Shown: positions 1-64,000 of the stretch, one piece after another
Layout of the letters: every line of letters starts with the position of its first letter
Position numbering within the stretch: the stretch's first letter is position 1
Assembly: GCA_013822765.1 (NCBI GenBank)
Contig: PNKY01000017.1
Location: 1-64,000 of the forward strand
Direction: 5' to 3'
Length of the DNA: 64,000 nt
DNA from: Rhodospirillum sp.
Lineage (GTDB): Bacteria > Pseudomonadota > Alphaproteobacteria > Dongiales > Dongiaceae
Program-made: the position numbers and the translations under genes
Notes under the pieces: generated by a model
What the model was told of the DNA's origin: nothing
What the model saw: the letters and a program-made list of their open reading frames with translations, nothing else
The model's database searches: none

Positions 1-381
1 GCGTCGCACGCGCGACGCTCAGGCCTGATTCGGCCAGAGACAACCGCGCAATATAGCGATGCCAGATGGGTGATACAAGCGCTACAGGAGCGCCTCACCC
101 ACAGATCCAACAGCCGATTTATGCTGCTGTTTCCGGAGCCGACCAAGAACCAGCGGCCCCGTTCGACGGCGCGGTTTCTAGTCGAGTCTGAGGGGGGTGT
201 AAAGAGAAAAACGCAACAATCTTATCCACATCCCACAGTCACTCAGATGGGGTTGACCTCTCCTCGCGACAAGCCCAGACTCCCTGCGTCGGGACATCGC
301 AGACTCCCGGCTTTCCCAAGATGCCTGGCATCCAAGCTCTGCTCACCTGATTGCGCTCCGTGCGCAAAGGAGAGCTGTGCC
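1..381. other. Gene-free start of window
   Basis: I see no convincing gene here. An open frame runs into the downstream ChrB-like gene from position 70, but its translation before 382 has no recognisable domain and no supporting ribosome binding site. The stretch holds one perfect DnaA-box-type nonamer (TTATCCACA, 222-230) and a weaker relative (TCACCCACA) near 95-103. It is probably the promoter region of the chromate genes. Confidence 0.5.
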
Positions 382-1218
382 ATGGAATCCGAACTCCAGA
401 CCTCCATTTCCGCCGCCGAATTGGCCCGTACCCTCGGCTCCGCCGGTCATCCCCTGATTGTAGACGTCCGGCGCCAAGCCGCCTTTTCCGCATCGCAGCA
501 TCTGATCTGCGGCAGCCTCTATCGGCCACCCGAACAGGTCGCAAGCTGGTCCCGCGACTTGCCCTCCAAGCGGCCCATCGTCGTCACCTGCGTGCACGGC
601 CACGAAGTGGGCCAGACCGCCGCGTCGGAGTTGCGCGCCGCCGGGTTCGATGCGCGCTACCTCGCCGGCGGCGTCGAACGCTGGATCGAGGCGGGCTATC
701 CGCATCTGCGCAAGACCGCGGCCTACGACGGCACCCGCGCGACGTCCTGGGTGACGCGCGCGCGGCCCAAAATCGACCGCATCGCCTGCCCGTGGCTGAT
801 CCGCCGCTTCATCGATCCGCTGGCGGACTTCCACTACGTGCCGTCGGACCAGGTGCTCGCCGAGGCCAGCACGCGCAATGCCATTCCGTTCGACATTCCC
901 GGCGTGACATTCTCCCACCGCGGCGAAACCTGCACGTTCGATTCCATGATCGAGGATTTCGCATTGAGCGACCAGGCGCTCCACCGCCTCGCACACATCG
1001 TTCGCGGCGCCGATACCTCGCGCCTCGATCTGACGGCGCAGTCCTCCGGGCTCTATGCCATCTCGCTCGGTCTCGGCGATCTGATCGAGGACGACCACGC
1101 GCTGCTCGAAACCGGGCTCTCGCTGTACGACGGACTCTACCGCTGGCAGCGCGACGTGACGAAGGAGACCCACGCCTGGCCGCCCAAGGAGATGGCGCCC
1201 CGAGAGATCGCACGATGA
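382..1218 (+). CDS. Rhodanese / ChrB-type chromate resistance protein
   Basis: 278 aa. An N-terminal rhodanese domain (about residues 10-112) carries a potential persulfide cysteine in the loop TCVHGHEVG (C70). The C-terminal half (about 118-270) matches the chromate-resistance domain of ChrB, with the characteristic block KIDRIACPWLIRRFID. ChrB-type proteins are known as chromate-responsive regulators or accessory factors of chromate export. The rhodanese fusion suggests a role in sulfur or redox handling of the metal, which is inference. The ATG at 382 was chosen because both domains begin after it and the upstream frame encodes nothing recognisable. The stop overlaps the start of chrA (ATGA, 1215-1218), so the two are translationally coupled. 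Confidence 0.85.
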   Translation: MESELQTSISAAELARTLGSAGHPLIVDVRRQAAFSASQHLICGSLYRPPEQVASWSRDLPSKRPIVVTCVHGHEVGQTAASELRAAGFDARYLAGGVERWIEAGYPHLRKTAAYDGTRATSWVTRARPKIDRIACPWLIRRFIDPLADFHYVPSDQVLAEASTRNAIPFDIPGVTFSHRGETCTFDSMIEDFALSDQALHRLAHIVRGADTSRLDLTAQSSGLYAISLGLGDLIEDDHALLETGLSLYDGLYRWQRDVTKETHAWPPKEMAPREIAR

Positions 1219-2519
1219 GCGACGCGCGTCCCAGCTTCGCCGAGGCAACCAAGCTCTGGTTCAAGGTCGGTTGCCTCGGCTTCGGCGGCCCGGCGGGCCA
1301 GATCGCCCTCATGCATCGCCTCGTGGTCGACGAGCGCAAATGGGTCGGCGAAGCGCAGTTCCTGCATGCGCTCAATTTCTGCATGCTGCTGCCAGGCCCC
1401 GAAGCACAGCAGCTGGCCACCTACATCGGCTGGCTGCTGCATGGCGTGCGCGGCGGCTTGGTCGCCGGCATCCTGTTCGTGCTGCCGGGCTTCTGCGTCA
1501 TCCTCGCATTGAGCGCGGCCTATGCCGCCTTCGGGCAGCTGCCATGGCTCATGGGCGTGTTCTTCGGGTTGAAGTGTGCCGTCATCGCGCTGGTGGCCGA
1601 AGCGCTGTGGCGCGTGGCGAAGCGGGCGCTTAAGCAGCCGATGCATGTCGTCGTCGCGGCGCTCGCCTTCGTCGCGCTGTTCGCCTTCCGGATTCCGTTT
1701 CCGATCGTGATCTTGGCAGCCGCGATCGTCGGACTGGCCATGGCGTGGCGATCGAATGGGCGCGCCGCTCTCACCGACGAGAAGGTGCTCACGCAGACGT
1801 CGAAGGCTCCTCGGCCCTTCCGCACCGCGTTCATCGGCGCGACGCTGTGGCTCGGGCCGATCGCACTGCTCGCCTTGCTGCTGGGCAGTGATCAGATCTT
1901 TCCGCAAATGGGATTGTTCTTCGCCAAGATGGCGGTCGTCACATTCGGCGGCGCCTACGCGGTGCTCGCCTACGTCGCGCAACAGGCGGTGCAGAGCTAT
2001 GGCTGGCTCACCACCGGCAACATGATCGATGGCCTGGCGCTCGCCGAGACCACGCCGGGGCCGTTGATCCTGGTGCTGAGCTTTGTCGGCTTCTACGCCG
2101 CGTACCAACAGACCGGGGCGCTCGCTCCGATGTTCGCCGGCACGCTCGGCGCGATCTTCGTTACCTGGGTGACGTTCGTCCCGAGCTTCATCTGGATCTT
2201 CCTCGGCGCGCCGTACGTCGAGCGCCTGCGGCACAACCGCTATCTGTCGGCGGCGCTGGCGATGGTCACGGCAGCGGTGGTGGGCGTGATCGCGAACCTT
2301 GCGCTGTGGTTCGCGCTGCACGTGCTGTTCCGGGATGTGAGCGAGATTTCACTTGGTATCGCCACTCTCACTTGGCCCGACTGGCGCAGCGCGGACCTGG
2401 TCGCGATCGGCCTGTCTATCGCCGCGGGTCTAGCCCTGCTGCACTGGCGCATCAACCTGGTGAAGGTACTGCTGGCCAGCGGCGCCATCGGCTATCTCGC
2501 GCACGCCGCGATCGGCTAG
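1215..2519 (+). CDS. chrA: ChrA chromate efflux transporter
   Basis: 434 aa integral membrane protein of the CHR family, the usual length for the two-domain (long-chain) form. It has two homologous halves: the N-terminal half starts with FKVGCLGFGGPAGQIALM, the C-terminal half with FFAKMAVVTFGGAYAVLAYV, each followed by several hydrophobic helices. ChrA exports chromate across the inner membrane, driven by the proton gradient. The start codon overlaps the stop of the rhodanese-ChrB gene by four bases. The last four bases (CTAG, 2516-2519) are shared with the stop of the convergent DUF1489 gene. Confidence 0.93.
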   Translation: MSDARPSFAEATKLWFKVGCLGFGGPAGQIALMHRLVVDERKWVGEAQFLHALNFCMLLPGPEAQQLATYIGWLLHGVRGGLVAGILFVLPGFCVILALSAAYAAFGQLPWLMGVFFGLKCAVIALVAEALWRVAKRALKQPMHVVVAALAFVALFAFRIPFPIVILAAAIVGLAMAWRSNGRAALTDEKVLTQTSKAPRPFRTAFIGATLWLGPIALLALLLGSDQIFPQMGLFFAKMAVVTFGGAYAVLAYVAQQAVQSYGWLTTGNMIDGLALAETTPGPLILVLSFVGFYAAYQQTGALAPMFAGTLGAIFVTWVTFVPSFIWIFLGAPYVERLRHNRYLSAALAMVTAAVVGVIANLALWFALHVLFRDVSEISLGIATLTWPDWRSADLVAIGLSIAAGLALLHWRINLVKVLLASGAIGYLAHAAIG

Positions 2520-2977
2520 AACAGGCCGAGGGTCCGCAGCTCCGCGAGCATATCCGCCGGCATGTCGACTTCCGCCGCAACATTGGCGAAGGCCTGCCGC
2601 TGGTTTGGCAGATCCGGCGGTGAATCGTCCGCTTCCAGGTAGCGCCAGCCCTGGAAGGCACGCCGTGGCCGCGGGTCGACCAGGATCACCTTCGGGTCAT
2701 AGATGATGGCGCAATATTGCTGGCCGTCCGCATCCGTCACGTCATCCAGCCGTAGAATCCGGTGTCGGACGCGGATGATGCCGCGTATGACCCAGAACAG
2801 CGAGCCGCCGTCGAGCACCTCTTCGTCGCGCTTTGGGCGCATGCGGGTCCAGTGATGGTCCTCGACCGGTTTCTTCGTCTTGCGCTTGAGCGCTTGCCTG
2901 ACCAAGCGCTCATGCTCCTGGATCAGTTGCGTGACGTCGCTGACGCCGACACAGAGTTTGATAAGGTTGACAGTCAT
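2516..2977 (-). CDS. DUF1489 family protein
   Basis: 153 aa. The opening MTVNLIKLCVGVSDV and a conserved core with basic patches (RMPKRDEEVL-like stretch, then GGSLFWVIRG and IIYDPKVILVDPRPRRAFQGWRY) are typical of DUF1489, an alphaproteobacterial family. DUF1489 proteins are small and soluble with no established function; a role linked to RNA or translation is sometimes supposed but not shown. Convergent with chrA, sharing the palindromic CTAG as both stops. It is probably monocistronic, reading away from the lipoprotein gene at 3057. Confidence 0.8.
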   Translation of the reverse strand: MTVNLIKLCVGVSDVTQLIQEHERLVRQALKRKTKKPVEDHHWTRMRPKRDEEVLDGGSLFWVIRGIIRVRHRILRLDDVTDADGQQYCAIIYDPKVILVDPRPRRAFQGWRYLEADDSPPDLPNQRQAFANVAAEVDMPADMLAELRTLGLF

Positions 2978-3056
2978 GTCTCGCGAAATCGTGATGCCTG
3001 GTTTGCGGGGCGGTGGTCGTCAAATAAGTCCGAAGAGATTCCCTGAGGAGACGGCG

Positions 3057-3578
3057 ATGTCCAGACTTCTTGCAATCTTTCTGATCGGCGCCCTGGCCGC
3101 CGGCTGCACGCCAGGGAGGATCGACCGGGTTCGGGTGGAGTCCGGATACGATCCGGTGCAATACCGATTTGTCCCTTACAATCGCGCCATGAAGGCCGAC
3201 GTGTCCGGCAACCCCTTCGGCATGGACCAGCAGGCCTTCAACACACTGGTGTCCGAAACCATCCAGCCACCGGGCGTGGTGCCGAGCGATGGCAGCCCCT
3301 ACCGCGTGCACCTCGCCTTCAACGGCTCCACCAGCGTGAATCGGGACCTCGCCTGCCGTGCCTCTGGCGGCGGCGTGCGCAGCGGCGACATGACCTTGGT
3401 GGCGGCTTTGTGCCCGGGCAATGGACAGGCGCTGACCTTTCTGACCGGTTCGGTCTCCGATATTTCGGGACCAGACGATCCGCGGTTCCGAAAGTTCGTC
3501 CGCTCTTCCGTCGTGAATCTGTTCCCGCCGCAGACCGAGGACGATCGCAACGAGCCCTGCTTCATTCCCGGCTGTTAG
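3057..3578 (+). CDS. Hypothetical lipoprotein
   Basis: 173 aa. The N-terminus is a classical lipoprotein signal: basic start, hydrophobic stretch and lipobox LAAGC, so the mature protein should be anchored in an envelope membrane. The rest is soluble, with several cysteines (including a CFIPGC terminus) that may form disulfides in the periplasm. I do not recognise a family. The ATG at 3057 was chosen over an upstream in-frame start (2880) because of the signal peptide and a GAGGAG ribosome binding site six bases ahead. It ends convergently with the isochorismatase-like gene, overlapping by four bases (TTAG). Confidence 0.75.
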   Translation: MSRLLAIFLIGALAAGCTPGRIDRVRVESGYDPVQYRFVPYNRAMKADVSGNPFGMDQQAFNTLVSETIQPPGVVPSDGSPYRVHLAFNGSTSVNRDLACRASGGGVRSGDMTLVAALCPGNGQALTFLTGSVSDISGPDDPRFRKFVRSSVVNLFPPQTEDDRNEPCFIPGC

Positions 3579-4114
3579 CGGATCAAGCGGCTGATCGTCT
3601 TGAATTCCGGCGTTCCGGCACGGCGCAGCCACTCGAACAGCACCATCTCCGTGGTCGCCAGCCGGACGCCGGCATCCTGCAGGCGGCGCAGAGCGATCTC
3701 CTTGCTGTCGGCAGCGCGTGAGCCGATGGCGTCGACGACGATCGTGACGTCATGCCCGCCGTCGACCATCTCGATCGCGGTCTGCAGGACGCAGACGTGC
3801 GCCTCGATGCCGAAGATCACGGTCTGCCGGTCAGCGCCCGACAATGCGGAGCGCAAAGCCGCATTGGCGAAACAGGAGAATTCCACCTTCTCATGCACCG
3901 CGTTGGCTGGCGCGAGATTGGCAAGATCCGGCACAGTCCGGCCGAGACCGGCGGGATATTGTTCCGAAACCACCACCGGCACCACCAGGGTGCGCGCGGC
4001 TTCCAGCAGGCGCCCACCGTTCTTCAGTACCAGGGTGGGATCTGACATCGCCGGCAGCAGGCGTTCCTGCACGTCGACCATCAGGAGCTGGGATTTGTCG
4101 CGCTCCAGCAGCAT
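3575..4114 (-). CDS. Isochorismatase-like cysteine hydrolase
   Basis: 179 aa. The cysteine-hydrolase triad is visible: Asp14 (MVDVQ), Lys76 (HEKVEFSCF) and nucleophile Cys108 (GIEAHVCVLQT). The sequence resembles the YcaC-like branch of the isochorismatase superfamily. These enzymes hydrolyse amides or related bonds in the cytoplasm. The actual substrate cannot be told from sequence, and nothing nearby (lipoprotein, helicase) points to a pathway. Divergent from the DEAD-box helicase gene across about 180 bp. Confidence 0.85.
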   Translation of the reverse strand: MLLERDKSQLLMVDVQERLLPAMSDPTLVLKNGGRLLEAARTLVVPVVVSEQYPAGLGRTVPDLANLAPANAVHEKVEFSCFANAALRSALSGADRQTVIFGIEAHVCVLQTAIEMVDGGHDVTIVVDAIGSRAADSKEIALRRLQDAGVRLATTEMVLFEWLRRAGTPEFKTISRLIR

Positions 4115-4293
4115 CGCACCCTCGCCGTTTGGGCTATCAATTCTGAGTTAAGTGCAAAGTATGCGCCAAGCGGTTGAATTGACAAAGTTTGGCCGATCCC
4201 TATAGTGCGCGCGACCTTCCGGTAGCGGGATCGGGCTCCCCCTGCCCACTTTCGCCCTTCGGCGATCCCAGTAAATGCCCGCATCATGAGATA

Positions 4294-5832
4294 ATGACGT
4301 TCGAAGAACTGGGGCTCAGCCCCTCTATCCTGCAAGCGATTGCCGATCTCGGCTATCAGCAGCCCACCCCCATCCAAGCCCAAGCGATTCCAGTGGTTCT
4401 TATGGGCCGGGACGTTCTGGGCTGTGCCCAGACCGGCACCGGAAAGACCGCCGGTTTCACCCTTCCCATGATCGAGATTCTGAGCAGCGGCCGGGCCAAG
4501 GCCCGCATGCCGCGCTCGCTCATCCTGGAGCCGACTCGGGAGCTGGCCGCGCAGGTCGCGGACAGCTTCGAGAAGTACGGCAAGGGCGCGAACCTGAGCT
4601 ATGCCCTGCTGATCGGCGGCGAAAGCTTCGTCGACCAGGAGAAAAAGCTGGATCGCGGCGTCGACGTCCTGATCGCGACGCCAGGCCGCCTGATCGACCT
4701 GTTCGAGCGCGGCAAGATCCTGATGAACGACGTCAAGATCCTGGTGATCGACGAAGCCGACCGCATGCTCGACATGGGCTTCATCCCGGATGTCGAGAAG
4801 ATCGTCGGGCTGCTGCCGAAGCTGCGCCAGACCCTGTTCTTCTCCGCCACCATGGCGCCGGAAATCCGCCGCCTGGCCGATGCGTTCCTGATGAACCCGA
4901 AGGAGATCAGCGTGTCTCCGCCGGCGACGGCGGCCACGACGGTCGTGCAGGGCATGGTGGTGGTGGAACCGGAGCAGAAACGCGAGGCTTTGCGCCAGCT
5001 GATCCGCAGGGAGAACGTCACCAATGCGCTCATCTTCTGCAATCGCAAGCGCGACGTGGAGATCCTGTTCAAATCGCTCACCAAGCACGGCTTCGATGCC
5101 GTGCGTCTGCATGGCGATATGTCCCAGCCGGCCCGCACCGAGACGCTCGACAAATTCAAGAAGGGCGAAGTGCGCCTGATGGTATGCAGCGACGTCGCGG
5201 CGCGCGGGCTCGACATCAAGGGCCTCAGCCACGTGTTCTGTTTCGACGTGCCGATGCATGCCGAGGACTATGTGCACCGGATCGGTCGTACCGGCCGTGC
5301 CGGCCGCGAAGGCCACGCCTTCAGCCTGGCCGCGCCGATCGACGGCAAGTATGTCGCTGCGATCGAGAAGCTGCTGGGCACGACGATCCCGCGCATCACG
5401 ATCGAAGGGCTGGAAAGCGCCGCTTTGTCGGCCGGCCGGGATTCTCGCAAAGGCGGTGATCGCAAAGGCGGTGATCGCAAAGGCGGCGGCCGGCATGATC
5501 GCGGACGCCAGCAGCAGGAAAAGCGCCAGCGCAAGGCGGCCGAAGTCATCGATGCGGTGGTGCCGCATCCGGAGCGCGAAATCGGCCGCCACGCCATGTT
5601 GGAAGCCAGCGTCGCGCTGCCGGTTCCGACCGAGAAGGAGCCGCATTTCAACCGCCATCAGCGCCGCTCCGGCGGGCGCGATCATCAGGCGACGGAGCAA
5701 CTCCCGCCGCGGCCGGAACGCCGTGACGGGCGCGTGCATCACAACGATGATGGCGGCTTGCCGGGCGTCGCCTTCGGCGACCATACGCCGGCATTTCTGC
5801 TCCGCCGCGGCCGCTCCAGCGAAGCGCGCTGA
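4294..5832 (+). CDS. DEAD-box ATP-dependent RNA helicase (RhlE-like)
   Basis: 512 aa. All core motifs are present: Q motif (residues 3-33), Walker A AQTGTGKT (45-52), DEAD (153-156), SAT (184-186) and HRIGRTGRAGREG in the second RecA domain. The C-terminal tail from about residue 385 is basic and low-complexity, with a tandem RKGGD repeat, and should bind RNA. RhlE-type helicases remodel RNA during ribosome assembly, cold adaptation and RNA decay. The ATG at 4294 fits the family N-terminus (MTFEELGLSP). The in-frame upstream stretch from 4189 looks like 5' leader, which is common for these often cold-regulated genes. Confidence 0.93.
   Translation: MTFEELGLSPSILQAIADLGYQQPTPIQAQAIPVVLMGRDVLGCAQTGTGKTAGFTLPMIEILSSGRAKARMPRSLILEPTRELAAQVADSFEKYGKGANLSYALLIGGESFVDQEKKLDRGVDVLIATPGRLIDLFERGKILMNDVKILVIDEADRMLDMGFIPDVEKIVGLLPKLRQTLFFSATMAPEIRRLADAFLMNPKEISVSPPATAATTVVQGMVVVEPEQKREALRQLIRRENVTNALIFCNRKRDVEILFKSLTKHGFDAVRLHGDMSQPARTETLDKFKKGEVRLMVCSDVAARGLDIKGLSHVFCFDVPMHAEDYVHRIGRTGRAGREGHAFSLAAPIDGKYVAAIEKLLGTTIPRITIEGLESAALSAGRDSRKGGDRKGGDRKGGGRHDRGRQQQEKRQRKAAEVIDAVVPHPEREIGRHAMLEASVALPVPTEKEPHFNRHQRRSGGRDHQATEQLPPRPERRDGRVHHNDDGGLPGVAFGDHTPAFLLRRGRSSEAR
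5446..5490 (+). repeat. Three tandem 15-bp repeats in helicase tail
   Basis: Three consecutive 15-bp units (CGCAAAGGCGGTGAT twice, the third diverging in its last four bases) encode the repeated RKGGD segment of the helicase C-terminal tail. Because the unit is a multiple of three, copy-number changes would lengthen or shorten the basic tail without a frameshift. Confidence 0.9.
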
Positions 5833-5848
5833 TCCCAGAAAAAGAAGA

Positions 5849-5872
5849 GGCGCGGGAGTTTCCTCCCGCGCC
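5849..5872 (-). terminator. Rho-independent terminator, minus strand
   Basis: A perfect 10-bp stem (GGCGCGGGAG / CTCCCGCGCC) with a TTTC loop lies between the convergent helicase and Gly-rich protein genes. Read on the minus strand it is followed by CTCTTCTTTTTCT, so it should mainly terminate the gene at 5896-6723. The stem could also protect the 3' end of the helicase mRNA. Confidence 0.8.
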
Positions 5873-5895
5873 AGGCTTGCTGCAGAATTTAGTCG

Positions 5896-6723
5896 TTAGT
5901 TCGTGACGGTATCGTCGCCGGTGTCGCCGGCATCGGCCGTGTCCTCGCCGTCGGTGGTGTCGTCGCCCTCGTCATCCGCCGTATCAAAGCCATGGATCTC
6001 GTTGGCTTTGTCGGCGATTTCCTGGGCCGTTGCCTGGTCGAGCGCCGGCGGCTCATCGCCCGCGGTCGGATCGTCGGTGGTCTCGTCGGCCGCCTGGTCC
6101 TCGTCGGTGGTGTCTCCATCGGTCGGAGCTTCGTCGGTGGTCTCGATGCCGACTTTCTCCGCGACCGCCTGAACCTGGTCGGCCGTCACCGGCTTGTTGG
6201 TCATACGGGCCATCATTTCGCCCAGCTGGTCGACGGTGGGCGTCTCATCATCGGCGGTTTCTTCGCCTTCGGCCGGAGCTTCGCCCTCGTCTGGCGCTTC
6301 TTCGGCTGAATCGAGGAAGCCGGCCAGGGCTTCGGCGAACTCGCGGGCGGTGCCGATCGGCGAGTTGGCGCTGGCGTGCGCGATTGCGTTCGGAGAGGCG
6401 TGCAGAACGCCGTTTAGCTTGCCCAGCTCGTTGGGCGCCAAGCCTTCGCTTTCTTCGCCATCTTCTACGGCCTTGGCTTCCGCTTTGGCGGATTTGGCCG
6501 CTTTGGCTTCGCTGCTCTTGCCATGGGCTTCGCTGCTCTTGCCGTTGCCATTGCCGCCATTGCCGTTGCCGCCGCCATGACCACCCCCATTGCCGCCACC
6601 ATTGCCCCCGCCATTGCCGTTCTTGGCAAAGGCGGATTGCTCAAGATCGAGCGCTGCCAGACCGATCGGCGCGACTGCGGCGATCATGAGGGAGGTCAGA
6701 AGAGTACGGATCGTTGGGGTCAT
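5896..6723 (-). CDS. Exported Gly/Asn-rich and acidic protein
   Basis: 275 aa. A signal peptide (about residues 1-33, ending near QSAFA-KN) is followed by a flexible GNGGGNGGG-type stretch (34-61) and an Ala/Lys/Ser-rich linker. Next comes a short folded-looking segment (EGLAPNELGKLNGVLHASPNA, about 93-113, then SANSPIGTAREFAEAL), and finally a very acidic Asp/Glu/Thr-rich tail. The LGKLNG-HASPNA block recurs in secreted alphaproteobacterial proteins as I remember them, but I know of no function. The acidic tail suggests calcium or cation binding or a surface role. It is followed by a strong terminator. Confidence 0.7.
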   Translation of the reverse strand: MTPTIRTLLTSLMIAAVAPIGLAALDLEQSAFAKNGNGGGNGGGNGGGHGGGNGNGGNGNGKSSEAHGKSSEAKAAKSAKAEAKAVEDGEESEGLAPNELGKLNGVLHASPNAIAHASANSPIGTAREFAEALAGFLDSAEEAPDEGEAPAEGEETADDETPTVDQLGEMMARMTNKPVTADQVQAVAEKVGIETTDEAPTDGDTTDEDQAADETTDDPTAGDEPPALDQATAQEIADKANEIHGFDTADDEGDDTTDGEDTADAGDTGDDTVTN

Positions 6724-6879
6724 TATTCGCTTCCTCGAGTTGTTCCGAGTTGGTGCAGGGAAGCTAGCAACGGCCGCCTGAACCGGGCATGAACCAAATG
6801 TTCAGAAAAGTAGTTCATTTCAGCCAGTTAGCCGTGTTTTTTCGAAAACATTGAATGATATTTGAGCGGTTGCAACGGC

Positions 6880-6914
6880 TTGACACTCAGGCCTGTTTAG
6901 AACAAAAAGAGAAC
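6880..6914 (+). promoter_or_regulatory. LexA operator / SOS promoter of the imuA-imuB-dnaE2 cassette
   Basis: The sequence GAAC-AAAAAGA-GAAC at 6900-6914 is a perfect GAAC-N7-GAAC, the reverse complement of the alphaproteobacterial LexA box GTTC-N7-GTTC. It lies about 22 bp upstream of the imuA ATG. A consensus -35 TTGACA sits at 6880-6885; the -10 is weak and would overlap the LexA box, so bound LexA should block the promoter. DNA damage and RecA-triggered LexA cleavage would then induce the cassette. Confidence 0.88.
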
Positions 6915-6936
6915 GAACAGAGTGGGCTGCGCGACG

Positions 6937-7749
6937 ATGAATGCTCGGATCGACCTGGCCCAATTGAAACAGCGCATTGCCTGCATTACGGCGGTGCGGC
7001 CGGAGGTCCGTACCGCGGGGCTGTCCACCGGCCTTCTCCCGGTCGATCTGTATTTAAGTACGGCTGCCACCCCGCTCGGCGCCGTCCACGAAATCGCCGG
7101 TCAAGGCGGCGATGAGGAACAGGGGGCGGCCGGGGCCGGGTTCCTGGCTTTGACCCTGAAGGCCAGCGCGCCGACCGGATGGATCGCCTGGGTGACGCAG
7201 GAGGGCGATCTCTATGCCCCCGGCCTTGCCGCCTTCGGGCTCGATCTGCGCCGGTTGATCCTGGTTTCCGCGCGGCGCGATGTGGAGGTGTGCTGGGCGC
7301 TCGAGGAAGCCTTGCGCAGCCGGTCCCTGGCGGCGGCGGTGGCGGAGGTCGGCGCACTCTCCCTCAACGCCACGCGCCGCCTGCAATTGGCGGCGGAGCA
7401 GGCCGGCATCCCCTGTTTCCTGCTGCGGCGCTGGCGCACCCAGGAACTGGCGCAGCAGCAGCGCGCGCAACCGATCGCGGCCGTCACGCGCTGGCGCATC
7501 TCACCCCAGCCGCATTCGCGCAGCTCCGATCAAGCAACCGTGCCGGAGCTGGGGCCGGTCCACTGGCGTCTCGATCTCTGGCGTTGCCGCAACGCGGCGG
7601 CGGCGTCCTGGATCATGGAGTTCGATCATGCTGATCAACAGCGGGTTACGGCGTTTCCTGTCCCTGTGGCTGCCACACTGGCCGACCGATCAATATCGCC
7701 GGCGCCAGCAGCGCAGTCGGAAACAGCCACCCTCCTCCACTTCGGCTGA
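6937..7749 (+). CDS. imuA: ImuA, RecA-like mutasome protein
   Basis: 270 aa. This is the RecA/SulA-like protein that opens imuA-imuB-dnaE2 mutagenesis cassettes. It shows the family features LPVDLYLSTAATPLGAVHEIAG, GWIAWVTQEGDLYAPGLAAFGLDL and the C-terminal strand PVHWRLDLWRCRNAAAASWIMEF. ImuA assists damage-induced mutagenesis with ImuB and DnaE2. The ATG at 6937 gives the expected N-terminus; GTG at 6922 is an in-frame alternative. Its 3' end overlaps imuB by 122 bp, and a LexA box lies just upstream. Confidence 0.9.
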   Translation: MNARIDLAQLKQRIACITAVRPEVRTAGLSTGLLPVDLYLSTAATPLGAVHEIAGQGGDEEQGAAGAGFLALTLKASAPTGWIAWVTQEGDLYAPGLAAFGLDLRRLILVSARRDVEVCWALEEALRSRSLAAAVAEVGALSLNATRRLQLAAEQAGIPCFLLRRWRTQELAQQQRAQPIAAVTRWRISPQPHSRSSDQATVPELGPVHWRLDLWRCRNAAAASWIMEFDHADQQRVTAFPVPVAATLADRSISPAPAAQSETATLLHFG

Positions 7750-9187
7750 GGGGCCGCTCGTCCTGTCGGCGCAGGTCGGCAATCGCCTGGAAACCCAGGC
7801 GGTGAATCCTGCCGCGCGGGCGCTCGGGCTGAAGCCAGGCGTGGCGATCGCCGATGCGCGCGCCTGGGTGCCGCACGTCATCGTGGTTCCGCTCGACCCG
7901 GACGCCGATGCGGCGGATCTCAAGCGCCTCGCCGACTGGGCGACGCGCTTCTCGCCACTGGTGGCGACCGACGGCGCCGATGGCCTGATGCTCGATATCG
8001 CCGGCTGCGCGCATCTGTGGGGCAGCGAAGCGCGCATGCTCGCCGATCTCGACCGGCACATGCGCAGCTTCGGCATCCATCACCGTTCCGCCGTTGCCGA
8101 TACCATCGGCGCGGCCTGGGGCACGGTGCGCTTCGGCGCCGACCAGAAACAGACCAACCAGATCGTGCCGCATGGCGAGCAGCGCGCCGCTCTGTCCGAA
8201 TTGCCGCCCGCTTGCCTGCGCCTGCCGGAAGAATTGTGTGCGCAGTTGCAGCGCCTGGGATTGAAGCACGTCGCCGATCTCTGTGCCCTGCCGCGCGCCG
8301 CCTTGGCGCGGCGCTTCGGCGCGATGCTGATGGACCGGCTGGACCAGGCGCTGGGCCGGCTGGACGAGACGATGTCGCCGCTGCTGCCGCCGCCGCAATG
8401 TTATGTGCGGATGGATTTCGCCGAGCCGATCGTGCAGCGCGCCGATATCGACCGTGCGCTCGATCTGCTGCTGAAGCGATTGACGGAAGCGCTGCGGCCG
8501 CATGAAAGCGGGCCACGCAAGCTGGACTTCTCCTGCTATCGGCTGGATGGCGAAACCCAGCGCCTCTCGATCGGGACCGCGCGCGCCAGCCTCGATGCCG
8601 GGCACCTGTTCCGCCTGTTCGAGGAAAAGCTCGACCAGCTCCGGCCCGAGGACGGCTTCGAGGCCATGCGTTTGTCGGGGCGCGAGATGGAGCGGCTGCA
8701 TGCGCATCAGCGCGACTTCGAGGCCGGCGGTGCTGTGCGCCACGACCTCGCGCCGTTGATCGATCGCCTCAGCAACCGGCTGGGCGAACATGCCGTGCAT
8801 CGGTTCGAGACGCGCGAGAGCCACATCCCCGAGCGCGCCGTCCGCCGCCTGCCGCCGCTGGCCGAAAGCCCGCGCCTGCATTGGCCGAAAGCGGCGCAGC
8901 GACCGATCCGCCTGCTCTCCCATCCCGAGCCGATCGATGCCGTTGCGCCGATCCCGGACGATCCGCCGGTGCAATTCCGCTGGCGCCACGTGCTGCACAA
9001 GGTGCGCGCGGCCGAAGGCCCCGAGCGCATCGCACCGGAATGGTGGCTGCCCGGCGAGCAGGATTCGGAGATCCGCGACTATTACCGCGTGGAAGACGCC
9101 GAAGGCCGCCGCTTCTGGCTCTACCGCGCCGGGCTCTACCAGGCGACCCCGGCGCCGCGCTGGTTCATGCATGGGATGTTCGGGTGA
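7628..9187 (+). CDS. imuB: ImuB, catalytically inactive Y-family polymerase homologue
   Basis: 519 aa. The start LRRFLSLWLPHWPTD and the block DGLMLDIAGCAHLWGSE identify ImuB. Y-family relatives such as DinB have acidic catalytic residues here, but ImuB proteins lack the full set and act as an adaptor that brings the error-prone polymerase DnaE2 to the beta clamp. The C-terminal part (about 330-519, ending APRWFMHGMFG) contains the family tail that contacts ImuA and DnaE2. The ATG at 7628 lies well inside imuA, so the genes are expressed as one unit. Confidence 0.92.
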   Translation: MLINSGLRRFLSLWLPHWPTDQYRRRQQRSRKQPPSSTSAEGPLVLSAQVGNRLETQAVNPAARALGLKPGVAIADARAWVPHVIVVPLDPDADAADLKRLADWATRFSPLVATDGADGLMLDIAGCAHLWGSEARMLADLDRHMRSFGIHHRSAVADTIGAAWGTVRFGADQKQTNQIVPHGEQRAALSELPPACLRLPEELCAQLQRLGLKHVADLCALPRAALARRFGAMLMDRLDQALGRLDETMSPLLPPPQCYVRMDFAEPIVQRADIDRALDLLLKRLTEALRPHESGPRKLDFSCYRLDGETQRLSIGTARASLDAGHLFRLFEEKLDQLRPEDGFEAMRLSGREMERLHAHQRDFEAGGAVRHDLAPLIDRLSNRLGEHAVHRFETRESHIPERAVRRLPPLAESPRLHWPKAAQRPIRLLSHPEPIDAVAPIPDDPPVQFRWRHVLHKVRAAEGPERIAPEWWLPGEQDSEIRDYYRVEDAEGRRFWLYRAGLYQATPAPRWFMHGMFG

Positions 9188-9213
9188 TGTTGATGCGGCG
9201 GCTTTCCAATACT

Positions 9214-9317
9214 CCGTCATCCCAAGGCCTGGCCTTGGGATCCACGAGTTTGCTTGCGCCAACGCGGTCTCGCCCATCGAAACTCGTGGATGGCAAGGCC
9301 AAGCCTTGCAATGACGG
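9214..9317. repeat. 104-bp dispersed palindromic repeat, copy 1
   Basis: An imperfect inverted repeat: left arm 9214-9251 begins CCGTCAT and right arm 9280-9317 ends ATGACGG, and the two arms match over about 38 bp with few mismatches. The left arm contains its own perfect palindrome (CCCAAGGCC-T-GGCCTTGGG, 9221-9239). The same element, in the same orientation, recurs at 12591-12693. It lies between imuB and dnaE2, so their mRNA would carry a large hairpin. This resembles REP/MITE-type intergenic repeats. Confidence 0.9.
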
Positions 9318-9338
9318 GAGAGTGTGCGGGGTTACTAG

Positions 9339-12300
9339 ATGACCTTCCGCCCCATCGAGCTCCAGGTCACCACCAACTTCTCCTTCCTGCAGGGCGGATC
9401 GCGGGCGCAGGAGTTGGCGGCGCAGGCGGCGGCGTTGGGCTATGAGGCGATCGGCGTGACGGATCGCAACACGCTGGCGGGGATCGTGCGCGCCTTCGAC
9501 GGCTGCGAGCAGGCGACCCAGCAGATCGCGCCGGTCCGCCTGATCGTCGGATGCCGGCTCGACCTCACCGATGCGCCGAGCCTGCTCTGCTATCCGGAGG
9601 ATCGCGCGGCCTATGGCCGGCTGTGCACCCTGCTCACCCTCGGCAAGCGGCGGACGGAAAAGGGCAAGTGCCTGCTGACTTATGCCGACGTGCTGGATCA
9701 TCGCCTGGGCCAGCAGCTGGTGGCGCTGGCGCCGGAGGAGATCGACGAACGCTTCGCCGGATTCCTGCAAAAGTTCCGCAACGATGTCGGCCGGAATGCG
9801 CATCTGGCCATCAGCCATCTCTATCGCGGCGATGACGCCCGACGGATCCGCCGTCTCGCCGAGCTAGGCGCCGAGCATCGCCTGCCCCTGATCGCCACCA
9901 ACGACGTGCTCTATCACGCGCCGGAGCGGCGTCCGCTGCAGGACGTCCTGACCTGCATCCGCGAGCGTGTGACGATCGAGGAAGCCGGCTTCCGCCTGCA
10001 AGCCAATGCCGAGCGGCATCTGAAGTCACCCGACGAAATGCAGCGCCTATTCAGGCGCTGGCCGCAGGCGCTGGAGAATGCCGCGCAGCTGGCCGATGCC
10101 TGCCGCTTCTCGCTCGATGAGCTGCGTTACGAATACCCGAGCGAGCCGGTGCCGGATGGCCTCTCTCCACAACAGCATCTGGAGCAGCTGACCTGGGACG
10201 GCGCCGCCAAGCGCTATCCCGAGGGCATATCGGACAAGGTGCGCCAGACGCTGGGGCAGGAGTTGGCCCTGATCGGACGCTTGAACTACGCGCCCTATTT
10301 CCTGACGGTGCATGACATCGTGCGGTTCGCGGAAGGCGAAGGGATTCTGTGCCAGGGCCGCGGCTCGGCGGCGAATTCGGTGGTCTGCTATTGCCTGCGC
10401 ATCACGGCGGTCAACCCGATCAAAGTTGACCTGCTGTTCGAGCGCTTCGTCTCGGCCGAGCGCAACGAGCCGCCGGACATCGACGTCGATTTCGAGCATG
10501 AGCGGCGCGAAGAAGTCATCCAATACATCTACAGGAAATATGGCCGCCATCGCGCCGGCCTCGCCGCCACGGTCATCTCCTATCGCCCGAAGAGCGCCCT
10601 GCGCGACGTCGGCAAGGTGTTCGGCCTCAGCGAGGACGTGCTCAATCGCCTCTCGAAAGCGGTGTGGGGCTGGGGCGAGGAAGACATCGTCCAGAAGCAT
10701 ATCCGCCAGGCCGGCCTCGATCCCGATGAGCCCCGCCTGGGTCAGGTGCTCGCGCTCGCAGGCGCCCTGATCGGCTTTCCGCGCCATCTGTCGCAGCATG
10801 TCGGCGGCTTCGTCATCACCCGCGGCAGCCTGCACGACTATGTGCCGATCGAGAATGCGGCGATGGAGGACCGCACGGTCATCGAGTGGGACAAGGACGA
10901 TCTCGACACCCTGCGCATGCTGAAGATCGACGTGCTGGCGCTCGGCATGCTGACCTGCATCCGCAAGGGGTTCGACCTGATCCACCAGCATTGCGGCGGG
11001 GAGAAGCTGACGCTCGCCAACGTCCCGCCGGAGGAATCCGAAGTCTACGACATGCTGTGCAAGGCGGATTCCGTCGGCGTCTTCCAGGTGGAAAGCCGGG
11101 CGCAGATGAGCATGCTGCCGCGCCTCAGGCCGCGCAATTTCTACGACCTGGTGGTGGAGGTCGCGATCGTCCGCCCCGGACCGATCCAGGGCGACATGGT
11201 GCATCCGTATCTGCGCCGGCGTGACGGATTGGAGGAAGCGGACTTCCCAAGCAACGAGCTGCGCGAGGTGCTCAAGAAGACCTATGGCGTGCCCCTGTTC
11301 CAGGAGCAGGCCATGCGCATCGCCATCGTCGCGGCAGGCTTCACGCCGGCGCAGTCGGACCAGCTGCGGCGGGCAATGGCGACCTTCCGGCGCAACGGCA
11401 CGATCGGCACCCTCAAGGACAAGTTCATCGACGGCATGATCGCGAAGCACTACACACGCGATTTCGCTGAACGATGTTTCAAGCAAATCGAGGGTTTCGG
11501 CGATTACGGATTCCCCGAAAGCCACGCCGCCAGCTTTGCCCTGCTGGTCTATGTCTCGGCCTGGCTGAAATGCCGCCATCCGGCCGCCTTCGCCTGCGCC
11601 ATCCTGAACGCCCAGCCGATGGGCTTCTATGCGCCGGCGCAGCTGGTGCGTGACGCGCGCGAGCATGGGGTCGAGGTGCGGCCGGTCGACGTCAACGTCA
11701 GCGACTGGGACAACACGCTGGAACGCGCCCATGACGGCAGCCTGGCGTTGCGCCTCGGCTTCCGCGAGATAGCAGGCTGCCGGCAGCAGGATGCGGCCCA
11801 GCTGGTCAGCGCGCGCGGCGCCGGCTATTGCACCTTGCATGAGCTGTGGCGCAAGAGCGGCCTTGGACCCGCGGCGCTGGAAACGCTCGCCAAGGCCGAT
11901 GCCTTCGGCTCGCTGTTCATCGATCGTCGGCGCGCCTTGTGGCAGATCCATGCCCTGGACGACGGGCAGATGCCGTTGTTCGATCCCGACGAAGCCTCCC
12001 CCGCCGCGCGGGAATGGCCGTCCCATATTCCGGTCGAGGACCTTTCGGCGCCGCTGCCCGAGATGAGCCTGGGCGAGCAGGTGATCGAGGATTACCAAGC
12101 CATCGGCATGTCGCTGCGCGCTCATCCGGTCGGACTGCTGCGTGCGCCGCTGGATCGATTCGGCGTCACGCCCAACAAGTTTCTCGCCACCGCCAAGGAT
12201 GGCCAACGGATCAAGGTGGCCGGCATCGTGCTGGTGCGCCAGCGGCCCGGCACGGCCAGCGGAGTCATCTTCATGACCCTCGAGGACGACGACGGCATCG

Positions 12301-12569
12301 CCAACATCGTGGTCTGGCCCAAGGTGTTCGAGACCTATCGCCGCATCGTGCTCGGCGGCCGGATGGTCGCGATCGAGGGCAAGCTGCAGCGCGAAGGCAT
12401 TGTCGTGCACGTGGTGGCCGACCGCGTGACGGACCTAACGGCGCTGCTGCATACCCTCAACGAGGAGAAGCCCGACATCAGCCGCGTCATCGCGCGCGCC
12501 GACGAGGTGAAACGTGCCACCACTGGCGATCAGCGCCTGCTCCGCCTGCGTAGCCGGGATTTTCACTAG
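9339..12569 (+). CDS. dnaE2: Error-prone DNA polymerase III alpha subunit DnaE2
   Basis: 1076 aa, the normal length for DnaE2. It opens with the PHP domain (ELQVTTNFSFLQGGS, then GVTDRNTLAGIV), followed by the polymerase palm with catalytic aspartates in PPDIDVDFEHERREEVIQY, the conserved PLFQEQAMRIAIVAAGFT, and a C-terminal OB domain (KVAGIVLVRQRPGTASGVIF). The PHP metal ligands are partly replaced (Asn in TTNFSF, Arg in TDRN), which I recall as usual in DnaE2, so proofreading is not expected. DnaE2 performs SOS translesion synthesis with ImuA and ImuB. It is bracketed by two copies of a palindromic repeat. Confidence 0.95.
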   Translation: MTFRPIELQVTTNFSFLQGGSRAQELAAQAAALGYEAIGVTDRNTLAGIVRAFDGCEQATQQIAPVRLIVGCRLDLTDAPSLLCYPEDRAAYGRLCTLLTLGKRRTEKGKCLLTYADVLDHRLGQQLVALAPEEIDERFAGFLQKFRNDVGRNAHLAISHLYRGDDARRIRRLAELGAEHRLPLIATNDVLYHAPERRPLQDVLTCIRERVTIEEAGFRLQANAERHLKSPDEMQRLFRRWPQALENAAQLADACRFSLDELRYEYPSEPVPDGLSPQQHLEQLTWDGAAKRYPEGISDKVRQTLGQELALIGRLNYAPYFLTVHDIVRFAEGEGILCQGRGSAANSVVCYCLRITAVNPIKVDLLFERFVSAERNEPPDIDVDFEHERREEVIQYIYRKYGRHRAGLAATVISYRPKSALRDVGKVFGLSEDVLNRLSKAVWGWGEEDIVQKHIRQAGLDPDEPRLGQVLALAGALIGFPRHLSQHVGGFVITRGSLHDYVPIENAAMEDRTVIEWDKDDLDTLRMLKIDVLALGMLTCIRKGFDLIHQHCGGEKLTLANVPPEESEVYDMLCKADSVGVFQVESRAQMSMLPRLRPRNFYDLVVEVAIVRPGPIQGDMVHPYLRRRDGLEEADFPSNELREVLKKTYGVPLFQEQAMRIAIVAAGFTPAQSDQLRRAMATFRRNGTIGTLKDKFIDGMIAKHYTRDFAERCFKQIEGFGDYGFPESHAASFALLVYVSAWLKCRHPAAFACAILNAQPMGFYAPAQLVRDAREHGVEVRPVDVNVSDWDNTLERAHDGSLALRLGFREIAGCRQQDAAQLVSARGAGYCTLHELWRKSGLGPAALETLAKADAFGSLFIDRRRALWQIHALDDGQMPLFDPDEASPAAREWPSHIPVEDLSAPLPEMSLGEQVIEDYQAIGMSLRAHPVGLLRAPLDRFGVTPNKFLATAKDGQRIKVAGIVLVRQRPGTASGVIFMTLEDDDGIANIVVWPKVFETYRRIVLGGRMVAIEGKLQREGIVVHVVADRVTDLTALLHTLNEEKPDISRVIARADEVKRATTGDQRLLRLRSRDFH

Positions 12570-12590
12570 CTGGCGCCTTGCTCCATATCC

Positions 12591-12693
12591 CCGTCATTCC
12601 AAGGCTTGGCCTTGGTCCACGAGTTTGCTTGCACCAACGCGCTATCGCCCGTCGAAACTCTTGGATGGCAAGGCCAAGCCTTGCCATGACGAG
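12591..12693. repeat. 103-bp dispersed palindromic repeat, copy 2
   Basis: Second copy of the element at 9214-9317, in the same orientation and with the same two-arm layout. The left arm opens CCGTCATTCCAAGGCTTGG, the loop contains TTTGCTTGCACCAACGCGC, and the right arm ends TTGCCATGACGAGG. It differs from copy 1 at scattered positions, so the copies have diverged. It starts 21 bp after dnaE2 and may act as a 3' structure for the cassette mRNA. Confidence 0.9.
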
Positions 12694-12743
12694 GGTGAGA
12701 ACGTGCGCTAAGCTGCACGAGACTCATTCCCGAGGACCACATT

Positions 12744-13526
12744 ATGAACCAATCTCACATCGCGCAGGCCGCAGACTTCCTCTGGCGCACGCGCATCGAG
12801 CAGCGGCGGATCGAGGCGCTGCCCGATCATCTGCGCCCGCACTCCCTTGCCGAAGGCTATGCGATCCAGGATGCGATGGTCGCCAGCGCCGCGCAGCCGG
12901 TCTCCGGCTGGAAGATCGCGGCCACCAGCAAGGCGGGGCAAGCGCATATCGGCGTGACGGAACCGCTCGCCGGCCGGCTGTTCAAGAATTTCATCCTGGA
13001 GGATGGCGCGCGCCTGCAGGCCGCGCCGCTGCACATGAAGGTGATGGAAGCCGAGTTCGCCTTTCGCATGGCGCGCGACCTTCCGCCGCGCGACGCCGCC
13101 TACGCGCAAGCCGACGCGTGCGACGCGGTGGCGGCACTCCACCTCGCGATCGAAGTGCCTGACGCGCGCTTCGAGCGCTTTGCCGAGATCGGGCCGGCGC
13201 AGATCGTGGCCGATGACGCCTTCGCCTCCTGGTTCCTGCTCGGCCCGCAAGTCCCCGACTGGCGGCGTCTCGATCTTGCCACCCAGCGCGTGCGCGCCCT
13301 GAACAACGGCACAGTGGCCGCGGAGGGCACCGGCGCCAACGCCTTGGGCGATCCGCGCATCGCCTTGACCTGGCTCGCCAACCATCTGTCGAAGCGCGGC
13401 ATCGGCCTCAAGGCAGGCGACGTCGTCACCACCGGCACCTGCATTACGCCGCTGCCCATCGCGCCGGGCCATCGGGTAACCGCAGAGTTCGCCGGCCTCG
13501 GCCAGGTGGCCGTTGCCTTCAATTAG
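12744..13526 (+). CDS. 2-keto-4-pentenoate hydratase-like protein (MhpD family)
   Basis: 260 aa, single domain of the fumarylacetoacetase superfamily. Diagnostic stretches are VSGWKIAATSKAGQAHIGV, the metal-site region EAEFAFRMARDLPPRD, and DVVTTGTCITPLPIAPGHRV near the C-terminus. Family members hydrate 2-hydroxy-2,4-dienoates, or decarboxylate related keto acids, in meta-cleavage pathways for aromatics. No other pathway gene is nearby, so the substrate is open. A GAGG ribosome binding site precedes the ATG. It stands alone after the second palindromic repeat. Confidence 0.85.
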   Translation: MNQSHIAQAADFLWRTRIEQRRIEALPDHLRPHSLAEGYAIQDAMVASAAQPVSGWKIAATSKAGQAHIGVTEPLAGRLFKNFILEDGARLQAAPLHMKVMEAEFAFRMARDLPPRDAAYAQADACDAVAALHLAIEVPDARFERFAEIGPAQIVADDAFASWFLLGPQVPDWRRLDLATQRVRALNNGTVAAEGTGANALGDPRIALTWLANHLSKRGIGLKAGDVVTTGTCITPLPIAPGHRVTAEFAGLGQVAVAFN

Positions 13527-13646
13527 CCGCAATCCATTGAGAATACCCGCAGAGTCGGCGCTGGACACGAGGCGTTTCTTAGCTAGTCTAGCCGCCGCGA
13601 TCAGGCCGTGTGGCGGCCATCCAACGTGGTTCTCTCGAAGCCATTC

Positions 13647-16022
13647 ATGCAGCGAATTCTAGCGGCTCTTTTCTGCGTTTTGATCCTGGCGTGGGTCACG
13701 CCCGTGCACGCCCAGGATTCCGCAGCTGAAAAGCTCCAGACCTGGGAAGCGACACTGACCGACGTCGAGCGGGACCTGAATATCGATCCCGACATGCCGG
13801 AGCAGCGATACGGCGACATTCTGCGGAGGGTCTCGGCACTCATCGCCGACGCGCGCGCATTGCGCAGCGCCGAGCAGCAGCAGACCCAGCCTGCCCGCAA
13901 CCAGCTTGCCCAGCTCGGCCCAGCACCCGCCGCCGGAGCGGCGCCGGAGGATCCGGACATCGCCGCCACCCGCGCGCGCCTGGCCGAGGAAATCTCGCGG
14001 TCTCAGGCGCGAGTGACGCGCGCCGAACTGGTGATTACGCGCGCCCAGGCAATCCAGGATGAAATCGGCCAGCGTGAACAGGCGAACACGCAACGAAAGC
14101 TGTCTGTCCAGGGACCGATGCCCTGGCTGCCCGGGACATGGCGCACGGCCCTGTCGGACGAGAATGCCGTCTATCGCATCCTCCCGCACGGTGCGATGCA
14201 ATGGTGGCGCAACCTGCAGATCGCCGAGATGGACAAGCTGGCCATCGGCCTCAGCACCGGCATTCTGATCGTGGCAGGCCTGCTCGCCTTTCCGGTGCGG
14301 CGGTGGGTCCTGACGAAGTGGGGGCCGGCCACGACGGTCGAGGAGCCGAGCTATTCGCGCCGCATCATCGCCGCCGTTGCGGGCACGGTTGCCCGCATCC
14401 TGCTGCCGGTCCTCGCAATGGCGGCGCTGCTGGGCCTGTTCGGCTTCACCTTGACGCAGCAGGAGTACGATCCCGCCTTCCGCCGGTTCGTGTTCGCGAG
14501 CGGTGTCAATCTGATGCTGTTCTTCACCGTGTCGGGGCTCAGCGTCGCTTGCCTTTCGCCTGACATGCCGGTCTGGCGCATCGTCCCGGTGCCGGCGAAA
14601 GCGGCGGCCAGGCTCGGCCACCGCATCGTGACCGGTGCGGGCCTCCTGACGATGATCGCCATTGTCGGCGCGGCCGTATCCGACGCCCGCGGCGCCCAGC
14701 CTTCGGCAAGCTTCGCCTCGATCCTGACATTCATCGCGGCTCTTATTGCCGCCATCGTTTACGTACCGTGCCTGCGCACCAAATACTGGGTCAGCGATAC
14801 GCATTTCCGGTCGCGGCTCTCCTGGGTGCTGCGCTCGCTGGCGGCGCTGATTTTCATCGCATCGCTGGTCGCCTCGTTCACCGGCTTCTCGTCGCTCGCC
14901 GCGGACCTGCTGAGCGCCTTGTTCCAGTCTGCGCTGCTGATCGGCGGCGCGCTGCTGCTGCGGGAAGTAATCGGCGAAGGCATCCGCGCCTTCATGACGC
15001 CCGGCCGCCGGTTCTACGACGCCGTGTCGCGCGTCACCGGCCTCTCGCCGGAATCGGGCCGGCGCCTGACCTTCTGGGCACGCTTCGCCGCGGACCTCAT
15101 TCTCTGGCCACCGGTGATCTACGGCGTGCTGCTCGCGGGCAAGATCTCCTCGACCCTGCTCAACGCCTGGCTGGTGCGATTCTTTACCCAGATCCAACTG
15201 GGCGACATGAGACTGTCGCTGGTCGACGTGGCGATCGCCATCCTCACTGTCGTGCTCGGCCTGCTGGTTGTCGGCTTCCTGAAACGCTGGGTGCGCGAGC
15301 GGGTGATGCCGAACACCCAGTTCGACCTCGGCATGCAGAACTCGATCTCGACCGGCATCGGTTATTTCGGCGGCCTGATCGTGATCATGATCGCGATCAT
15401 GGTGCTGGGCATCGATTTCTCATCGATCGCCCTGGTGGCCGGTGCGCTCTCGGTCGGCATCGGTTTCGGGCTGCGCACGGTGGTGGAGAATTTCGTCGCC
15501 GGACTGCTGCTGCTGATCGAGCGGCCGATCAAGACCGGCGACTGGATCGTGGTTGGCACCACCGAAGGCATCGTGAAGAGCATCTCCGTGCGCTCGACCG
15601 AGATCGAGACCTTCGACCGGGCTTCGGTGATCGTGCCCAACTCCGCCCTGATTGCGAGCCCCGTGACCAACTGGACTCACAAGAACCGGATCGCCCGCGT
15701 GATCGTGAAACTGAGCGTGCCGCCCAGCACGGACGCGCGGCAGATCGAGCGCATCCTTCTGAATTGCGTCAGCGAAGCCGAGCACGTGATGAAGCACCCC
15801 GCCCCCAGCGTGATCTTCCGCGCGATCGGCGAGGAGAAACTGGATTTCGAGCTGCGCTGCTTCGTCGCCGACACCGACTATTATCTGCCGACGCTGAGCG
15901 CCGTGAACTTCGCAATCGATGCCGCCATGCGGCGGGAACGTATCCAACCGGTCGGCACCCCCTCCGTCAGCCTCCAGCCCGCCTTGGAAGAGTTCTCGCG
16001 CCGCTCAATTGAACCGGCCTGA
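13647..16022 (+). CDS. Large mechanosensitive ion channel, MscS family with DUF3772
   Basis: 791 aa. Signal peptide MQRILAALFCVLILAWVTPVHAQ, then a periplasmic coiled-coil region (about 25-165, DUF3772-like) and multiple membrane helices (about 195-520). The MscS core follows: the pore helix region with SSIALVAGALSVGIGFGLRTVVENFVAGLLLLIE, the beta domain (KTGDWIVVGTTEGIVKSISVRSTEIETFD) and the cytoplasmic alpha/beta domain. Such large MscS/MscK-like channels release solutes on hypo-osmotic shock from the inner membrane. The ATG at 13647 gives the signal peptide; a GTG at 13608 is possible but would bury it. Confidence 0.9.
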   Translation: MQRILAALFCVLILAWVTPVHAQDSAAEKLQTWEATLTDVERDLNIDPDMPEQRYGDILRRVSALIADARALRSAEQQQTQPARNQLAQLGPAPAAGAAPEDPDIAATRARLAEEISRSQARVTRAELVITRAQAIQDEIGQREQANTQRKLSVQGPMPWLPGTWRTALSDENAVYRILPHGAMQWWRNLQIAEMDKLAIGLSTGILIVAGLLAFPVRRWVLTKWGPATTVEEPSYSRRIIAAVAGTVARILLPVLAMAALLGLFGFTLTQQEYDPAFRRFVFASGVNLMLFFTVSGLSVACLSPDMPVWRIVPVPAKAAARLGHRIVTGAGLLTMIAIVGAAVSDARGAQPSASFASILTFIAALIAAIVYVPCLRTKYWVSDTHFRSRLSWVLRSLAALIFIASLVASFTGFSSLAADLLSALFQSALLIGGALLLREVIGEGIRAFMTPGRRFYDAVSRVTGLSPESGRRLTFWARFAADLILWPPVIYGVLLAGKISSTLLNAWLVRFFTQIQLGDMRLSLVDVAIAILTVVLGLLVVGFLKRWVRERVMPNTQFDLGMQNSISTGIGYFGGLIVIMIAIMVLGIDFSSIALVAGALSVGIGFGLRTVVENFVAGLLLLIERPIKTGDWIVVGTTEGIVKSISVRSTEIETFDRASVIVPNSALIASPVTNWTHKNRIARVIVKLSVPPSTDARQIERILLNCVSEAEHVMKHPAPSVIFRAIGEEKLDFELRCFVADTDYYLPTLSAVNFAIDAAMRRERIQPVGTPSVSLQPALEEFSRRSIEPA

Positions 16023-16097
16023 CCGGTGTGTTCTCAACAGATTCTTAACCATTTCCGGCTCGGATAGCGGCATTCCCGGAATTGGAGCCGTGACACC

Positions 16098-16487
16098 ATG
16101 AGCAAGAAGACAGGGCGCATTCTGATCGTCGACGACGAGCCGCAGGACGTCGCCACCATCGAGCGCGCCGGAACCGCGCTCTCGCTGGAGGTGGCGACGC
16201 TCGACCACACCAAGGCATTCGAGCGCCTGGTCACCGACTGGAAGCCGGACATCGTGGTGCTCGACATCGGCATTCCGGACCGCGACGGCTATACCCTGCT
16301 CGGCGTTCTCGGCTCGCTCAAATTCAAGGGCGACGTGATCGTGATCAGCGGCGTGTCCCAGCAGGACCTCGACACCGCCGCCCAGGCCGGCAAGATGCGC
16401 GGCCTCCACATCATCGGCACCGCGCGCAAGCCGGTAGCCTACGACGCCATCCACACAGTGATCGCCAAGGCCGAGGCTGCGGAGTAG
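16098..16487 (+). CDS. Stand-alone response-regulator receiver
   Basis: 129 aa single receiver domain. Acidic pocket VDDE (11-14), phosphoacceptor Asp56 (VVLDIGIPDRDG) and the switch Ser/Lys region (VISGVSQQDL, then ARKPV) are all present. It has no output domain, so it should relay signals by protein contact, possibly with the hybrid kinase encoded 150 bp downstream in the same direction. It is preceded by the MscS-type channel gene, but the 75-bp gap does not prove an operon. Confidence 0.88.
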   Translation: MSKKTGRILIVDDEPQDVATIERAGTALSLEVATLDHTKAFERLVTDWKPDIVVLDIGIPDRDGYTLLGVLGSLKFKGDVIVISGVSQQDLDTAAQAGKMRGLHIIGTARKPVAYDAIHTVIAKAEAAE

Positions 16488-16521
16488 GCACATCCGCCGG
16501 CCGTACCTACGCTCAAACGCC

Positions 16522-16551
16522 CCTGAAACGGGCCAAAACGGCTCTTTCAGG
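16522..16551. terminator. Inverted repeat after receiver gene
   Basis: The arms CCTGAAA (16522-16528) and TTTCAGG (16545-16551) pair, with extra GCC/GGC pairing inside around an AAAAC loop. There is no following T-run on either strand, so it may be a factor-assisted terminator, an RNA-stabilising hairpin or an operator for the kinase gene 90 bp downstream. Confidence 0.35.
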
Positions 16552-16639
16552 CCGCCCCAGACGCGCTATGATGATGGCGCCGGGGATGCCGCACATATTC
16601 TGACCGTTTGCTCCCGCGCGGATCCTCCAGAGGGCTTGC

Positions 16640-19036
16640 ATGGCTGATGACCAGTTCGCCTCCGTTGCGGACGCTCTGCTGCGTATCCAGAGTGCGCGGT
16701 CGCTCGAGGAGGCTGTCCGGCTCGCACAGGACGCGACGCAACGAAGCGCGCAGCCCAGGGGCGGCTTCGACGGCGATGCCCCGTTCCGCTACCTGTTCGA
16801 CCAGAACCCGACCCCGATGTGGGTCTACGAACTGGGCTCGCTGGCTTTTCTCGAAGTCAACCAGGCGGCGATTCAGACCTATGGCTACACGCACGCCGAA
16901 TTTCTCGGCATGCGCATCACCGACATTCGACCTTCCGAGGACGTGCAGAAGCTGCTGGACCTGACGGCGAACCGGCCGCCCGGCCTGCGTTATGTCGGCA
17001 AGTGGCGCCATCGCATCAAGTCGGGGGTGCAGATCGAGGTCGACATCAGTTCCTCCACCATCGAATTCGGCGGTCGGCCGGCAGTGCTGGTGGTGGCGCG
17101 TGACATCACGCAGCAGGTGCAGATCGAGGCGAAGCTGCGCGAGATCGAGACGCGGTTCCTGGCGCTGATCCAGAATGCGCCATTCGTGACCTATGTGAAG
17201 GACACCAAGGGGCACTACGTCTTCTACAATCGCGAGTCCGAGCGCGTCTTCCACCTGGGAACGCGGCACTACTACGGCAAGACGATCCGCGACGTCTACG
17301 ACCCGACCTATGCCGCGTCGATTGTCGAGATGGACCGCAAGGTGGTCGACACCGGCGAGCCGATCCTGCAGGAAGTGCGGATGCCGCCGGACGTGGAGTA
17401 CGAATGGGCGCTGCTGGTCAAATTTCCGATCCGCGACGCGGACGGAAACATCATCGGGATTGGCGGCTTCGACATCGACCGGACCAAGCAGAAGCGCGCC
17501 GAGCTTGCACTCGCCACCAGCGAAGCGAAGCGCCAGGCCATCGAGCAGCGGTTGCGGCGCGTCTTCGACCTGGTCCAGGAAGGCATCTGGATCCACGTCG
17601 ATGGCATGGTGCAGTTTGCCAATCCGGCCGCTGCCCGCCTGTTCGGCGCGAAGGGGCCGGAAGAGTTGATCGGCATGCCGGTCTTCAACATTATCCATCC
17701 GGACGATCGCCAGCGCGCGATCGAGCGAACCCGGAACCTGAAGGACAAACTCCAGCCCCTTCCCTTGACCGAGATGCGCGTCCTCGGGCTCGACGGCAAG
17801 ACCAGGATCGGAGAGCTGCAGGCCGCGCCTTTCATCCAGGATGGCGTGTTGCACGTCATCTCCTCCGGGCGCGACGTGACGGCTCTGCGCGATGCGGAAT
17901 CGCGCCTCCATCAGGCGCAGAAGATGGATGCCGTGGGCCAGTTGACCGGCGGCGTCGCGCACGATTTCAACAATCTGCTGACCGTCATCATCGGCGCGCT
18001 GGACCTTGACCCCGAGCGCATTCCAGCCGAGATGCGTCCGGCCATCGATCAGGCGCTGCGCGCCGCGGAGCGCGGCGCCGCCCTTACCCACCGGCTGCTC
18101 GCCTTTTCCAGGCAGCAGATGCTGGTCACGCGCAGCGTCGATTTCAACCGCTTGATCGGCGACATGGACGAGTTGCTGCGCCGAACGCTGGGCGAGCATG
18201 TCGAGATCGAGCTGAAGCTCGCCGGCGACCTGTGGCCGGCGTTGGCCGACAGCGGCCAGGTCGAGAACTCCCTGCTCAATCTCGCGATTAACGCGCGCGA
18301 TGCAATGCCGGAAGGCGGCAAACTCACGATCGAGACCACCAACGTGCACCTGGACGAAGACTACGCCAGCAGCAACGCGGAGGTGACGCCCGGCGACTAC
18401 GTCCAGATGGCGGTGACCGACACCGGTACCGGCATGCCGCCTGACGTGCTCGCGCATGTGTTCGAGCCATTCTTCACCACCAAGGAGGTCGGCAAGGGCA
18501 CCGGCCTCGGTCTCAGCATGATCTACGGTTTCGCGAAACAATCGGGCGGGCATGCCAAGATCTACAGCGAGGTCGGGCATGGAACGACCGTGCGCCTCTA
18601 TCTCCCCCGCCTGGCCAACGAGTCGCTGAGGTCGGATTCCGCAGCCGTGGCGACGCCGCGCAAAGGCGGCGGCGAAACCATCCTGGTGGTGGAGGACAAT
18701 CCCGATGTCCGCCGCCTGGTGCTGCGCCAGCTGCGCGACCTGGGCTATGAGGTGATCGAAGCGGCAAACGGCCCGCAGGCGCTGAAGATTCTGGACGATG
18801 GCGCGACCATCGATCTCTTGTTCACCGACGTGGTGATGCCGGGCGGCATGACGGGCCGGCAGCTCGCCGAGGCCGCCAAGACGCGCCGGCCGAACCTGAA
18901 GACCTTGTTCACTTCGGGCTATACGGAGGATTCGATCCTGCGGCTAGGCAAGCTCGATCCCGGCGTGCGCCTGCTGTCGAAGCCCTATCGCAAGCACGAG
19001 CTGGCGACGCGGATCAGGGAAGCCCTGGACGGGTAG
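16640..19036 (+). CDS. PAS-containing hybrid sensor histidine kinase
   Basis: 798 aa, with no clear membrane segment, so a cytoplasmic sensor. Order: three PAS domains (about 45-165, 165-290 and 300-425), dimerisation/phosphoacceptor domain with His441 in GGVAHDFNNLL, HATPase domain (NLAINARDAMPEGG, DTGTGMPPDV, GKGTGLGLSMIYGF) and a C-terminal receiver with Asp730 (LFTDVVMPGGMTG). This is the widespread alphaproteobacterial HDFNNLL class, often with an unknown ligand. It is closely related in its last 400 residues to the kinase at 29089-31410. Partner: possibly the receiver at 16098. Confidence 0.92.
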   Translation: MADDQFASVADALLRIQSARSLEEAVRLAQDATQRSAQPRGGFDGDAPFRYLFDQNPTPMWVYELGSLAFLEVNQAAIQTYGYTHAEFLGMRITDIRPSEDVQKLLDLTANRPPGLRYVGKWRHRIKSGVQIEVDISSSTIEFGGRPAVLVVARDITQQVQIEAKLREIETRFLALIQNAPFVTYVKDTKGHYVFYNRESERVFHLGTRHYYGKTIRDVYDPTYAASIVEMDRKVVDTGEPILQEVRMPPDVEYEWALLVKFPIRDADGNIIGIGGFDIDRTKQKRAELALATSEAKRQAIEQRLRRVFDLVQEGIWIHVDGMVQFANPAAARLFGAKGPEELIGMPVFNIIHPDDRQRAIERTRNLKDKLQPLPLTEMRVLGLDGKTRIGELQAAPFIQDGVLHVISSGRDVTALRDAESRLHQAQKMDAVGQLTGGVAHDFNNLLTVIIGALDLDPERIPAEMRPAIDQALRAAERGAALTHRLLAFSRQQMLVTRSVDFNRLIGDMDELLRRTLGEHVEIELKLAGDLWPALADSGQVENSLLNLAINARDAMPEGGKLTIETTNVHLDEDYASSNAEVTPGDYVQMAVTDTGTGMPPDVLAHVFEPFFTTKEVGKGTGLGLSMIYGFAKQSGGHAKIYSEVGHGTTVRLYLPRLANESLRSDSAAVATPRKGGGETILVVEDNPDVRRLVLRQLRDLGYEVIEAANGPQALKILDDGATIDLLFTDVVMPGGMTGRQLAEAAKTRRPNLKTLFTSGYTEDSILRLGKLDPGVRLLSKPYRKHELATRIREALDG

Positions 19037-19056
19037 GCTGACGCCGAAAAAAATTC

Positions 19057-19091
19057 GGCGGCGAGACCCCCGGGACCGGGGCCTCGCCGCC
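19057..19091 (-). terminator. Strong Rho-independent terminator, minus strand
   Basis: A stem GGCGGCGAG / CTCGCCGCC extended inside by a C-run/G-run pairing. On the minus strand it is followed directly by GAATTTTTTTCGG (seven T). It sits 90 bp beyond the end of the 39-aa minus-strand gene and between convergent transcription units, which supports the existence of that small minus-strand operon. Confidence 0.85.
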
Positions 19092-19180
19092 ACCGACCAA
19101 CGAAAGTGGGGACGGATCGCTGGTCTAGTTGCTGAATGCTGACAGGCAAGTCACAGACACTTCAGGGAACGCAAACCTCC

Positions 19181-19300
19181 TCAGGCGAACAGAACGAGCA
19201 GCAGCGCCGCCACCACAGCAATGACCAAGCCACTGCCGATGACATTGTGCCGGCCGCTGTTCTCGCTCAGAAAATCCCGATACGAATTCATTTCCCACAC
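19181..19300 (-). CDS. 39-aa single-span membrane peptide
   Basis: Starts at GTG (19298-19300), seven bases after an AGGAG motif that overlaps the stop of the upstream 127-aa gene. An in-frame ATG three codons later is the alternative start. The peptide has a short polar head (about MNSYRDFLSENSGRHNV) followed by one hydrophobic helix (IGSGLVIAVVAALLLVLFA) that ends the protein, so it should insert with the N-terminus in the cytoplasm. No family recognised. Evidence that it is real: ribosome binding site, coupling to the upstream gene, coherent membrane segment and the terminator downstream. Confidence 0.68.
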   Translation of the reverse strand: MWEMNSYRDFLSENSGRHNVIGSGLVIAVVAALLLVLFA

Positions 19301-19310
19301 GATCTGTCTC

Positions 19311-19694
19311 CTACTTCGCGCGCACCGGCTGGGGCGCATCGCCGTGGCATCTGGTGCGGTGCGGCGCCAAGTCGACCAAGGCTGCCGTGGTCACGGCTGG
19401 CTCTTGCTGCCAGCGCCCGGAACGCATCGACGCGCCGCGACGCGTCACCGCCCGGAAGCGGTCGAATTCGGTCTGCATGATGGCGATACGGGCGAGCGCC
19501 CGGTCGGCCACCGATTTGATCGCATCAGGCAGCACTGGTGATTGGTCCGCCGCGAGGATCGATAAGGCGGAACCGGCCCCCTCCAGCGCTGCCTGACGCG
19601 TCGCCTCGCACACCCGATCGGCCAGCCGAGCCACGCCAAGCCGTGTCTCGGCGACCGCTGGCAGCGATAGTTCCTGTGCTCGCATCTGGGACAT
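19311..19694 (-). CDS. Hypothetical 127-aa helical protein
   Basis: 127 aa. The ATG at 19692-19694 follows GGAG by about five bases. The first two thirds look helical (LPAVAETRLGVARLADRVCE ... AIKSVADRALARIAIMQTEF), somewhat reminiscent of phasin-like helical proteins, but I cannot assign a family. It is followed without gap by the 39-aa membrane peptide, and the pair ends at a terminator. An upstream in-frame extension to 19856 is less likely because the ribosome binding site favours 19694. Confidence 0.55.
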   Translation of the reverse strand: MSQMRAQELSLPAVAETRLGVARLADRVCEATRQAALEGAGSALSILAADQSPVLPDAIKSVADRALARIAIMQTEFDRFRAVTRRGASMRSGRWQQEPAVTTAALVDLAPHRTRCHGDAPQPVRAK

Positions 19695-20057
19695 GACGTC
19701 TCCGCCGATGTGCCAAAAATCCAAAGGGTGGGCTAGCGTCGTAACAGGATGGATTTTGGAGAAACGCCCCGATTCCTCATCCCCCAATTGGGGGAACACC
19801 GGCGCGTTTCCGGAAATCTCCGATTCCAACAACATGGTGTGACTGCAGCGGGCCATCCAGCGGTCAAGCAGCGGAAATCACACAACATTCGGCCCCCGCA
19901 GCGACCGCAGCGATGCGCGTTACACGATTGATTTCAGAGCGAATTTCCATCCCGCATCCGGAAATCCGCGCAAGACGGCGGCGGATGGGTCGTTTATCCT
20001 TCGAGAGTCGATTGAGCGTGTGGGGACATATTTAGCATGCATACCTAGGAGGTTGGC
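19695..20057. other. Divergent intergenic region with palindrome
   Basis: No gene seen. It separates the minus-strand 127-aa gene from the LuxR-type regulator. It contains a perfect 14-bp palindrome (CCCCCAATTGGGGG, 19781-19794), a plausible dimer-binding site about 90 bp upstream of the 127-aa gene, and an AGGAGG ribosome binding site (20047-20052) for the regulator. Confidence 0.6.
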
Positions 20058-21203
20058 TTGGGCTCCGGGACCGTGCCCAAGTTCGAGGACATCGTCGACA
20101 AGATCTACGCGGCAGTAGACGAACGCATCCTCTGGAATGACGTCGCGGGCGACATTGCGCACGCGGCGGGGGCCGTTTCGTGCTCGCTCCAGGTGCGCAG
20201 CGGCGGCAAGGCCAAGATCGTCGGCGCCTCCGGCTACAAGGAGTTCAACCCCAAGCTCTACGAGCAGGAATATGCCCGGCAGGATGTCCGCGCCCAGGTG
20301 CTGATGGGGCTTCCTGCCGACGAGGTCCACCTGCTGCACCACTACATGCCGCAGGACCGTTTCGTTCAATCGACCTACTACAACGAGTTCTTCCGCCGCA
20401 TCACCGAGGGCTATTGGAGCGCCGCGACCTGGATCACGCTCGATCGCGGCGCCGGCGTGGGTCTCGGCATCGGCATTCACCGCTCACGGCGCGCCGACCC
20501 GGAAGACAGGGCGCAGCTCGAAATCCTGAGCACCCTCAGCCCGCACCTGCGGCGCGCCGGACGCCTGCACATGAAGCTGAACGACGTCAAGACGCGCGTC
20601 AGCCAGCTGTCCGATGCTCTCGACCACATCCGCCATCCCGCGATCCTCGCCACCGCCGAAGGGCGCCTGGTGATCGCCAACGAGGCAGCCAGCCGGTTGT
20701 TCGACCCGACCCGCCTGCTGGGCATCGATCCCACCGGCAAGATCGTCACCTGCTCGCCCAAGGCCACCCGGGAATTGTGGGAAGCGCTCGAAGCCGCGTC
20801 TCGGCCGGCGACCCACGCCGGCCCGCAGCAGGCCCGCGACATCATCGTGAACGGCAACGACCAGACCCCGCTGCTCTCGCTCAGCGTCCTGCCTCTGCAT
20901 CGCCGCGAAACGGCGCCGCGCGGCAGCATCGGCGACGGATCGATCATGATCCTGGGCCGCGAGTTCGTGCCGGCGGCGGTGTCGGTGGAAACTTTGCGCA
21001 GCGCCTTCAGCCTGTCGGGCGCGGAAGCGCGGCTGCTCAGCCTGCTGGCCACCGGCGCCACCTTGCGGCAGGCGGCAGAGATCGTCGGCGTCTCCTATTC
21101 GACGGTCCAGTCGCAGATCAAATCGTGCTTCCAGAAGACCGGCACCCACCGCCAGGCCGAGCTGGTCGCGCTCGCCGTCCGGCTCGGTTCAGGCTCCGTC
21201 TAG
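20058..21203 (+). CDS. LuxR-family transcriptional regulator
   Basis: 381 aa. An N-terminal sensory region (about 1-190) and a PAS-like middle (DALDHIRHPAILATAEGRLV, about 188-300) precede a C-terminal LuxR/GerE helix-turn-helix (about 315-376: FSLSGAEARLLSLLATGATL, then AAEIVGVSYSTVQSQIKSCF). It should bind DNA as a dimer in response to an unknown signal. The TTG start at 20058 is favoured by an AGGAGG five bases ahead. Its stop shares CTAG with the convergent MFS gene. The palindrome at 19781 is a candidate target. Confidence 0.85.
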   Translation: MGSGTVPKFEDIVDKIYAAVDERILWNDVAGDIAHAAGAVSCSLQVRSGGKAKIVGASGYKEFNPKLYEQEYARQDVRAQVLMGLPADEVHLLHHYMPQDRFVQSTYYNEFFRRITEGYWSAATWITLDRGAGVGLGIGIHRSRRADPEDRAQLEILSTLSPHLRRAGRLHMKLNDVKTRVSQLSDALDHIRHPAILATAEGRLVIANEAASRLFDPTRLLGIDPTGKIVTCSPKATRELWEALEAASRPATHAGPQQARDIIVNGNDQTPLLSLSVLPLHRRETAPRGSIGDGSIMILGREFVPAAVSVETLRSAFSLSGAEARLLSLLATGATLRQAAEIVGVSYSTVQSQIKSCFQKTGTHRQAELVALAVRLGSGSV

Positions 21204-22429
21204 GCGCTCGACCGCGCCGATTTCTGCCGGCTCAGCAGCAGCCAGATGGCGATGCTCATGTTGAGCAGATTCCAGGCGATGCCGTTGAGGAACGCCGCCT
21301 GGTACGAGCCGGTCAGGTCGTAGATCTCGCCCGACATCCAGCCCCCGATCGCCATCCCGATGACCGACGCCATCAGCACCAGTCCGATGCGCCCACCGGC
21401 TTCGCGCGCCGGAAAATACTGGCGCACGATCAACGCGTAGCTCGGCACGATGCCGCCCTGCGACAAGCCGAACAGGATGGAGATGACATAGAGCGACGCC
21501 AGGCCGTCGAACGGCAGGTAGAGCATCAGCGCCAGGCATTGCAGGGTCGAGCCGAGAATGAGCGTGCCGACGCCGCCGATCCTGTCGGCGATGAAGCCGG
21601 ACGCCAATCGGCTGACGATGCCGAAGCCGAGCATGAGGGACAGCATCTGCGCGCCGCGCGCCGGACCGTAGCCGAGATCGCCGCAATAGGCGACCATATG
21701 CACCTGCGGCATCGACATGGCGACACAGCAGGCGATGGCGGCGAGCACCAGCACACCTTGCAGGACCGCAGGTGGCGCCGGCATGCGCGCGACGGCGGCA
21801 TGCGCACCGTTGGTCGCGGGGGTCCCGTGATCGACCGGCGCCTTGTGCCGCATCAGCAGCGCGATCGGTACCATCGTCACGACGCAGAATACGCCGATGC
21901 CCATGAAGGAATAGCGCCAGCCGATGGCCTCGATCGCGGGCTGCAGGATCAGCGGCCAGATCGTCCCGGAGAGATAGTTGCCGCTGGCGACGATCGCCAC
22001 TGCGATGCCGCGCCGCTTCACGAACCAGTGCGAGATGTCGGCCACCAGTGGAGCGAAGGTGCAGGATGCGCCGAGCCCGCCGATCAGCACCGCATGGACA
22101 AGCACGAAGCCCCAGTAGGACTCCGTGTTGGCCGCGACGACATAGCCGATGCCCAGCATCACCGACCCGAAGATCAGCGGCAGCATGATGCCGAAACGGT
22201 CGACCAGCCGGCCCATCACCGCGCCCCCTACGGCAAATGCCACCATGGTCGCGGTGTAGGGGATGGAGGCACCGCCGCGGTCGACGCCGAACTCCGCCTC
22301 GATGGTCGGCAGCACCACGATGCTGGACCACAACCCGACGCCACCGATGGCCGCAAGCGCAACGGCCGCCGTCAGCCGCCGCCACGCGGCGGCGCCATCC
22401 AGTTCCGCGATGGGTGTGGTGACGTTCAT
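21200..22429 (-). CDS. MFS transporter (OxlT/monocarboxylate-like)
   Basis: 409 aa with about 12 hydrophobic helices. The MFS signature loop appears as GRLVDRFGIMLPL between helices 2 and 3, and again in the second half as SGFIADRIGGVGTLILGSTL. It resembles the oxalate/formate and monocarboxylate antiporter branch. Inner-membrane uptake or export of a small organic acid is likely; the substrate is not predictable. It lies 87 bp downstream of the SDR gene on the same strand, suggesting co-transcription and that the SDR acts on the transported compound, which is inference. Confidence 0.88.
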   Translation of the reverse strand: MNVTTPIAELDGAAAWRRLTAAVALAAIGGVGLWSSIVVLPTIEAEFGVDRGGASIPYTATMVAFAVGGAVMGRLVDRFGIMLPLIFGSVMLGIGYVVAANTESYWGFVLVHAVLIGGLGASCTFAPLVADISHWFVKRRGIAVAIVASGNYLSGTIWPLILQPAIEAIGWRYSFMGIGVFCVVTMVPIALLMRHKAPVDHGTPATNGAHAAVARMPAPPAVLQGVLVLAAIACCVAMSMPQVHMVAYCGDLGYGPARGAQMLSLMLGFGIVSRLASGFIADRIGGVGTLILGSTLQCLALMLYLPFDGLASLYVISILFGLSQGGIVPSYALIVRQYFPAREAGGRIGLVLMASVIGMAIGGWMSGEIYDLTGSYQAAFLNGIAWNLLNMSIAIWLLLSRQKSARSSA

Positions 22430-22516
22430 GGCGGATGTGCGATCGTTAGGAACCGGGCACAGCTACCCGACGAGCCGCCGGAGCGCAATCGCTAGATTGT
22501 CCCCCTACTGCCGGCT

Positions 22517-23287
22517 CTAGACAGCAGTGTAGCCGCCGTCGGCGAAGATCGACTGGCCGGTGATGAGATCCGAGGCCGGCGAGGCGAGGAACAGCACGAG
22601 GTCGGCGATCTCCACCACCTTGCCGAAACGTCCGAGCGGGATCTTGGCGCGCATCGGATCGCCGATCTTGGGATTGCCCCACACCATCTCGCCCATCGGC
22701 GTCATGATGACGGTCGGGCACACCGCGTTCGACTGGATGTTGTATTGCGCCCATTCGACCGTCATGGTCTTGGTGAGCGCGTTGAGTCCGGCCTTCGAGG
22801 CCATGTAGGCGGCGTGGTTATGGAGCGCGACCTCGCTGGTCTGCGAGCTCACATTGACGATCTTGCCGGCGCGCTTCTCGATCATGCGCGGCGCCAGCGC
22901 CTGCGCCAGCAGGAACGGCGCGCGCAGATTGACCGCCATGATCCAGTCCCAGCTCTCGACCTTGGCCTCGAGGATGCTCTCGATCGCGGTCACGCCGGCA
23001 TTGTTGACCAGGATGTCGATCGTTCCCCACGCCTTTAGGGCAGCGCGCGCGGCATTCGTCGGTCCCTCGACGGTGGCGAGATCGGCCTCGATGATGAGGC
23101 AACGGCGGCCCATCGCCTCGACCGTCATCTTCACTTCACTCAAGCCGTCACGATCGCGCGCAACGGCAGCGATATCGGCACCGGCGTCGGTCAGCACGCG
23201 GCAAATCTCCTTGCCGATGCCCTTGGACGCGCCGGTCACCAGCGCGGTCTTGCCCGTCAGAGAGAAACGTTGCGTGAATTCCGGCAT
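22517..23287 (-). CDS. Short-chain dehydrogenase/reductase
   Basis: 256 aa classical SDR. Cofactor motif TGASKGIGKE (TGxxxGxG), NNAG, the catalytic set Ser (NVSSQTSE), Tyr and Lys (AAYMASKAG, YxxxK), and the C-terminal LITGQSIFADGG. Such enzymes oxidise alcohols or reduce carbonyls with NAD(P)(H). The ATG at 23285-23287 follows GGAGAAGGG; the upstream in-frame start is not supported. Likely in one transcript with the downstream MFS gene. Confidence 0.92.
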   Translation of the reverse strand: MPEFTQRFSLTGKTALVTGASKGIGKEICRVLTDAGADIAAVARDRDGLSEVKMTVEAMGRRCLIIEADLATVEGPTNAARAALKAWGTIDILVNNAGVTAIESILEAKVESWDWIMAVNLRAPFLLAQALAPRMIEKRAGKIVNVSSQTSEVALHNHAAYMASKAGLNALTKTMTVEWAQYNIQSNAVCPTVIMTPMGEMVWGNPKIGDPMRAKIPLGRFGKVVEIADLVLFLASPASDLITGQSIFADGGYTAV

Positions 23288-23378
23288 CGCGACCCTTCTC
23301 CAGAATGCAGGTGAGCTGCGGCGAAGTGTAGTGATCGGCGCGGTAGGGGGCAATCAGGTGCGCAGGCGGCGCCTATTG

Positions 23379-23912
23379 TTAGCTCTTCTTCTCCAGCAGC
23401 CGATCCTTGATCAGCCGGACGGCGCCCCTGCTCCACGAGTAGTCGGCGCCCATGCGCAGCCCGCTATCGGCACTCGATAGGACGGCGCCGGTGCTGGCAT
23501 CGCGGATCTGATAACGCACCGTGTATTCCGTGCGCGTGATGCGCTTCACCACGCCGACGAACGACTGCTCGGCGCCCAGCTGCTGCGCGATCGTAGCGTC
23601 GCAGCCATCGCACCTGTGCAGCGAGCGCGCCTTGACCTCGGCCGCATCCGCGCCGCCGACATCGACGAGGCTGTAGCGACCGGACTGCTCGAAGAGATCG
23701 CGGACCGAATTCGTCACCTCCGCCAGATGCTGACTGTCCGATGGCGCGATGCTGCCGGCGGAGGCGGCGGCGCTCATGTCCTCGAACTCGAAATCAAAGA
23801 TCGCGAGCTTGACCGGGTCCGGGGTGGACGCGGTGGTGGAAAACGGCGCCAAGGCTGCTGCGCACAACAGCACGATCGCGAAGGACCTCGGATAGGCGAG
23901 ATGCGGAAACAT
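23379..23912 (-). CDS. DUF2380 family exported protein
   Basis: 177 aa. Signal peptide (about residues 1-28, hydrophobic core FAIVLLCAAALAPF), then the DUF2380-type core beginning KLAIFDFEFEDMS and containing VTNSVRDLFEQSGRYSLVDV. A CDGC pair (HRCDGCDATIAQQLGAEQSF) follows. It is a periplasmic protein of unknown function with a TolB-N-like fold pattern. The ATG at 23910-23912 is chosen because GGGAG is at the right distance; an ATG six bases upstream overlaps that site. Confidence 0.75.
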   Translation of the reverse strand: MFPHLAYPRSFAIVLLCAAALAPFSTTASTPDPVKLAIFDFEFEDMSAAASAGSIAPSDSQHLAEVTNSVRDLFEQSGRYSLVDVGGADAAEVKARSLHRCDGCDATIAQQLGAEQSFVGVVKRITRTEYTVRYQIRDASTGAVLSSADSGLRMGADYSWSRGAVRLIKDRLLEKKS

Positions 23913-24038
23913 GGTCATCTCCCTTGTCACTCAATGGACGAATAGGTTCGGCGCGTGGATCGCCATGCTCGACATGCGAAATACGCAAGCGGTGCTACCG
24001 GAGTAGCGCACCCGTTTCAATTGTGCGAAGGGAGGAAA

Positions 24039-24114
24039 TGGTGCCCAGGGCCGGAATCGAACCAGCGACACCGTGATTTTCAGTCACGTGCTCTACCAAC
24101 TGAGCTACCTGGGC
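24039..24114 (-). tRNA. tRNA-Phe (GAA)
   Basis: 76 nt cloverleaf on the minus strand. The acceptor stem pairs GCCCAGG with CCTGGGC, the D arm is AGCTCAGTTGGTAGAGC, the anticodon loop CTGAAAA has anticodon GAA, and the T arm contains GGTTCGATTCC. The CCA end is encoded. It stands directly downstream of the yacG end of the housekeeping block, a common alphaproteobacterial arrangement. Confidence 0.97.
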
Positions 24115-24211
24115 GCCAGAGCACGGCCGGCGGGCGCCGACCGTAAGGCAGGCGGTCTTTTAGAGAGATTCCCGGCCCCTGTCCAGCCCGGAAATCTCGC
24201 CGCCCTGACCG

Positions 24212-24403
24212 CTAATCCTCGGATTCGGATTGATTTTTGCCGTCTTCCCCATCGTTGGAGCGCTCCGCGCCGGGGATGCGATAGGACTCGCTGAGCCAGC
24301 GGTTGAGGTCGACCTGGCGGCAGCGCGTCGAGCAGAACGGCTTGACCTTGTCGTCCGCCGGCTTGCCGCAGATCGGGCAGCCCCCTTTGTTATTGCTCGC
24401 CAT
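24212..24403 (-). CDS. yacG: YacG, zinc-binding DNA gyrase inhibitor
   Basis: 63 aa. The four-cysteine zinc motif is clear: CPIC followed by FCSTRCRQVDLNRW. YacG binds zinc and, in E. coli, inhibits gyrase by binding GyrB. An acidic tail (NDGEDGKNQSESED) follows. The start at 24401-24403 lies inside the 3' end of the RNase E/G gene (14-bp overlap), so translation is coupled. It is the last gene of the maf-rng-yacG run. Confidence 0.93.
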   Translation of the reverse strand: MASNNKGGCPICGKPADDKVKPFCSTRCRQVDLNRWLSESYRIPGAERSNDGEDGKNQSESED

Positions 24404-25370
24404 TGCGCGTCCCGCCACTCCACATCTCCGCCAGCGTCGGACCACGGCGCCGGCGCAGGATCTCCACCAGCCCCAGGCGCGACATGTTGCCGACCCATTC
24501 GACCGCCGGATCGATCGCCGCGGCCGCGCGCAGGGCTTCCATCACCTGCTCCCGCTTGTTGCGATTTTCAAGGTCGATGAAGTCCACCACCGAAATGCCG
24601 CCGAGATTGCGGAGCGCCAGCTGGCGCGGCACCTCGCGCGCGGCCTCGAGATTGACGGTCAGCGCCGTCAGCTCCAGGCCGGCCTTGCGGGTCGCGGTCG
24701 CGGAGTTGACGTCGATCGCGGTCAGCGTGCGCACCGGCTCGATCAGCAGGTTGCCACCGCAGGGCAGCGTCACGATCTCTTCCAGCGCCGCCGCGATCTC
24801 GTCCTCCGCCTCGGCGCGCTCCGGTTGCCACTCGCGCGCGGGCACGTGGCGCACGCGGTCGGCCAGCTCCTGCGCATGCAGCGCGCACCAACGCTGCACG
24901 GCGGCGACGTCAATGCGCCGCTCGCAGATCACCTCTTCGATCTCGGCCGGATTGAGCGCGAGAAGGCAGGTCTGCCAGGCATTGGGCGGCGGCACCAGCA
25001 AGGCCGGCACGCGCCCCTGCCCCTTCGCCAAGGCCAGCGGCTCCTCGTAGGCGACTTCGCTGTGGATGGTGGCCGACAGGCGCACGGCCTTGCCCTCGCG
25101 CTCGTCGCGCCGCACCTGCACCGGGATGACGGCGCCTTCGGTCGGATTGCCTTGCTTCTTCAGCGGCAGCATCCCGGGCCGTCCCAGCCCGATCTCGACG
25201 AAGGCCGCATTCAGGCTCGGCTCGATGCGCTCCACCCGGCCGAGGAACACCGCGCCGATCTGCGAGCGCGTGTCGGGCGTCTCGCGGATCGCCTGCGCCA
25301 GCCGGTCGTCGGACCAGCGGAAGACCTCGAGGTTGTCCTCGCCGCCCGCGATGAAAATGCGATGCTGCAT
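24390..25370 (-). CDS. rng: Short ribonuclease E/G family protein
   Basis: 326 aa, shorter than E. coli RNase G. An S1-like start (IGAVFLGRVERIEPSLNAAF) leads to the nuclease core with the two magnesium-binding aspartates in TLTAIDVNSATATRK (Asp220) and LGGISVVDFIDLENRNKRE (near Asp263). It should cut single-stranded RNA 5' of structured regions, for example in rRNA maturation. The C-terminal zinc-link motif of the long enzymes is absent, as the protein ends just after LGLVEILRRRRGPTL. It starts immediately after the maf stop and overlaps yacG. Confidence 0.9.
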   Translation of the reverse strand: MQHRIFIAGGEDNLEVFRWSDDRLAQAIRETPDTRSQIGAVFLGRVERIEPSLNAAFVEIGLGRPGMLPLKKQGNPTEGAVIPVQVRRDEREGKAVRLSATIHSEVAYEEPLALAKGQGRVPALLVPPPNAWQTCLLALNPAEIEEVICERRIDVAAVQRWCALHAQELADRVRHVPAREWQPERAEAEDEIAAALEEIVTLPCGGNLLIEPVRTLTAIDVNSATATRKAGLELTALTVNLEAAREVPRQLALRNLGGISVVDFIDLENRNKREQVMEALRAAAAIDPAVEWVGNMSRLGLVEILRRRRGPTLAEMWSGGTRNGEQ

Positions 25371-25964
25371 CTAGGCCCGCCAGCCGAGCCCGGCCAGCAT
25401 CGCGACGGCGTCGCTGAGCGACAGGCCCACCACGTTGCCATAGGACCCGTTGATCCATGGAATGAAGGCGGCGGCGTGGCCCTGGATGGCATAGCCGCCG
25501 GCCTTGCCGCGCCATTCTCCGGTCGCGAGATAGGCCTCGATCTCGCGCGGGGTCAGCCGCTTGAAGGCGACCGTGGTCGTGACGACGCGATGCGCGCTGC
25601 GGCCATCGGGTCCCGCGATCGCGATGCCGCCCAGCACACGGTGGCGGCGCCCGCTCAGCAGGGTCAGGCACGCACGCGCATCCGCCTCGGTCTCTGCCTT
25701 GGGCAGGATGCGCCGGCCGCAGGCGACCACCGTATCGGCGGCCAGCACCCAGCGTCCGGGATGCCTGGGGGCGATCGCCGCCAGCTTCTCGCGCGCCATG
25801 CGCGCCGCATAGGCGAGCGGCAGCTCGCGCCGGCCATGATGCTCGTCGATATGGGGCGGGTCGACGTGCAACGGCTCGATCCCGATCTGCCGGAGCAGAT
25901 CGCGTCGCCGCGCCGAACCCGAAGCCAAGACAAGCTGCTGGAGCCGGGTGTCAGCCACCGGCAT
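25371..25964 (-). CDS. maf: Maf nucleotide pyrophosphatase
   Basis: 197 aa. Family signatures: LVLASGSARRRDLLRQIG at the N-terminus, LAADTVVACGRRILPK in the active site and GKAGGYAIQGHAAAFI near the C-terminus. Maf proteins hydrolyse non-canonical nucleoside triphosphates and are linked to control of septum formation. Its stop abuts the rng start. It lies 17 bp after infA, in the usual infA-maf-rng-yacG order. Confidence 0.94.
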   Translation of the reverse strand: MPVADTRLQQLVLASGSARRRDLLRQIGIEPLHVDPPHIDEHHGRRELPLAYAARMAREKLAAIAPRHPGRWVLAADTVVACGRRILPKAETEADARACLTLLSGRRHRVLGGIAIAGPDGRSAHRVVTTTVAFKRLTPREIEAYLATGEWRGKAGGYAIQGHAAAFIPWINGSYGNVVGLSLSDAVAMLAGLGWRA

Positions 25965-25981
25965 CGATGGAACTTCGAGGC

Positions 25982-26200
25982 TTACTTGAAGCGGAACGTG
26001 ATTCGGCCCTTGGTGAGGTCGTAGGGCGTCATTTCCACGTTCACGCGGTCGCCGGCCAGAACTCGGATGCGGTTCTTGCGCATCTTGCCGGAGGTGTGGG
26101 CGAGCACTTCGTGGTCATTGTCCAATTTGACCCGGAACATCGCATTGGGGAGCAGTTCGGTCACTGTCCCCGAAAATTCAATAAGGTCTTCTTTCGCCAT
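25982..26200 (-). CDS. infA: Translation initiation factor IF-1
   Basis: 72 aa, exact family length, with a single S1/OB fold. It begins [20 protein letters not shown] and ends [16 protein letters not shown]-1 occupies the A site of the 30S subunit during initiation. The start at 26198-26200 is fixed by homology; in-frame sequence upstream is promoter region. In many relatives the gene upstream is the LMW-PTP gene, but here a plus-strand sensory cluster lies between them. Confidence 0.98.
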
Positions 26201-26494
26201 GTAGCTTCCTTGTTTGGCGAGGCCACCGCCCGTTGCGCGCGCAGGCCCCGAATTTGGCGCGGATATAAACCTTTTTGCGGGATTCCTCAATTCCCCCCGG
26301 TCCGAGCCCAATTGGCGGCATGAAACGCCGCATTGGGTCGCATTCCGGACTCTCGCCAAAGCCGGTCCAAAAGAGACTAGAGACGAGTCCGTATCTGGCC
26401 TAATATTCCTAGCTGTGGTTAGGTGTCATCTGCGAGGGGAAAATCCGAGAGTGGCGTCGATAGGTCCGGGGTGCGCCCGGGGTCTGAGAGCATT

Positions 26495-28633
26495 GTGAGC
26501 GGACGCACGATCAAGAGAGCCGCCCTGATTTTCCTGCCGCTGGCGGTTGCCGCGGTCGTCGCTTCATACCTGCTCTATGCCAGCCAGGCGAACGCCATCC
26601 GGTCGACTGCGCAGGCCACGGAAGGCCGCGTCGTCGACATCGCGCGCCAGCGTGTCGGTCTGACGGTTTCTTCGCTCATGGCGGACGTGTCCTATCTCTC
26701 GGAGCAGGATGCCCTTCGCACCTACCTCGCCGGCAGCGATCCGGCGGCGCTGCGTCACCTGGAGGCGGAATACCTTGCCTTCGCCAGGCATCGACAGTTC
26801 TTCGACCAGTTGCGCTTCATCGACGCGAGCGGCCAGGAAATCGTCCGGGTCAACAGGAAGGGCGACGCGGTTGCGCTGGCGCCGCCCGACCAGCTGCAGA
26901 ACAAGGCCGATCAGGACTATACGATCGAGACCATGAAGCTCGACCGCGGGCAGACCTTCGTTTCCGACATCGATCTCAATGTCGAGCAAGGGACGATCGA
27001 GCAACCGGCCAAACCCACGATCCGCGTCGGAGAGCCGGTGTTCGACGACAGCGGCACCAAGCGCGGGATCGTCGTCATCAACTATCTTGCGCAGCGCATC
27101 CTGGACCGTGTGAGCGAGCTGCGCGATCCCGTTGCCGATATCTGGCTCGTGAACGCGCAGGGATACTGGCTTCTCGGGCCACCGGAAGACGCCTTTGCCT
27201 TCATGTATCCGGAACGCAAGGACCGGACTTTCGCGGCCGCCCATCCTGACGCCTGGCGTCAGATGCAGAGCGTTCCTGCGGGAAGAGTCGAGACCGAATT
27301 CGGGCGCTTCGCCTATGCGCGCGCCGAGGTCGAGCAATCGGGCGGCAATGTCGGTCCGATCCTCTCCAGCTGGTTCGTCGTGATCCCGACACCGCACGCA
27401 TTCTCCGACGCGCAGACCAGCGTTCTCAGGTTCAACTTTGCGGTCGCGTCTGGGGGCCTGCTGCTCGTGCTCGCCGGCATTTCACTCGGGCTTGCGCGGC
27501 ACCAGGTCCATCGTCTTGAGGCAGAGCAGCTCGTCCGTCTCAGCGAAGCCCGCCTCCGCGCTGTTACGGAGACCGCGAGCGATGCCATCATCTCCGCCGA
27601 CCGCGAGGGCATTGTCCGCTACTTCAATCCCGGCGCGGAGAAGGCCTTCGGCCATGCGGAGCAGGACATTGTCGGCCACCCGCTGACCGAGCTCATGCCG
27701 GAACGGTTCCGTCAGCTCCATACCGGAGGCTTTCGACACTATCTCGAAACCCGAGACCCCAAGGTCGTCGGCCAGACAGTGGAACTGGTCGGACTACGCA
27801 AGGATGGCCGCGAGTTCCCGATCGAGCTGGCGCTGGCGAGTTCGGAGGTCGACGGCGCGCTGTTCTTCACTGCCATCGTGCGCGACATCACGAAGCGCGC
27901 AGAGGCAGAGTGCGAAATCCAAGACCTCAATCGCCGGCTCCAGCTCGACAACGCCGAGCTGGAGGCCGTCAACAAGGAACTCGAAGCGTTCAGCTACTCG
28001 GTGTCGCACGACCTGCGCGCTCCGCTGCGCGCCATCGACGGCTTCAGCCAGGCGCTGGTCGAGGATGCTGGCCCGCTGCTGAAGTCCGAGCACCATTCGC
28101 ACCTGAATCGCGTGCGCCAGGCGGCGCAGCGGATGGGCGTGCTGATCGACGATCTGATCAAGCTCGCACGGGTGACGCGGACCGACGTGAAGATCGCGGA
28201 CGTCGATCTCAGCGAAATTGCACTCGCACTCGCGACCAGCCTTCAGGATTCCGCTCCGCAACGGCAGGTCGAGTTCGCGATCGCGCCGGACGTGCAGGCC
28301 ACGGGCGACCCGCGGCTGATGCAGGTCGCCTTGGACAACCTGCTGAACAATTCCTGGAAGTTCACCGCTTCGCGCTCGCCGGCCCGGATCGAGTTCGGCA
28401 AGACGGTCGCGAACGGCAAGCCGGCCTTTTTCGTGCGCGACAACGGCGTCGGATTCGACATGAACTACGCCGGCAAGATGTTCGGCGCCTTCCAGCGCTT
28501 CCACGATGCGCGGGAGTTCGCCGGCACCGGCATCGGGCTCGCGACCGTGCAGCGAATAGTCCACAAGCATGGCGGCCGGATCTGGGCGGAATCGCAGCCC
28601 GGCGAAGGCGCCACATTCTATTTCACGCTATAG
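26495..28633 (+). CDS. Membrane-bound PAS sensor histidine kinase
   Basis: 712 aa. N-terminal membrane helix (about 10-28), a large periplasmic sensor domain of Cache-like type (about 30-305), a second helix (about 308-332), a PAS domain (about 350-470), a coiled-coil linker, then HisKA with His505 in SYSVSHDLRAPLRAIDGF, and an HATPase domain (LDNLLNNSWKFT, GVGFDMNYAGKMFGAFQRFH, GTGIGLATVQRIVHKHGG). This resembles the phytochrome-class kinase module that pairs with Rcp1-like receivers, as found next. The GTG at 26495 is chosen; a GTG at 26423 is possible. It is divergent from infA. Confidence 0.9.
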   Translation: MSGRTIKRAALIFLPLAVAAVVASYLLYASQANAIRSTAQATEGRVVDIARQRVGLTVSSLMADVSYLSEQDALRTYLAGSDPAALRHLEAEYLAFARHRQFFDQLRFIDASGQEIVRVNRKGDAVALAPPDQLQNKADQDYTIETMKLDRGQTFVSDIDLNVEQGTIEQPAKPTIRVGEPVFDDSGTKRGIVVINYLAQRILDRVSELRDPVADIWLVNAQGYWLLGPPEDAFAFMYPERKDRTFAAAHPDAWRQMQSVPAGRVETEFGRFAYARAEVEQSGGNVGPILSSWFVVIPTPHAFSDAQTSVLRFNFAVASGGLLLVLAGISLGLARHQVHRLEAEQLVRLSEARLRAVTETASDAIISADREGIVRYFNPGAEKAFGHAEQDIVGHPLTELMPERFRQLHTGGFRHYLETRDPKVVGQTVELVGLRKDGREFPIELALASSEVDGALFFTAIVRDITKRAEAECEIQDLNRRLQLDNAELEAVNKELEAFSYSVSHDLRAPLRAIDGFSQALVEDAGPLLKSEHHSHLNRVRQAAQRMGVLIDDLIKLARVTRTDVKIADVDLSEIALALATSLQDSAPQRQVEFAIAPDVQATGDPRLMQVALDNLLNNSWKFTASRSPARIEFGKTVANGKPAFFVRDNGVGFDMNYAGKMFGAFQRFHDAREFAGTGIGLATVQRIVHKHGGRIWAESQPGEGATFYFTL

Positions 28634-28648
28634 CGGTCGGAGGCCTGA

Positions 28649-29086
28649 ATGCCGCAGAGGTTCATACTTCTGGTCGAGGACAATCCGGATGACGAGGCGT
28701 TGACGATACGCGCGCTCAACAAGCACAACGTCGCCAACGGCGTGGTGGTGGTGCGCGACGGCGCGGAGGCGATCGATTTCCTGTTCGGAACCGGTGCGCA
28801 TGCCGGCCGCAACGTCTCCGAGCTTCCGCAGATCGTGCTGCTGGACTTGAAGCTGCCGAAGCTCGACGGCTTCGAGGTGCTGCGCCGCATCCGCGCGGAC
28901 GAACGCACGCAAACATTGCCGGTGGTGATTCTGACCTCTTCCAAGGAGGAGCGCGACGTGGCCCAGGGCTATCGCGACGGCTGCAACAGCTACGTCCGCA
29001 AGCCGGTCAATTTCGACGAGTTCATCGAAGCCGCCCGCCAATTGGGGCTATACTGGCTGTTGCTCAACGAGGGGCCGCCGCGCTGA
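28649..29086 (+). CDS. Rcp1-like response regulator
   Basis: 145 aa single receiver. Acidic pocket ED/D near residues 10-15 ([11 protein letters not shown]), phosphoacceptor Asp66 ([16 protein letters not shown]), TSS switch ([10 protein letters not shown]) and KPVNFDEF. The [12 protein letters not shown] opening and C-terminal [15 protein letters not shown] are typical of Rcp1-type receivers that accept phosphate from kinases of the class encoded just upstream (15-bp gap). It probably passes the signal on to the next kinase. Confidence 0.93.
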
Positions 29087-29088
29087 CC

Positions 29089-31410
29089 ATGACGACCACG
29101 TCGCTCAGGACCCTGATCATCGATGATTCCGCGGACGACGCGGAGCTGCTGATCCGCGAGCTGCGGCGCGAGCGCTACGATGTCAGCGCGGAACGGACCG
29201 ACACCGAGGCGGGCTTGAAAGCCGCGTTGGACGACCAGGCCTGGGACATCGTCCTGTGCGACTTCCACATGCCGCGCTTTTCCGGAACCGAAGCGCTCAA
29301 AATCGTGCGCGAGCGGGACCCCGATGTTCCGTTCATCTTCGTATCCGGCGCGATCGGCGAAGACGTGGCGGTGGGCGCCATGAAGGCCGGCGCCCAGGAC
29401 TACGTCATGAAGGGCAATCTCAAGCGCCTTGCGCCCGCGATCGAGCGGGAGTTGCGCGACGCGGCTGTTCGGCGCGAGCGCGCCACCGCCGAATCCCGGC
29501 AGCGCATGATGGAGGCGCGCTACCGCCAGATCCTCTCCATCGCGCCCGACGCCATCGTTGCGATGGACGAGGCGCTGCACATCGCCATGTTCAACCAAGC
29601 CGCCGAGCGCCTGTTCGGCCACAGCGCGGACGAAGCGGTCGGCCAAAGCGCCGAGATCCTGTTGCCGGCCCGGTTCGTGGCGCCGGTCAGGGAGCAGATC
29701 CGGCTTTTCGGCGCATCGGCGGACACCACTATCCAGATCCGGGTGCCGGACAAATTCTGCGGGCGGCGCAAGAACGGCATGGAGTTCCCAGCCGAAGCCT
29801 ATGTCTCGAAGATGGTCGAGGACCGGCGCACCATCTTCACCGCCGTCATCCGCGACATCACCGAGCGCGAGAACATGATGGCGACCTTGCGCCACACCAA
29901 CCAAACGCTGGATGCAGTCGTGCAGTCGTCGCCGGTCGCCATCCTCGGCCTCGATTCCTCGCGCCGCGTGATCGTCTGGAACCGCAACGCCGAGCGGATC
30001 TTCGGGCTGTCGGCGACCGACGTCGTGGGCCGGCCCTTCCCGCCGCTGATCGACGTGGCCGGCACCCAGCTCGGCGACACGGTGCGCCGCCTGCTCGAAG
30101 GCGAAGTGCTGACCGACGTCGAAATTCACCAGCAGCCGTCCAAGAACGCCCCGCTCGAGCTGCGGGTGTCCGGCGCTCCGCTCTATGACGGCGACCGACG
30201 CGTGCGCGGCGCGGTCTGCATCGTCGAGGACGTGACGGAAAGCAAGGCGACGCGCCGCCAGCTGGAACATGCGCAGCGCATGGAGGCGGTCGGCCAGTTG
30301 ACCGGCGGCCTGGCGCACGACTTCAACAATCTGCTGGCGGTCGTGATCGGCAATCTCGATCTGCTGCACGACCAGCCGGAGTTGCAGGCCTCCTCCAAGG
30401 AGTCGGTCGACCTGGCGCTGAAGGCCAGCCTGGGCGGCGCAACCCTGATCCGCCAACTGCTTGCTTTTTCGCGCCGCCAGGCCCTGTCGCCGAAGGCGTT
30501 CGATCTCAATGCGCTGGTGACTTCCACCCGCGAGCTCTTGTCCCGGACCCTGGGCGAGCACATCGAGGTCGTGATGCGCCTGGCGCCCGATCTCTGGCCG
30601 GCGATGGCTGATTCCACGCAGGTCGAGTCCGCAGTCGCCAACCTGGCGATCAATGCGCGCGACGCGATGCCGAGCGGTGGCCGCCTGACTTTGGAGACCG
30701 CCAACAAGCATCTCGACCCGCCTTATGCAGACACCAATCCCGATGCGCAGCCGGGTGACTACGTCATGCTGGCGGTCTCGGACACCGGTACCGGCATACC
30801 GCCCGACGTGCTAGGCCGGGTGTTCGAGCCCTTCTTCACCACCAAGGAGCAAGGCAAGGGCAGCGGATTGGGCCTCAGCATGGTCTACGGCTTCGCCAAG
30901 CAGTCGCGCGGCCACGTCAAGATCTACAGCGAGGTCGGGCACGGCACCACCGCGCGCCTCTACTTGCCGCGGGCTGGTGAAGACAAGCCATCCGCAGCAC
31001 CGGCGAGTGCGCCGATGGCCAGCGACCCTGACAGGATCGACGCCGCCGTCCTGGTGGTCGAGGACAATATCGACGTGCGCCGCATCGTCTGCCGGCTGCT
31101 CCGCGACTTCGGCTGCACCGTGATCGAGGCCAACAGCGGACAGGCTGCCCTCGACATCCTCAACTCCGACCGGAAGATCGACCTGATGTTCAGCGACGTG
31201 GTGATGCCCGGCGGGATGTCCGGGACCGAGCTGGTGCAGGCTGCCCGGCGCTTGCACCCGGGCATCAAGACGCTGCTCACCACCGGCTTTGCCGAGGCGT
31301 CGCTGCGCAACCAGATGCAGTTCGCCGACGCCGGAGAGATCATCACCAAGCCCTATCGCCGTCAGGACCTGGCGCGCAAGATCCGCAGCGTTCTCGGGCT
31401 GAAGGCGTAG
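29089..31410 (+). CDS. REC-PAS-PAS hybrid histidine kinase
   Basis: 773 aa, cytoplasmic. Order: N-terminal receiver with Asp58 (VLCDFHMPRFSG), two PAS domains (about 145-265 and 270-390), phosphoacceptor His410 in GGLAHDFNNLL, HATPase domain (AINARDAMPSGG, DTGTGIPPDVLG, GLGLSMVYGFAKQ) and C-terminal receiver with Asp703 (MFSDVVMPGGMSG). With receivers at both ends it can take input from, and deliver output to, phosphorelay partners. It starts two bases after the Rcp1-like gene, so the three genes form one operon. It converges on the LMW-PTP gene. Confidence 0.92.
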   Translation: MTTTSLRTLIIDDSADDAELLIRELRRERYDVSAERTDTEAGLKAALDDQAWDIVLCDFHMPRFSGTEALKIVRERDPDVPFIFVSGAIGEDVAVGAMKAGAQDYVMKGNLKRLAPAIERELRDAAVRRERATAESRQRMMEARYRQILSIAPDAIVAMDEALHIAMFNQAAERLFGHSADEAVGQSAEILLPARFVAPVREQIRLFGASADTTIQIRVPDKFCGRRKNGMEFPAEAYVSKMVEDRRTIFTAVIRDITERENMMATLRHTNQTLDAVVQSSPVAILGLDSSRRVIVWNRNAERIFGLSATDVVGRPFPPLIDVAGTQLGDTVRRLLEGEVLTDVEIHQQPSKNAPLELRVSGAPLYDGDRRVRGAVCIVEDVTESKATRRQLEHAQRMEAVGQLTGGLAHDFNNLLAVVIGNLDLLHDQPELQASSKESVDLALKASLGGATLIRQLLAFSRRQALSPKAFDLNALVTSTRELLSRTLGEHIEVVMRLAPDLWPAMADSTQVESAVANLAINARDAMPSGGRLTLETANKHLDPPYADTNPDAQPGDYVMLAVSDTGTGIPPDVLGRVFEPFFTTKEQGKGSGLGLSMVYGFAKQSRGHVKIYSEVGHGTTARLYLPRAGEDKPSAAPASAPMASDPDRIDAAVLVVEDNIDVRRIVCRLLRDFGCTVIEANSGQAALDILNSDRKIDLMFSDVVMPGGMSGTELVQAARRLHPGIKTLLTTGFAEASLRNQMQFADAGEIITKPYRRQDLARKIRSVLGLKA

Positions 31411-31415
31411 GCCGG

Positions 31416-31859
31416 TCAGATCTGCGGGGCGCCCGAAAGCGGGAAGCGCTCGCGAATGCGGGCGAGCAGTGTGTCGCGTACGTCGCGATAGGCCTCGAGC
31501 CTCTCCTCGCGCGTCCCTTCGATCAGGCTCGGGTCCATGGTCGGCCAGTATTCCACGTCGCACGCCATGGTGCGGGTCATCTCGACCGCGCTGTGCTGCG
31601 CTTCCGGCGACAGCGAGATAATGAGATCAAACGAGGTATCCTCCAGCTGCTCGAACGTCTTGGACTTGTGCTTGGTAACGTCGATGCCGATCTCGTCCAT
31701 CGCCGCGATGGCGAAGCCGTCGATCTCACTCGCCCGGACACCGACCGAATCCACGTAGATGCGCCTGCCGTGGAGATACTTGAGCAGCGCCTCCGCCATC
31801 GGCGAGCGGATCGAGTTCTGGGTGCAGCAGAACAGCACGCTACCGGGCTGGCTCGCCAT
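31416..31859 (-). CDS. Low-molecular-weight protein tyrosine phosphatase-like
   Basis: 147 aa. The P-loop CTQNSIRS (C-X5-R, Cys12 to Arg18) and the family order VLFCCTQNSIRSPMAEAL ... YVDSVGVRASEIDGFA identify it. The usual C-terminal Asp-Pro appears as WPTMDPSLIEG. Members act as tyrosine phosphatases or, in related branches, arsenate reductases. Conserved synteny (UPF0262, hisG, DUF2948, murA upstream) favours a housekeeping phosphatase role. It lies six bases after UPF0262 on the same strand. Confidence 0.9.
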   Translation of the reverse strand: MASQPGSVLFCCTQNSIRSPMAEALLKYLHGRRIYVDSVGVRASEIDGFAIAAMDEIGIDVTKHKSKTFEQLEDTSFDLIISLSPEAQHSAVEMTRTMACDVEYWPTMDPSLIEGTREERLEAYRDVRDTLLARIRERFPLSGAPQI

Positions 31860-31865
31860 GCCGCC

Positions 31866-32348
31866 TCACGTCTTCATGTGCAAGGCGCAGATCAGCGTGA
31901 ACAGCCGACGCGCCGTTCCGAAATCCATCTCCACCTTGCCCGCCAGGCGGTCGCGCAGAATCTCGGAGCCTTCGTTGTGCAGCCCGCGCCGGCCCATATC
32001 AATGGCCTCGATCTGCGACAGGCTGGAGGCCTTGATGGCCGCGAAGTAGCTTTCGCAGACGTCGAAATACTCCTTGATGATGCGGCGGAACGGCGTCATC
32101 GACAGGATGAACTTGTAGATTTCCTGGTCGCCGGTATCGCGCACGTCGAACACCAGCTTGTTGTCCGCGACCGCGAGGATCAGGTGATAGGGACCAGGAT
32201 GCTCGATCGAGGGCACGAACTCGTTCTCTTCGATCAGGTCGAAGATCGCGACCGCCCGCTCCTGCTCCGCCTCCGCCGACTGGCGCAGGGCGGCGGCGTC
32301 TTCCAGATGAATGCTGACGATGCGCTTGGTGGACCCGGTTTCCGCCAT
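31866..32348 (-). CDS. UPF0262 family protein
   Basis: 160 aa. Characteristic stretches are IVSIHLEDAAALRQSAEAEQ, YHLILAVADNKLVFDVRD and SMTPFRRIIKEYFDVCESYF. The family is small, cytoplasmic, restricted to alphaproteobacteria and of unknown function, with a conserved place in the murA-infA neighbourhood. Here it follows hisG by four bases; in many relatives hisD lies between. Confidence 0.92.
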   Translation of the reverse strand: MAETGSTKRIVSIHLEDAAALRQSAEAEQERAVAIFDLIEENEFVPSIEHPGPYHLILAVADNKLVFDVRDTGDQEIYKFILSMTPFRRIIKEYFDVCESYFAAIKASSLSQIEAIDMGRRGLHNEGSEILRDRLAGKVEMDFGTARRLFTLICALHMKT

Positions 32349-32352
32349 GCGC

Positions 32353-33024
32353 TCAGATCGCGCCGGCGGCGGCGCGCAACCGCTCGATCCAGCCGCCGAT
32401 CTCCCCCGGATAGGTCTTCCAGGCCGTGCGGTTGACCACCAGGCGGGAGGTCACGTCCGCGATATGCTCGACCTCGATCAGGTTGTTGGCCTTGAGCGTG
32501 GCCCCGGTCGATACCAGGTCGACGATGCGGCGGCTCAGGCCGAGGGTCGGCGCCAGCTCCATCGCGCCGGACAGCTTGATGCATTCCGCCTGCACGCCCC
32601 GCGCCGCGAAATGCGCCCGCGTGATGTTGGGATACTTGGTGGCGACCCGGATGTGGGACCAGCGGTTGGGATCGTCATCGCCCACCATCTCCATAGGCTC
32701 GGCCACCGCCAGGCGGCACTTGCCGATGCCGAGGTCGACCGGCGCGTAGATCTCCGGATAGTCGAACTCCAGCAGCACGTCATTGCCGGCGACGCCCAGC
32801 TGGGCCGCGCCGAACGCCACGAAGGTCGCGACGTCGAAGCTGCGCACGCGGATCAGCTCGAGCTTCGGATCGCTGGTCGCGAAGCGCAGCTTGCGGGAAT
32901 TGTCGTCGTGGAAGTCCGGCTCCGGCTCGAGCCCGGCTTGCGCCAGCAGCGGCGCCAGCTCGCGCAGGATCCGCCCCTTCGGCAACGCCAGGACAAAGGG
33001 AGCGGAGCCGTTGCCGCCGCTCAT
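32353..33024 (-). CDS. hisG: ATP phosphoribosyltransferase, short form
   Basis: 223 aa, the HisG short form without the C-terminal regulatory domain. The opening [20 protein letters not shown] and the PRPP-binding region ending [20 protein letters not shown] are typical. It catalyses the first step of histidine synthesis (ATP plus PRPP). The short form needs HisZ as regulatory subunit, and hisZ is not in this window. Its start overlaps the DUF2948 stop by four bases. Confidence 0.95.
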
Positions 33025-33508
33025 CGCTTGGCTGCCTTGCCGTCCGCCGCGTGATCAGGCTGCCACTGCGTCGGCCAGGCCTTGCCGAGATCGCTGAGGT
33101 AGAGCGCCAGCGCCTCGATCTCGACCTGGATCACGCCGCCGCCGGCGAACAGGAAGGCGAGCTTGTTGCCATCGAGCTGGACCGACAACAGCGACAGGAA
33201 ATCGTCCGGTCGCGCGCGATCGATATTGCGGCTGCGCACGGCGAGCACACGGTCGATGCAGATGCCGGCATTGGTGCGCTGCTGCGCGCCGAAATCTTCA
33301 TCGGCGTCGAACGATGCATCACCTTCGGGCGCAGGTTCCGTGCTGCCTTTCGCCGCGCGTTCCCAGCGGAAGCGGTTGGCGACCATGATGAAGCGCCGCT
33401 CCTGCGGGAGGTAGCGCATCTCGTTCAACGGAATCAGCGCATCCTGCAAGCAGGCTGCGACGACCGCCAGATCCTCCGCGTCGCGCGCGATGATCTTGAG
33501 CGGTGCCG

Positions 33509-33512
<4 letters not shown>
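33021..33512 (-). CDS. DUF2948 family protein
   Basis: 163 aa. The N-terminal half ([40 protein letters not shown]) and C-terminal [20 protein letters not shown] are diagnostic of DUF2948, an alphaproteobacterial family always found near murA and hisG or hisD. Function unknown. It overlaps murA (ATGA at 33509-33512) and hisG, so all three are tightly coupled. A charged, low-conservation insert (about 55-75) looks flexible. Confidence 0.9.
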
Positions 33513-34792
<1,280 letters not shown>

Positions 34793-34801
34793 GGGTGATC
34801 C

Positions 34802-35356
34802 TCAGAGACGCGGCAAGGTGACGCCGGTCTGTTTCATGTATTTGCCCGCGCGGTCGCGGTACGAGGTCTCGCACGGGCCCTCGCCCTTCAGGAACAGGAA
34901 CTGGCACGCGCCCTCGTTGGCGTAGATCTTGGCCGGCAAAGGTGTCGTATTTGAGAACTCCAGCGTGACGTGGCCTTCCCACTCGGGCTCCAGCGGCGTC
35001 ACGTTCACGATGATGCCGCAGCGCGCATAGGTCGACTTGCCGAGGCAGATCACCAGCACGTCGCGCGGCACCCGGAAATACTCGACCGTGCGCGCCAGGG
35101 CGAAGGAGTTGGGCGGGATCACGCAGACGTCGGTCTCGCGGTCGACGAAGCTATCCTTGTCGAAGCCCTTGGGGTCGACGATCGCGCTGTTGACGTTGGT
35201 GAAGATCTTGAACTCCCGCGACACCCGGGCGTCATAGCCGTAGGAGGAGACGCCGTAGGAGATCACCCCCTCGCGCTTCTGCGATTCGATGTATGGCTCG
35301 ATCATGCCGTGTTTCAACGACATCTCTCGGATCCAGGTGTCCGGCATGATGCCCAT
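34802..35356 (-). CDS. dcd: dCTP deaminase
   Basis: 184 aa. Family blocks: [55 protein letters not shown] with the catalytic region [19 protein letters not shown]. It deaminates dCTP to dUTP, feeding thymidylate synthesis. The ATG at 35354-35356 follows AGGA by about nine bases; an in-frame ATG three codons later is possible. It lies directly upstream of murA on the same strand. Confidence 0.96.
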
Positions 35357-35462
35357 AGATTCAATCCTTTAGGATGAGCATTTGAGAATTTGGCACAGCT
35401 TTGGGATGCGCCCGCCAACGTTTTGTACTGGAAGGCTTTGGGCGGCTCAAGGTCGGCGTGGC

Positions 35463-35636
35463 TTAGCCGTCGTGGCGGCCCGGTCCGGGCTCCCGGCGGG
35501 CCCGCGCCTGGGCCTTGCGGCGCTTCAGGTTGTCGCGCAGGGCCGCAGCCAAGCGGTCCTTGCCGGACCTCTGCGGCGCCTTGGGCGCGTTGGCTCCGGC
35601 GCTGGAATGCTTGGACTCTGGCTTTTCGGACGACAT
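35463..35636 (-). CDS. Small basic hypothetical protein (57 aa)
   Basis: 57 aa. An AGGGGG ribosome binding site precedes the ATG (35634-35636). The N-terminus is Ser/Lys/Pro-rich and disordered; the core GKDRLAAALRDNLKRRKAQA is a strongly basic helix that I recognise from small alphaproteobacterial proteins near murA, without known function. The lysine/arginine content suggests nucleic-acid or ribosome contact, which is inference. Confidence 0.68.
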   Translation of the reverse strand: MSSEKPESKHSSAGANAPKAPQRSGKDRLAAALRDNLKRRKAQARARREPGPGRHDG

Positions 35637-35710
35637 CGCGGCCCCCTGGCGAAGCTGCCCGCCGAGTTAGCCGACGCCGGTCCCCGGGTCAATCGTGACG
35701 GTTGCGCGCC

Positions 35711-35833
35711 TTAAGCGGCGGATCGGCGCGCGGCGTCGCGCGCGTCCATTAGGCGCTGGAAGGCGCGGATATCCTGGCGGTGGCGCCGCCGGCTCTGGAA
35801 GTGCTGCCACCAGCCCCGCATGGCGATGATCAT
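35711..35833 (-). CDS. Small basic hypothetical protein (40 aa)
   Basis: 40 aa starting MIIAMRGWWQHFQSRRRHRQ. GGGGAG lies seven bases before the ATG at 35831-35833. It is rich in Arg, Trp and His, loosely like the short DUF1127 (YjiS) proteins, but too diverged for me to assign. No clear promoter seen; it may be co-transcribed with the 57-aa gene 74 bp downstream. Confidence 0.5.
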   Translation of the reverse strand: MIIAMRGWWQHFQSRRRHRQDIRAFQRLMDARDAARRSAA

Positions 35834-36045
35834 GATCCTTCTCCCCCCGGGGTCGAATCGGGTCCCGATGCCCCCATTTCCTGGGGCGTTGGTTACCGAC
35901 CGGGCATGATCGGACGATGGCCGAACTGTGGAAAATTGATGAAAGTGACGGAAAAGTCCGGGTTTTCCGGGCCTTGCCTTGGCTGGCCCAAAGTGGCATT
36001 GTCCGCGCCGTTTTCCGGGGGCGGCGCCCTGCCCGCCCGCTTGGC

Positions 36046-36120
36046 GCTGCCGTAGCTCAGTGGTAGAGCACGTCCTTGGTAAGGACGGGGTCGGAAGTTC
36101 AATCCTTCTCGGCAGCACCA
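36046..36120 (+). tRNA. tRNA-Thr (GGT)
   Basis: 75 nt. Acceptor pairing GCTGCCG with CGGCAGC, D arm AGCTCAGTGGTAGAGC, anticodon stem CGTCC/GGACG with anticodon GGT, T arm with AGTTCAATCCTT, encoded CCA. Its last 25 nt are repeated with one mismatch at 42567-42591, so this gene appears to be the attachment site of the accessory segment that follows. Confidence 0.96.
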
Positions 36121-36202
36121 CCTTTCCTATTGATCCGAAAGGAAAAATGGCACGGATTAATTTCCGGCCATTTCGACCAACAATCAGTTAACAATCACGG
36201 CC

Positions 36203-36331
36203 GTGCGGGACGCGCTGTATTCGCGCCTTCCGCTGTTCCTCGCCAAGGCAATCCTGGAGCGGGTGCGGCTGACCAAGTGGCGCATCAGCAAGGATCCGCC
36301 TGACGCACCGCATTCGACGCCGGGTGAGTGA
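36203..36331 (+). CDS. Possible small protein (42 aa)
   Basis: GTG start, 42 codons (begins VRDALYSRLPLFLAKAILER), basic and helical. No good ribosome binding site. The main argument for it is that its stop overlaps the GTG of the next frame (GTGA, 36328-36331), the pattern of coupled genes. No family recognised. Confidence 0.35.
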   Translation: MRDALYSRLPLFLAKAILERVRLTKWRISKDPPDAPHSTPGE

Positions 36332-36546
36332 CGCATACCGAGAAGAGATTCGCGAATCTCGGCTCGCGCAAGGTCGTCCTCATTCACTGTGTCTGCGGGA
36401 GGGATCGCGTGCTAATCCCGATTACGCTGCTGTCAGACGGCAAGGTGAAGGGGAACACCACAATTCGCTGTTTGAAAAAGCGGCGCCGGTGGCGCAGCTG
36501 TAGACAGCGACCGGCTCACGTGTGGATCGACAAGTGGAAGGATTGA
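36328..36546 (+). CDS. Possible small cysteine-containing protein (72 aa)
   Basis: GTG start overlapping the stop of the preceding 42-aa frame. The N-terminal half holds HCVCGRDRVLIPITLL and a later single Cys (TTIRCLKKRRRW), which could be a small metal-binding or nucleic-acid-binding fold; the tail is very basic. Not recognised. It lies just inside the putative island. Confidence 0.4.
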   Translation: MTHTEKRFANLGSRKVVLIHCVCGRDRVLIPITLLSDGKVKGNTTIRCLKKRRRWRSCRQRPAHVWIDKWKD

Positions 36547-36746
36547 TCCCGGATCCACTGGAAACTTGGTATCGCTTCCTGAAATATCCCCGATGCCTGC
36601 GGCCTGGAATGGATGCACACTATGACGCGATATCGTTTCGATCCTCTCGATTCAATAGGCAAAAGACTCTGATAAGAGATTTATAGAGTGCGACGATAGA
36701 GACGCAGCCATTGACGAAGCTGGACCGTCATAGCACGTATCGCATT

Positions 36747-37556
36747 ATGAAAAAGGTCTTGTCGATGCATCCGCTGAGAGCGGGCCTCTCCATGCTCGCC
36801 AACCGCTTGCGGAGACGGGCTCCTGTTATTCATCTCTACTGCCTCTGCTGGAACGAGGAACGCATGCTGCCGTTCTTCTTTCGGCACTACGATCCTCTCA
36901 TCACGCGCTATTTCGTGTTTGACAATGGCTCGACAGACGGATCGCTGGCCATTCTCGCGGCCCATCCGAAAGTGACAGTGCGTCATTTCGGAACTGAAGA
37001 CGGGTCGCTGATCGGAGCGGCGCCCGCATTTTACGAAACCGTTTGGCATCCCAGCCGCGGCGTTGCCGACTGGGTGATCATCGTCGACATCGACGAACAT
37101 CTGCACCACCCTGAAGGTCTGCAGTATTTCACCGCCTGCTGGCGGAGCGGCGTCACCGTTATTCCAGCCGAGGGATATGAGATGGTTGCAGCGGCGTTTC
37201 CCGATGCCGGCATTCAGCTCTCCACCACTATCCGCAGCGGCGTTCGAAAGCAGCTCATGGACAAAGTTTGTGTATTTCGACCTGACGCGATTAGGCGGAT
37301 CGGCTTCGAGGTCGGCAGGCATAAGGCCGCGCCACGCGGTCGCGTTGTTTTGCCACCGCACCTTGCATTGAAACTGCTGCACTACAAATTTCTCAGCGAA
37401 TCCTACGTCATCGCCCGATTTGCCGAGATGCGCGATCGGATTCCCGCAGCCGAACGGGACCGCGGCTGGGCTCGGCATTATTTTAAGGATCCGGAGCAAA
37501 TTGCCGCGGCTCATCGGAAGCTGATGGCAATGGCAAAGCCGGTCGAGAGCTTGTAG
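36747..37556 (+). CDS. Family-2-type glycosyltransferase (Glyco_tranf_2_4)
   Basis: 269 aa. GT-A fold features: CLCWNEERMLPFFFRHY, the nucleotide-sugar loop DNGSTDGS (59-66) and an acidic metal-binding motif VDIDEHLH (Asp114, Asp116). This pattern fits the Glyco_tranf_2_4 family, often in surface-polysaccharide gene sets. There is no transmembrane helix. Donor and acceptor unknown. The start is uncertain: ATG 36747 is used, TTG 36711 or the ATG six codons later are alternatives. Neighbouring sugar O- or N-acetyltransferase and dioxygenase genes suggest glycan decoration. Confidence 0.82.
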   Translation: MKKVLSMHPLRAGLSMLANRLRRRAPVIHLYCLCWNEERMLPFFFRHYDPLITRYFVFDNGSTDGSLAILAAHPKVTVRHFGTEDGSLIGAAPAFYETVWHPSRGVADWVIIVDIDEHLHHPEGLQYFTACWRSGVTVIPAEGYEMVAAAFPDAGIQLSTTIRSGVRKQLMDKVCVFRPDAIRRIGFEVGRHKAAPRGRVVLPPHLALKLLHYKFLSESYVIARFAEMRDRIPAAERDRGWARHYFKDPEQIAAAHRKLMAMAKPVESL

Positions 37557-37788
37557 GATCGGATACGGGGAACATGACACGAATGGTCGAGCGAGCTCGG
37601 GGCGCCATCTTCGCGCAAATGGCTTGGCCGTCGCGCGGAAGCGCTGCCGCAAAATCTTGGCACTTTCCGGCCACCCAACCTGGTGGACGAACCTGTAAGC
37701 CGGCGACGCCTGACGGCGTACGGATCGAGGCGATGCACAACGAAATCGACCGGCAGCGATGCCGGCTTGCTACGGTTGAATTCCTGTG

Positions 37789-38469
37789 ATGGCGATACCT
37801 CAAATCACTCTCTATGGCGCATCCGGGCATTCCAATGCACTCAGACATTCCTTGGAACAGCATGATGTCGCTCGTGTCGTTGCCTTCATCGACGACTTTC
37901 GCGGCGACCAAGGGCACGTTATCGACGGAAGGCCAGTCGTTTCGTTCGAGACTTGGCGCAGGGACTTTCGCGAGCGACCATGTCTTGTCGCGGTCGCCAA
38001 TACCGCGATCAAGCGCATGCTGGTGGGGCGCGTGTCGGCGGCCGGCGGAACGTTTTGCACCCTCTACGACGCGCCAGGCAGCACGCCGGCGAAGGCGACG
38101 ATCGGGGTCGGCAGCTTCGTCGTGCCACCGGTCTATGTGGGACCTAATACCACCGCAGGTGATCACGTCGTCATCATGCCAATGACGAGCATCGGCCACG
38201 ATGTCAGGATCGGCGACTACTGCACAATCTGTCCATCCTCTACTATCGGGGGAAATGTCGACATCGAAAGCGCCGCGTTCATCGGCGCCGGCAGCACGAT
38301 CATCAACGGCAAGGCCGGAAAACCTCTGGTCATTGGCGCAAGCGCGACAATTGCTGTCGGCGCGGTTGTGACGAAATCCGTCCTTCCCGGTGCCACGGTG
38401 ATGGGCAACCCGGCGCGCCCGCTTCGGGAACTGGCGGCAAACCTGCGCAGCGGCCGGTGTGAGAAATGA
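37789..38469 (+). CDS. NeuD/PglD-like acyltransferase, left-handed beta-helix
   Basis: 226 aa. The N-terminal Rossmann-like part (ITLYGASGHSNALRHSLEQH) and a C-terminal hexapeptide-repeat helix (TIGVGSFVVPPVYVGPNTTA, IGHDVRIGDYCTICPSSTIG, IGASATIAVGAVVTKSVLPG, then MGNPAR) match sugar acetyltransferases of the NeuD/PglD type. These use acetyl-CoA to acetylate sialic-acid-like or amino sugars. A probable catalytic His sits in SIGHDVRIG. It follows the glycosyltransferase and overlaps no gene; GTG 37786 is an alternative start. Confidence 0.88.
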   Translation: MAIPQITLYGASGHSNALRHSLEQHDVARVVAFIDDFRGDQGHVIDGRPVVSFETWRRDFRERPCLVAVANTAIKRMLVGRVSAAGGTFCTLYDAPGSTPAKATIGVGSFVVPPVYVGPNTTAGDHVVIMPMTSIGHDVRIGDYCTICPSSTIGGNVDIESAAFIGAGSTIINGKAGKPLVIGASATIAVGAVVTKSVLPGATVMGNPARPLRELAANLRSGRCEK

Positions 38470-38512
38470 TGGTAAGATTCAGCCCGCGGTCCGATTGCGG
38501 TATGTCGGGAAC

Positions 38513-39550
38513 ATGTCACTTGAGAATATGACCAGGGGATTCGTCACGGCAGAACAGGTACAGGCCTTTCATAAGGACGGCGCGGTGGTCGTGCCCGGAC
38601 TGTTCGCCGATCGGGTGGAGGCGATCCGCGCGGGAATCGAGCGCTCGATGCGCGAGCCTGGCCTATACGCTTCGGACTATCAGCGACCAGGGGGGGTCGG
38701 TCGATTCTTCAACGACTTTCATTGCTGGGCCCGAATCCCTGAATTCTTCGAGCTGGTTCGGACGTCGCCGGCCGCCGCCGCCGCGGCGGCCTTGATGCGG
38801 TCGAGAACGAGCCAGCTTTTCCATGATCATATTCTGGTAAAGGAACCAGGGACTGCGATGTCGACGCCCTGGCACCAGGACGCGGCATATTTTTTTGTCG
38901 AGGGTGAGCAAACCGTGAACATATGGGTGCCACTCGACCCTGTGGACGTGGCGACCCTACGATTTGTGGCCGGTTCGCACCTATGGCCCAAGCTGGTGCA
39001 GCCGGTAAGATGGCAATCGGAGGAAATCCTCTATCCCGGCAACGACGACTACATCCCGATGCCGAATGTTGACGCTGAGCCCGAGCGTTATCGTGTGCTC
39101 GAATGGCCGATGCAGCCCGGCGATGCCGTGGCGTTCCACTTCCGCACCTTGCATAGCGCGCGCGGCCATCCGGCGAAGGTCCGCAGGCGTGCTTTCGCGG
39201 TGCGGTTTGTCGGCGACGATGCGCGTTATGGCGTGCGATCAGGCGTTACTGTGCCACCGTTTCCCGACCATCGCATGAAGCCGGGCCAGCGCTTGCGCGA
39301 GGATTGGTTTCCGGTGATGTGGAATGGAAGGTGGACGTTCGCAACTGACGCAGAGGCGGCGGGTCTCAAGACTGTTGCTGCTGAAGTCACGAAACGGCTC
39401 AATATGCCGCCTGCAGCGAACGGAGAGGCCGGCCGCGCGTCACCAGCCAGCGTAGCCGATCGAAAGTCGGCGAGAACGCGGCCACGCGGTGCCGCCGGCC
39501 TTTGGTCGAAAATTCGAAAAATGCAACGCAAGTTCAGCCGTGCCCGCTGA
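38513..39550 (+). CDS. Phytanoyl-CoA dioxygenase (PhyH) family protein
   Basis: 345 aa. The Fe(II)/2-oxoglutarate ligands are visible: His121 and Asp123 in TPWHQDAAYFF, distal His214 in FRTLHSARGH, and the Arg cluster at 224-226 for 2-oxoglutarate. The C-terminal 50 residues are basic and disordered (GAAGLWSKIRKMQRKFSRAR). PhyH enzymes hydroxylate diverse small molecules, and next to sugar enzymes it could modify a glycan or lipid precursor, which is inference. GTG 38459, overlapping the acetyltransferase end, is an alternative start. Confidence 0.87.
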   Translation: MSLENMTRGFVTAEQVQAFHKDGAVVVPGLFADRVEAIRAGIERSMREPGLYASDYQRPGGVGRFFNDFHCWARIPEFFELVRTSPAAAAAAALMRSRTSQLFHDHILVKEPGTAMSTPWHQDAAYFFVEGEQTVNIWVPLDPVDVATLRFVAGSHLWPKLVQPVRWQSEEILYPGNDDYIPMPNVDAEPERYRVLEWPMQPGDAVAFHFRTLHSARGHPAKVRRRAFAVRFVGDDARYGVRSGVTVPPFPDHRMKPGQRLREDWFPVMWNGRWTFATDAEAAGLKTVAAEVTKRLNMPPAANGEAGRASPASVADRKSARTRPRGAAGLWSKIRKMQRKFSRAR

Positions 39551-39565
39551 ACTGCTGGAGATAAC

Positions 39566-39781
39566 ATGACGAATGACCAGAGCCATCCGGTGAACCGCCG
39601 CAATCTACTACGCTGGCTGGGAGCCGCCGCGCTGATCGCCCCTGCTGCGCTTTCCGCATGCGCGCATTCGACTCCACCCCGACAGGTCAAGCGGTCACGC
39701 AGCCACATTACCGCCAAGGACCGGAAGAATGGGGGAAATGGTTGTTGGAATCTCTGCGACAGCGACGGCAGATACCGATAG
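39566..39781 (+). CDS. Small Tat-type lipoprotein (71 aa)
   Basis: 71 aa. GGAG five bases before the ATG. The signal contains twin arginines (NRRNLLRWLGAAALIAPAA) and ends in lipobox LSAC, giving a mature lipoprotein of only about 40 residues, mostly basic and polar with one Cys pair (GCWNLC). No known family. It sits 15 bp after the PhyH gene and is probably co-transcribed, placing this activity at the envelope. Confidence 0.6.
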   Translation: MTNDQSHPVNRRNLLRWLGAAALIAPAALSACAHSTPPRQVKRSRSHITAKDRKNGGNGCWNLCDSDGRYR

Positions 39782-40079
39782 GGACCTGCAGTGGGAAATT
39801 TGAAGAACAACCGGCGGGAGTTGCTCGTCTAAGCTGACAACGCGCGCAGTGATGAAGAAGAGCGAGTAGCCGCACTTCTTGGCGAGCTTGAAGCCTATGC
39901 TTATTGGACTGGTTGCGCTTACTTTAGACATCATCGCTGCGCCTCTCTTCCTGATGTCGTAGCCCGTAGACCTAGCCCGGAGCCTGACGTTCAGTCCTGG
40001 CGTTGGCCCTAGGTCCATCTATTTGTGACAACGGAAACTCGATCCACTCCTGGCCAGTTTGGCAGGTGTAGGGAGCGTT
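39782..40079. other. Intergenic, no gene seen
   Basis: No convincing gene. A minus-strand frame starting near 39930 has a plausible ribosome binding site but runs across the lipoprotein gene and has no recognisable domain. A GGGAG motif for the downstream gene lies at about 40070-40074. Confidence 0.5.
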
Positions 40080-41081
40080 ATGACCGCCCAGCAGTCCGTA
40101 CGCGTGGCGCCGGAAGACAACATCCCGACCGAGGTGGAAGCTCGGCTCGAGCTCCAAAAGATGCTCGCGAGCAAAGACTTTGATACCTCCACCAGGAATC
40201 GTCGATTTCTGAAGTTTGTCGTTGAGGAAACGCTCGCCGGCCGCGGTGACCGAATCAAGGCCTACAACATCGCGCTCTCTGTCTTCGATCGCTCCTCGGA
40301 TTTTGACCCATTGGCGGATCCCATCGTCCGGATCGAGGCAAGCCGCCTGAGACGGTCGATCGAGCACTACTATCTCACGGGAGGACTAGGAGACCGCGTC
40401 CGCATCACTGTGCCTAAGGGCTCCTACGTCGCCGCGTTTGCATACACCGATCCGGACGGCGCTGGCCTTCCCGTTCCAGAGGCGCTCACGCCGATCCATG
40501 TCGAAGAACTGGCCGTGGAAGCCATCGCGGCGACTGTCGTGCCTGTCATCGAGCCCCGTAAGCCGATCTGGAGCCGGATCGGGCTCATTGGGCTGGCTGC
40601 TATTGGGGTTGCCATCGTAGCAGCGGTTTCGACCACGCTCGCATTCGCCCCATCGCAGATTCAATCGGCACCGCCCGCAGCACATGAGCCCGCAATTCTC
40701 GTGCTGCCATTCGACTATGTCGGCTCCGAGGTCGGGCAGGCAGGCATGGCGCGAGTATTCACAACGGAGATCATCGTCAATTTGACCCAGTCGCGGTCAC
40801 TCGCGGTCTTCGGAACCGAACCAGTCATCAAAGCCGAGCAATCGCCCGCCATCGGCGTCGACTACAGGTTCTCCGGCTCGGTCGCTCAATTCTCGAATGT
40901 CGTGACGGCCATTGCCCTGCTATCGGACGCCACTACCGGCCAAGTGGTGTGGTCGTGGCGCACCGAGCGGCCGGTCGGCGCTGCAGGACCCATGGCAGCA
41001 CAATCGGCGATCGCCAAGGAAGCCGCCGTGGCACTCTCGCAAAGCCTCGTACATCTCCGCACCGCATCGAAGCAGAACTAG
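40080..41081 (+). CDS. Membrane protein with TolB-like periplasmic domain
   Basis: 333 aa. The N-terminal cytoplasmic domain (about 20-120: ELQKMLASKDFDTSTRNRRF, PIVRIEASRLRRSIEHYYLT) is the region found in front of many rhizobial adenylate-cyclase/TPR-type signalling proteins. A single membrane helix (167-190) and a TolB-N-like domain follow (AILVLPFDYVGSEV ... ATTGQVVWSWRTER). The TPR repeats usually found after this domain are missing, and the protein ends cleanly. Likely a sensor or transducer; function unknown. ATG 40080 follows GGGAG by five bases. Confidence 0.72.
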   Translation: MTAQQSVRVAPEDNIPTEVEARLELQKMLASKDFDTSTRNRRFLKFVVEETLAGRGDRIKAYNIALSVFDRSSDFDPLADPIVRIEASRLRRSIEHYYLTGGLGDRVRITVPKGSYVAAFAYTDPDGAGLPVPEALTPIHVEELAVEAIAATVVPVIEPRKPIWSRIGLIGLAAIGVAIVAAVSTTLAFAPSQIQSAPPAAHEPAILVLPFDYVGSEVGQAGMARVFTTEIIVNLTQSRSLAVFGTEPVIKAEQSPAIGVDYRFSGSVAQFSNVVTAIALLSDATTGQVVWSWRTERPVGAAGPMAAQSAIAKEAAVALSQSLVHLRTASKQN

Positions 41082-41235
41082 CGATCAACCTCGCCATCCG
41101 GTATGCCATACTCGTCAAAGGACTAGCATTCGCGGAGGGGGTGGTTTCGTACTGGACCGCACGCTTGAAATTTCAAACCGGACTATTATCGTTCACGGCC
41201 GACTTAGCGTTTGTACTCGCAACGTCGAGGCGATC

Positions 41236-41469
41236 ATGGGCCGCTATTCCAGGAACGAGGTCTGCCCAAAGTGCCGGGCCGTATATGAAGTAATCATCAA
41301 GCAACCCCGGCCGCCCGTTCAAGACTACTTCGATTGCGTCGTCTGCGGTTGTCGGCTGTGGGTCTGGCAGCCGTCGCATTACCCGGAATTTCATTTCATC
41401 AAGAGCGGCCAGAAACCGCCCAATGGCGAACCAATCCCAGCAACCCCAGCGAGTTCGCCAAATTCATGA
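41236..41469 (+). CDS. Small zinc-ribbon-like protein (77 aa)
   Basis: 77 aa. Two Cys pairs (VCPKCRAVYEV and DCVVCGCRLWVW) spaced like a zinc ribbon, followed by a Pro-rich tail. No family name known to me. ATG 41236 lacks a strong ribosome binding site. It stands alone inside the putative island. Confidence 0.6.
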   Translation: MGRYSRNEVCPKCRAVYEVIIKQPRPPVQDYFDCVVCGCRLWVWQPSHYPEFHFIKSGQKPPNGEPIPATPASSPNS

Positions 41470-41737
41470 CGGATCTGGCGACCAATGAAGCCTCCGGAGC
41501 CTTGACTCACGCCAGAGTCTCTTGCTGGAATTTTCCATCCGCCACGGCGTTGGAGATTCGATCGCGATGTCACTACGCACCCAGGACCGGGATTGAGGAT
41601 TCCACTGAAAGGGCCGATAGGCAGCAGTCTCACTTTGCTTCAATCGAACGCCTCGTCGCGAAGAGCGAAAGCGGACACGGTGCTCCCGGTTTCGGTTTGG
41701 CGAGAGCTCAGGCTTGGCGTCTTGGCGTTGAGGTAAG

Positions 41738-41983
41738 CTAGAGGTGTAGTGTGGGATCGGGCCTATCAGGCTGCGGAAATTCTTGTAGGAGCCGAGCTTT
41801 GCTTTCCTTGAGCTGCTCGTTGCCCTGCATGAGGGCGGCGAGCTCTCGCTCAGCCAAGACAGTGTCGTCGCCATCTCGGGCCAAGCCTGCGATCAACTGA
41901 CGCTGGCGCTCTATGTGACGTTCACTATCCGCGATCCGATCTGATGTCGCTCGAATGAGATGTCGCCAAGTAGCCATTTTCAT
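41738..41983 (-). CDS. Small coiled-coil hypothetical protein
   Basis: 81 aa. The body (RIADSERHIERQRQLIAGLA, then AERELAALMQGNEQLKESKA) is a continuous amphipathic helix and resembles short coiled-coil proteins common in Bradyrhizobium-like genomes (SERHI-RQR pattern). Function unknown. The start is uncertain between ATG 41983, ATG 41977 and an upstream in-frame ATG at 42052. Confidence 0.55.
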   Translation of the reverse strand: MKMATWRHLIRATSDRIADSERHIERQRQLIAGLARDGDDTVLAERELAALMQGNEQLKESKARLLQEFPQPDRPDPTLHL

Positions 41984-42208
41984 GGAGCCGGAAACGCCAT
42001 ACGGTCCAAGTTGGTTCCCAGGAATTTCGAATCCGCCGCCAACCGCACTCACGATCTATCCAATCGTATAGGGTAGACTTGTGGGCGGCGGCGAATCGTT
42101 CAAAAAGGATTGGCGACAGTGCGGCTGGACACAGCCAGCGATATGTTAAGATCACCGGGTCAGAGAACGGGCCGAACGCTGGCGCGGAAATCGTGAGGGG
42201 GGCATCCG

Positions 42209-42331
42209 GAACAGGCCTCCGCGCAATTTCTGAAGCTGCTCGACATTGCGGAGCGCCAGAAGCACGTCATCGAACAGTGGCGCCGGGCACAAGCGCTAGG
42301 GCCAACGGATGATCAATTGTGGGGAAGCTGA
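42209..42331 (+). pseudogene. Remnant of a small helical protein
   Basis: The frame reads EQASAQFLKLLDIAERQKHV and continues to a stop at 42329-42331 in a pattern I associate with short rhizobial hypothetical proteins. There is an in-frame stop shortly upstream and no start codon in between, so the 5' part seems lost. It supports decay at the right end of the island. Confidence 0.35.
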
Positions 42332-42554
42332 GTTGGAAAAATCAGCGGCCGAACTTCATGGCCTAATGCTCGCAGGTGTGACCGTCGATCAATTCCAAGA
42401 GTTTAGCGAAGCCCCTGGCATTCAAGGCGAAGGGCCAAACAGGCTGATCGCTAAGGGCAAGAGTTGGCAAGACCGCCTGATTATCAGCCCTTTATCGCGT
42501 CTTACGGAAGGTTAAGGATGCGTAGGAATATTGGTGGGATGGGCCGGCACAGTA

Positions 42555-42591
42555 TTGGCAAGGACGAGTTCAATCCTTCTCGGCGGCACCA
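42555..42591 (+). repeat. Partial tRNA-Thr copy (putative attR)
   Basis: TTGGCAAGGACG followed by 25 nt (42567-42591, AGTTCAATCCTTCTCGG...CACCA) that match the tRNA-Thr 3' end with one mismatch. Compared with the intact tRNA, eight bases between anticodon arm and T arm are missing and the 5' half is unrecognisable. Weak similarity also continues for about 15 bp beyond the CCA. It cannot fold as a tRNA. Confidence 0.8.
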
Positions 42592-42782
42592 TCCTTCCAT
42601 TGGCCCGTAGCCTCGCGGGATTTTTCTTGCGCTCGCACAGCTAATCCGGGAACGCGCGGCCTCTTAGCGGTGTTGACCAATATTACGGCTGTTACGGCCC
42701 GCGCATTGCGCGCGCACCGGCGTTGACCGGTATTACAGGCCCGCGCGTCATGCGCCACGGATCAAACTGGCGGATGATCCAA
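42592..42782. other. Intergenic with imperfect direct repeat
   Basis: No gene. Two imperfect copies of a segment starting CGGTGTTGACCAATATTAC (about 42668-42716) and CGGCGTTGACCGGTATTAC (about 42718-42758) lie in tandem just upstream of the asparagine-synthase-like gene. They share TTGACC and TATTAC blocks and may be duplicated promoter or operator DNA. Confidence 0.45.
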
Positions 42783-44333
42783 ATGACAGATCGGCTATTG
42801 AAACCCAGCGACGGGGTGCGCTGGCGGTGGGACGGGTTCCTACCGAAGAGCTACTTGTTCTCGATCGAGCCGGTCGCGCGCAAGCCGGCGAACCTTCGGG
42901 AAATATCGCTGCCATGCGGCCAACTCTTCGTATCGCCGGACTATGCCTGCTGTGTCCAGCGCAGCGGATCCTCTTTCATTGCGGCGATCGGCTATTGCAT
43001 CGACCTGGAGCATCCGGGCAGCAACGAGGCGGACATCGTGTCGTCGCTGTTGCATTGCGCAATGCGCCATGGCGTCGATGAGATGTTTAGCCATACCGAC
43101 GATCTGTTCGGGAGGTTTGCAGCGATCTGCCACATCGGCGGTGACTGGCGGGTGTTCGCGGATGCATGTGCGACGCGCACCATCTACTTCGCCGAAGATC
43201 ATCCAGCAATTGCTTCACACTCGACGATCCTGGGAGAGCTGGTTGGCGCGGCGCCCCGGATGGAGATATTCCAGCACTATTGGTGCGCGCTGCCCGGGAA
43301 TGCCTCGCCATGCGCCGGCGTCCGGGTCTTGCCGGCTAACTTCGCGCTGGATCTCGCGACGCGAAAGCTCCACCGGTTCTGGCCTCGATCGCCACGCCGA
43401 CAGCGGTCGGTCTCCGACGTGATTGAAGAAGCGGACGCAATACTGGACAGGACGGCGAGCGCGACGGCGGCGCGCTGGAAGCCGGCGATATCCTTGACTG
43501 CAGGCCTGGACAGCCGCCTCAGCCTCAGTGTGTTTTGCGGCGCTCATGACCTCGTTGCCTTCACCTATCATCGCGACCCACAGGACACCACGGATGTCGA
43601 GATTGCCCATCGCTTGTGCCAGCGCCTCGGAATTCCGCACCGCCAATTGCCGCTGGTTGCAAGGAACCGGGCGGAAGGCGCCTATCGGCTGATCGAAGCG
43701 ATTCCCGACTGCACGTTCGACAAGCAGGTCGCGCCGATCTACCTGAGCGCCTTTCCAGAAAGCAATGACGCCGTCATTCACGTTCGATCGAGTCTGGCGG
43801 AGATCGGGCGTGCTTTCTGGCGCTACCATCCAGGAATGCCGACCACGATTGAGCCGTCAAATTGGGTTCACGTCTCGTTGGCGAAATCGACCGCCAACAT
43901 GCCGAAGCGAGCGGAAGCGTCGGCTTACCTGCGCGAGGAAATGCAGCGATTCTTTGCGACGGTCGGCTACGATTCAGTCGATCGGCAATCGCCGGAGATC
44001 ATGGGATATGACGTTTGGGATCTGGCTTACATGGAGCATCGGATGTCTACCTGGCATGCGCAGGCGCTATCGGGATCGGACATGGCCTTTGACACCAGCA
44101 TCCTATTCAACTCCCGCCGTCTTCTCGACCTCATGATGTCGGTCCCCTTGCAGGACCGGAGGAAGGCAACGTTGTTCCGCCGGATCATCGCGCGGCGCTG
44201 CCCGCAGATCGCCGACGTCCCCATCAATCCCCGGCCTCGGCGAACGTTCGGCCAGTTGGCGGCTGCCGGCTATCGCCAGTTCAAGCGCCGGGCGGGATTT
44301 GTCAGAGCAATCGAGACCGGGTTCAAGCACTGA
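42783..44333 (+). CDS. Asparagine-synthase-like ATP-dependent ligase
   Basis: 516 aa. The PP-loop SLTAGLDSR (237-245) and the following region (DTTDVEIAHRLCQRLGIPHR) define an asparagine-synthase C-terminal domain. The N-terminal part looks like a degenerate glutaminase domain (GRFAAICHIGGDWRVFADA), but the catalytic Cys2 is absent, so it should not use glutamine. Relatives of this kind make amides in peptide or sugar modification (beta-lactam synthetase or lasso-cyclase logic). Substrate unknown. ATG 42783 is used; earlier in-frame ATGs at 42750 and 42774 exist. Confidence 0.78.
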   Translation: MTDRLLKPSDGVRWRWDGFLPKSYLFSIEPVARKPANLREISLPCGQLFVSPDYACCVQRSGSSFIAAIGYCIDLEHPGSNEADIVSSLLHCAMRHGVDEMFSHTDDLFGRFAAICHIGGDWRVFADACATRTIYFAEDHPAIASHSTILGELVGAAPRMEIFQHYWCALPGNASPCAGVRVLPANFALDLATRKLHRFWPRSPRRQRSVSDVIEEADAILDRTASATAARWKPAISLTAGLDSRLSLSVFCGAHDLVAFTYHRDPQDTTDVEIAHRLCQRLGIPHRQLPLVARNRAEGAYRLIEAIPDCTFDKQVAPIYLSAFPESNDAVIHVRSSLAEIGRAFWRYHPGMPTTIEPSNWVHVSLAKSTANMPKRAEASAYLREEMQRFFATVGYDSVDRQSPEIMGYDVWDLAYMEHRMSTWHAQALSGSDMAFDTSILFNSRRLLDLMMSVPLQDRRKATLFRRIIARRCPQIADVPINPRPRRTFGQLAAAGYRQFKRRAGFVRAIETGFKH

Positions 44334-44553
44334 GCCCCGATCTGTCGAGGCGCTCCACAAGTGCCGCGCCAGCCCTATGCGGCCGAGACCGCGGGCGCAT
44401 CCCGCCATTGCAGACCATTCCGGATTACATGGACTATCCCGCTCACCACACGCCATCGGCAGGTCCTCCTGCCGCGCTTGAATCACGGTGTCACATCAGA
44501 TGGAATTAGAGTTTGCAAAAGGCCGATGGTTTTGGCCAAGGAGGAGTTTCACG

Positions 44554-45207
44554 ATGACCATCACCATTACCGCCTTTGAGCGGTCGCCCGATGGCGGCAA
44601 GGGACTGGCGCGTGATACGCGCGTTCGCTGGGCGCTGGAGGAAGTGGGCCAACCTTACGAGGTTCGTCTTGTTTCGTTCAGGGCGTTGAAGGAACCCGGA
44701 CATCTGGCGCTTCATCCTTTTGGGCAGATTCCGACCTACGAACAAGGCGATCTCGGCTTGTTCGAGACAGGGGCGATCGTGTTCCATATCGCGGAGCGCC
44801 ATGCGGGCCTGTTGCCAGACGATGCGAATGCCCGGGCGCGCGCGATCACCTGGATGTTCGCCGCGCTCAGCACGGTGGAGCCGCCGATCCTCGAACTCGG
44901 AACCGCCAAGCTCCTGGAGCGCGACAAGACCTGGTATGAGGAGCGCCTGCCTCTGGTCGAGGATCGCGTCCGTGACCGGCTGGGCCAGCTTTCCGGTCGC
45001 CTGGGCGATGCCGATTGGCTCGATGGTGCGTTCAGCGCGGGCGACCTGATGATGGTATCGGTGCTGCTCCGGCTGAAATCATCGGGCATTCTGGATGAAT
45101 ATCCGAACCTGGCCGCTTATGTCGCCCGCGGCGAAGCGCGTCCCGCCTACAAGCGGGCTTTCGACGCTCAATTGGCGGTCAACACGAGCAAACCACCGAC
45201 CGGCTGA
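44554..45207 (+). CDS. Glutathione S-transferase family protein
   Basis: 217 aa. N-terminal thioredoxin-like domain with RWALEEVGQPYEVRLVSF and the glutathione-binding PFGQIPTYEQGDLGLFETGAI, then an all-helical C-terminal domain ending with the FSAGDLMMVSVLLRL block. It conjugates or reduces small electrophiles with glutathione in the cytoplasm. A strong AAGGAGGAG lies eight bases before ATG 44554; upstream in-frame starts are not needed. No obvious partner gene. Confidence 0.9.
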   Translation: MTITITAFERSPDGGKGLARDTRVRWALEEVGQPYEVRLVSFRALKEPGHLALHPFGQIPTYEQGDLGLFETGAIVFHIAERHAGLLPDDANARARAITWMFAALSTVEPPILELGTAKLLERDKTWYEERLPLVEDRVRDRLGQLSGRLGDADWLDGAFSAGDLMMVSVLLRLKSSGILDEYPNLAAYVARGEARPAYKRAFDAQLAVNTSKPPTG

Positions 45208-45579
45208 TTGAGGTCCGGCTCGAAGTCGTCATCTGCGCTTTTTGTTCAGTTTATGGGTCCTGATCCTAGCTTGCCGATAGATCGCTGGTGGCGATTCCCG
45301 CGGCCGATAGCTCGGCGGGCGCATCACCCGGCATGGATGTGAATCGCTCCATCCCGATATCGCCATCGAGCGACTTGCCCGAATGGCCATCCCACCGCAA
45401 CGGCGACGAGGACGCTGATGTGACGCGAGATGAGAACAGGTCAAAGATGAACATGGAATGGACTCGCTCTTGGACACGCAGACGTATAACCCGGCACGCC
45501 ACGAGCGGTTCCATGGTGCAGATGTCGGCGGCCAGGCCAACCGCGAGGCAAGGCAAGCGGCCCGGAAGCGCAGGGGCGA
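45208..45579. other. Intergenic, no gene seen
   Basis: Open frames exist on both strands but none has a ribosome binding site, domain or plausible composition. The stretch separates the plus-strand GST gene from the 3' end of the minus-strand PP-loop gene. Confidence 0.5.
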
Positions 45580-46806
45580 CTAGGTGTTTCCGCCCACCCT
45601 TGACGGCGCGCGGCGCGATGCTTTCGCCGACCTGCCGGTCTTGCGTCGCAGGAAGCGGAGCAGTTTCGCACCGAGGCCCCGCCGTTCTTGCTTGCCTCCG
45701 GCTTTGTCAGGTCCTCGCTTCACCATCGCGTAGACGACGTCCGCGTTCGGCAGCTGCGCCAGTCTGCCGGTGCGCTTCGCGCAGCTGATGATGTCCAGGA
45801 GAAAGGCCGCCTGGTACCGCTTCGTCAGGTCGAAGTGGCGAAACCAGTTTGGTGGAATGGACCGCTCCGCAAAGATCTCCGGCACCGATCCCGTCGCCAC
45901 GAAGAACATCACCTTGGTCCGCATGCATTTCTGGCAGCGTCCGCAATTGCTGGGCCGCCAGCGGTAGTTGCTGCAGAACGAGACCGACTGTAGAGCTTCG
46001 CTCGAAGTCAGCAGCGTCGCCATCTTCTCGGTCCGGCTCAGATTGCCTTCGAGCGTCGTGAGCCGCGTATACCCATCGTCGAAGTAGATATTGGTTGCGC
46101 CGTTCGAGCCCCAGGGGTGCGCGATGAATTGCTGATCGAGGCGGTAGTCCGCCGCGATCAGGATCTCGCCATACTCCTCACTGAACAGGAACCCGGAGCC
46201 GGCGAGCACGAAGATGTGGCTGAAGTGGCCCCACTTGTTGACCCGGCGCGTGCGATAGGATGCGTGGGCGTCGGTGCTGAGGAAGATGTGACCGTCGCCG
46301 ACCAGCCGCGAGAACGGGGCGATCTTGTCCTTGAAGGCCTCGAATTTCTCCTTGTCCTCGAGCCGGTAGTCCATGCCGTGCAGCGTCAGCAGGCTTTGCG
46401 TCTGGCCAGCGCGGTGTCGGGTGAGGAGCGCGTGGGTGCTGTCGATTCCGCCCGAGTAGCAGCACAGGCTGCGCCTGCGATGGCCGTCCGCCGCGCGCCT
46501 GGGCGATACAGTGTCGAACGACACGTTCACCGCGGTGAAGTGGTGGGGCAGCCACGTTTCCCAGATTTCGGATATGCGCCTGGCGTTCCTGATCGTCTCC
46601 TCCGAGCCCTCGCCCTCGATTCGCAGGTCGCGGCCGGTCCGCATCGCAATGGGCAGGAAATACCAGGCCGCGAAGTCGTTCCGCACCTCGTTGATGCAAT
46701 CGACGCCATCGATCCACACCTGGATCACGTCCTCCGGGCTGACCAGCCGGATCGATTGCGGCGACCTTTGCACGCTGACGCGAATGGAATCTGTCGGAGC
46801 CGGCAT
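45580..46806 (-). CDS. QueC-like PP-loop protein with zinc motif
   Basis: 408 aa. The ATP-pyrophosphatase loop CYSGGIDSTHALL (SGGIDS at 118-123) and a four-cysteine zinc site at Cys278, Cys288, Cys291, Cys294 (SNCGRCQKCMRTK) resemble 7-cyano-7-deazaguanine synthase QueC, but the protein is almost twice as long and has an extra N-terminal domain (1-110). The C-terminal tail is highly basic. It probably adenylates a carboxylate and adds nitrogen; the substrate is unknown. It is encoded 9 bp after the DUF6065-SapC fusion and is surely its partner. Confidence 0.75.
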   Translation of the reverse strand: MPAPTDSIRVSVQRSPQSIRLVSPEDVIQVWIDGVDCINEVRNDFAAWYFLPIAMRTGRDLRIEGEGSEETIRNARRISEIWETWLPHHFTAVNVSFDTVSPRRAADGHRRRSLCCYSGGIDSTHALLTRHRAGQTQSLLTLHGMDYRLEDKEKFEAFKDKIAPFSRLVGDGHIFLSTDAHASYRTRRVNKWGHFSHIFVLAGSGFLFSEEYGEILIAADYRLDQQFIAHPWGSNGATNIYFDDGYTRLTTLEGNLSRTEKMATLLTSSEALQSVSFCSNYRWRPSNCGRCQKCMRTKVMFFVATGSVPEIFAERSIPPNWFRHFDLTKRYQAAFLLDIISCAKRTGRLAQLPNADVVYAMVKRGPDKAGGKQERRGLGAKLLRFLRRKTGRSAKASRRAPSRVGGNT

Positions 46807-46815
46807 TTCGCGGGC

Positions 46816-48333
46816 CTAGAGCGGCGCTGCGAGATGCGGTTGGACGAGCGTGGCGGACTTATCATCCTCGTAAGCCAGGAGCCGCTCCCAGTTGCCTGCC
46901 GACGCGACATGCGCCTCCAGGGCCGCAAGCCAGCCATTGGCGTGCCACTCCCCGCGCAAGTTCTCCGGAATGGCGCGCAGGCGCTCCGGGTCGACCACGC
47001 GGAGGTCGCGGATGACGCTGCGCACCGCCAGCCGCGGCGGCGCGACATTGCGCGCCGGCATCAGGAGATCTTCGAACGCGGGATGGCGGCACAGCGCCTC
47101 GGTCCTCTGGAATTCGGCGGCGACCTGGGCCGCGAATTGCAGGCGCTCCCGGCCGAGTGCGGTCATTTCACCGCTCTCGAACAGCTTGTCCGGCGCGGCC
47201 TGGTCGAGCAACTCCGTATTCTCTTCGACGGCGAGGGTCAGAACGTCGGGCTTGCCGGCATCGGCGACGACGAGGAAGGGAAAGCGCCGAACGATGGCGG
47301 GGATGTAGTGGCCGAACCGCCAGGCGCCCGCCGTGTTGACCTGGAGATTGAGGCCTGGCAGGCCGCCGACGACGCAAACCGGTCGCGGCGGATTGTGCCC
47401 CGCAAAAGCCAAGGGATAGTTGGCGGATGCGCTGGCGCATTCGACGGCGGCCAGCGAGATCAGCGGCGTGCTGGCCGCGAATGAGCAGTCGAGCGTGCGC
47501 AGCCCCAGCGGGCCATGCTTGGCCCGCGACAGCGGCACGACCTTGCGGTGGAACTCCGGCAGGGCGTCGACGCGTACCACGGGCGCGGCTACGGCCCGGG
47601 TCCGGTTGTCCGTGAACTCGGGAAGCCGGAGCTTCGCCTGATGATCCGAGATCCCCGACTTGTCTTGCATGGTCAGGCCGCGGTAGTAGCGCTTCTGCCA
47701 CCGCGTCTTGGATTCGGATGTGTCCTTGACCATCAGACGGTCGGTGAAATCCCGGCGCTCCAGGCTCCATTGCTCATACTCGGCCTTGAGCGCAGGCTCA
47801 CTCGCCAGGCTCCTGATCTCGGCCTTGGCGGTCTCCAGCACGCCGCGCTGCACCGGGAACACGAAGCAGAATGGCTCGCCTTCCTCGAAGCTGATCCAGT
47901 GGTCGGCCCGGGTGAAGCGCCAGTTCATCGTGAAGGAATAAGGCGACCAGTCGGTTTCGATCACGCCGCTCAAGGGATAGATGCCGTCCTTCGGCTGGTT
48001 CGGCGATCCGCCGATGAACAGGTTCCAGCCGGGCTCGGTGCGGAACAGCCCATGCACGTGAAAGGTCAGGACGCCGTGGCCGAAGATGCTGGTCGGCCGC
48101 GCATGCAGGCCGGCGGAGCAGCGGATGTCGATGGCCTGCGATCCGCTGCCGCCGTCCCAGCGCGCGCTGAAGGCGCAAGGCGAGAGGAACTCCCAGCCAT
48201 GGGCATTCGCAATGTTGAGCGGGAGACAACGGTAGGCGAACGCGTCGCTGGTCTCGTCCATCCAGGACCGTGTCGCCGGCGCCGCGCGCAGCGGAGCGCC
48301 GCTTTCCCCGATCGCGTAGAAGGTCAGCTTCAC
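46816..48333 (-). CDS. DUF6065-SapC fusion protein
   Basis: 505 aa in one uninterrupted frame. Residues 1-235 match the DUF6065 pattern (AYRCLPLNIANAHGWEFLSP, then PPKDGI-like PNQPKDGIYPLSGVIETDW and SFTMNWRFTRADHWISFEEG). Residues about 260-490 match SapC (HRKVVPLSRAKHGPLGLRTL, GGLPGLNLQVNTAGAWRFGH, YIPAIVRRFPFLVVADAGKP). No signal peptide. Both families are uncharacterised in detail; SapC has been linked to S-layer or surface proteins. The GTG at 48331-48333 follows GGAGGGG; a TTG four codons upstream is less likely. Confidence 0.75.
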   Translation of the reverse strand: MKLTFYAIGESGAPLRAAPATRSWMDETSDAFAYRCLPLNIANAHGWEFLSPCAFSARWDGGSGSQAIDIRCSAGLHARPTSIFGHGVLTFHVHGLFRTEPGWNLFIGGSPNQPKDGIYPLSGVIETDWSPYSFTMNWRFTRADHWISFEEGEPFCFVFPVQRGVLETAKAEIRSLASEPALKAEYEQWSLERRDFTDRLMVKDTSESKTRWQKRYYRGLTMQDKSGISDHQAKLRLPEFTDNRTRAVAAPVVRVDALPEFHRKVVPLSRAKHGPLGLRTLDCSFAASTPLISLAAVECASASANYPLAFAGHNPPRPVCVVGGLPGLNLQVNTAGAWRFGHYIPAIVRRFPFLVVADAGKPDVLTLAVEENTELLDQAAPDKLFESGEMTALGRERLQFAAQVAAEFQRTEALCRHPAFEDLLMPARNVAPPRLAVRSVIRDLRVVDPERLRAIPENLRGEWHANGWLAALEAHVASAGNWERLLAYEDDKSATLVQPHLAAPL

Positions 48334-48544
48334 CGGCCCCTCCAATGCATCTGCGGCGCCGGCGCGATCCAGGCGACGAAGGCGGCGGCCAGGGCCGGCC
48401 TCATTGCGTTCCCCATGCCTTCAGCATCCGCCGCTCATAGTTGCCCCCGAACCGCCGCGCAGGGTGCCCTTGGCGGAAGCAACCGTCAATGTGTATCGCC
48501 CAGTATCAACGCGTGCACCTCGCACACCATTCGCCACTCGCTGG

Positions 48545-49654
48545 TCAGCGAAACCGAGATGGCGAAAGCGGCTCCGGCGCGATTCCATCGCGCGTCAAAT
48601 CGGCCGGCACATCGCGGCCGGCGACCAGCGCCGCCGCCAGCCTTGACAGCGCCGGCGACGTCTGGATGCCATAGCCGCCCTGCCCCGCCAGCCAGAAGAA
48701 CCCGTGCGCGTCGGGATCGAAGCCGACCACCGGCAAGCCGTCCGGCGCAAAGGTGCGCAAGCCGCCCCAGGTGCGCTCGAGCCGCTGCACCTGCATGTCC
48801 ACCAACTGCTCAAGGCCGGCCGCGGCCTCTGCCAGCCGGAGATCGTCGGCCCAAGCGTCGTGCGGCTCGACCGGTTCTTCATCGGCCGGCGAGAGCATCA
48901 GCTTGCCGCCCATCGGCTTGCAGTAGAAGCTGACGTCGACCGGAGATATCTCGGGCCAATCTCCGACTGCGGCGCCGACCGGTCCCGAGATGACCGCGGC
49001 GCTGCGCCGTTTCGGCTGCAATCCGACCGGCACGATGCCGCACGATGCAGCCACCCGGTCGCTCCACGCGCCCGCAGCCAGCACCACGGTCGGCGCTTCG
49101 CATCCCTCGCTGCCTGCATCAAGGCGCCAGGTTCCACCGACGCGCTTGCCGGCATGGACGGGTGCGTCGACCACCAGCTCGCCCTTCATGCGGCGGAGCG
49201 CTCGTAGCCGCCCGCCGTGCAAGGCATCGACATCGACGTCCTGTGCGTCGCCGTCCCATAAGATCGCAATGGTCCCGTCAAGCTTCAGCAGCGGCAGCTT
49301 CGCGCGCGCAAACGAAGCGTCGACTTCGGCGAAGCCATTGCGCTTCGCATCGGCCGCCAGCATTTCCTGCCCGTCATAGGCGAACATCAGGACGCCGCGC
49401 GGAGAAAGCAGCGGTACGTCCGTGAAGCCATCCGGAGGCGTCGCAAAAAAGGGAAAGCTGGCGCGGGTCAGCGCTCGTACGATCGCCACGCCTTCGCTTG
49501 GCTCGTACATCGCAGCGGAGCGGCCGGTGGTGTGATAGCCGGGCTGGCTTTCCATCTCCAGCAGCAGGACTCGTGCGCCGTCGGCGGCGATCTCGGCCGC
49601 CGCGGAAGCGCCCGCGATGCCGCCGCCGATCACGATCACGTCCGCCGTCTTCAT
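48545..49654 (-). CDS. FAD-dependent amino-acid oxidoreductase (DadA/glycine-oxidase-like)
   Basis: 369 aa. Dinucleotide-binding GGGIAGASAAAEIAADG at residues 10-26, LLLEMESQPGYHTTGRSAAM and, near the C-terminus, FAPDGLPVVGFDPDAHGFFW with GQGGYGIQTSPALSRL. It belongs to the FAD-dependent D-amino-acid/glycine oxidase family and should oxidise an amine or 2-hydroxy acid in the cytoplasm. A GGGGAG site precedes the ATG. It is upstream of the DUF6065-SapC gene on the same strand with a 211-bp gap, so a shared operon is possible but not certain. Confidence 0.9.
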   Translation of the reverse strand: MKTADVIVIGGGIAGASAAAEIAADGARVLLLEMESQPGYHTTGRSAAMYEPSEGVAIVRALTRASFPFFATPPDGFTDVPLLSPRGVLMFAYDGQEMLAADAKRNGFAEVDASFARAKLPLLKLDGTIAILWDGDAQDVDVDALHGGRLRALRRMKGELVVDAPVHAGKRVGGTWRLDAGSEGCEAPTVVLAAGAWSDRVAASCGIVPVGLQPKRRSAAVISGPVGAAVGDWPEISPVDVSFYCKPMGGKLMLSPADEEPVEPHDAWADDLRLAEAAAGLEQLVDMQVQRLERTWGGLRTFAPDGLPVVGFDPDAHGFFWLAGQGGYGIQTSPALSRLAAALVAGRDVPADLTRDGIAPEPLSPSRFR

Positions 49655-49786
49655 GTGTCGCTCCCCAAAAGCCCCTATGCCGCCTCCTGTATATCCGGCG
49701 CCGCCGCCTCAACTCAACAATTCGGGATGGTACGTGCGGCACGCCGTCACCTTGCCACGGCGCGCGCGGAACCATATCTCAGGAGG

Positions 49787-50236
49787 ATGCAGAGAGAGCC
49801 CCTCCCGCAATACGCCTCCGACGACCAGATCGAGACCCTGGTCGCGACCTTCTATGCGCGTATTAGGCGGGACGAGGTGCTCGGCCCCATTTTCCTGGCC
49901 GTCATCGGCGAGGATTGGACGGCGCATCTCAAGACCATGTGCGATTTCTGGTCGTCGGTGATGAATACCACCGGCCGCTACAAGGGCAAGCCGATCCCGG
50001 CGCACGTCAAGCTGCCCGGCATCGAGCCGCGGCATTTCGAGCATTGGCTGCAGCTGTTCTCGGAGACGGCGCACAGCCTGTTCGAAGCGGAGCTCGCAGC
50101 CCTGTTCCTGCAGCGCGCCGAGCGGATCGCGGAAAGCCTCAAGCTCGGCTTCGCGTTCCACGCCGAGCGCCCGGAGATCTGGGGCGGCTTGCCGCGCGTC
50201 AGCAGGCCGGCCGGCCCGACGACAGAAACCGGCTGA
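49787..50236 (+). CDS. Group III truncated haemoglobin
   Basis: 149 aa. The order IETLVATFYARIRRDEVLGP, HLKTMCDFWSSVMNTTGRYK and a proximal His region PRHFEHWLQLFSETA (His83) fits group III truncated haemoglobins, which bind oxygen or NO and often help resist nitrosative stress. A small acidic-basic tail follows. The AGGAGG at 49781-49786 is directly against the ATG, tighter than usual, so the true start could differ slightly. Its last 38 bp overlap the convergent 50199-50537 gene. Confidence 0.88.
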   Translation: MQREPLPQYASDDQIETLVATFYARIRRDEVLGPIFLAVIGEDWTAHLKTMCDFWSSVMNTTGRYKGKPIPAHVKLPGIEPRHFEHWLQLFSETAHSLFEAELAALFLQRAERIAESLKLGFAFHAERPEIWGGLPRVSRPAGPTTETG

Positions 50237-50537
50237 TCGCATCGCCGACCGCGCGTCTGGGCGCGGGACGCCGCCCACGGCATTCCGGATACCGCTCGAC
50301 GAAGTGCCGGAGCACCAGTTTCAGGGTCAAGGCGCGCGTGCCGTCGCCGGACCGATCGGCCGCCAGCATGTCATCGAGGATGATGCGCTTGACGCGCAAC
50401 GCGCCGTCCGGCGCCTGGATCAGGTAGTTGCCGAGCTCGGCAGCGACGATCATCGGCAGATGCTCATGCTCGGCGATGGCCGCGATCTCTTCCTCGGTCA
50501 GCTCGCACAACGCGACGCAATCATCGAAGGTCAACAT
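50199..50537 (-). CDS. Conserved hypothetical protein (112 aa)
   Basis: 112 aa. MLTFDDCVALCELTEEEIAA and IAEHEHLPMIVAAELGNYLI are a pattern I recall from short conserved proteins in Rhizobiales and Rhodospirillales; function unknown. Helical and acidic N-terminus, basic C-terminus (RGRRPAPRRAVGDAIS). It ends 38 bp inside the convergent truncated haemoglobin gene, an unusually long overlap that might mean the C-terminal extension is recent. Confidence 0.72.
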   Translation of the reverse strand: MLTFDDCVALCELTEEEIAAIAEHEHLPMIVAAELGNYLIQAPDGALRVKRIILDDMLAADRSGDGTRALTLKLVLRHFVERYPECRGRRPAPRRAVGDAISRFLSSGRPAC

Positions 50538-50612
50538 AAGTCCCCTCCCAGCGTCGGCTCATTCTGAGCTCTTTGCCGGACATCATAGGACCAAGGGCGC
50601 GCCAGAGCTAAC

Positions 50613-51248
50613 CTATAATTTTCCTTGCCGCCGGTGGATGATGAAGGTCGCGGCCATCGCCAGGATGGAGCCGAAGCCGGCCAGGGCCATGTCCTTCTGC
50701 GCATCCCACACGTCGCCCTGGGTGCCGAGATAGGCCGTACCCAGCTCCCCGCCCACGATCTCCGCCGCCGCCCATTCGATGATCTCGTAGACTGCGGAGA
50801 ATGCCAGGGTGATGGTGATTGGGATGGTGTAGGTCATCCGGCCCTTCAGCATCTGGGCGCGGATATAGACCTCGCGCATCGGATAGGACAGCAGCAGGCC
50901 GTAGAAGAAATGTTCCAGCCGGTCGAAGTGATTGCGCGAGAAGCCGAACAACTCGGTGATCGTAACGCCGATCAACGCTTCGGCCCATTTGTCGTACGGC
51001 ACCTCGGAATAGGTGTAGTGCGACCCGACCTCGTGCACGCACAGAAAGACGAAAATCAGCGTCGCGGAGATCTTCGACAGCTCGAGCGACTTGCGCCACC
51101 ACAGGAAAGCGAGCGCAAAGGCGACGACCAGAAAATTCTCCAGCATCCAGTCGTGCCGGTAGAGCGGGTCGATCGCCAGCAACACCCAGATGACGGCGAA
51201 GACGGCAGCAAGCAGGTCGGTGTAGGCGCGGTTGGACAGTCGCGTCAT
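50613..51248 (-). CDS. DUF2238 (YjdF-like) membrane protein
   Basis: 211 aa with about six membrane helices. The family hallmark is CVHEVGSHYTYSEVPYD, followed by FGFSRNHFDRLEHFFYGLLL and EIIEWAAAEIVGGELGTAYLGTQGDVWDAQKDM. Inner-membrane protein of unknown function. ATG 51246-51248 gives the natural N-terminus; it is seven bases after the CocE-type hydrolase gene, last in the ABC transporter operon. Confidence 0.9.
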   Translation of the reverse strand: MTRLSNRAYTDLLAAVFAVIWVLLAIDPLYRHDWMLENFLVVAFALAFLWWRKSLELSKISATLIFVFLCVHEVGSHYTYSEVPYDKWAEALIGVTITELFGFSRNHFDRLEHFFYGLLLSYPMREVYIRAQMLKGRMTYTIPITITLAFSAVYEIIEWAAAEIVGGELGTAYLGTQGDVWDAQKDMALAGFGSILAMAATFIIHRRQGKL

Positions 51249-51255
51249 GCGCCGG

Positions 51256-53292
51256 CTAGAGGCAATTGCGCGGTTCCGTCTCGCGCCAGTTCCGGCTTGC
51301 CACCCGCTTGCCGTTCTCGAATGCATCCATCTTGCCGGTCAGGATCAGCTCGCGCTTGGTCGAGGTCATGACCGTTTCGGTCTCGATGCGGATGTCCCAG
51401 CCGTCGCGCTTCTGGTCATAGCTCTGCCGGATCCGGTAGTGCGCGCTGAGCGGATCCTCGGGATGGATGGTGAGCTCGCGGCGCATCGCGTGGTTGACCA
51501 CCGTGTCGATCTCGTCGAAGCGCAGGACGCCTTCGCCGAAAACGCCCCCTTCGCCATCGGTGACGTAGGTCATGGCGCCGGTCATCAGGTCATGATGGAC
51601 CTCGCGCTTGAGGTAGCCGTCCGCCACCTTGCTGACGGGCGTGCGCGGCGCAGACTCTGGAGCGGCGAATGGATTGGTGCCGTCCAGGCTCTGCCCCGTC
51701 CGCACCGGCAGTGCGAGCCGCGTGCCGGCCGCGTGGACGGTCAGCGTCACGCGCTCCGGCGTCGGCCAGATCAGTGGCCAATAAGCAGTGGAGAGCGCCA
51801 GGCGCAAGCGATGGCCAGCCGGGAAACGATGGCCGAGCGCGTTGAGCACGATGCGCGCGCGATAGCGCTTGCCGGGCTCGAGCTGCTGCGGCTGGTCGTG
51901 CCCAGCCAGGTGATTGAGATTGAACACCGCATAGCTGGTGCGCTGGGCGGCGCCATCGGGAAACACATCGCTCAGCCGCGCGCAGACTTGCGCCACCGGA
52001 CGGTCGACCGAGAACTCCAGCTCCAGCACCGGAGCGCCCAGCAGATCGAGCTCCTGTTGCAACGGCGCCGAATCGAACACCAGCGATCCACCGTCATCCA
52101 TGCGCTGGTCGGTCGGCATTTCGCCCGGGCACCCGGCGCCCATCCATTCGCCACAGCCGATGCCCACCGTCTGCGGCGAACAGATCGACAGGTCAACGGC
52201 GGCGGGTGGTTTCAGCGCCAGCACGCCGTCGCCGAGCGACCAGGATTGCATGGTCACGTTTTTGCTCGGCCAGGCCTGGTCGCCGACCCAGCGCCCATCG
52301 CGGTAGGTCGCCGTGGTCATGGGCCGCGCGCTGTCCTCGAGCCAGGACCACAGCATGGGTCCGTCCATGACGCCGTTCTTGGCGCCTTTCAGCCAATGAT
52401 CCCACCACTTGACCGCTTCCTGCAGGAATCCGATCGCAGGTCCCGGCAAGCCGTCATGCGGATAGATATGAGCCCACGGCCCGATGATCGCGCGGCGCGG
52501 CACCGTCAGGTGCTCCAGCATGCGCGGGACCGCGTTGGTATAGGCATCGGCCCAGCCGCCGATCAGCATCACTGGGCACTGGATCGCGCCATAGTCCTCG
52601 CAGATCGAGCCGTGGCGCCAATAATCATCGCGCGCCTGGTGCTTCATCCAGAGCGCGGGCCAGAACGGCATCTCGTTGAGGCGCTTCAGCCAGTTGTCGC
52701 GCCATCCTTCGCCGAACAGCGCCGGGTCCGCCGGGCGCGCCTGATAGGCGAGCATGATATCGCCCCACCAGTGATTGTCGTTGAGCAGGCAGCCGCCCAT
52801 GTAGTGGATGTCGTCGGCATAGCGGTCGTCGGTCGAGCAGACCGAAAGCACCGCTTTCAGGGATTTCGGCTGCATCGCGGCGACCTGCAGGCAGTTGAAG
52901 CCGCCCCACGACTTGCCCATCATGCCGACCTTGCCGTCGCACCACGGCTGGCTCGTGATCCAGTCGATCACCTCCACCGCGTCGTCGAGCTCGAGCTGCA
53001 GGTACTCGTCCTGCAGCACGCCATCGGATTCGCCGGAGCCGCGCATGTCCACCCGGATCGCCGCATAGCCGTGCCCCGCGAAATAGCCGTGCATCGGCTC
53101 GTCGCGGCCGCGCGTGCCGTCGCGCTTGCGATAGGGGATGTATTCGAGGACCGCCGGAACCGGCTTGCTCTCCGCATCCGCCGGCAGCCACATGCGCGCC
53201 GCCAGACGGCAGCCGTCCTTCAGGGTGATCCAGAAATGCTCGATCTTCTTGACCTTGTGAGGCAGGTCGTCGAGCTTGCGATATACAGTCAT
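51256..53292 (-). CDS. CocE/NonD family acyl-peptide hydrolase
   Basis: 678 aa. N-terminal alpha/beta-hydrolase with nucleophile Ser128 in GKSWGGFNCL, the conserved YIPYRKRDGTRGRDE and RVDMRGSGESDG, and a C-terminal jelly-roll domain with X-Pro dipeptidyl-peptidase features (ARIVLNALGHRFPAGHRLRL). Such enzymes cleave X-Pro peptides or esters in the cytoplasm. Its start overlaps the stop of the ABC ATPase gene (ATGA), tying it to the transporter. It could process the imported compound, which is inference. Confidence 0.9.
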   Translation of the reverse strand: MTVYRKLDDLPHKVKKIEHFWITLKDGCRLAARMWLPADAESKPVPAVLEYIPYRKRDGTRGRDEPMHGYFAGHGYAAIRVDMRGSGESDGVLQDEYLQLELDDAVEVIDWITSQPWCDGKVGMMGKSWGGFNCLQVAAMQPKSLKAVLSVCSTDDRYADDIHYMGGCLLNDNHWWGDIMLAYQARPADPALFGEGWRDNWLKRLNEMPFWPALWMKHQARDDYWRHGSICEDYGAIQCPVMLIGGWADAYTNAVPRMLEHLTVPRRAIIGPWAHIYPHDGLPGPAIGFLQEAVKWWDHWLKGAKNGVMDGPMLWSWLEDSARPMTTATYRDGRWVGDQAWPSKNVTMQSWSLGDGVLALKPPAAVDLSICSPQTVGIGCGEWMGAGCPGEMPTDQRMDDGGSLVFDSAPLQQELDLLGAPVLELEFSVDRPVAQVCARLSDVFPDGAAQRTSYAVFNLNHLAGHDQPQQLEPGKRYRARIVLNALGHRFPAGHRLRLALSTAYWPLIWPTPERVTLTVHAAGTRLALPVRTGQSLDGTNPFAAPESAPRTPVSKVADGYLKREVHHDLMTGAMTYVTDGEGGVFGEGVLRFDEIDTVVNHAMRRELTIHPEDPLSAHYRIRQSYDQKRDGWDIRIETETVMTSTKRELILTGKMDAFENGKRVASRNWRETEPRNCL

Positions 53293-54941
53293 CAACTCGC
53301 CTTTCGTCTCCGGCGCAATACTTCGTCCAGCCAATCGGGCCGAATCTCGGGCACCGAGGACAATAGCAATTCCGTATAGGGATGGTAGGGCGGGCTGAAG
53401 GCCTGCTCGATCGGCCCACTTACCACCAGCTTGCCCTTCAGCATCACCGCCACCTTGTTGGCGATGCGGCGCACCGTGCCGAGGTCGTGGGTGATGAACA
53501 GGAACGCGACGCCGGTCTCGTCCTGGATGCGCCGCAGCAGGCGCAGGATCTCGTCCGCCACCAGCGGGTCCAGGGCCGACGTGACCTCGTCGCAGATGAT
53601 GATGTCGGGCTGCGCCGCCAGCGCGCGGGCGATGCAGACACGCTGCTTCTGGCCGCCCGACAATTCATGCGGCCGGCGGGTGATGTAATCCGCCGGCAGG
53701 TCGATCTGGCGCATCAGCTCCTCGACCCGCGCGCGCACCTCCGCCCGGCTCTTGCGGAAATAGAACTGCACCGGACGGCCGATGATGTCGAGCAGGGTCT
53801 GGCGTGGATTGAGGGCGACATCCGGCATCTGATAGATCATCTGGATGCGGCGCAGCTGATCCTTGCTGCGGTCCTGCAGCCGGGACTTGAGGCTGGTCCC
53901 GTCGAACAGCACGTCGCCCTGCTCGCGCGCCAGCAGGCCGACGACAACGCGCGCCAGCGTGCTCTTCCCGGAGCCCGACTCACCGACGATCGCCAGCGTG
54001 TCGCCGCGACGCACGGAGATCGAGACGTCGTCGATCACCTTCACCGAGCCACGATAGGCGGCGACCACATTCTTGACCTCGAGCAGCGGCCGGTCGCCCT
54101 CGGCGTGGCTTTCGACGAACTTGCTCTGCGCGGCGGCCACCCGTTCCGCCACCAGCATGCGGGTGTAGTCCATCTGCGGCTGCTGCAGGATTTGCGTCGC
54201 CTGGCCGTGCTCCACCATCTTGCCGCGGCGCAGCACCATGATGCGGTCGGCGATCTGCGCCACCACCGCAAGATCGTGCGAGATGTAGAGCGCCGCGGTG
54301 CGGTGCTCGCGGATCAGCTTCTTGAACGACGCCAGCACCTCGACCTGGGTGGTGACATCGAGCGCCGTGGTCGGCTCGTCGAACACCAGCAGGTCGGGCT
54401 TGGCGATCATCGCCATCGCTGCCATGGCGCGTTGCAGCTGCCCGCCGGAGACCTGGTGCGGATAACGATGGCCGAACCTATCGGGATTGGGGAGCTCCAG
54501 CTCCCTAAACAGGCGGATCGCATCCATGCGCGCCTGCGCGCGGTTCATGATGCCGTGCTGCAGCGCCACTTCCGCTACCTGGTCGAAGATGGTGTGCGCG
54601 GGGTTGAACGCGGCGGCGGCACTCTGCGCGATATAGGCGACCTTCACGCCGCGCAGATTCTGCCGGCCCTTGACGTTCAACTCGCGCAGGTCGCGGCCGT
54701 GGAACAGGAGCTGTCCGCCGGTGATCTGGCAGCCGGTGCGGGCATAGATCAGGGTGGAAAGCCCGATGGTCGACTTGCCGGCGCCGGATTCACCGATCAG
54801 GCCCAGCACCTCGCCGGCGTCGAGCGTGAAGCTGACGTCGTCGACCAGCGTCACGCGCATGCCGGTCTCGGTGACCGCTTCGATCCGCAGGTTACGGACG
54901 TCGAGAATCTGGCCTTCGGTCTTTGGTTTTATCTGCGCCAT
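53292..54941 (-). CDS. ABC transporter ATPase, two fused nucleotide-binding domains
   Basis: 549 aa. Both halves carry a full set: Walker A GESGAGKST (50-58) and GESGSGKST (320-328), signature VSGGQLQR and LSGGQKQR, and Walker B LLVFDEPTTALD and ICDEVTSALD. The Opp/Dpp type usually has two separate ATPases; here they are fused (DppD plus DppF). It powers uptake of peptides or other solutes. It lies in an operon with two permeases and a solute-binding protein. Confidence 0.94.
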   Translation of the reverse strand: MAQIKPKTEGQILDVRNLRIEAVTETGMRVTLVDDVSFTLDAGEVLGLIGESGAGKSTIGLSTLIYARTGCQITGGQLLFHGRDLRELNVKGRQNLRGVKVAYIAQSAAAAFNPAHTIFDQVAEVALQHGIMNRAQARMDAIRLFRELELPNPDRFGHRYPHQVSGGQLQRAMAAMAMIAKPDLLVFDEPTTALDVTTQVEVLASFKKLIREHRTAALYISHDLAVVAQIADRIMVLRRGKMVEHGQATQILQQPQMDYTRMLVAERVAAAQSKFVESHAEGDRPLLEVKNVVAAYRGSVKVIDDVSISVRRGDTLAIVGESGSGKSTLARVVVGLLAREQGDVLFDGTSLKSRLQDRSKDQLRRIQMIYQMPDVALNPRQTLLDIIGRPVQFYFRKSRAEVRARVEELMRQIDLPADYITRRPHELSGGQKQRVCIARALAAQPDIIICDEVTSALDPLVADEILRLLRRIQDETGVAFLFITHDLGTVRRIANKVAVMLKGKLVVSGPIEQAFSPPYHPYTELLLSSVPEIRPDWLDEVLRRRRKAS

Positions 54942-54948
54942 CCCGCCC

Positions 54949-55776
54949 TCACGCGTTTTCTCCCTGCGGCCGTGAATACATCGACAGCAGCCAGTCGACC
55001 ACCAGGTTGACGCCGATGGTCAGCACGGCGATCGCCGCCGCCGGATAGAGCGGCGCCGCAATGCCCGCGGGAATGGCGAGCGAGCTTTCCTTCACCATGC
55101 TGCCCCAATCGGCATCGGGTGGCTGGACACCAAGGCCAAGGAAGCTGAGCGCCGCCACGAACAGGAACGCGAAGCAGAACCGCAGCCCGAATTCCGCCGC
55201 CAGCGGCGGCAGGGCGTTGGGCAGGATCTCGCGCAGGATGACCCAGAACAGTCCCTCGCCGCGCAACCTGGCCGCCTCGACATACTCCAGCACGACGATG
55301 TTCATCGCGACCGAGCGCGCGACGCGGAACACGTAGACCGAATAGAGCAGGCCGATGGTGAGGACGATGATGCCGGCGCCGGTGCCGAACCCGGACAGGA
55401 TGATCAGCGCCCACATCAGGTTCGGGACCGACAGGACGACGTCCGCGACGCGCGAGAACAGCATGTCGACCCATCCGCCGAAGATCGTCGCGGCAAGGCC
55501 GGTGACGACACCGATGACGAAGGCCAGGACGGTGGCCAGCATCGCCAAGCCGATGGAGATTCGCCCGCCGTACAGAATGCGCGAGAACATGTCGCGTCCG
55601 ATCTGGTCGAGGCCAAGCCAGTGTTCGGCCGACGGCGGATCCCAGCGGCTGCCCATCGGCAGGTTTGGGTCGTGCGGCGCGAGCCACGGCGCGAAGATCG
55701 CCCCGCCCGCGCAGGCGAGAATAATGAGAATTCCGATGAGCGCGGTGAAGGTGATCCTGGACCCGAACAGTCTCAT
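54949..55776 (-). CDS. Dpp/Opp-type ABC permease (DppC-like)
   Basis: 275 aa, about six helices. The N-terminus has the DppC-type FAPWLAPHDPN and EHWLGLDQIGRDMFSRILYG; the EAA loop is EYVEAARLRGEGLFWVILRE. It forms the inner-membrane channel with the second permease. The ATG at 55774-55776 is favoured over an earlier in-frame start in the upstream permease gene. Confidence 0.93.
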   Translation of the reverse strand: MRLFGSRITFTALIGILIILACAGGAIFAPWLAPHDPNLPMGSRWDPPSAEHWLGLDQIGRDMFSRILYGGRISIGLAMLATVLAFVIGVVTGLAATIFGGWVDMLFSRVADVVLSVPNLMWALIILSGFGTGAGIIVLTIGLLYSVYVFRVARSVAMNIVVLEYVEAARLRGEGLFWVILREILPNALPPLAAEFGLRFCFAFLFVAALSFLGLGVQPPDADWGSMVKESSLAIPAGIAAPLYPAAAIAVLTIGVNLVVDWLLSMYSRPQGENA

Positions 55777-55783
55777 CGCCGCC

Positions 55784-56731
55784 TCACCGCGGATGCCGGA
55801 GGCGCGGGTTGCTGAGGATCGACAGCACATCCGCGATCATGTTCAGGCCGATGAAGACGACGGCGAAGATGAGCCCGCAGGCTTGGACCACCGGCACATC
55901 GCGCTTGGATACCGCGTCCACCATCAGCCGGCCGAGCCCGTTGTAGGTGAACACCGCCTCCACCACCACGACGCCGACGATGAGATAGGCGAGGTTCAGC
56001 GCGATGACGTTGATGATCGGCGCCAGCGCGTTGGGCAGCGCATGACGCACCACGATGCGCCATTTCGGCAGCCCCTTCAGCAGCGCCATCTCGATATAGG
56101 GGCTCGCCATCACTGCGAGCACCGAGGTGCGGGTCATGCGCATCATGTGGGCGATGACCACCAACACCAAGGTCAACATCGGCAGGAACGTAGAATAGAG
56201 ATGCTGCGTGAAGCTCTGCTCCGGCTTGAACGTCGCGATCGCCGGGAACCAGCGGAACTGCACCGACAGATACAGGATGAGGATGTAGCCGACGAAAAAC
56301 TCCGGCATGGAGATGGCGGCCAGCGTGCCGACGTTGACCGCCTTGTCGTAGATGCTGTTGCGATAGATCGCGGCCAGGATGCCGAGGAACACCGACAACG
56401 GTACGGCAATGATCGCCGCATAGATCGCCAGGAAAAGCGTGTTCCACAGACGTGGGCCGATGACAGCCGCGACCGACCGCTTGTTGGCCAGCGAGGTGCC
56501 GAAGTCTCCCTCCACTGCGCCACGGAGCCACTCGACATACCGCTCATGAGCAGGACGGTCGAGCCCCAGCTCCGCACGGATCGCGGCGACATTCTCCGGT
56601 GTTGCCGACTGACCGAGGATGTTGGTGGCGATGTCTCCGGGAAGCCACTCGGTCACGGCGAAAATCAGGGCCGAAACAACGATCAACGTCAGAAAACCCA
56701 GCACCAGCCGCTGACCGAGCAGTTTCAGCAT
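55784..56731 (-). CDS. Dpp/Opp-type ABC permease (DppB-like)
   Basis: 315 aa, about six helices. N-terminal VSALIFAVTEWLPGDIATNI and LGLDRPAHERYVEWLRGAVEGDFG are typical of DppB, and the EAA loop ALLKGLPKWRIVVRHALPNALAPI is clear. It starts the permease pair and lies 188 bp after the substrate-binding-protein gene, with a hairpin in between that may reduce its expression relative to the binding protein. Confidence 0.93.
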   Translation of the reverse strand: MLKLLGQRLVLGFLTLIVVSALIFAVTEWLPGDIATNILGQSATPENVAAIRAELGLDRPAHERYVEWLRGAVEGDFGTSLANKRSVAAVIGPRLWNTLFLAIYAAIIAVPLSVFLGILAAIYRNSIYDKAVNVGTLAAISMPEFFVGYILILYLSVQFRWFPAIATFKPEQSFTQHLYSTFLPMLTLVLVVIAHMMRMTRTSVLAVMASPYIEMALLKGLPKWRIVVRHALPNALAPIINVIALNLAYLIVGVVVVEAVFTYNGLGRLMVDAVSKRDVPVVQACGLIFAVVFIGLNMIADVLSILSNPRLRHPR

Positions 56732-56875
56732 TCACTCCCCCTCCGACTCCGGGTGCCGCGCCGCGCCCCCCGAGTCCCTGCCCCATTTGAGCGACGGGCT
56801 TGCGGCAACACTACCGCCAACCTACTCCATGTCCAAGAGGGGCGGCGCGGAATAATCCGACAAAATCAAAGAAAT

Positions 56876-56903
56876 AGGCGGCGGGACTAATGCCCCGCCG
56901 CCT
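56876..56903 (-). terminator. Attenuator hairpin between SBP and permease genes
   Basis: AGGCGGCGGG (56876-56885) pairs with CCCGCCGCCT (56894-56903) around an eight-base loop. On the minus strand it is followed by TATTTCTTTGATTTTG. It lies 16 bp after the substrate-binding-protein stop, the usual place for a stabilising or partly terminating hairpin that keeps binding-protein levels above permease levels. Confidence 0.7.
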
Positions 56904-56919
56904 GTGACTGGATGGTCTG

Positions 56920-58503
56920 CTAAGCCTCGATCCAGGCCTTCTGGACGATCCGGCTGTTGCACAGATCGAACATGCCGTGAGGCGTGTGGCCCTTGACCTT
57001 CACGTCGTGCACGTCGAGCCAATCCTTGAACAGCGGGATGATGGCGCCGCCATCCGCATACAGCATGCGCTGCATCTCCCAGATGTAGTCCTTGCGCTTG
57101 GCATGATCGGTCGTCGCCTTCGCATCGGCCAGCAGCTTCTCGAACGCGTCGACCCGCCAATGCGTGTCGTTCCACGGTGCCTGGGCGCCGTAGGCCACCG
57201 CGAGCATCTGGGTCGCGGCCGGGCGGCCGCCCCAATACGAGGTCATGAACGGCGCCTTCAGCCAGACGTTGTCCCAGAAACCGTCGTTCGGTTCGCGCCG
57301 CACCTTGACCGGAATGCCGGCCGCGCCGGCGGTCGCCTGGAACAGCACCGACATGTCGATCGCGCCGTTGAACGCCGCGTCGGAAGCCGACAGCGTGACG
57401 TCGGCAGTGCCGAGGCCGGCCTTCTTGGCATGGAAGGCAGCCTTCTCGGGATCGTATTGCCGCTGCGGCAGCTCGTTGTTGTGGAATGGATCGGATTCCG
57501 GGATCGGATGATCGTTGCCGACGCGCGCATACTTGCCGAACATCATCTCGACCAGCTTGGCGCGGTTGATGGCGTATTTCATCGCCAGCCGGGTGTCCAG
57601 ATTGTCGTAAGGCTTGGTGTCCACCATCATCGGCATGTTGAAGTGATAGCCGGCAGCGGCCTGCACGAGCTCGAGATTACCGGCCGCCAAGAGCTGATCG
57701 ACCAGCGGCACCACCACGCGATGGGTGACGTCGAACTCTCCAGCCAACAGAGACTGCATGCGGGCGGCGTCATCGTTGATGACGGTGATCTCCGCCGACT
57801 CAAGGTTGCAGCGCCCTTCCTTCCAATAGCCGCCGCGGTTGGTCAGGATGCAGCGCACGCCGGGGTCGAATACCTCGGCCTTGTAGCCGCCGGTTCCGAC
57901 CGGGTTGGCCCAGTCCTCGAAACCATTCGGCACCACCAGCACGTGATAGTCGCTGAGCACGTACGGCAGGTCGGCGTCCGGCGCCTCGAGCACGATCTTC
58001 ACCTGCTCCTGGCTCATCTTCACGACGTCTTTGATCGGCTTCATGGGGCCGGCCGCGCCCGACTTCGATTCGCCGCGATGCAGGTTGATCGAGTAGATGA
58101 TGTCGTCGGCGTCCAGCGTCTTGCCGTTGCTGAAGGTGATGCCCTTGCGGACGTTGCACACCCATTCGGTCGCATCGTCGCTGGGCTCGAGCGTCTCGAG
58201 CAGTTCGGGCTGAATCTGATTCTTGTCATCGACCTCGACCAGGCCGTCGAAGATGCTGGTGGAGATGTTGATCATCACGGTGTCGAGATAGGTCCGGACA
58301 TCCATGCTGTCGGTCGTGCTGCCGCCCGCCGCGCCGACGCGCAGGTTGCCGCCCTTCACCGGCGTCTGCGCGTAGCCGGCCTTCGCCAGCACGCCGCTCG
58401 CCAGCGAGGTGGCGACGCCTAGCGCCGCCGCGCGTCGCATGAACTCGCGCCGGCTTACGCGGCCGTTGGTGGCGGCCACCTGTAACTCTTCCCACTGATT
58501 CAT
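56920..58503 (-). CDS. Periplasmic substrate-binding protein, Dpp/Opp type
   Basis: 527 aa. Tat-type signal (NGRVSRREFMRRAAALGVAT, residues about 13-32). The family-5 solute-binding core has SIFDGLVEVDDKNQIQPELL, GKTLDADDIIYSINLHRGES and MKYAINRAKLVEMMFGKYAR. It captures peptides or comparable solutes for the permeases and ATPase encoded downstream. ATG 58501-58503 gives the signal peptide; the in-frame extension upstream has no homology. Confidence 0.93.
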   Translation of the reverse strand: MNQWEELQVAATNGRVSRREFMRRAAALGVATSLASGVLAKAGYAQTPVKGGNLRVGAAGGSTTDSMDVRTYLDTVMINISTSIFDGLVEVDDKNQIQPELLETLEPSDDATEWVCNVRKGITFSNGKTLDADDIIYSINLHRGESKSGAAGPMKPIKDVVKMSQEQVKIVLEAPDADLPYVLSDYHVLVVPNGFEDWANPVGTGGYKAEVFDPGVRCILTNRGGYWKEGRCNLESAEITVINDDAARMQSLLAGEFDVTHRVVVPLVDQLLAAGNLELVQAAAGYHFNMPMMVDTKPYDNLDTRLAMKYAINRAKLVEMMFGKYARVGNDHPIPESDPFHNNELPQRQYDPEKAAFHAKKAGLGTADVTLSASDAAFNGAIDMSVLFQATAGAAGIPVKVRREPNDGFWDNVWLKAPFMTSYWGGRPAATQMLAVAYGAQAPWNDTHWRVDAFEKLLADAKATTDHAKRKDYIWEMQRMLYADGGAIIPLFKDWLDVHDVKVKGHTPHGMFDLCNSRIVQKAWIEA

Positions 58504-58685
58504 GCCCGTTCTCCCTCTTCCCTGAGTATGGCGTAATCGCCTTTCAATGCCCGGCGCCGAAGTTGCATCCCGCGGTCGCCGGCAAAGTCCTGATTGCGCA
58601 CCACTATGCAGAACCACTCGGTCGCAGACAATCGCGGACCAATCGGGTGCCATGACATAATCGATACCGAACACAGCCGTTTTCG

Positions 58686-59651
58686 CTAGCCACGAAGCAG
58701 CTCCGCCATCGCGCGCGCGAAGTCGACGAAGGCGCGCTCGGCAGCGCCACAAAAGTGCAATGCGCGCAGGAATGTATGCGGCAGTCCGTGCGCCACGATC
58801 AGCCGTTGTGGAACACCGGCCGCGTCCAGCGCCGCGGCATACTCCAGGGCATCCGGCAGAACTACGTCCAGTTCCGCCGCACAGATGACGGCCGGCGGCA
58901 GACGCGAGAAGTCGCGCGCCATCAGCGGCATCGCATAGGGGTCCTGCGCATCGCCGGGCGACGACAGATAGGCGCTGAGGGCCGCGGACACCGCGGCCTC
59001 ATCCAAGCCCGGGCTGTGGGTGTCGATCGCCGGGCGAGAAACGCGCAGCGCGGGATAGATCAGACCCTGCGCGCGCAATCGCGGCGCGCCGGTGTCGCGC
59101 GCCATCAGCGCCATCCCCGCTGAGAGCGCGCCGCCGGCGCTGTCACCGGCGACCGCAACACGGCGCGGATCGAGATTGCGCTCTGGCCCCTGCTCCACCA
59201 CCCAGTTCACGGCATCCCAAGCATCCTGCAATGCAGCCGGATATTTGTGCTCGGGGGCCAGGCGATAGTCGACCGCGAGGACCGCGGCCTCGGAATGGTG
59301 CGCTAGGCGCGCACAGGGCAAATCGTGGCTGTCCAGCCCGCCGAACATCCAGGCGCCGCCGTGGCAATAGACGATGACTGGCGCCGGGCTACTGGCTTTC
59401 GCCGGAACATAGAGCCGGACCGGAACGTGGCCGCTGAGCCCGAGCACGTTGAAGTCGGTGGCCAACACCCCATCGGGCCGCGGCGCGTGATAGCGGCGCC
59501 AGAACTCTTCGTACAGCGCGCGCTGCTCCTTGATCGGCCGGGCGGAGAAAGCCTGGTCGAACGTTGCATCCTGGTCGGCGGCGAAGGCAGCGATATCGGG
59601 ATCCAGCACCCCAGGTCCCCCTAACCTGCTGCAGGATATCTCATAAAGCAT
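58686..59651 (-). CDS. HSL-type alpha/beta-hydrolase (esterase)
   Basis: 321 aa. The oxyanion motif YCHGGAWMFGGLDSHD and the nucleophile loop AVAGDSAGGALS define the hormone-sensitive-lipase branch; the catalytic Asp (AELDVVLPD) and His (AHGLPHTFLR) follow. It should hydrolyse short-chain esters in the cytoplasm. It is transcribed away from the AraC gene and towards the ABC operon; the ATG at 59649-59651 is less certain than the catalytic core, as several starts are possible. Confidence 0.86.
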   Translation of the reverse strand: MLYEISCSRLGGPGVLDPDIAAFAADQDATFDQAFSARPIKEQRALYEEFWRRYHAPRPDGVLATDFNVLGLSGHVPVRLYVPAKASSPAPVIVYCHGGAWMFGGLDSHDLPCARLAHHSEAAVLAVDYRLAPEHKYPAALQDAWDAVNWVVEQGPERNLDPRRVAVAGDSAGGALSAGMALMARDTGAPRLRAQGLIYPALRVSRPAIDTHSPGLDEAAVSAALSAYLSSPGDAQDPYAMPLMARDFSRLPPAVICAAELDVVLPDALEYAAALDAAGVPQRLIVAHGLPHTFLRALHFCGAAERAFVDFARAMAELLRG

Positions 59652-59736
59652 GGAGCCAGGGCATCCCGCCAGTTGACAAATTCCGTCAAGCCATGACGAA
59701 TCACGACTTACACCGAGGTTTGCCCCGAGGGTAAGC

Positions 59737-60744
59737 ATGACGCCCGAGCCGCGGATTCAGGCCGCGCCGATCGAAACGCCCCAGACGGTCGCCTTCCTGA
59801 TCGTCCCGCAGTTCTCCATGCTCGCTTTCGTCTCGGCCGTAGAGCCGTTGCGCGTCGCGAACCGCCTCGCCGGGCGCGACCTCTATCGTTGGGTGGTGGT
59901 CTCGCGCGACGGCAAGTCGGTCACCGCCTCCAACGGCATGTCGCTGCTCGCCGATCACAGCCTCGACAGCAAGCTCGATCTCGCCCTGGCGGTGGTGTGC
60001 GCAGGCTTCGAGCCGGAACGATACTTCGACCGCGCCACGCGCAAGTGGCTAACCGGGCTCAACAGCCGCTCGGTCGATCTCGGCGCCATCGACACCGGCA
60101 GCTTCTTCCTGGCATGGGCTGGATTGCTCGATGGGTATCGTGCCACCACGCATTGGGAGGGATTGGATTCGTTCCGCGAAGCCTTTCCGAAGGTGGAGGC
60201 CGACAGCGGCCTGTTCGTGATCGACCGCAACCGGCTGACTTGTGCCGGTGGCACAGCGGCGCTCGACATGCTGCTGCACCTCATCTCGCTGCAGCACGGG
60301 CACCGTCTCGCTGCCGCCGCGTCGGAGCAATTCATCCATGCGCGCATCCGTCCGCCCAATGATCGCCAGCGCATGGAGCCACCGGCGCGACAGGGCGTGA
60401 CGCATCCGGGCTTGGCGCAGGCGCTTTCGCTCATGGAGCAGAACCTCGAAGATCCGCTGGACGCTGCCGCGCTGGCGAAGCGCGCCGGCCTTTCGCTGCG
60501 CCAGCTGGAGCGGCTGTTCCACCGGCACTTCTCCATGACGCCGCATCGCTACTATCTGGACCTGCGCCTGCAGCGGGCGCGTGCGCTGCTGCAATACAGC
60601 GATCTTGCGGTGGTGGAGATCGCGGTCGCCAGCGGCTTCGCGTCGCCGGCGCATTTCTCGCGCGCTTACCGCTCGTGGGCGGGCAAGGCCCCGACCGAGG
60701 AGCGTCGCCGCACCCAAGGCGGGATCATGCCGGCGCTGCGTTAG
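59737..60744 (+). CDS. AraC-family regulator with GATase1/DJ-1 domain (CdhR/GbdR-like)
   Basis: 335 aa. Residues 15-210 form a DJ-1/PfpI-like (GATase1) domain ([40 protein letters not shown]). Residues 230-330 hold two AraC helix-turn-helix motifs ([40 protein letters not shown]). This architecture is that of CdhR, the activator of carnitine dehydrogenase genes, and GbdR. It stands right in front of the carnitine-like operon, so it is probably its activator. Confidence 0.86.
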
Positions 60745-60863
60745 ACGACTGTTGGACTCTGGCGTCGGGCCAATCCAAGTCGATGTCGGAATCCGTCAAT
60801 CAATTTTCGCCTGTACACAGCACCTTTCCGGGCAATCGGAGCCGCACCCAAGAGGAGCCATCC

Positions 60864-61754
60864 ATGAACACCGAAGTCATCGTGACCTGCGCCATCACCG
60901 GCGCCGGCGACACGGTCGGCCGACATCCCGCCATCCCGGTGACGCCGAAGCAGATCGCCGATTCCGCGATCGAGGCCGCCAAGTCGGGCGCCACCATCTG
61001 CCACATGCACGTGCGCGATCCGGAAACCGGCAAGGGCGCGCGAGACGTCAAGCTCTATGCCGAGGTGGTCGATCGCGTGCGCTCCTCCGGCGTCGACATG
61101 ATCGTCAATCTCACCGCTGGCATGGGTGGCGATCTCGACATCGGCGCCGGCGAAGATCCCATGAAGTTCGGCCCCAACTGCGACCTGGTCGGCCCGCTGA
61201 CACGCTTGGCGCACGTTGAAGAGCTGCTGCCGGAAATCTGCACGCTCGATTGCGGCACGCTCAACTTCGGCGATGGCGACCTGATCTACGTCTCGACGCC
61301 GAAGCAGCTGCGCGCCGGCGCCAAGCGCGTGCAGGAGCTGGGCGTGAAACCGGAACTGGAGGTGTTCGACACCGGCCATCTCTGGTTCGCCAAGCAGATG
61401 CTGAAGGAAGGCCTGCTCGATTCGCCGCCGATGTTCCAATTCTGCCTCGGCATTCCATGGGGCGCGCCCGCCGACACTGTCTCGATGAAGGCGATGAAGG
61501 ACAACCTGCCCGAAGGCGCCGTGTGGGCGGGCTTCGGTATCGGCCGCATGCAGATGCCGATGGTCGCGCAGGCGATGCTGCTCGGCGGCAACGTGCGCGT
61601 CGGGCTCGAGGACAACCTGTGGCTCGAGAAAGGCGTCTACGCCAGCAACGCCACGCTGGTCGACCGCGCCATCGACATCATCCAGAAGCTCGGCGGCCGG
61701 CCGCTGACGCCCGCCGAAGGGCGCAAGAAGCTCGGCCTTAAGCCGCGCAACTGA
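60864..61754 (+). CDS. Beta-keto acid cleavage enzyme (3-dehydrocarnitine cleavage, CdhC-like)
   Basis: 296 aa, DUF849/BKACE family. Zinc ligands His47 and His49 in [11 protein letters not shown], with [11 protein letters not shown] and [16 protein letters not shown] further on. BKACE enzymes condense a beta-keto acid with acetyl-CoA to give acetoacetate plus a new CoA ester; for 3-dehydrocarnitine this yields betainyl-CoA. Context (regulator, dehydrogenase, thioesterase) supports the carnitine substrate. An AGAGGAG site precedes the ATG. Confidence 0.87.
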
Positions 61755-61776
61755 GATCACGCAAGGGGAACAACAC

Positions 61777-62742
61777 ATGGCTTACATCACCAACATCAAG
61801 ACCGTCGCCGTGATCGGCGCCGGCGTTATCGGCAGCGGCTGGGCCGCGCGGGCGCTGGCCAACGGCCTCGACGTGATCGCCTGGGACCCGGCGCCGAATG
61901 GCGAGCAGACCCTGCGCGCCAACGTCGCCAATGCCTGGCCCGCTTTGGAGCGCGTCGGACTGAAGCCCGGCGCCAGCCAGAACCGCCTCAAGGTCGTGAA
62001 GACCGTCGAGGAATGCGTGAAGGATGCCGACTTCATCCAGGAAAGCGCGCCGGAGCGCGAGGACCTGAAGCGCAAGCTGCACGCGCAGATCACCCGCGCC
62101 TGCAAGCCGAACGCGATCATCGGCTCCTCGACCTCGGGCCTGCTGCCCAGCGACTTCTACAGCGACACCGTCAACCCCGACCGCTGCCTGGTCGGCCACC
62201 CGTTCAACCCGGTCTATCTGCTGCCGCTGGTCGAAGTGGTCAAAGGCAAGAAGACATCCCAGGAGGCGGCCGACGCCGCAGCCCAGATCTATGCCGCCAT
62301 CGGCATGCATCCGCTGAAGCTGAGCTCGGAGATCCCGGGCTTCGTCGCCGACCGCCTGCTCGAGGCGGTGTGGCGCGAGAGCCTGCACATGATCAACGAA
62401 GGCGTCGCCACCACGGCGGAGATCGATGATGCAATCCGCTTCGGCTGCGGCATCCGCTTCTCCTTCATGGGCAGCTTCCTGATCTACACGCTGGCCGGCG
62501 GCGATGCCGGCATGAAGCACTTCATGGCGCAGTTCGGCCCGGCCCTCGAATTGCCCTGGACCAAGCTGAAGGCCCCGCAGCTCACCGACGAACTGATCGA
62601 CCGCGTGGTCGAAGGCACCGACCAGCAGAAGGGCAGCCGATCGATCAAGCAGCTCGAGCGCTATCGCGACGACGCCATCATCAGCGTGCTCGACGCTATC
62701 AAGGGCGCCAAGCAGCGCCACGGTTTGCGCCCGGACGAGTAA
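61777..62742 (+). CDS. 3-hydroxyacyl-CoA-dehydrogenase-type, probable L-carnitine dehydrogenase
   Basis: 321 aa. Rossmann NAD site [20 protein letters not shown] (residues 14-33), then [14 protein letters not shown], the catalytic [15 protein letters not shown] and [20 protein letters not shown]. The length, GSGWA and SSTSG details agree with L-carnitine dehydrogenase (CdhA/LcdH) rather than with fatty-acid FadB enzymes. It oxidises L-carnitine to 3-dehydrocarnitine with NAD+. It follows the BKACE gene by 22 bp in one operon. Confidence 0.87.
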
Positions 62743-62757
62743 AGGTCACGAATAGTC

Positions 62758-63249
62758 ATGATCGCAGCGCCGCTCAGCCTGTACAGGACGCGGGTGAAGC
62801 CGGAGTGGGTGGACTACAACAACCACCTGAACGACGGCTATTACCTGGTCATCTTCAGCCTGGGCGGCGTCGATGAGTTCATGAATCGCATCGGCATGTC
62901 GGATGCCGAGCGCCGCGCGACCAAGACCACCATCTACACCCTTGAAGCGCACATCAACTATCTGCGCGAGGTGAAGCTGGATGAGGAAGTCGAAATCCGC
63001 TGCCAGCTGATCGGGTTCGATCAGAAACGGTTCCAGCTCTATCTCACCATGCACACCGCGCGGCTGGGCGACGAGCTGGCGGCGACCTCGGAGTTCATGC
63101 TGGTCAATATCGACAGCGCGGGCGATCCTAAATCCGCGCCGTTCCGGCCGGACGTCGCCACCAAGCTGGCGGAGGTCATGGAAGCGCACAAGGCGCTGCC
63201 CCTGCCCCAGAATTCCGGGCGCGCCATCGGCCTGCCCAAGAAGAAGTAG
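62758..63249 (+). CDS. Hot-dog-fold thioesterase, probable betainyl-CoA thioesterase
   Basis: 163 aa. The 4HBT-type motif EWVDYNNHLNDGYYLVIFSL carries the catalytic Asp/Asn/His pattern, followed by YTLEAHINYLREVKLDEEVE. In carnitine-degrading operons the corresponding protein (CdhB) hydrolyses betainyl-CoA to glycine betaine. It lies 15 bp after the dehydrogenase gene. Substrate assignment rests on context. Confidence 0.82.
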   Translation: MIAAPLSLYRTRVKPEWVDYNNHLNDGYYLVIFSLGGVDEFMNRIGMSDAERRATKTTIYTLEAHINYLREVKLDEEVEIRCQLIGFDQKRFQLYLTMHTARLGDELAATSEFMLVNIDSAGDPKSAPFRPDVATKLAEVMEAHKALPLPQNSGRAIGLPKKK

Positions 63250-63263
63250 ACAGAGAGACTGCC

Positions 63264-64000
63264 ATGGACTTCGGCCTGACCTCGGAACAGCAAATGCTGG
63301 TCGACAGCATCCGCGCCTTCGTCGAAGCGGAGCTGAAACCGCACGAAGAAGAGGTCGAGCGCACCAACACGGTGCGGCCGGAGCTGATCCAGCACATCCA
63401 CGCCGCCGCCATCAAGAACGGCTTCTATGCCGCCAACATGCCGGAGGAGCTGGGCGGTGGTGGCCTCGATCATGTTGCGCTGACCTTGATGGAGCGCGAA
63501 CTCGGCCGCACTTCGTTCGCGCTGCAATACGCGGTGGCGCGGCCCAGCAACATCCTGCGCGCCTGCCAGGGCGAGCAGGTCGAGCGCTACCTGCTGCCCG
63601 CCATCCGCGGCGAGCGGGTCGAATGCCTGGGACTGACTGAGCCCAATGCCGGCTCGGACCTGCGCTCCATGCAGACGCGTGCCGAGGCCGACGGCGACGA
63701 TTTCGTCATCAACGGCACCAAGCACTTTATCTCCTATGCCGATGTCGCGGACTTCATCGTGCTGTTTGCGGCCAGCGGCGTCGAAGAGACCAGCAAGGGG
63801 TCGAAGAAGAAAATCACCTCGTTCCTGGTCGACAAGGACACCAAGGGCCTGGACGTGCGCATGGGCCCCCACTCCGTGTCCCATCGCGGCTTTCACCACT
63901 GCGAGCTGGTCTTCAACAACTGCCGTGTGAAGAAGGGCCAAGTGCTGGGCGAGGTGCATCGCGGCTTCGATGTCGCCAACCAGTGGCTCGGCGCCACCCG
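63264..64000 (+). CDS. Acyl-CoA dehydrogenase (3' part cut by window end)
   Basis: At least 245 residues, no stop before the end of the window. The N-terminal helical domain (MDFGLTSEQQMLVDSIRAFV, FYAANMPEELGGGGLDHVAL) and flavin region GLTEPNAGSDLRSMQTRAEA plus SHRGFHHCELVFNNCRVKKG are typical; the C-terminal part with the catalytic Glu is beyond the window. In carnitine clusters such genes may act on crotonobetainyl-CoA or gamma-butyrobetainyl-CoA (CaiA-like). It starts 14 bp after the thioesterase gene, in the same operon. Confidence 0.88.
   Translation, partial: MDFGLTSEQQMLVDSIRAFVEAELKPHEEEVERTNTVRPELIQHIHAAAIKNGFYAANMPEELGGGGLDHVALTLMERELGRTSFALQYAVARPSNILRACQGEQVERYLLPAIRGERVECLGLTEPNAGSDLRSMQTRAEADGDDFVINGTKHFISYADVADFIVLFAASGVEETSKGSKKKITSFLVDKDTKGLDVRMGPHSVSHRGFHHCELVFNNCRVKKGQVLGEVHRGFDVANQWLGAT

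Follow-up and report, generated by a model that had tools for sequence, protein, structure and literature searches.

A regulated transcript on the minus strand of the DNA studied here may give rise to a membrane micropeptide together with a candidate 3'UTR-derived sRNA, and the open reading frame (ORF) upstream of the peptide would then be a leftover duplicate. We put this forward tentatively, at a probability just short of even. The window, that is the whole stretch of 64,000 nucleotides that was analyzed, stems from a genome of 5.8 Mb (G000), and we compared three loci, the one in the window and those of two congeners, G002 and G003; the congeners of the window genome include Dongia deserti SYSU D60009. 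All elements described in an earlier note on this DNA were found, and all lie on the minus strand: both ORFs, a TAGGAG that overlaps the first stop codon and precedes the GTG of the peptide by 7 nt, and the terminator. A dyad and a conserved hairpin in the 3' tail were absent from that note (Table 1). The locus sits between a convergent kinase gene and a divergent LuxR-like gene, and both are its flanking neighbors in G002 and G003 as well. Further away, the window carries a chrB-b RNA motif at 289-342 on the plus strand (55.7 bits vs. a gathering score of 36.5) and, at 13608-16022 on the same strand, a gene for an 804-aa membrane protein, presumably a mechanosensitive channel, which has a counterpart in the G002 block and none in the G003 block.

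Table 1. Features of the locus and its flanking genes, in window positions.
Feature	Positions	Strand	Remark
PAS/histidine-kinase/receiver gene	16640-19036	+	convergent with the locus
381-aa LuxR-like regulator gene, candidate activator	20058-21203	+	divergent; HTH_23 above cut-off, GerE just below
CCCCCAATTGGGGG dyad, candidate LuxR-type activator site	19781-19794	-	invariant and at fixed spacing in three loci
CAAAAT, possible -10 hexamer	19753-19758	-	putative; dyad spacing equal in 3 of 3 loci
127-aa ORF, ATG start	19694->19311	-	divergent copy of an 87-98-aa helical-hairpin protein
39-aa membrane peptide ORF, GTG start	19300->19181	-	intact frame in two congeners
Conserved 3' tail, candidate 3'UTR-derived sRNA	19047-19128	-	hairpin 1 (9 bp, loop UCCGUCCCCACUU) and terminator
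Intrinsic terminator, seven T (AATTTTTTTC)	19092-19056	-	three pairs changed on both sides

We conclude with high confidence that the 39-aa ORF encodes a genuine micropeptide of a narrow, unnamed family. The earlier note had proposed to look for the peptide frame in related genomes, and this check revealed an orthologue at the corresponding position of both G003 and G002, each with 39 codons and without gaps. Pairwise dN/dS values for the three genome pairs were 0.23/1.02, 0.27/1.36, and 0.18/1.65 (first codon excluded), a ratio of about 0.11-0.23, and on this sequence comparison the peptide is under purifying selection. The start at 39 codons is supported since the GTG of the window aligns with ATG in G003 and with GTG in G002, while an internal ATG of the frame is replaced by Leu or Ile codons in the orthologues. 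Mean hydropathy reaches 2.9 over residues 20-37, the single hydrophobic stretch of the peptide. The consensus of the family, MxxxxSYxDVLSExxxxxHVIGSAWIVVxxxAxLLxxFA, likewise combines a polar N-terminus with a hydrophobic stretch that runs up to the C-terminal end, and therefore the peptide is probably C-tail-anchored. Of the earlier note, the peptide with its single hydrophobic stretch, the good ribosome binding site and the terminator are borne out.

A profile built from 11 members found the peptide family at 16 places in 9 of the 17 genomes of the taxonomic family (E<=0.01), 11 of these places being the members used to build it. Five lie in G000, three in G002, two in G003, and one in each of six genomes of another genus. 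In a class-wide sample only 4 of 385 genomes contained a member (E<=0.001) and all four belong to the same taxonomic family, so that, as judged by these searches, the peptide family is seen here solely in its own taxonomic family. One paralogue has kept its neighbors in G000, G002, and G003, and another one in G000 and G002. Neither the peptide nor a strong match to the tail was found in G001, a fourth congener whose genome is 68% complete. Comparison of the peptide with Pfam and NCBIfam returned no credible match (GRA6, E 0.0077, 16.7 bits vs. a cut-off of 27). Membership of either protein in a known family was rejected, the Pfam and NCBIfam matches being weak and unrelated (best E 0.003, for one A2 member). 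A search of PDB sequences hit A2 five times, each time weakly (best E 0.011), and A1 not at all.

The ORF upstream has a different history. The statement of the earlier note that neither protein is recognised is correct for Pfam and NCBIfam, but the taxonomic family has a conserved protein of which the 127-aa protein is a copy. Its residues 1-86/87 match a family of 87-98 aa that is present in 14 of the 17 genomes (E<=0.001), in two of them weakly. A profile search aligned residues 1-86 with E 2.8e-32, a value obtained with a profile that includes the window row, and BLAST against single members in the genus gave E 8.9e-21 to 1.5e-18; tested over its whole length, the ORF is homologous to the family over residues 1-86, and residues 88-127 are without a relative. 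A model of the protein built from four sequences shows a plain two-helix hairpin (helices 3-49 and 55-89, mean pLDDT 66.6) followed by a tail of very low confidence. In the five neighborhoods examined (G000, G002, G003, G013, and G014) the intact paralogue lies divergently beside two genes, which we take, from their first residues, to be yebC and then ruvC; its coordinates are L072 7107-7505, L084 5598-5864, L085 5529-6095, L086 5517-5780, and L088 5346-5609.

These data bear on the idea of a coupled two-gene operon, in which the 127-aa protein and the peptide would be a functional, translationally coupled pair in the window species. Both frames are open in the window, the TAGGAG overlaps the stop, and most residues that are conserved in the paralogous family are retained within residues 1-87. 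However, the G003 copy has a like start followed by a frame change, and its first frame is closed by a stop after 26 codons; the G002 copy has 84 codons in an open frame, but its middle is scrambled and aligns poorly. Translational coupling is thus not conserved, and we rejected functional coupling of both genes as a conserved feature. In both congeners the peptide has its own ribosome binding site. The overlap described in the earlier note holds in the window, but neither this overlap nor the integrity of the 127-aa frame is conserved beyond it; peptide and neighbor are not conserved together in either congener in which the locus was found. Furthermore, the window copy differs from the intact paralogue in G000 by dN 0.47 (dS 0.95), whereas intact orthologues among the three genomes differ by dN 0.05-0.07 (dS 0.31-0.70). 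In the three-way alignment 132 of 262 columns are invariant in the core of the ORF, and 3 of 123, mostly gaps, in its last 40 codons. No relative of the 127-aa gene was found near the nine other loci of the peptide family that we examined. We consider a functional pair unlikely and conclude with fairly high confidence, on these alignments, that the 127-aa ORF is probably a decaying duplicate, a relic, although the copy in the window could still be expressed.

The part of the locus downstream of the peptide is highly conserved. In the three-way alignment 67 of the 82 columns of the tail are invariant and there is no gap (0.82), compared to 69 of 120 columns in the peptide coding sequence (0.57). 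Of 433 non-coding windows of 82 nt within a 6.5-kb block, those off the tail reached at most 0.48, and 7.6% of 5181 coding windows reached the value of the tail. The tail is predicted to fold into a 9-bp stem with a 13-nt loop (UCCGUCCCCACUU), followed by a 15-bp terminator stem, with folding z-scores of -5.4 to -6.2. This terminator is the textbook one with seven T that the earlier note had seen, and it lies just outside the stretch to which that note referred. All 72 of 72 cells are paired across the three sequences. Three pairs changed on both sides, all of them in the terminator and none in hairpin 1, while six slid controls had no such pairs; however, 17 of 500 shuffles matched the pairing counts, and the comparison covers just three sequences. 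On the plus strand the six G-U cells would read A.C, which places the fold in the minus-strand RNA.

This arrangement can also be read in cis: the tail would merely end or protect the peptide mRNA, or bind a protein in cis, and the peptide would be the sole product that matters. A textbook terminator directly after the peptide gene fits such a role well, as do the confinement of both-side changes to the terminator and the failure to find a conserved target site. Pairing, however, cannot explain why the C-rich 13-nt loop is unpaired and yet invariant in all three genomes, in which synonymous sites are near saturation, and this weighs most in favor of an RNA whose action depends on the loop. The tail is also better conserved than the peptide coding sequence, which speaks against a role in cis only. 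We regard the cis reading as doubtful, though quite possible. A conserved structured RNA with a terminator at the end of an mRNA is a feature shared with 3'UTR-derived sRNAs in general, which are in addition separate, stable RNAs with targets in trans. That the tail is a functional RNA element we hold with fairly high confidence; whether it is an sRNA in the strict sense appears to us evenly balanced.

The position of the RNA is also relevant for a type I toxin-antitoxin system, with the hydrophobic peptide as toxin and an RNA at the locus as antitoxin. A short hydrophobic peptide with five copies in G000 and a structured RNA beside it would suit this model. However, the wobble cells place the structured RNA on the same strand as the peptide, a consensus scan for sigma-70-like promoters, which is blind to other promoter types, returned none on either strand of 18900-20100, and one peptide paralogue keeps the same neighbors in three genomes. 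We consider a toxin-antitoxin system very unlikely.

Relatives of the tail are rare. An Rfam scan of 18900-20100 gave one match with E 3.1 (10.5 bits vs. a cut-off of 95.9). A DNA search with the tail gave matches in 46 of 96 genomes at E<=0.1, strong solely in G000, G003, and G002 (9e-44 to 2.5e-20); the next-best match had E 0.001. With a covariance model and strict filters, 16 of 143 genomes matched at E<=0.1 and the same three loci were strong. Next came an element in G002 described below, reverse-strand matches on the terminator, one match in G095 (E 4.9e-5), and weaker ones, of which four were read. Thus, neither search found strong relatives outside the genus. The D. deserti genome G002 contains a second two-hairpin element of the same plan as the tail (G002:C9:10920-11018; L164 1501-1599, plus strand), with a C-rich loop, a terminator-like stem, E 1.2e-7 with the tail model, and a z-score of -3.5; this contig yielded no peptide-family member. 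The 11-nt complement of the loop, GTGGGGACGGA, occurs at 8 places in 3 of 4 genomes, of which 3 are the locus itself, compared to 6 for the reversed control. The other 5 places share no context by blastn, and no conserved target was found.

Upstream of the ORFs, the dyad and its flank (19774-19797) are invariant in 23 of 24 columns among the three loci. Only 12 of 705 non-coding windows of 24 nt match or beat this conservation, and all of them lie at the dyad or in and around hairpin 1 (19088-19120). Conservation is lower on both sides, with 22 of 79 invariant columns from the dyad to the ATG and 72 of 255 in the remainder toward the LuxR-like gene. The exact CCCCCAATTGGGGG sequence is found in 5 of 96 genomes, once each in G000 and G002, twice in G003, and with one copy each in two genomes from other families. 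No mention of the dyad sequence CCCCAATTGGGG was found in the literature searched. The dyad always lies 22 nt before CAAAAT (window and G003) or CAGAAT (G002). LuxR-type activators bind near -41.5, and with this spacing the center of the dyad would be near that position, if transcription starts near 19746 as the hexamer suggests. The protein encoded next to the locus is a plausible candidate for binding (HTH_23, 26.2 bits vs. a cut-off of 24.6; GerE, 22.9 vs. 23.5), and we predict that it binds the dyad.

Other members of the peptide family seem to be controlled differently. At 10 of 13 of these places we found a match of at least 9/10 to the CRP-like dyad TGTGA-N6-TCACA and at 7 of 13 sigma32-like boxes with at least 11/13 matches; each scan was compared with 300 shuffles, and both thresholds were set after the scores had been seen. 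The sites lie upstream of peptide paralogues in L073-L076, L079-L083, and L043-L046. Exact TGTGA-N6-TCACA sites number 16 in G000, vs. 1 for the reversed control. At the window operon (the G000 copy) neither type of site rose above shuffles, the best sigma32-like site having 10/13 matches in the consensus scan, equalled by 20% of shuffles. These scans hint at nutrient or stress control of the peptide family and at a rewiring of the window copy.

In the model that we propose, a short minus-strand transcript, probably activated when the neighboring LuxR-like regulator binds the CCCCCAATTGGGGG dyad, would carry two conserved products, the 39-aa peptide and an RNA of about 80 nt, while the 127-aa ORF would be a leftover duplicate. 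The C-terminal helix of the peptide would insert into the inner membrane, and its polar N-terminus of about 20 residues, probably cytoplasmic, would bind a membrane partner under stress. The RNA, made up of the hairpin with the C-rich loop and the terminator, would probably be cut from the mRNA or accumulate as its 3' end, and its invariant loop would pair with G-rich sites in target mRNAs. In its full form the model describes a LuxR-controlled dual-function transcript of Dongia relatives, with a tail-anchored micropeptide and with the C-rich-loop sRNA as its best-conserved product. Such a transcript would have originated as one member of the peptide family, whose other members tend to have CRP-like and heat-shock-like promoter sites, passed to the control of a different regulator. 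We consider this full form possible and place it on the doubtful side of even.

The locus points to an undescribed micropeptide family, and no paper on small proteins of Dongia was found in the literature searched. It also points to a single transcript that carries a candidate sRNA behind a membrane peptide, and comparison separates the live parts from the dying one: at the level of sequence, it reveals a peptide under selection, a tail that is conserved and paired, a conserved dyad, and an upstream ORF that decays in two congeners. Should the RNA act in trans, a membrane peptide governed by a LuxR-type switch would join the small-protein/sRNA transcripts known from Rhodobacter. The locus gives simple predictions for RNA-seq, and Dongia is a culturable genus.

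Small membrane regulators with a single helix include CydX, KdpF, and AcrZ. The window peptide is like them in size and in its single helix, but unlike them it has no partner complex encoded beside it and no Pfam or NCBIfam match. A closer parallel in gene order is the CIN1 locus (ccaF1-CcsR1-4) of Rhodobacter sphaeroides, where a small protein and then sRNAs are encoded on one transcript with a Rho-independent terminator; CcaF1 is a 71-aa DUF1127 RNA-binding protein, four sRNAs follow ccaF1, and the promoter is an RpoH promoter (PMC10253847). The window locus is likewise alphaproteobacterial, with a small-protein gene, then a candidate sRNA, and a 3' terminator. Three of the four CIN1 features that we looked for were not found, the terminator being the one present: Pfam detected no DUF1127 in either window protein or in A1/A2 members, there is one C-rich hairpin with a terminator instead of several tandem CcsR-type sRNAs, and no RpoH-like promoter rose above shuffles at the window operon, as judged by consensus scan. 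The window product, unlike CcaF1, is a membrane peptide. In R. sphaeroides, 16 sRNAs were predicted in 3'UTRs (PMC8625941), and the source of UdsC is the 3'UTR of a hypothetical-protein mRNA (PMC9779115). The candidate sRNA of the window has the same position, and processing and targets have been shown for the R. sphaeroides sRNAs. GsrN of Caulobacter crescentus has an exposed C-rich loop, its most conserved part, which pairs with the G-tract of the katG leader; it has its own gene in the EcfG regulon, no peptide is described, and BLASTn relatives are confined to Caulobacteraceae (PMC5869019). The C-rich loop of the window tail is highly conserved too, but the tail follows a peptide gene. By analogy, the window locus may work like the R. 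sphaeroides and GsrN systems.

Follow-up and report, generated by a model that had tools for sequence, protein, structure and literature searches.

A DUF6065-SapC fusion protein with a predicted dUTPase fold and its most likely incidental QueC-superfamily neighbour in an alphaproteobacterium

In the window, a stretch of 64,000 nts from a Rhodospirillum sp. contig, we find a protein that joins a DUF6065 domain to a SapC domain (P0001), followed on the same strand by a PP-loop protein of the QueC superfamily (P0002). The fusion of DUF6065 with SapC is genuine and is found again in other alphaproteobacteria; as far as the literature we searched shows, it is apparently undescribed. Our main reading, to which we give a probability of roughly 0.55, is that P0001 and P0002 are functionally separate and adjacent by chance, the first a modular protein with a dUTPase fold and the second a PP-loop enzyme linked to glycans. 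The domain content, the recurrence of the fusion, the exchange of SapC for a JmjC module, the predicted fold and the gene neighbourhoods are all computed directly.

The P0001 gene (46816..48333, reverse strand) encodes 505 amino acids and most likely starts at the GTG at 48333, which has a GGAGGGG immediately upstream. DUF6065 (PF19541) covers residues 3-237 (47623..48327, reverse strand; Pfam E-value 3.9e-98), scoring 328 bits over profile positions 1-235 of 236, where the Pfam cut-off is 26.6 bits. SapC (PF07277) covers residues 268-485 (46879..47532, reverse strand; E-value 4.3e-36), scoring 125 bits over profile positions 1-220 of 220, where the cut-off is 28.9 bits. Membership in either family is taken here as reaching the Pfam gathering score over the full domain, and both domains do so within one open frame. 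The original prediction had recognized the two families in a single frame and proposed an HMM search, which finds both of them complete. The third-position GC bias is strong in both P0001 and P0002 (0.84-0.86) and matches that of genuine genes in this genome, so we take both to be real genes. The N-terminus of P0001 reads (M)KLTFYAIGESG, and the protein is probably cytosolic and modular.

DUF6065 is present in 46 of 385 genomes of the class (about 11-12%). Amongst 119 distinct sequences, the domain stands alone in 83, is fused to a JmjC/Cupin_8 domain in 29, and to SapC in 7; because the 80 named loci were chosen by their similarity to P0001, these ratios are not population frequencies. P0001 is a full-length match to a family most of whose members occur alone, whereas its own DUF6065 carries a SapC. 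The closest fusion relatives are in the same family as this organism, L015 and L016, at 60% and 54% identity. In a tree, the SapC fusions fall into two clades, with support of 0.999 and 1.0, and stand-alone DUF6065 sequences lie between them, which suggests that SapC was gained twice. In the alphaproteobacterial JmjC fusions the N-terminal domain and its conserved residues are the same, but at the C-terminus there is a JMJD5-like 2OG oxygenase where P0001 has SapC. The module is Cupin_8 in Pfam (confirmed in two sister fusions), a profile of mixed DUF6065 fusions matches JMJD5/KDM8 structures at 8e-26, and the HxD...H iron motif is seen in the alignment. A survey of neighbourhoods finds no neighbour shared by DUF6065 genes beyond local synteny. 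There is one case, Sphingosinicella sp. LHD-64 (L183, 7947-12450), in which a DUF6065-JmjC fusion has a separate SapC gene about 1.9 kb away; it is the only such case we have seen.

An AF2 model of P0001 made from 47 sequences has pLDDT values mostly of 80-96 over the DUF6065 half, and it predicts a dUTPase-fold beta barrel for residues 1-185. In a Foldseek search of the PDB with the DUF6065 model, all top rows are trimeric dUTPases, the best at 4.8e-4. With VIA, the best dUTPase aligns 119 of 120 residues with a Z of 10.5 and an rmsd of 4.4, and other dUTPases align 115 residues at an rmsd of 2.7. A different possibility is that DUF6065 has an unrelated fold, and that the likeness reflects just a common beta-barrel arrangement. 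The sequence-profile comparison, with a P of just 0.009, leaves some room for that reading, which we consider quite unlikely: the top 50 VIA rows are dUTPases in 50 of 50 cases with Z between 9.4 and 10.5, above the 7-8 that the program names as the usual top Z when nothing matches clearly, and the profile alignment places motifs 2-4 in register and in the correct order. That alignment comes from hhalign with deeper profiles only (P 0.0088, which is weak), an earlier comparison with shallow profiles having been negative. It pairs KDGI..GVIETDWSP with KHGI..GTIDADYRG, and EPFCFLFPV with RIAQMILAPV. Its score of 23.8 compares with a maximum of 19.4 in 40 column shuffles and with 13.2 for a reversed profile.

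By analogy with dUTPase motifs 2-3, we predict a ligand site N112-x-x-K115-D116-G117...G123-V-I-E126-T127-D128-W129-S-P131 (47941..48000, reverse strand). N112, K115, G123, E126, T127, D128 and W129 are near-invariant across all three DUF6065 architectures (119 sequences), which indicates that the site is under selection. DUF6065 and the trimeric dUTPases (PF00692) thus have in common the predicted fold and the order of the motif regions, and they differ at the site itself, where DUF6065 has GVIETDWSP instead of GxIDxxYxG. The position that we take to be that of the catalytic Asp in the dUTPase motifs is a Glu in DUF6065, and the Tyr of motif 3 is a Trp. Neither motif 4 (RIAQ) nor motif 5 (GFGSTG) can be recognized in the DUF6065 of P0001, and none of 47 DUF6065 members matches PF00692 at E<=10. 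Given the replaced Asp and the missing motifs 4 and 5, we name DUF6065 a predicted dUTPase-fold domain, not a dUTPase. It could still be an active enzyme of the dUTPase superfamily (a nucleotide pyrophosphohydrolase or deaminase) in which Glu replaces Asp and the SapC and JmjC modules are add-ons. The predicted fold would accommodate this, as would the near-invariance of GxI-E-T-D-W and N..KDG in every architecture and the Asp retained at the site in the remote relatives L105 (GVVDTD) and L107 (GIVDTD). The loss of motifs 4 and 5, the lack of a Pfam dUTPase match, and a canonical dUTPase encoded separately in the same genome make it unlikely in our judgement. Both remote relatives (L105, 7820-8530; L107, 7584-8291) are about 236 amino acids long and have a Q in the strand that resembles motif 4.

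SapC usually occurs as a stand-alone protein of about 250 amino acids, whereas the copy in P0001 is C-terminal to DUF6065. It is found in about 22% of the sampled alphaproteobacterial genomes, and in this genome the SapC domain of P0001 is the only one. The name of the family refers to S-layer export or assembly. The fused copies have diverged, with 33-53% identity to that of P0001, and in the SapC alignment no stretch is conserved well enough to be used for scanning viral sequences. The SapC half of P0001 is poorly modelled by AF2. In hhalign comparisons, the SapC profile has no detectable similarity to the JmjC, DUF6065 and dUTPase profiles (P 0.27-0.61), so we claim no homology between SapC and any of the three. 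SapC has been associated with tryptophan halogenases and TonB receptors. We rejected this as a general tie after finding one halogenase and two receptors amongst 51 proteins near 15 SapC genes, and the literature we searched yielded nothing on SapC together with a halogenase. L233, the sole locus that came out of a single-SapC scan, is spurious.

The second gene, P0002 (45580..46806, reverse strand), encodes 408 amino acids in a layout like that of QatC. The original prediction described it as a QueC-like PP-loop and zinc protein with an N-terminal extension, and this description holds. The PP-loop SGGIDS is at residues 118-123 (46438..46455, reverse strand), with SGG and D invariant in the alignment, and the zinc motif C278-x9-CGRCQKC294 (45925..45975, reverse strand) has its four Cys, C278-x9-C288-xx-C291-xx-C294, invariant in 10 of 10 relatives. 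The structure model, made from an alignment of four sequences, is of low confidence (pLDDT 62.7). Its best match is QatC (VIA Z 12.9 with 288 aligned residues between 4 and 357, rmsd 5.9; Foldseek 4.7e-6). Further PP-loop enzymes come next, QueC and the nitrile synthetase ArtA among them, so that the predicted fold is QueC/QatC-like.

P0002 is not a canonical QueC. It shares with QueC (PF06508) the SGGxDS loop and a Cys-rich zinc motif, but its score of 14.3 bits is below the Pfam cut-off of 22. The published Cys spacing of QueC is C(x)8CxxCxxC, and that of P0002 is one residue longer. The QueC signatures YxQxHxxE, VPxRN and YPDC (PMC13329287) do not appear in its sequence. Since P0002 falls below the PF06508 threshold, it is probably not in the clusters of the 2026 map of that family (PMC13329287). 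No NCBIfam model matches P0002 at E<=0.1, which leaves it outside the curated family of WbpG-type N-sugar amidotransferases. With QatC of the qatABCD system (PDB 9y01/9y02), P0002 shares an N-terminal extension, a QueC core and a length of about 400 amino acids. We rejected the assignment to QatC on three counts: the zinc motif, which in QatC is C(x)19CGxCxxRR (PMC13329287); the PADLOC QatC model, which does not match P0002; and the neighbours, which do not include qatA, qatB or qatD. The genes adjoining at the locus are a GST, the DUF6065-SapC fusion and an FAD oxidoreductase.

A related alternative is that P0002 works like the QueC-family enzymes of type IV CBASS, attaching 7-deazaguanine or something similar to the N-terminus of P0001. 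The structural match to QatC that takes in the N-terminal region, the partner gene next door, and the published binding of QatC to QatB (PMC13279940) would all fit. Modification of QatB and of the CD-NTase needs a flexible tail and an N-terminal glycine (PMC13279940), and the N-terminus of P0001 has neither. In addition, neither a QueC over the cut-off nor a QueD/PTPS is found in this genome, which is 97.7% complete; de novo 7-deazaguanine synthesis thus appears to be absent, there is no obvious source of deazaguanine, and this argues against preQ0 or deazaguanine chemistry for P0002. Together with the differing zinc motif and the lack of a PADLOC match, these facts leave us giving the alternative almost no credence.

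What marks P0002 instead is membership in an unnamed clade of the QueC superfamily that is often tied to polysaccharide genes. Relatives occur in 6 of 385 genomes of the class; a search of genome contigs with P0002 as the only query returned no confirmed relative. In a sister species (L336), an orthologue 63% identical lies 22 bp after a Stf0 sulphotransferase. In this same genome (L013), a paralogue at 60% follows a family-2 glycosyltransferase, and a polysaccharide pyruvyl transferase lies 0.6 kb away from it. The relatives in Azospirillum, Gemmobacter, Priestia and Gloeothece plasmids are all near polysaccharide pyruvyl transferases. Our pyruvyl-transferase HMM was made from the neighbouring genes and matches those loci by construction, and we therefore checked L013 and L228 separately with Pfam PF04230. 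Amongst 50 neighbours of distant relatives, glycosyltransferases are the commonest, with flippases, an O-antigen ligase, a deacetylase and a pyruvyl transferase also present; Wzx, Wzy and a sugar transferase are further neighbours of the family. Wzx flippases flank P0002-family genes in both sister species and in a contig of a viral collection (L189). Other relatives are outside glycan loci (L098, L100-L103, L220 and L223), so that the link of the family to glycan loci is strong, not universal. These surveys of adjacent genes used a simple ORF caller that may miss small neighbours. Elsewhere in this genome (G000, C2 584119-586797; L014 8060-10858), two tandem paralogues of P0002 have a Wzx flippase and an ELM1-like protein as neighbours. 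The association with Wzx is conserved for both copies in a sister species (L335) and for a single copy at L334.

The window has a further feature apart from this locus. The 3' end of a tRNA-Thr (36046-36127) is repeated 6.5 kb downstream at 42567-42598 (32 nts, 91%), and the genes in between (a glycosyltransferase, a PglD-like acetyltransferase and a PhyH dioxygenase) have low GC3. This segment looks like a small genomic island. Just outside it, 42723-44333 encodes a divergent asparagine-synthase-like protein with a marginal Pfam/NCBIfam match.

The original prediction took P0001 and P0002 for one dedicated system: DUF6065 and SapC would together handle a substrate, and P0002 would insert nitrogen into it. 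The two genes are on the same strand with a gap of 9 bp (46807..46815), consistent with co-transcription in this strain and making it likely, and relatives of P0002 do adjoin surface-glycan genes. The proposed association does not recur: neither the DUF6065 loci (about 120) nor those of the P0002 family (more than 30) include a second one with both genes. No gene of the P0002 family occurs in the whole genomes of the fusion relatives at 54-60% identity (L015 and L016), which are from the same family, and the 63% orthologue of P0002 pairs with a sulphotransferase. The neighbourhood analysis, which the original prediction itself had named as a possible refutation, thus speaks against the dedicated system, which we hold to be very unlikely, and P0002 is most likely an incidental neighbour of the fusion. 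Nitrogen insertion into a surface substrate stays plausible for P0002 by itself, given how many of its relatives are found in polysaccharide loci; as the work of a two-gene system it most likely does not stand.

Under our preferred reading of two separate proteins, DUF6065 would be a dUTPase-fold barrel, probably a trimer, put to a new use. Its conserved pocket would be formed by dUTPase motifs in altered form, with Glu for the catalytic Asp, Trp for Tyr, and neither motif 4 nor motif 5. The ligand of this pocket would be a small molecule, nucleotide-like or otherwise, or a peptide. The barrel would present an interchangeable C-terminal module, a JmjC/Cupin_8 oxygenase in most fusions and SapC in P0001 and six others. 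Since SapC occupies the place of JmjC in these fusions, we infer that it may act on the same targets as the JmjC module, or in the same process. P0002 would be an ATP pyrophosphatase whose probable reaction is the adenylation of a carboxylate or amide of a surface-glycan precursor, together with nitrogen transfer; it would work with pyruvyl-, sulpho- and glycosyltransferases encoded elsewhere. More tentatively, and at less than even odds, DUF6065 may be a dUTPase-fold domain turned docking or ligand-sensing platform that was fused independently to JmjC and to SapC, with SapC as a stand-in for a JmjC hydroxylase.

Both DUF6065 and SapC are widespread in alphaproteobacteria, and the literature we searched describes no function for either. 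The main interest of this locus therefore lies beyond the system first proposed for it, in the predicted fold of DUF6065 and in the exchange of modules, which links SapC to JmjC oxygenases. The dUTPase-like fold and the SapC/JmjC swap provide a concrete starting point for both families. If true, the role of SapC as a stand-in for a JmjC hydroxylase would be the first testable biochemical role for the SapC family.
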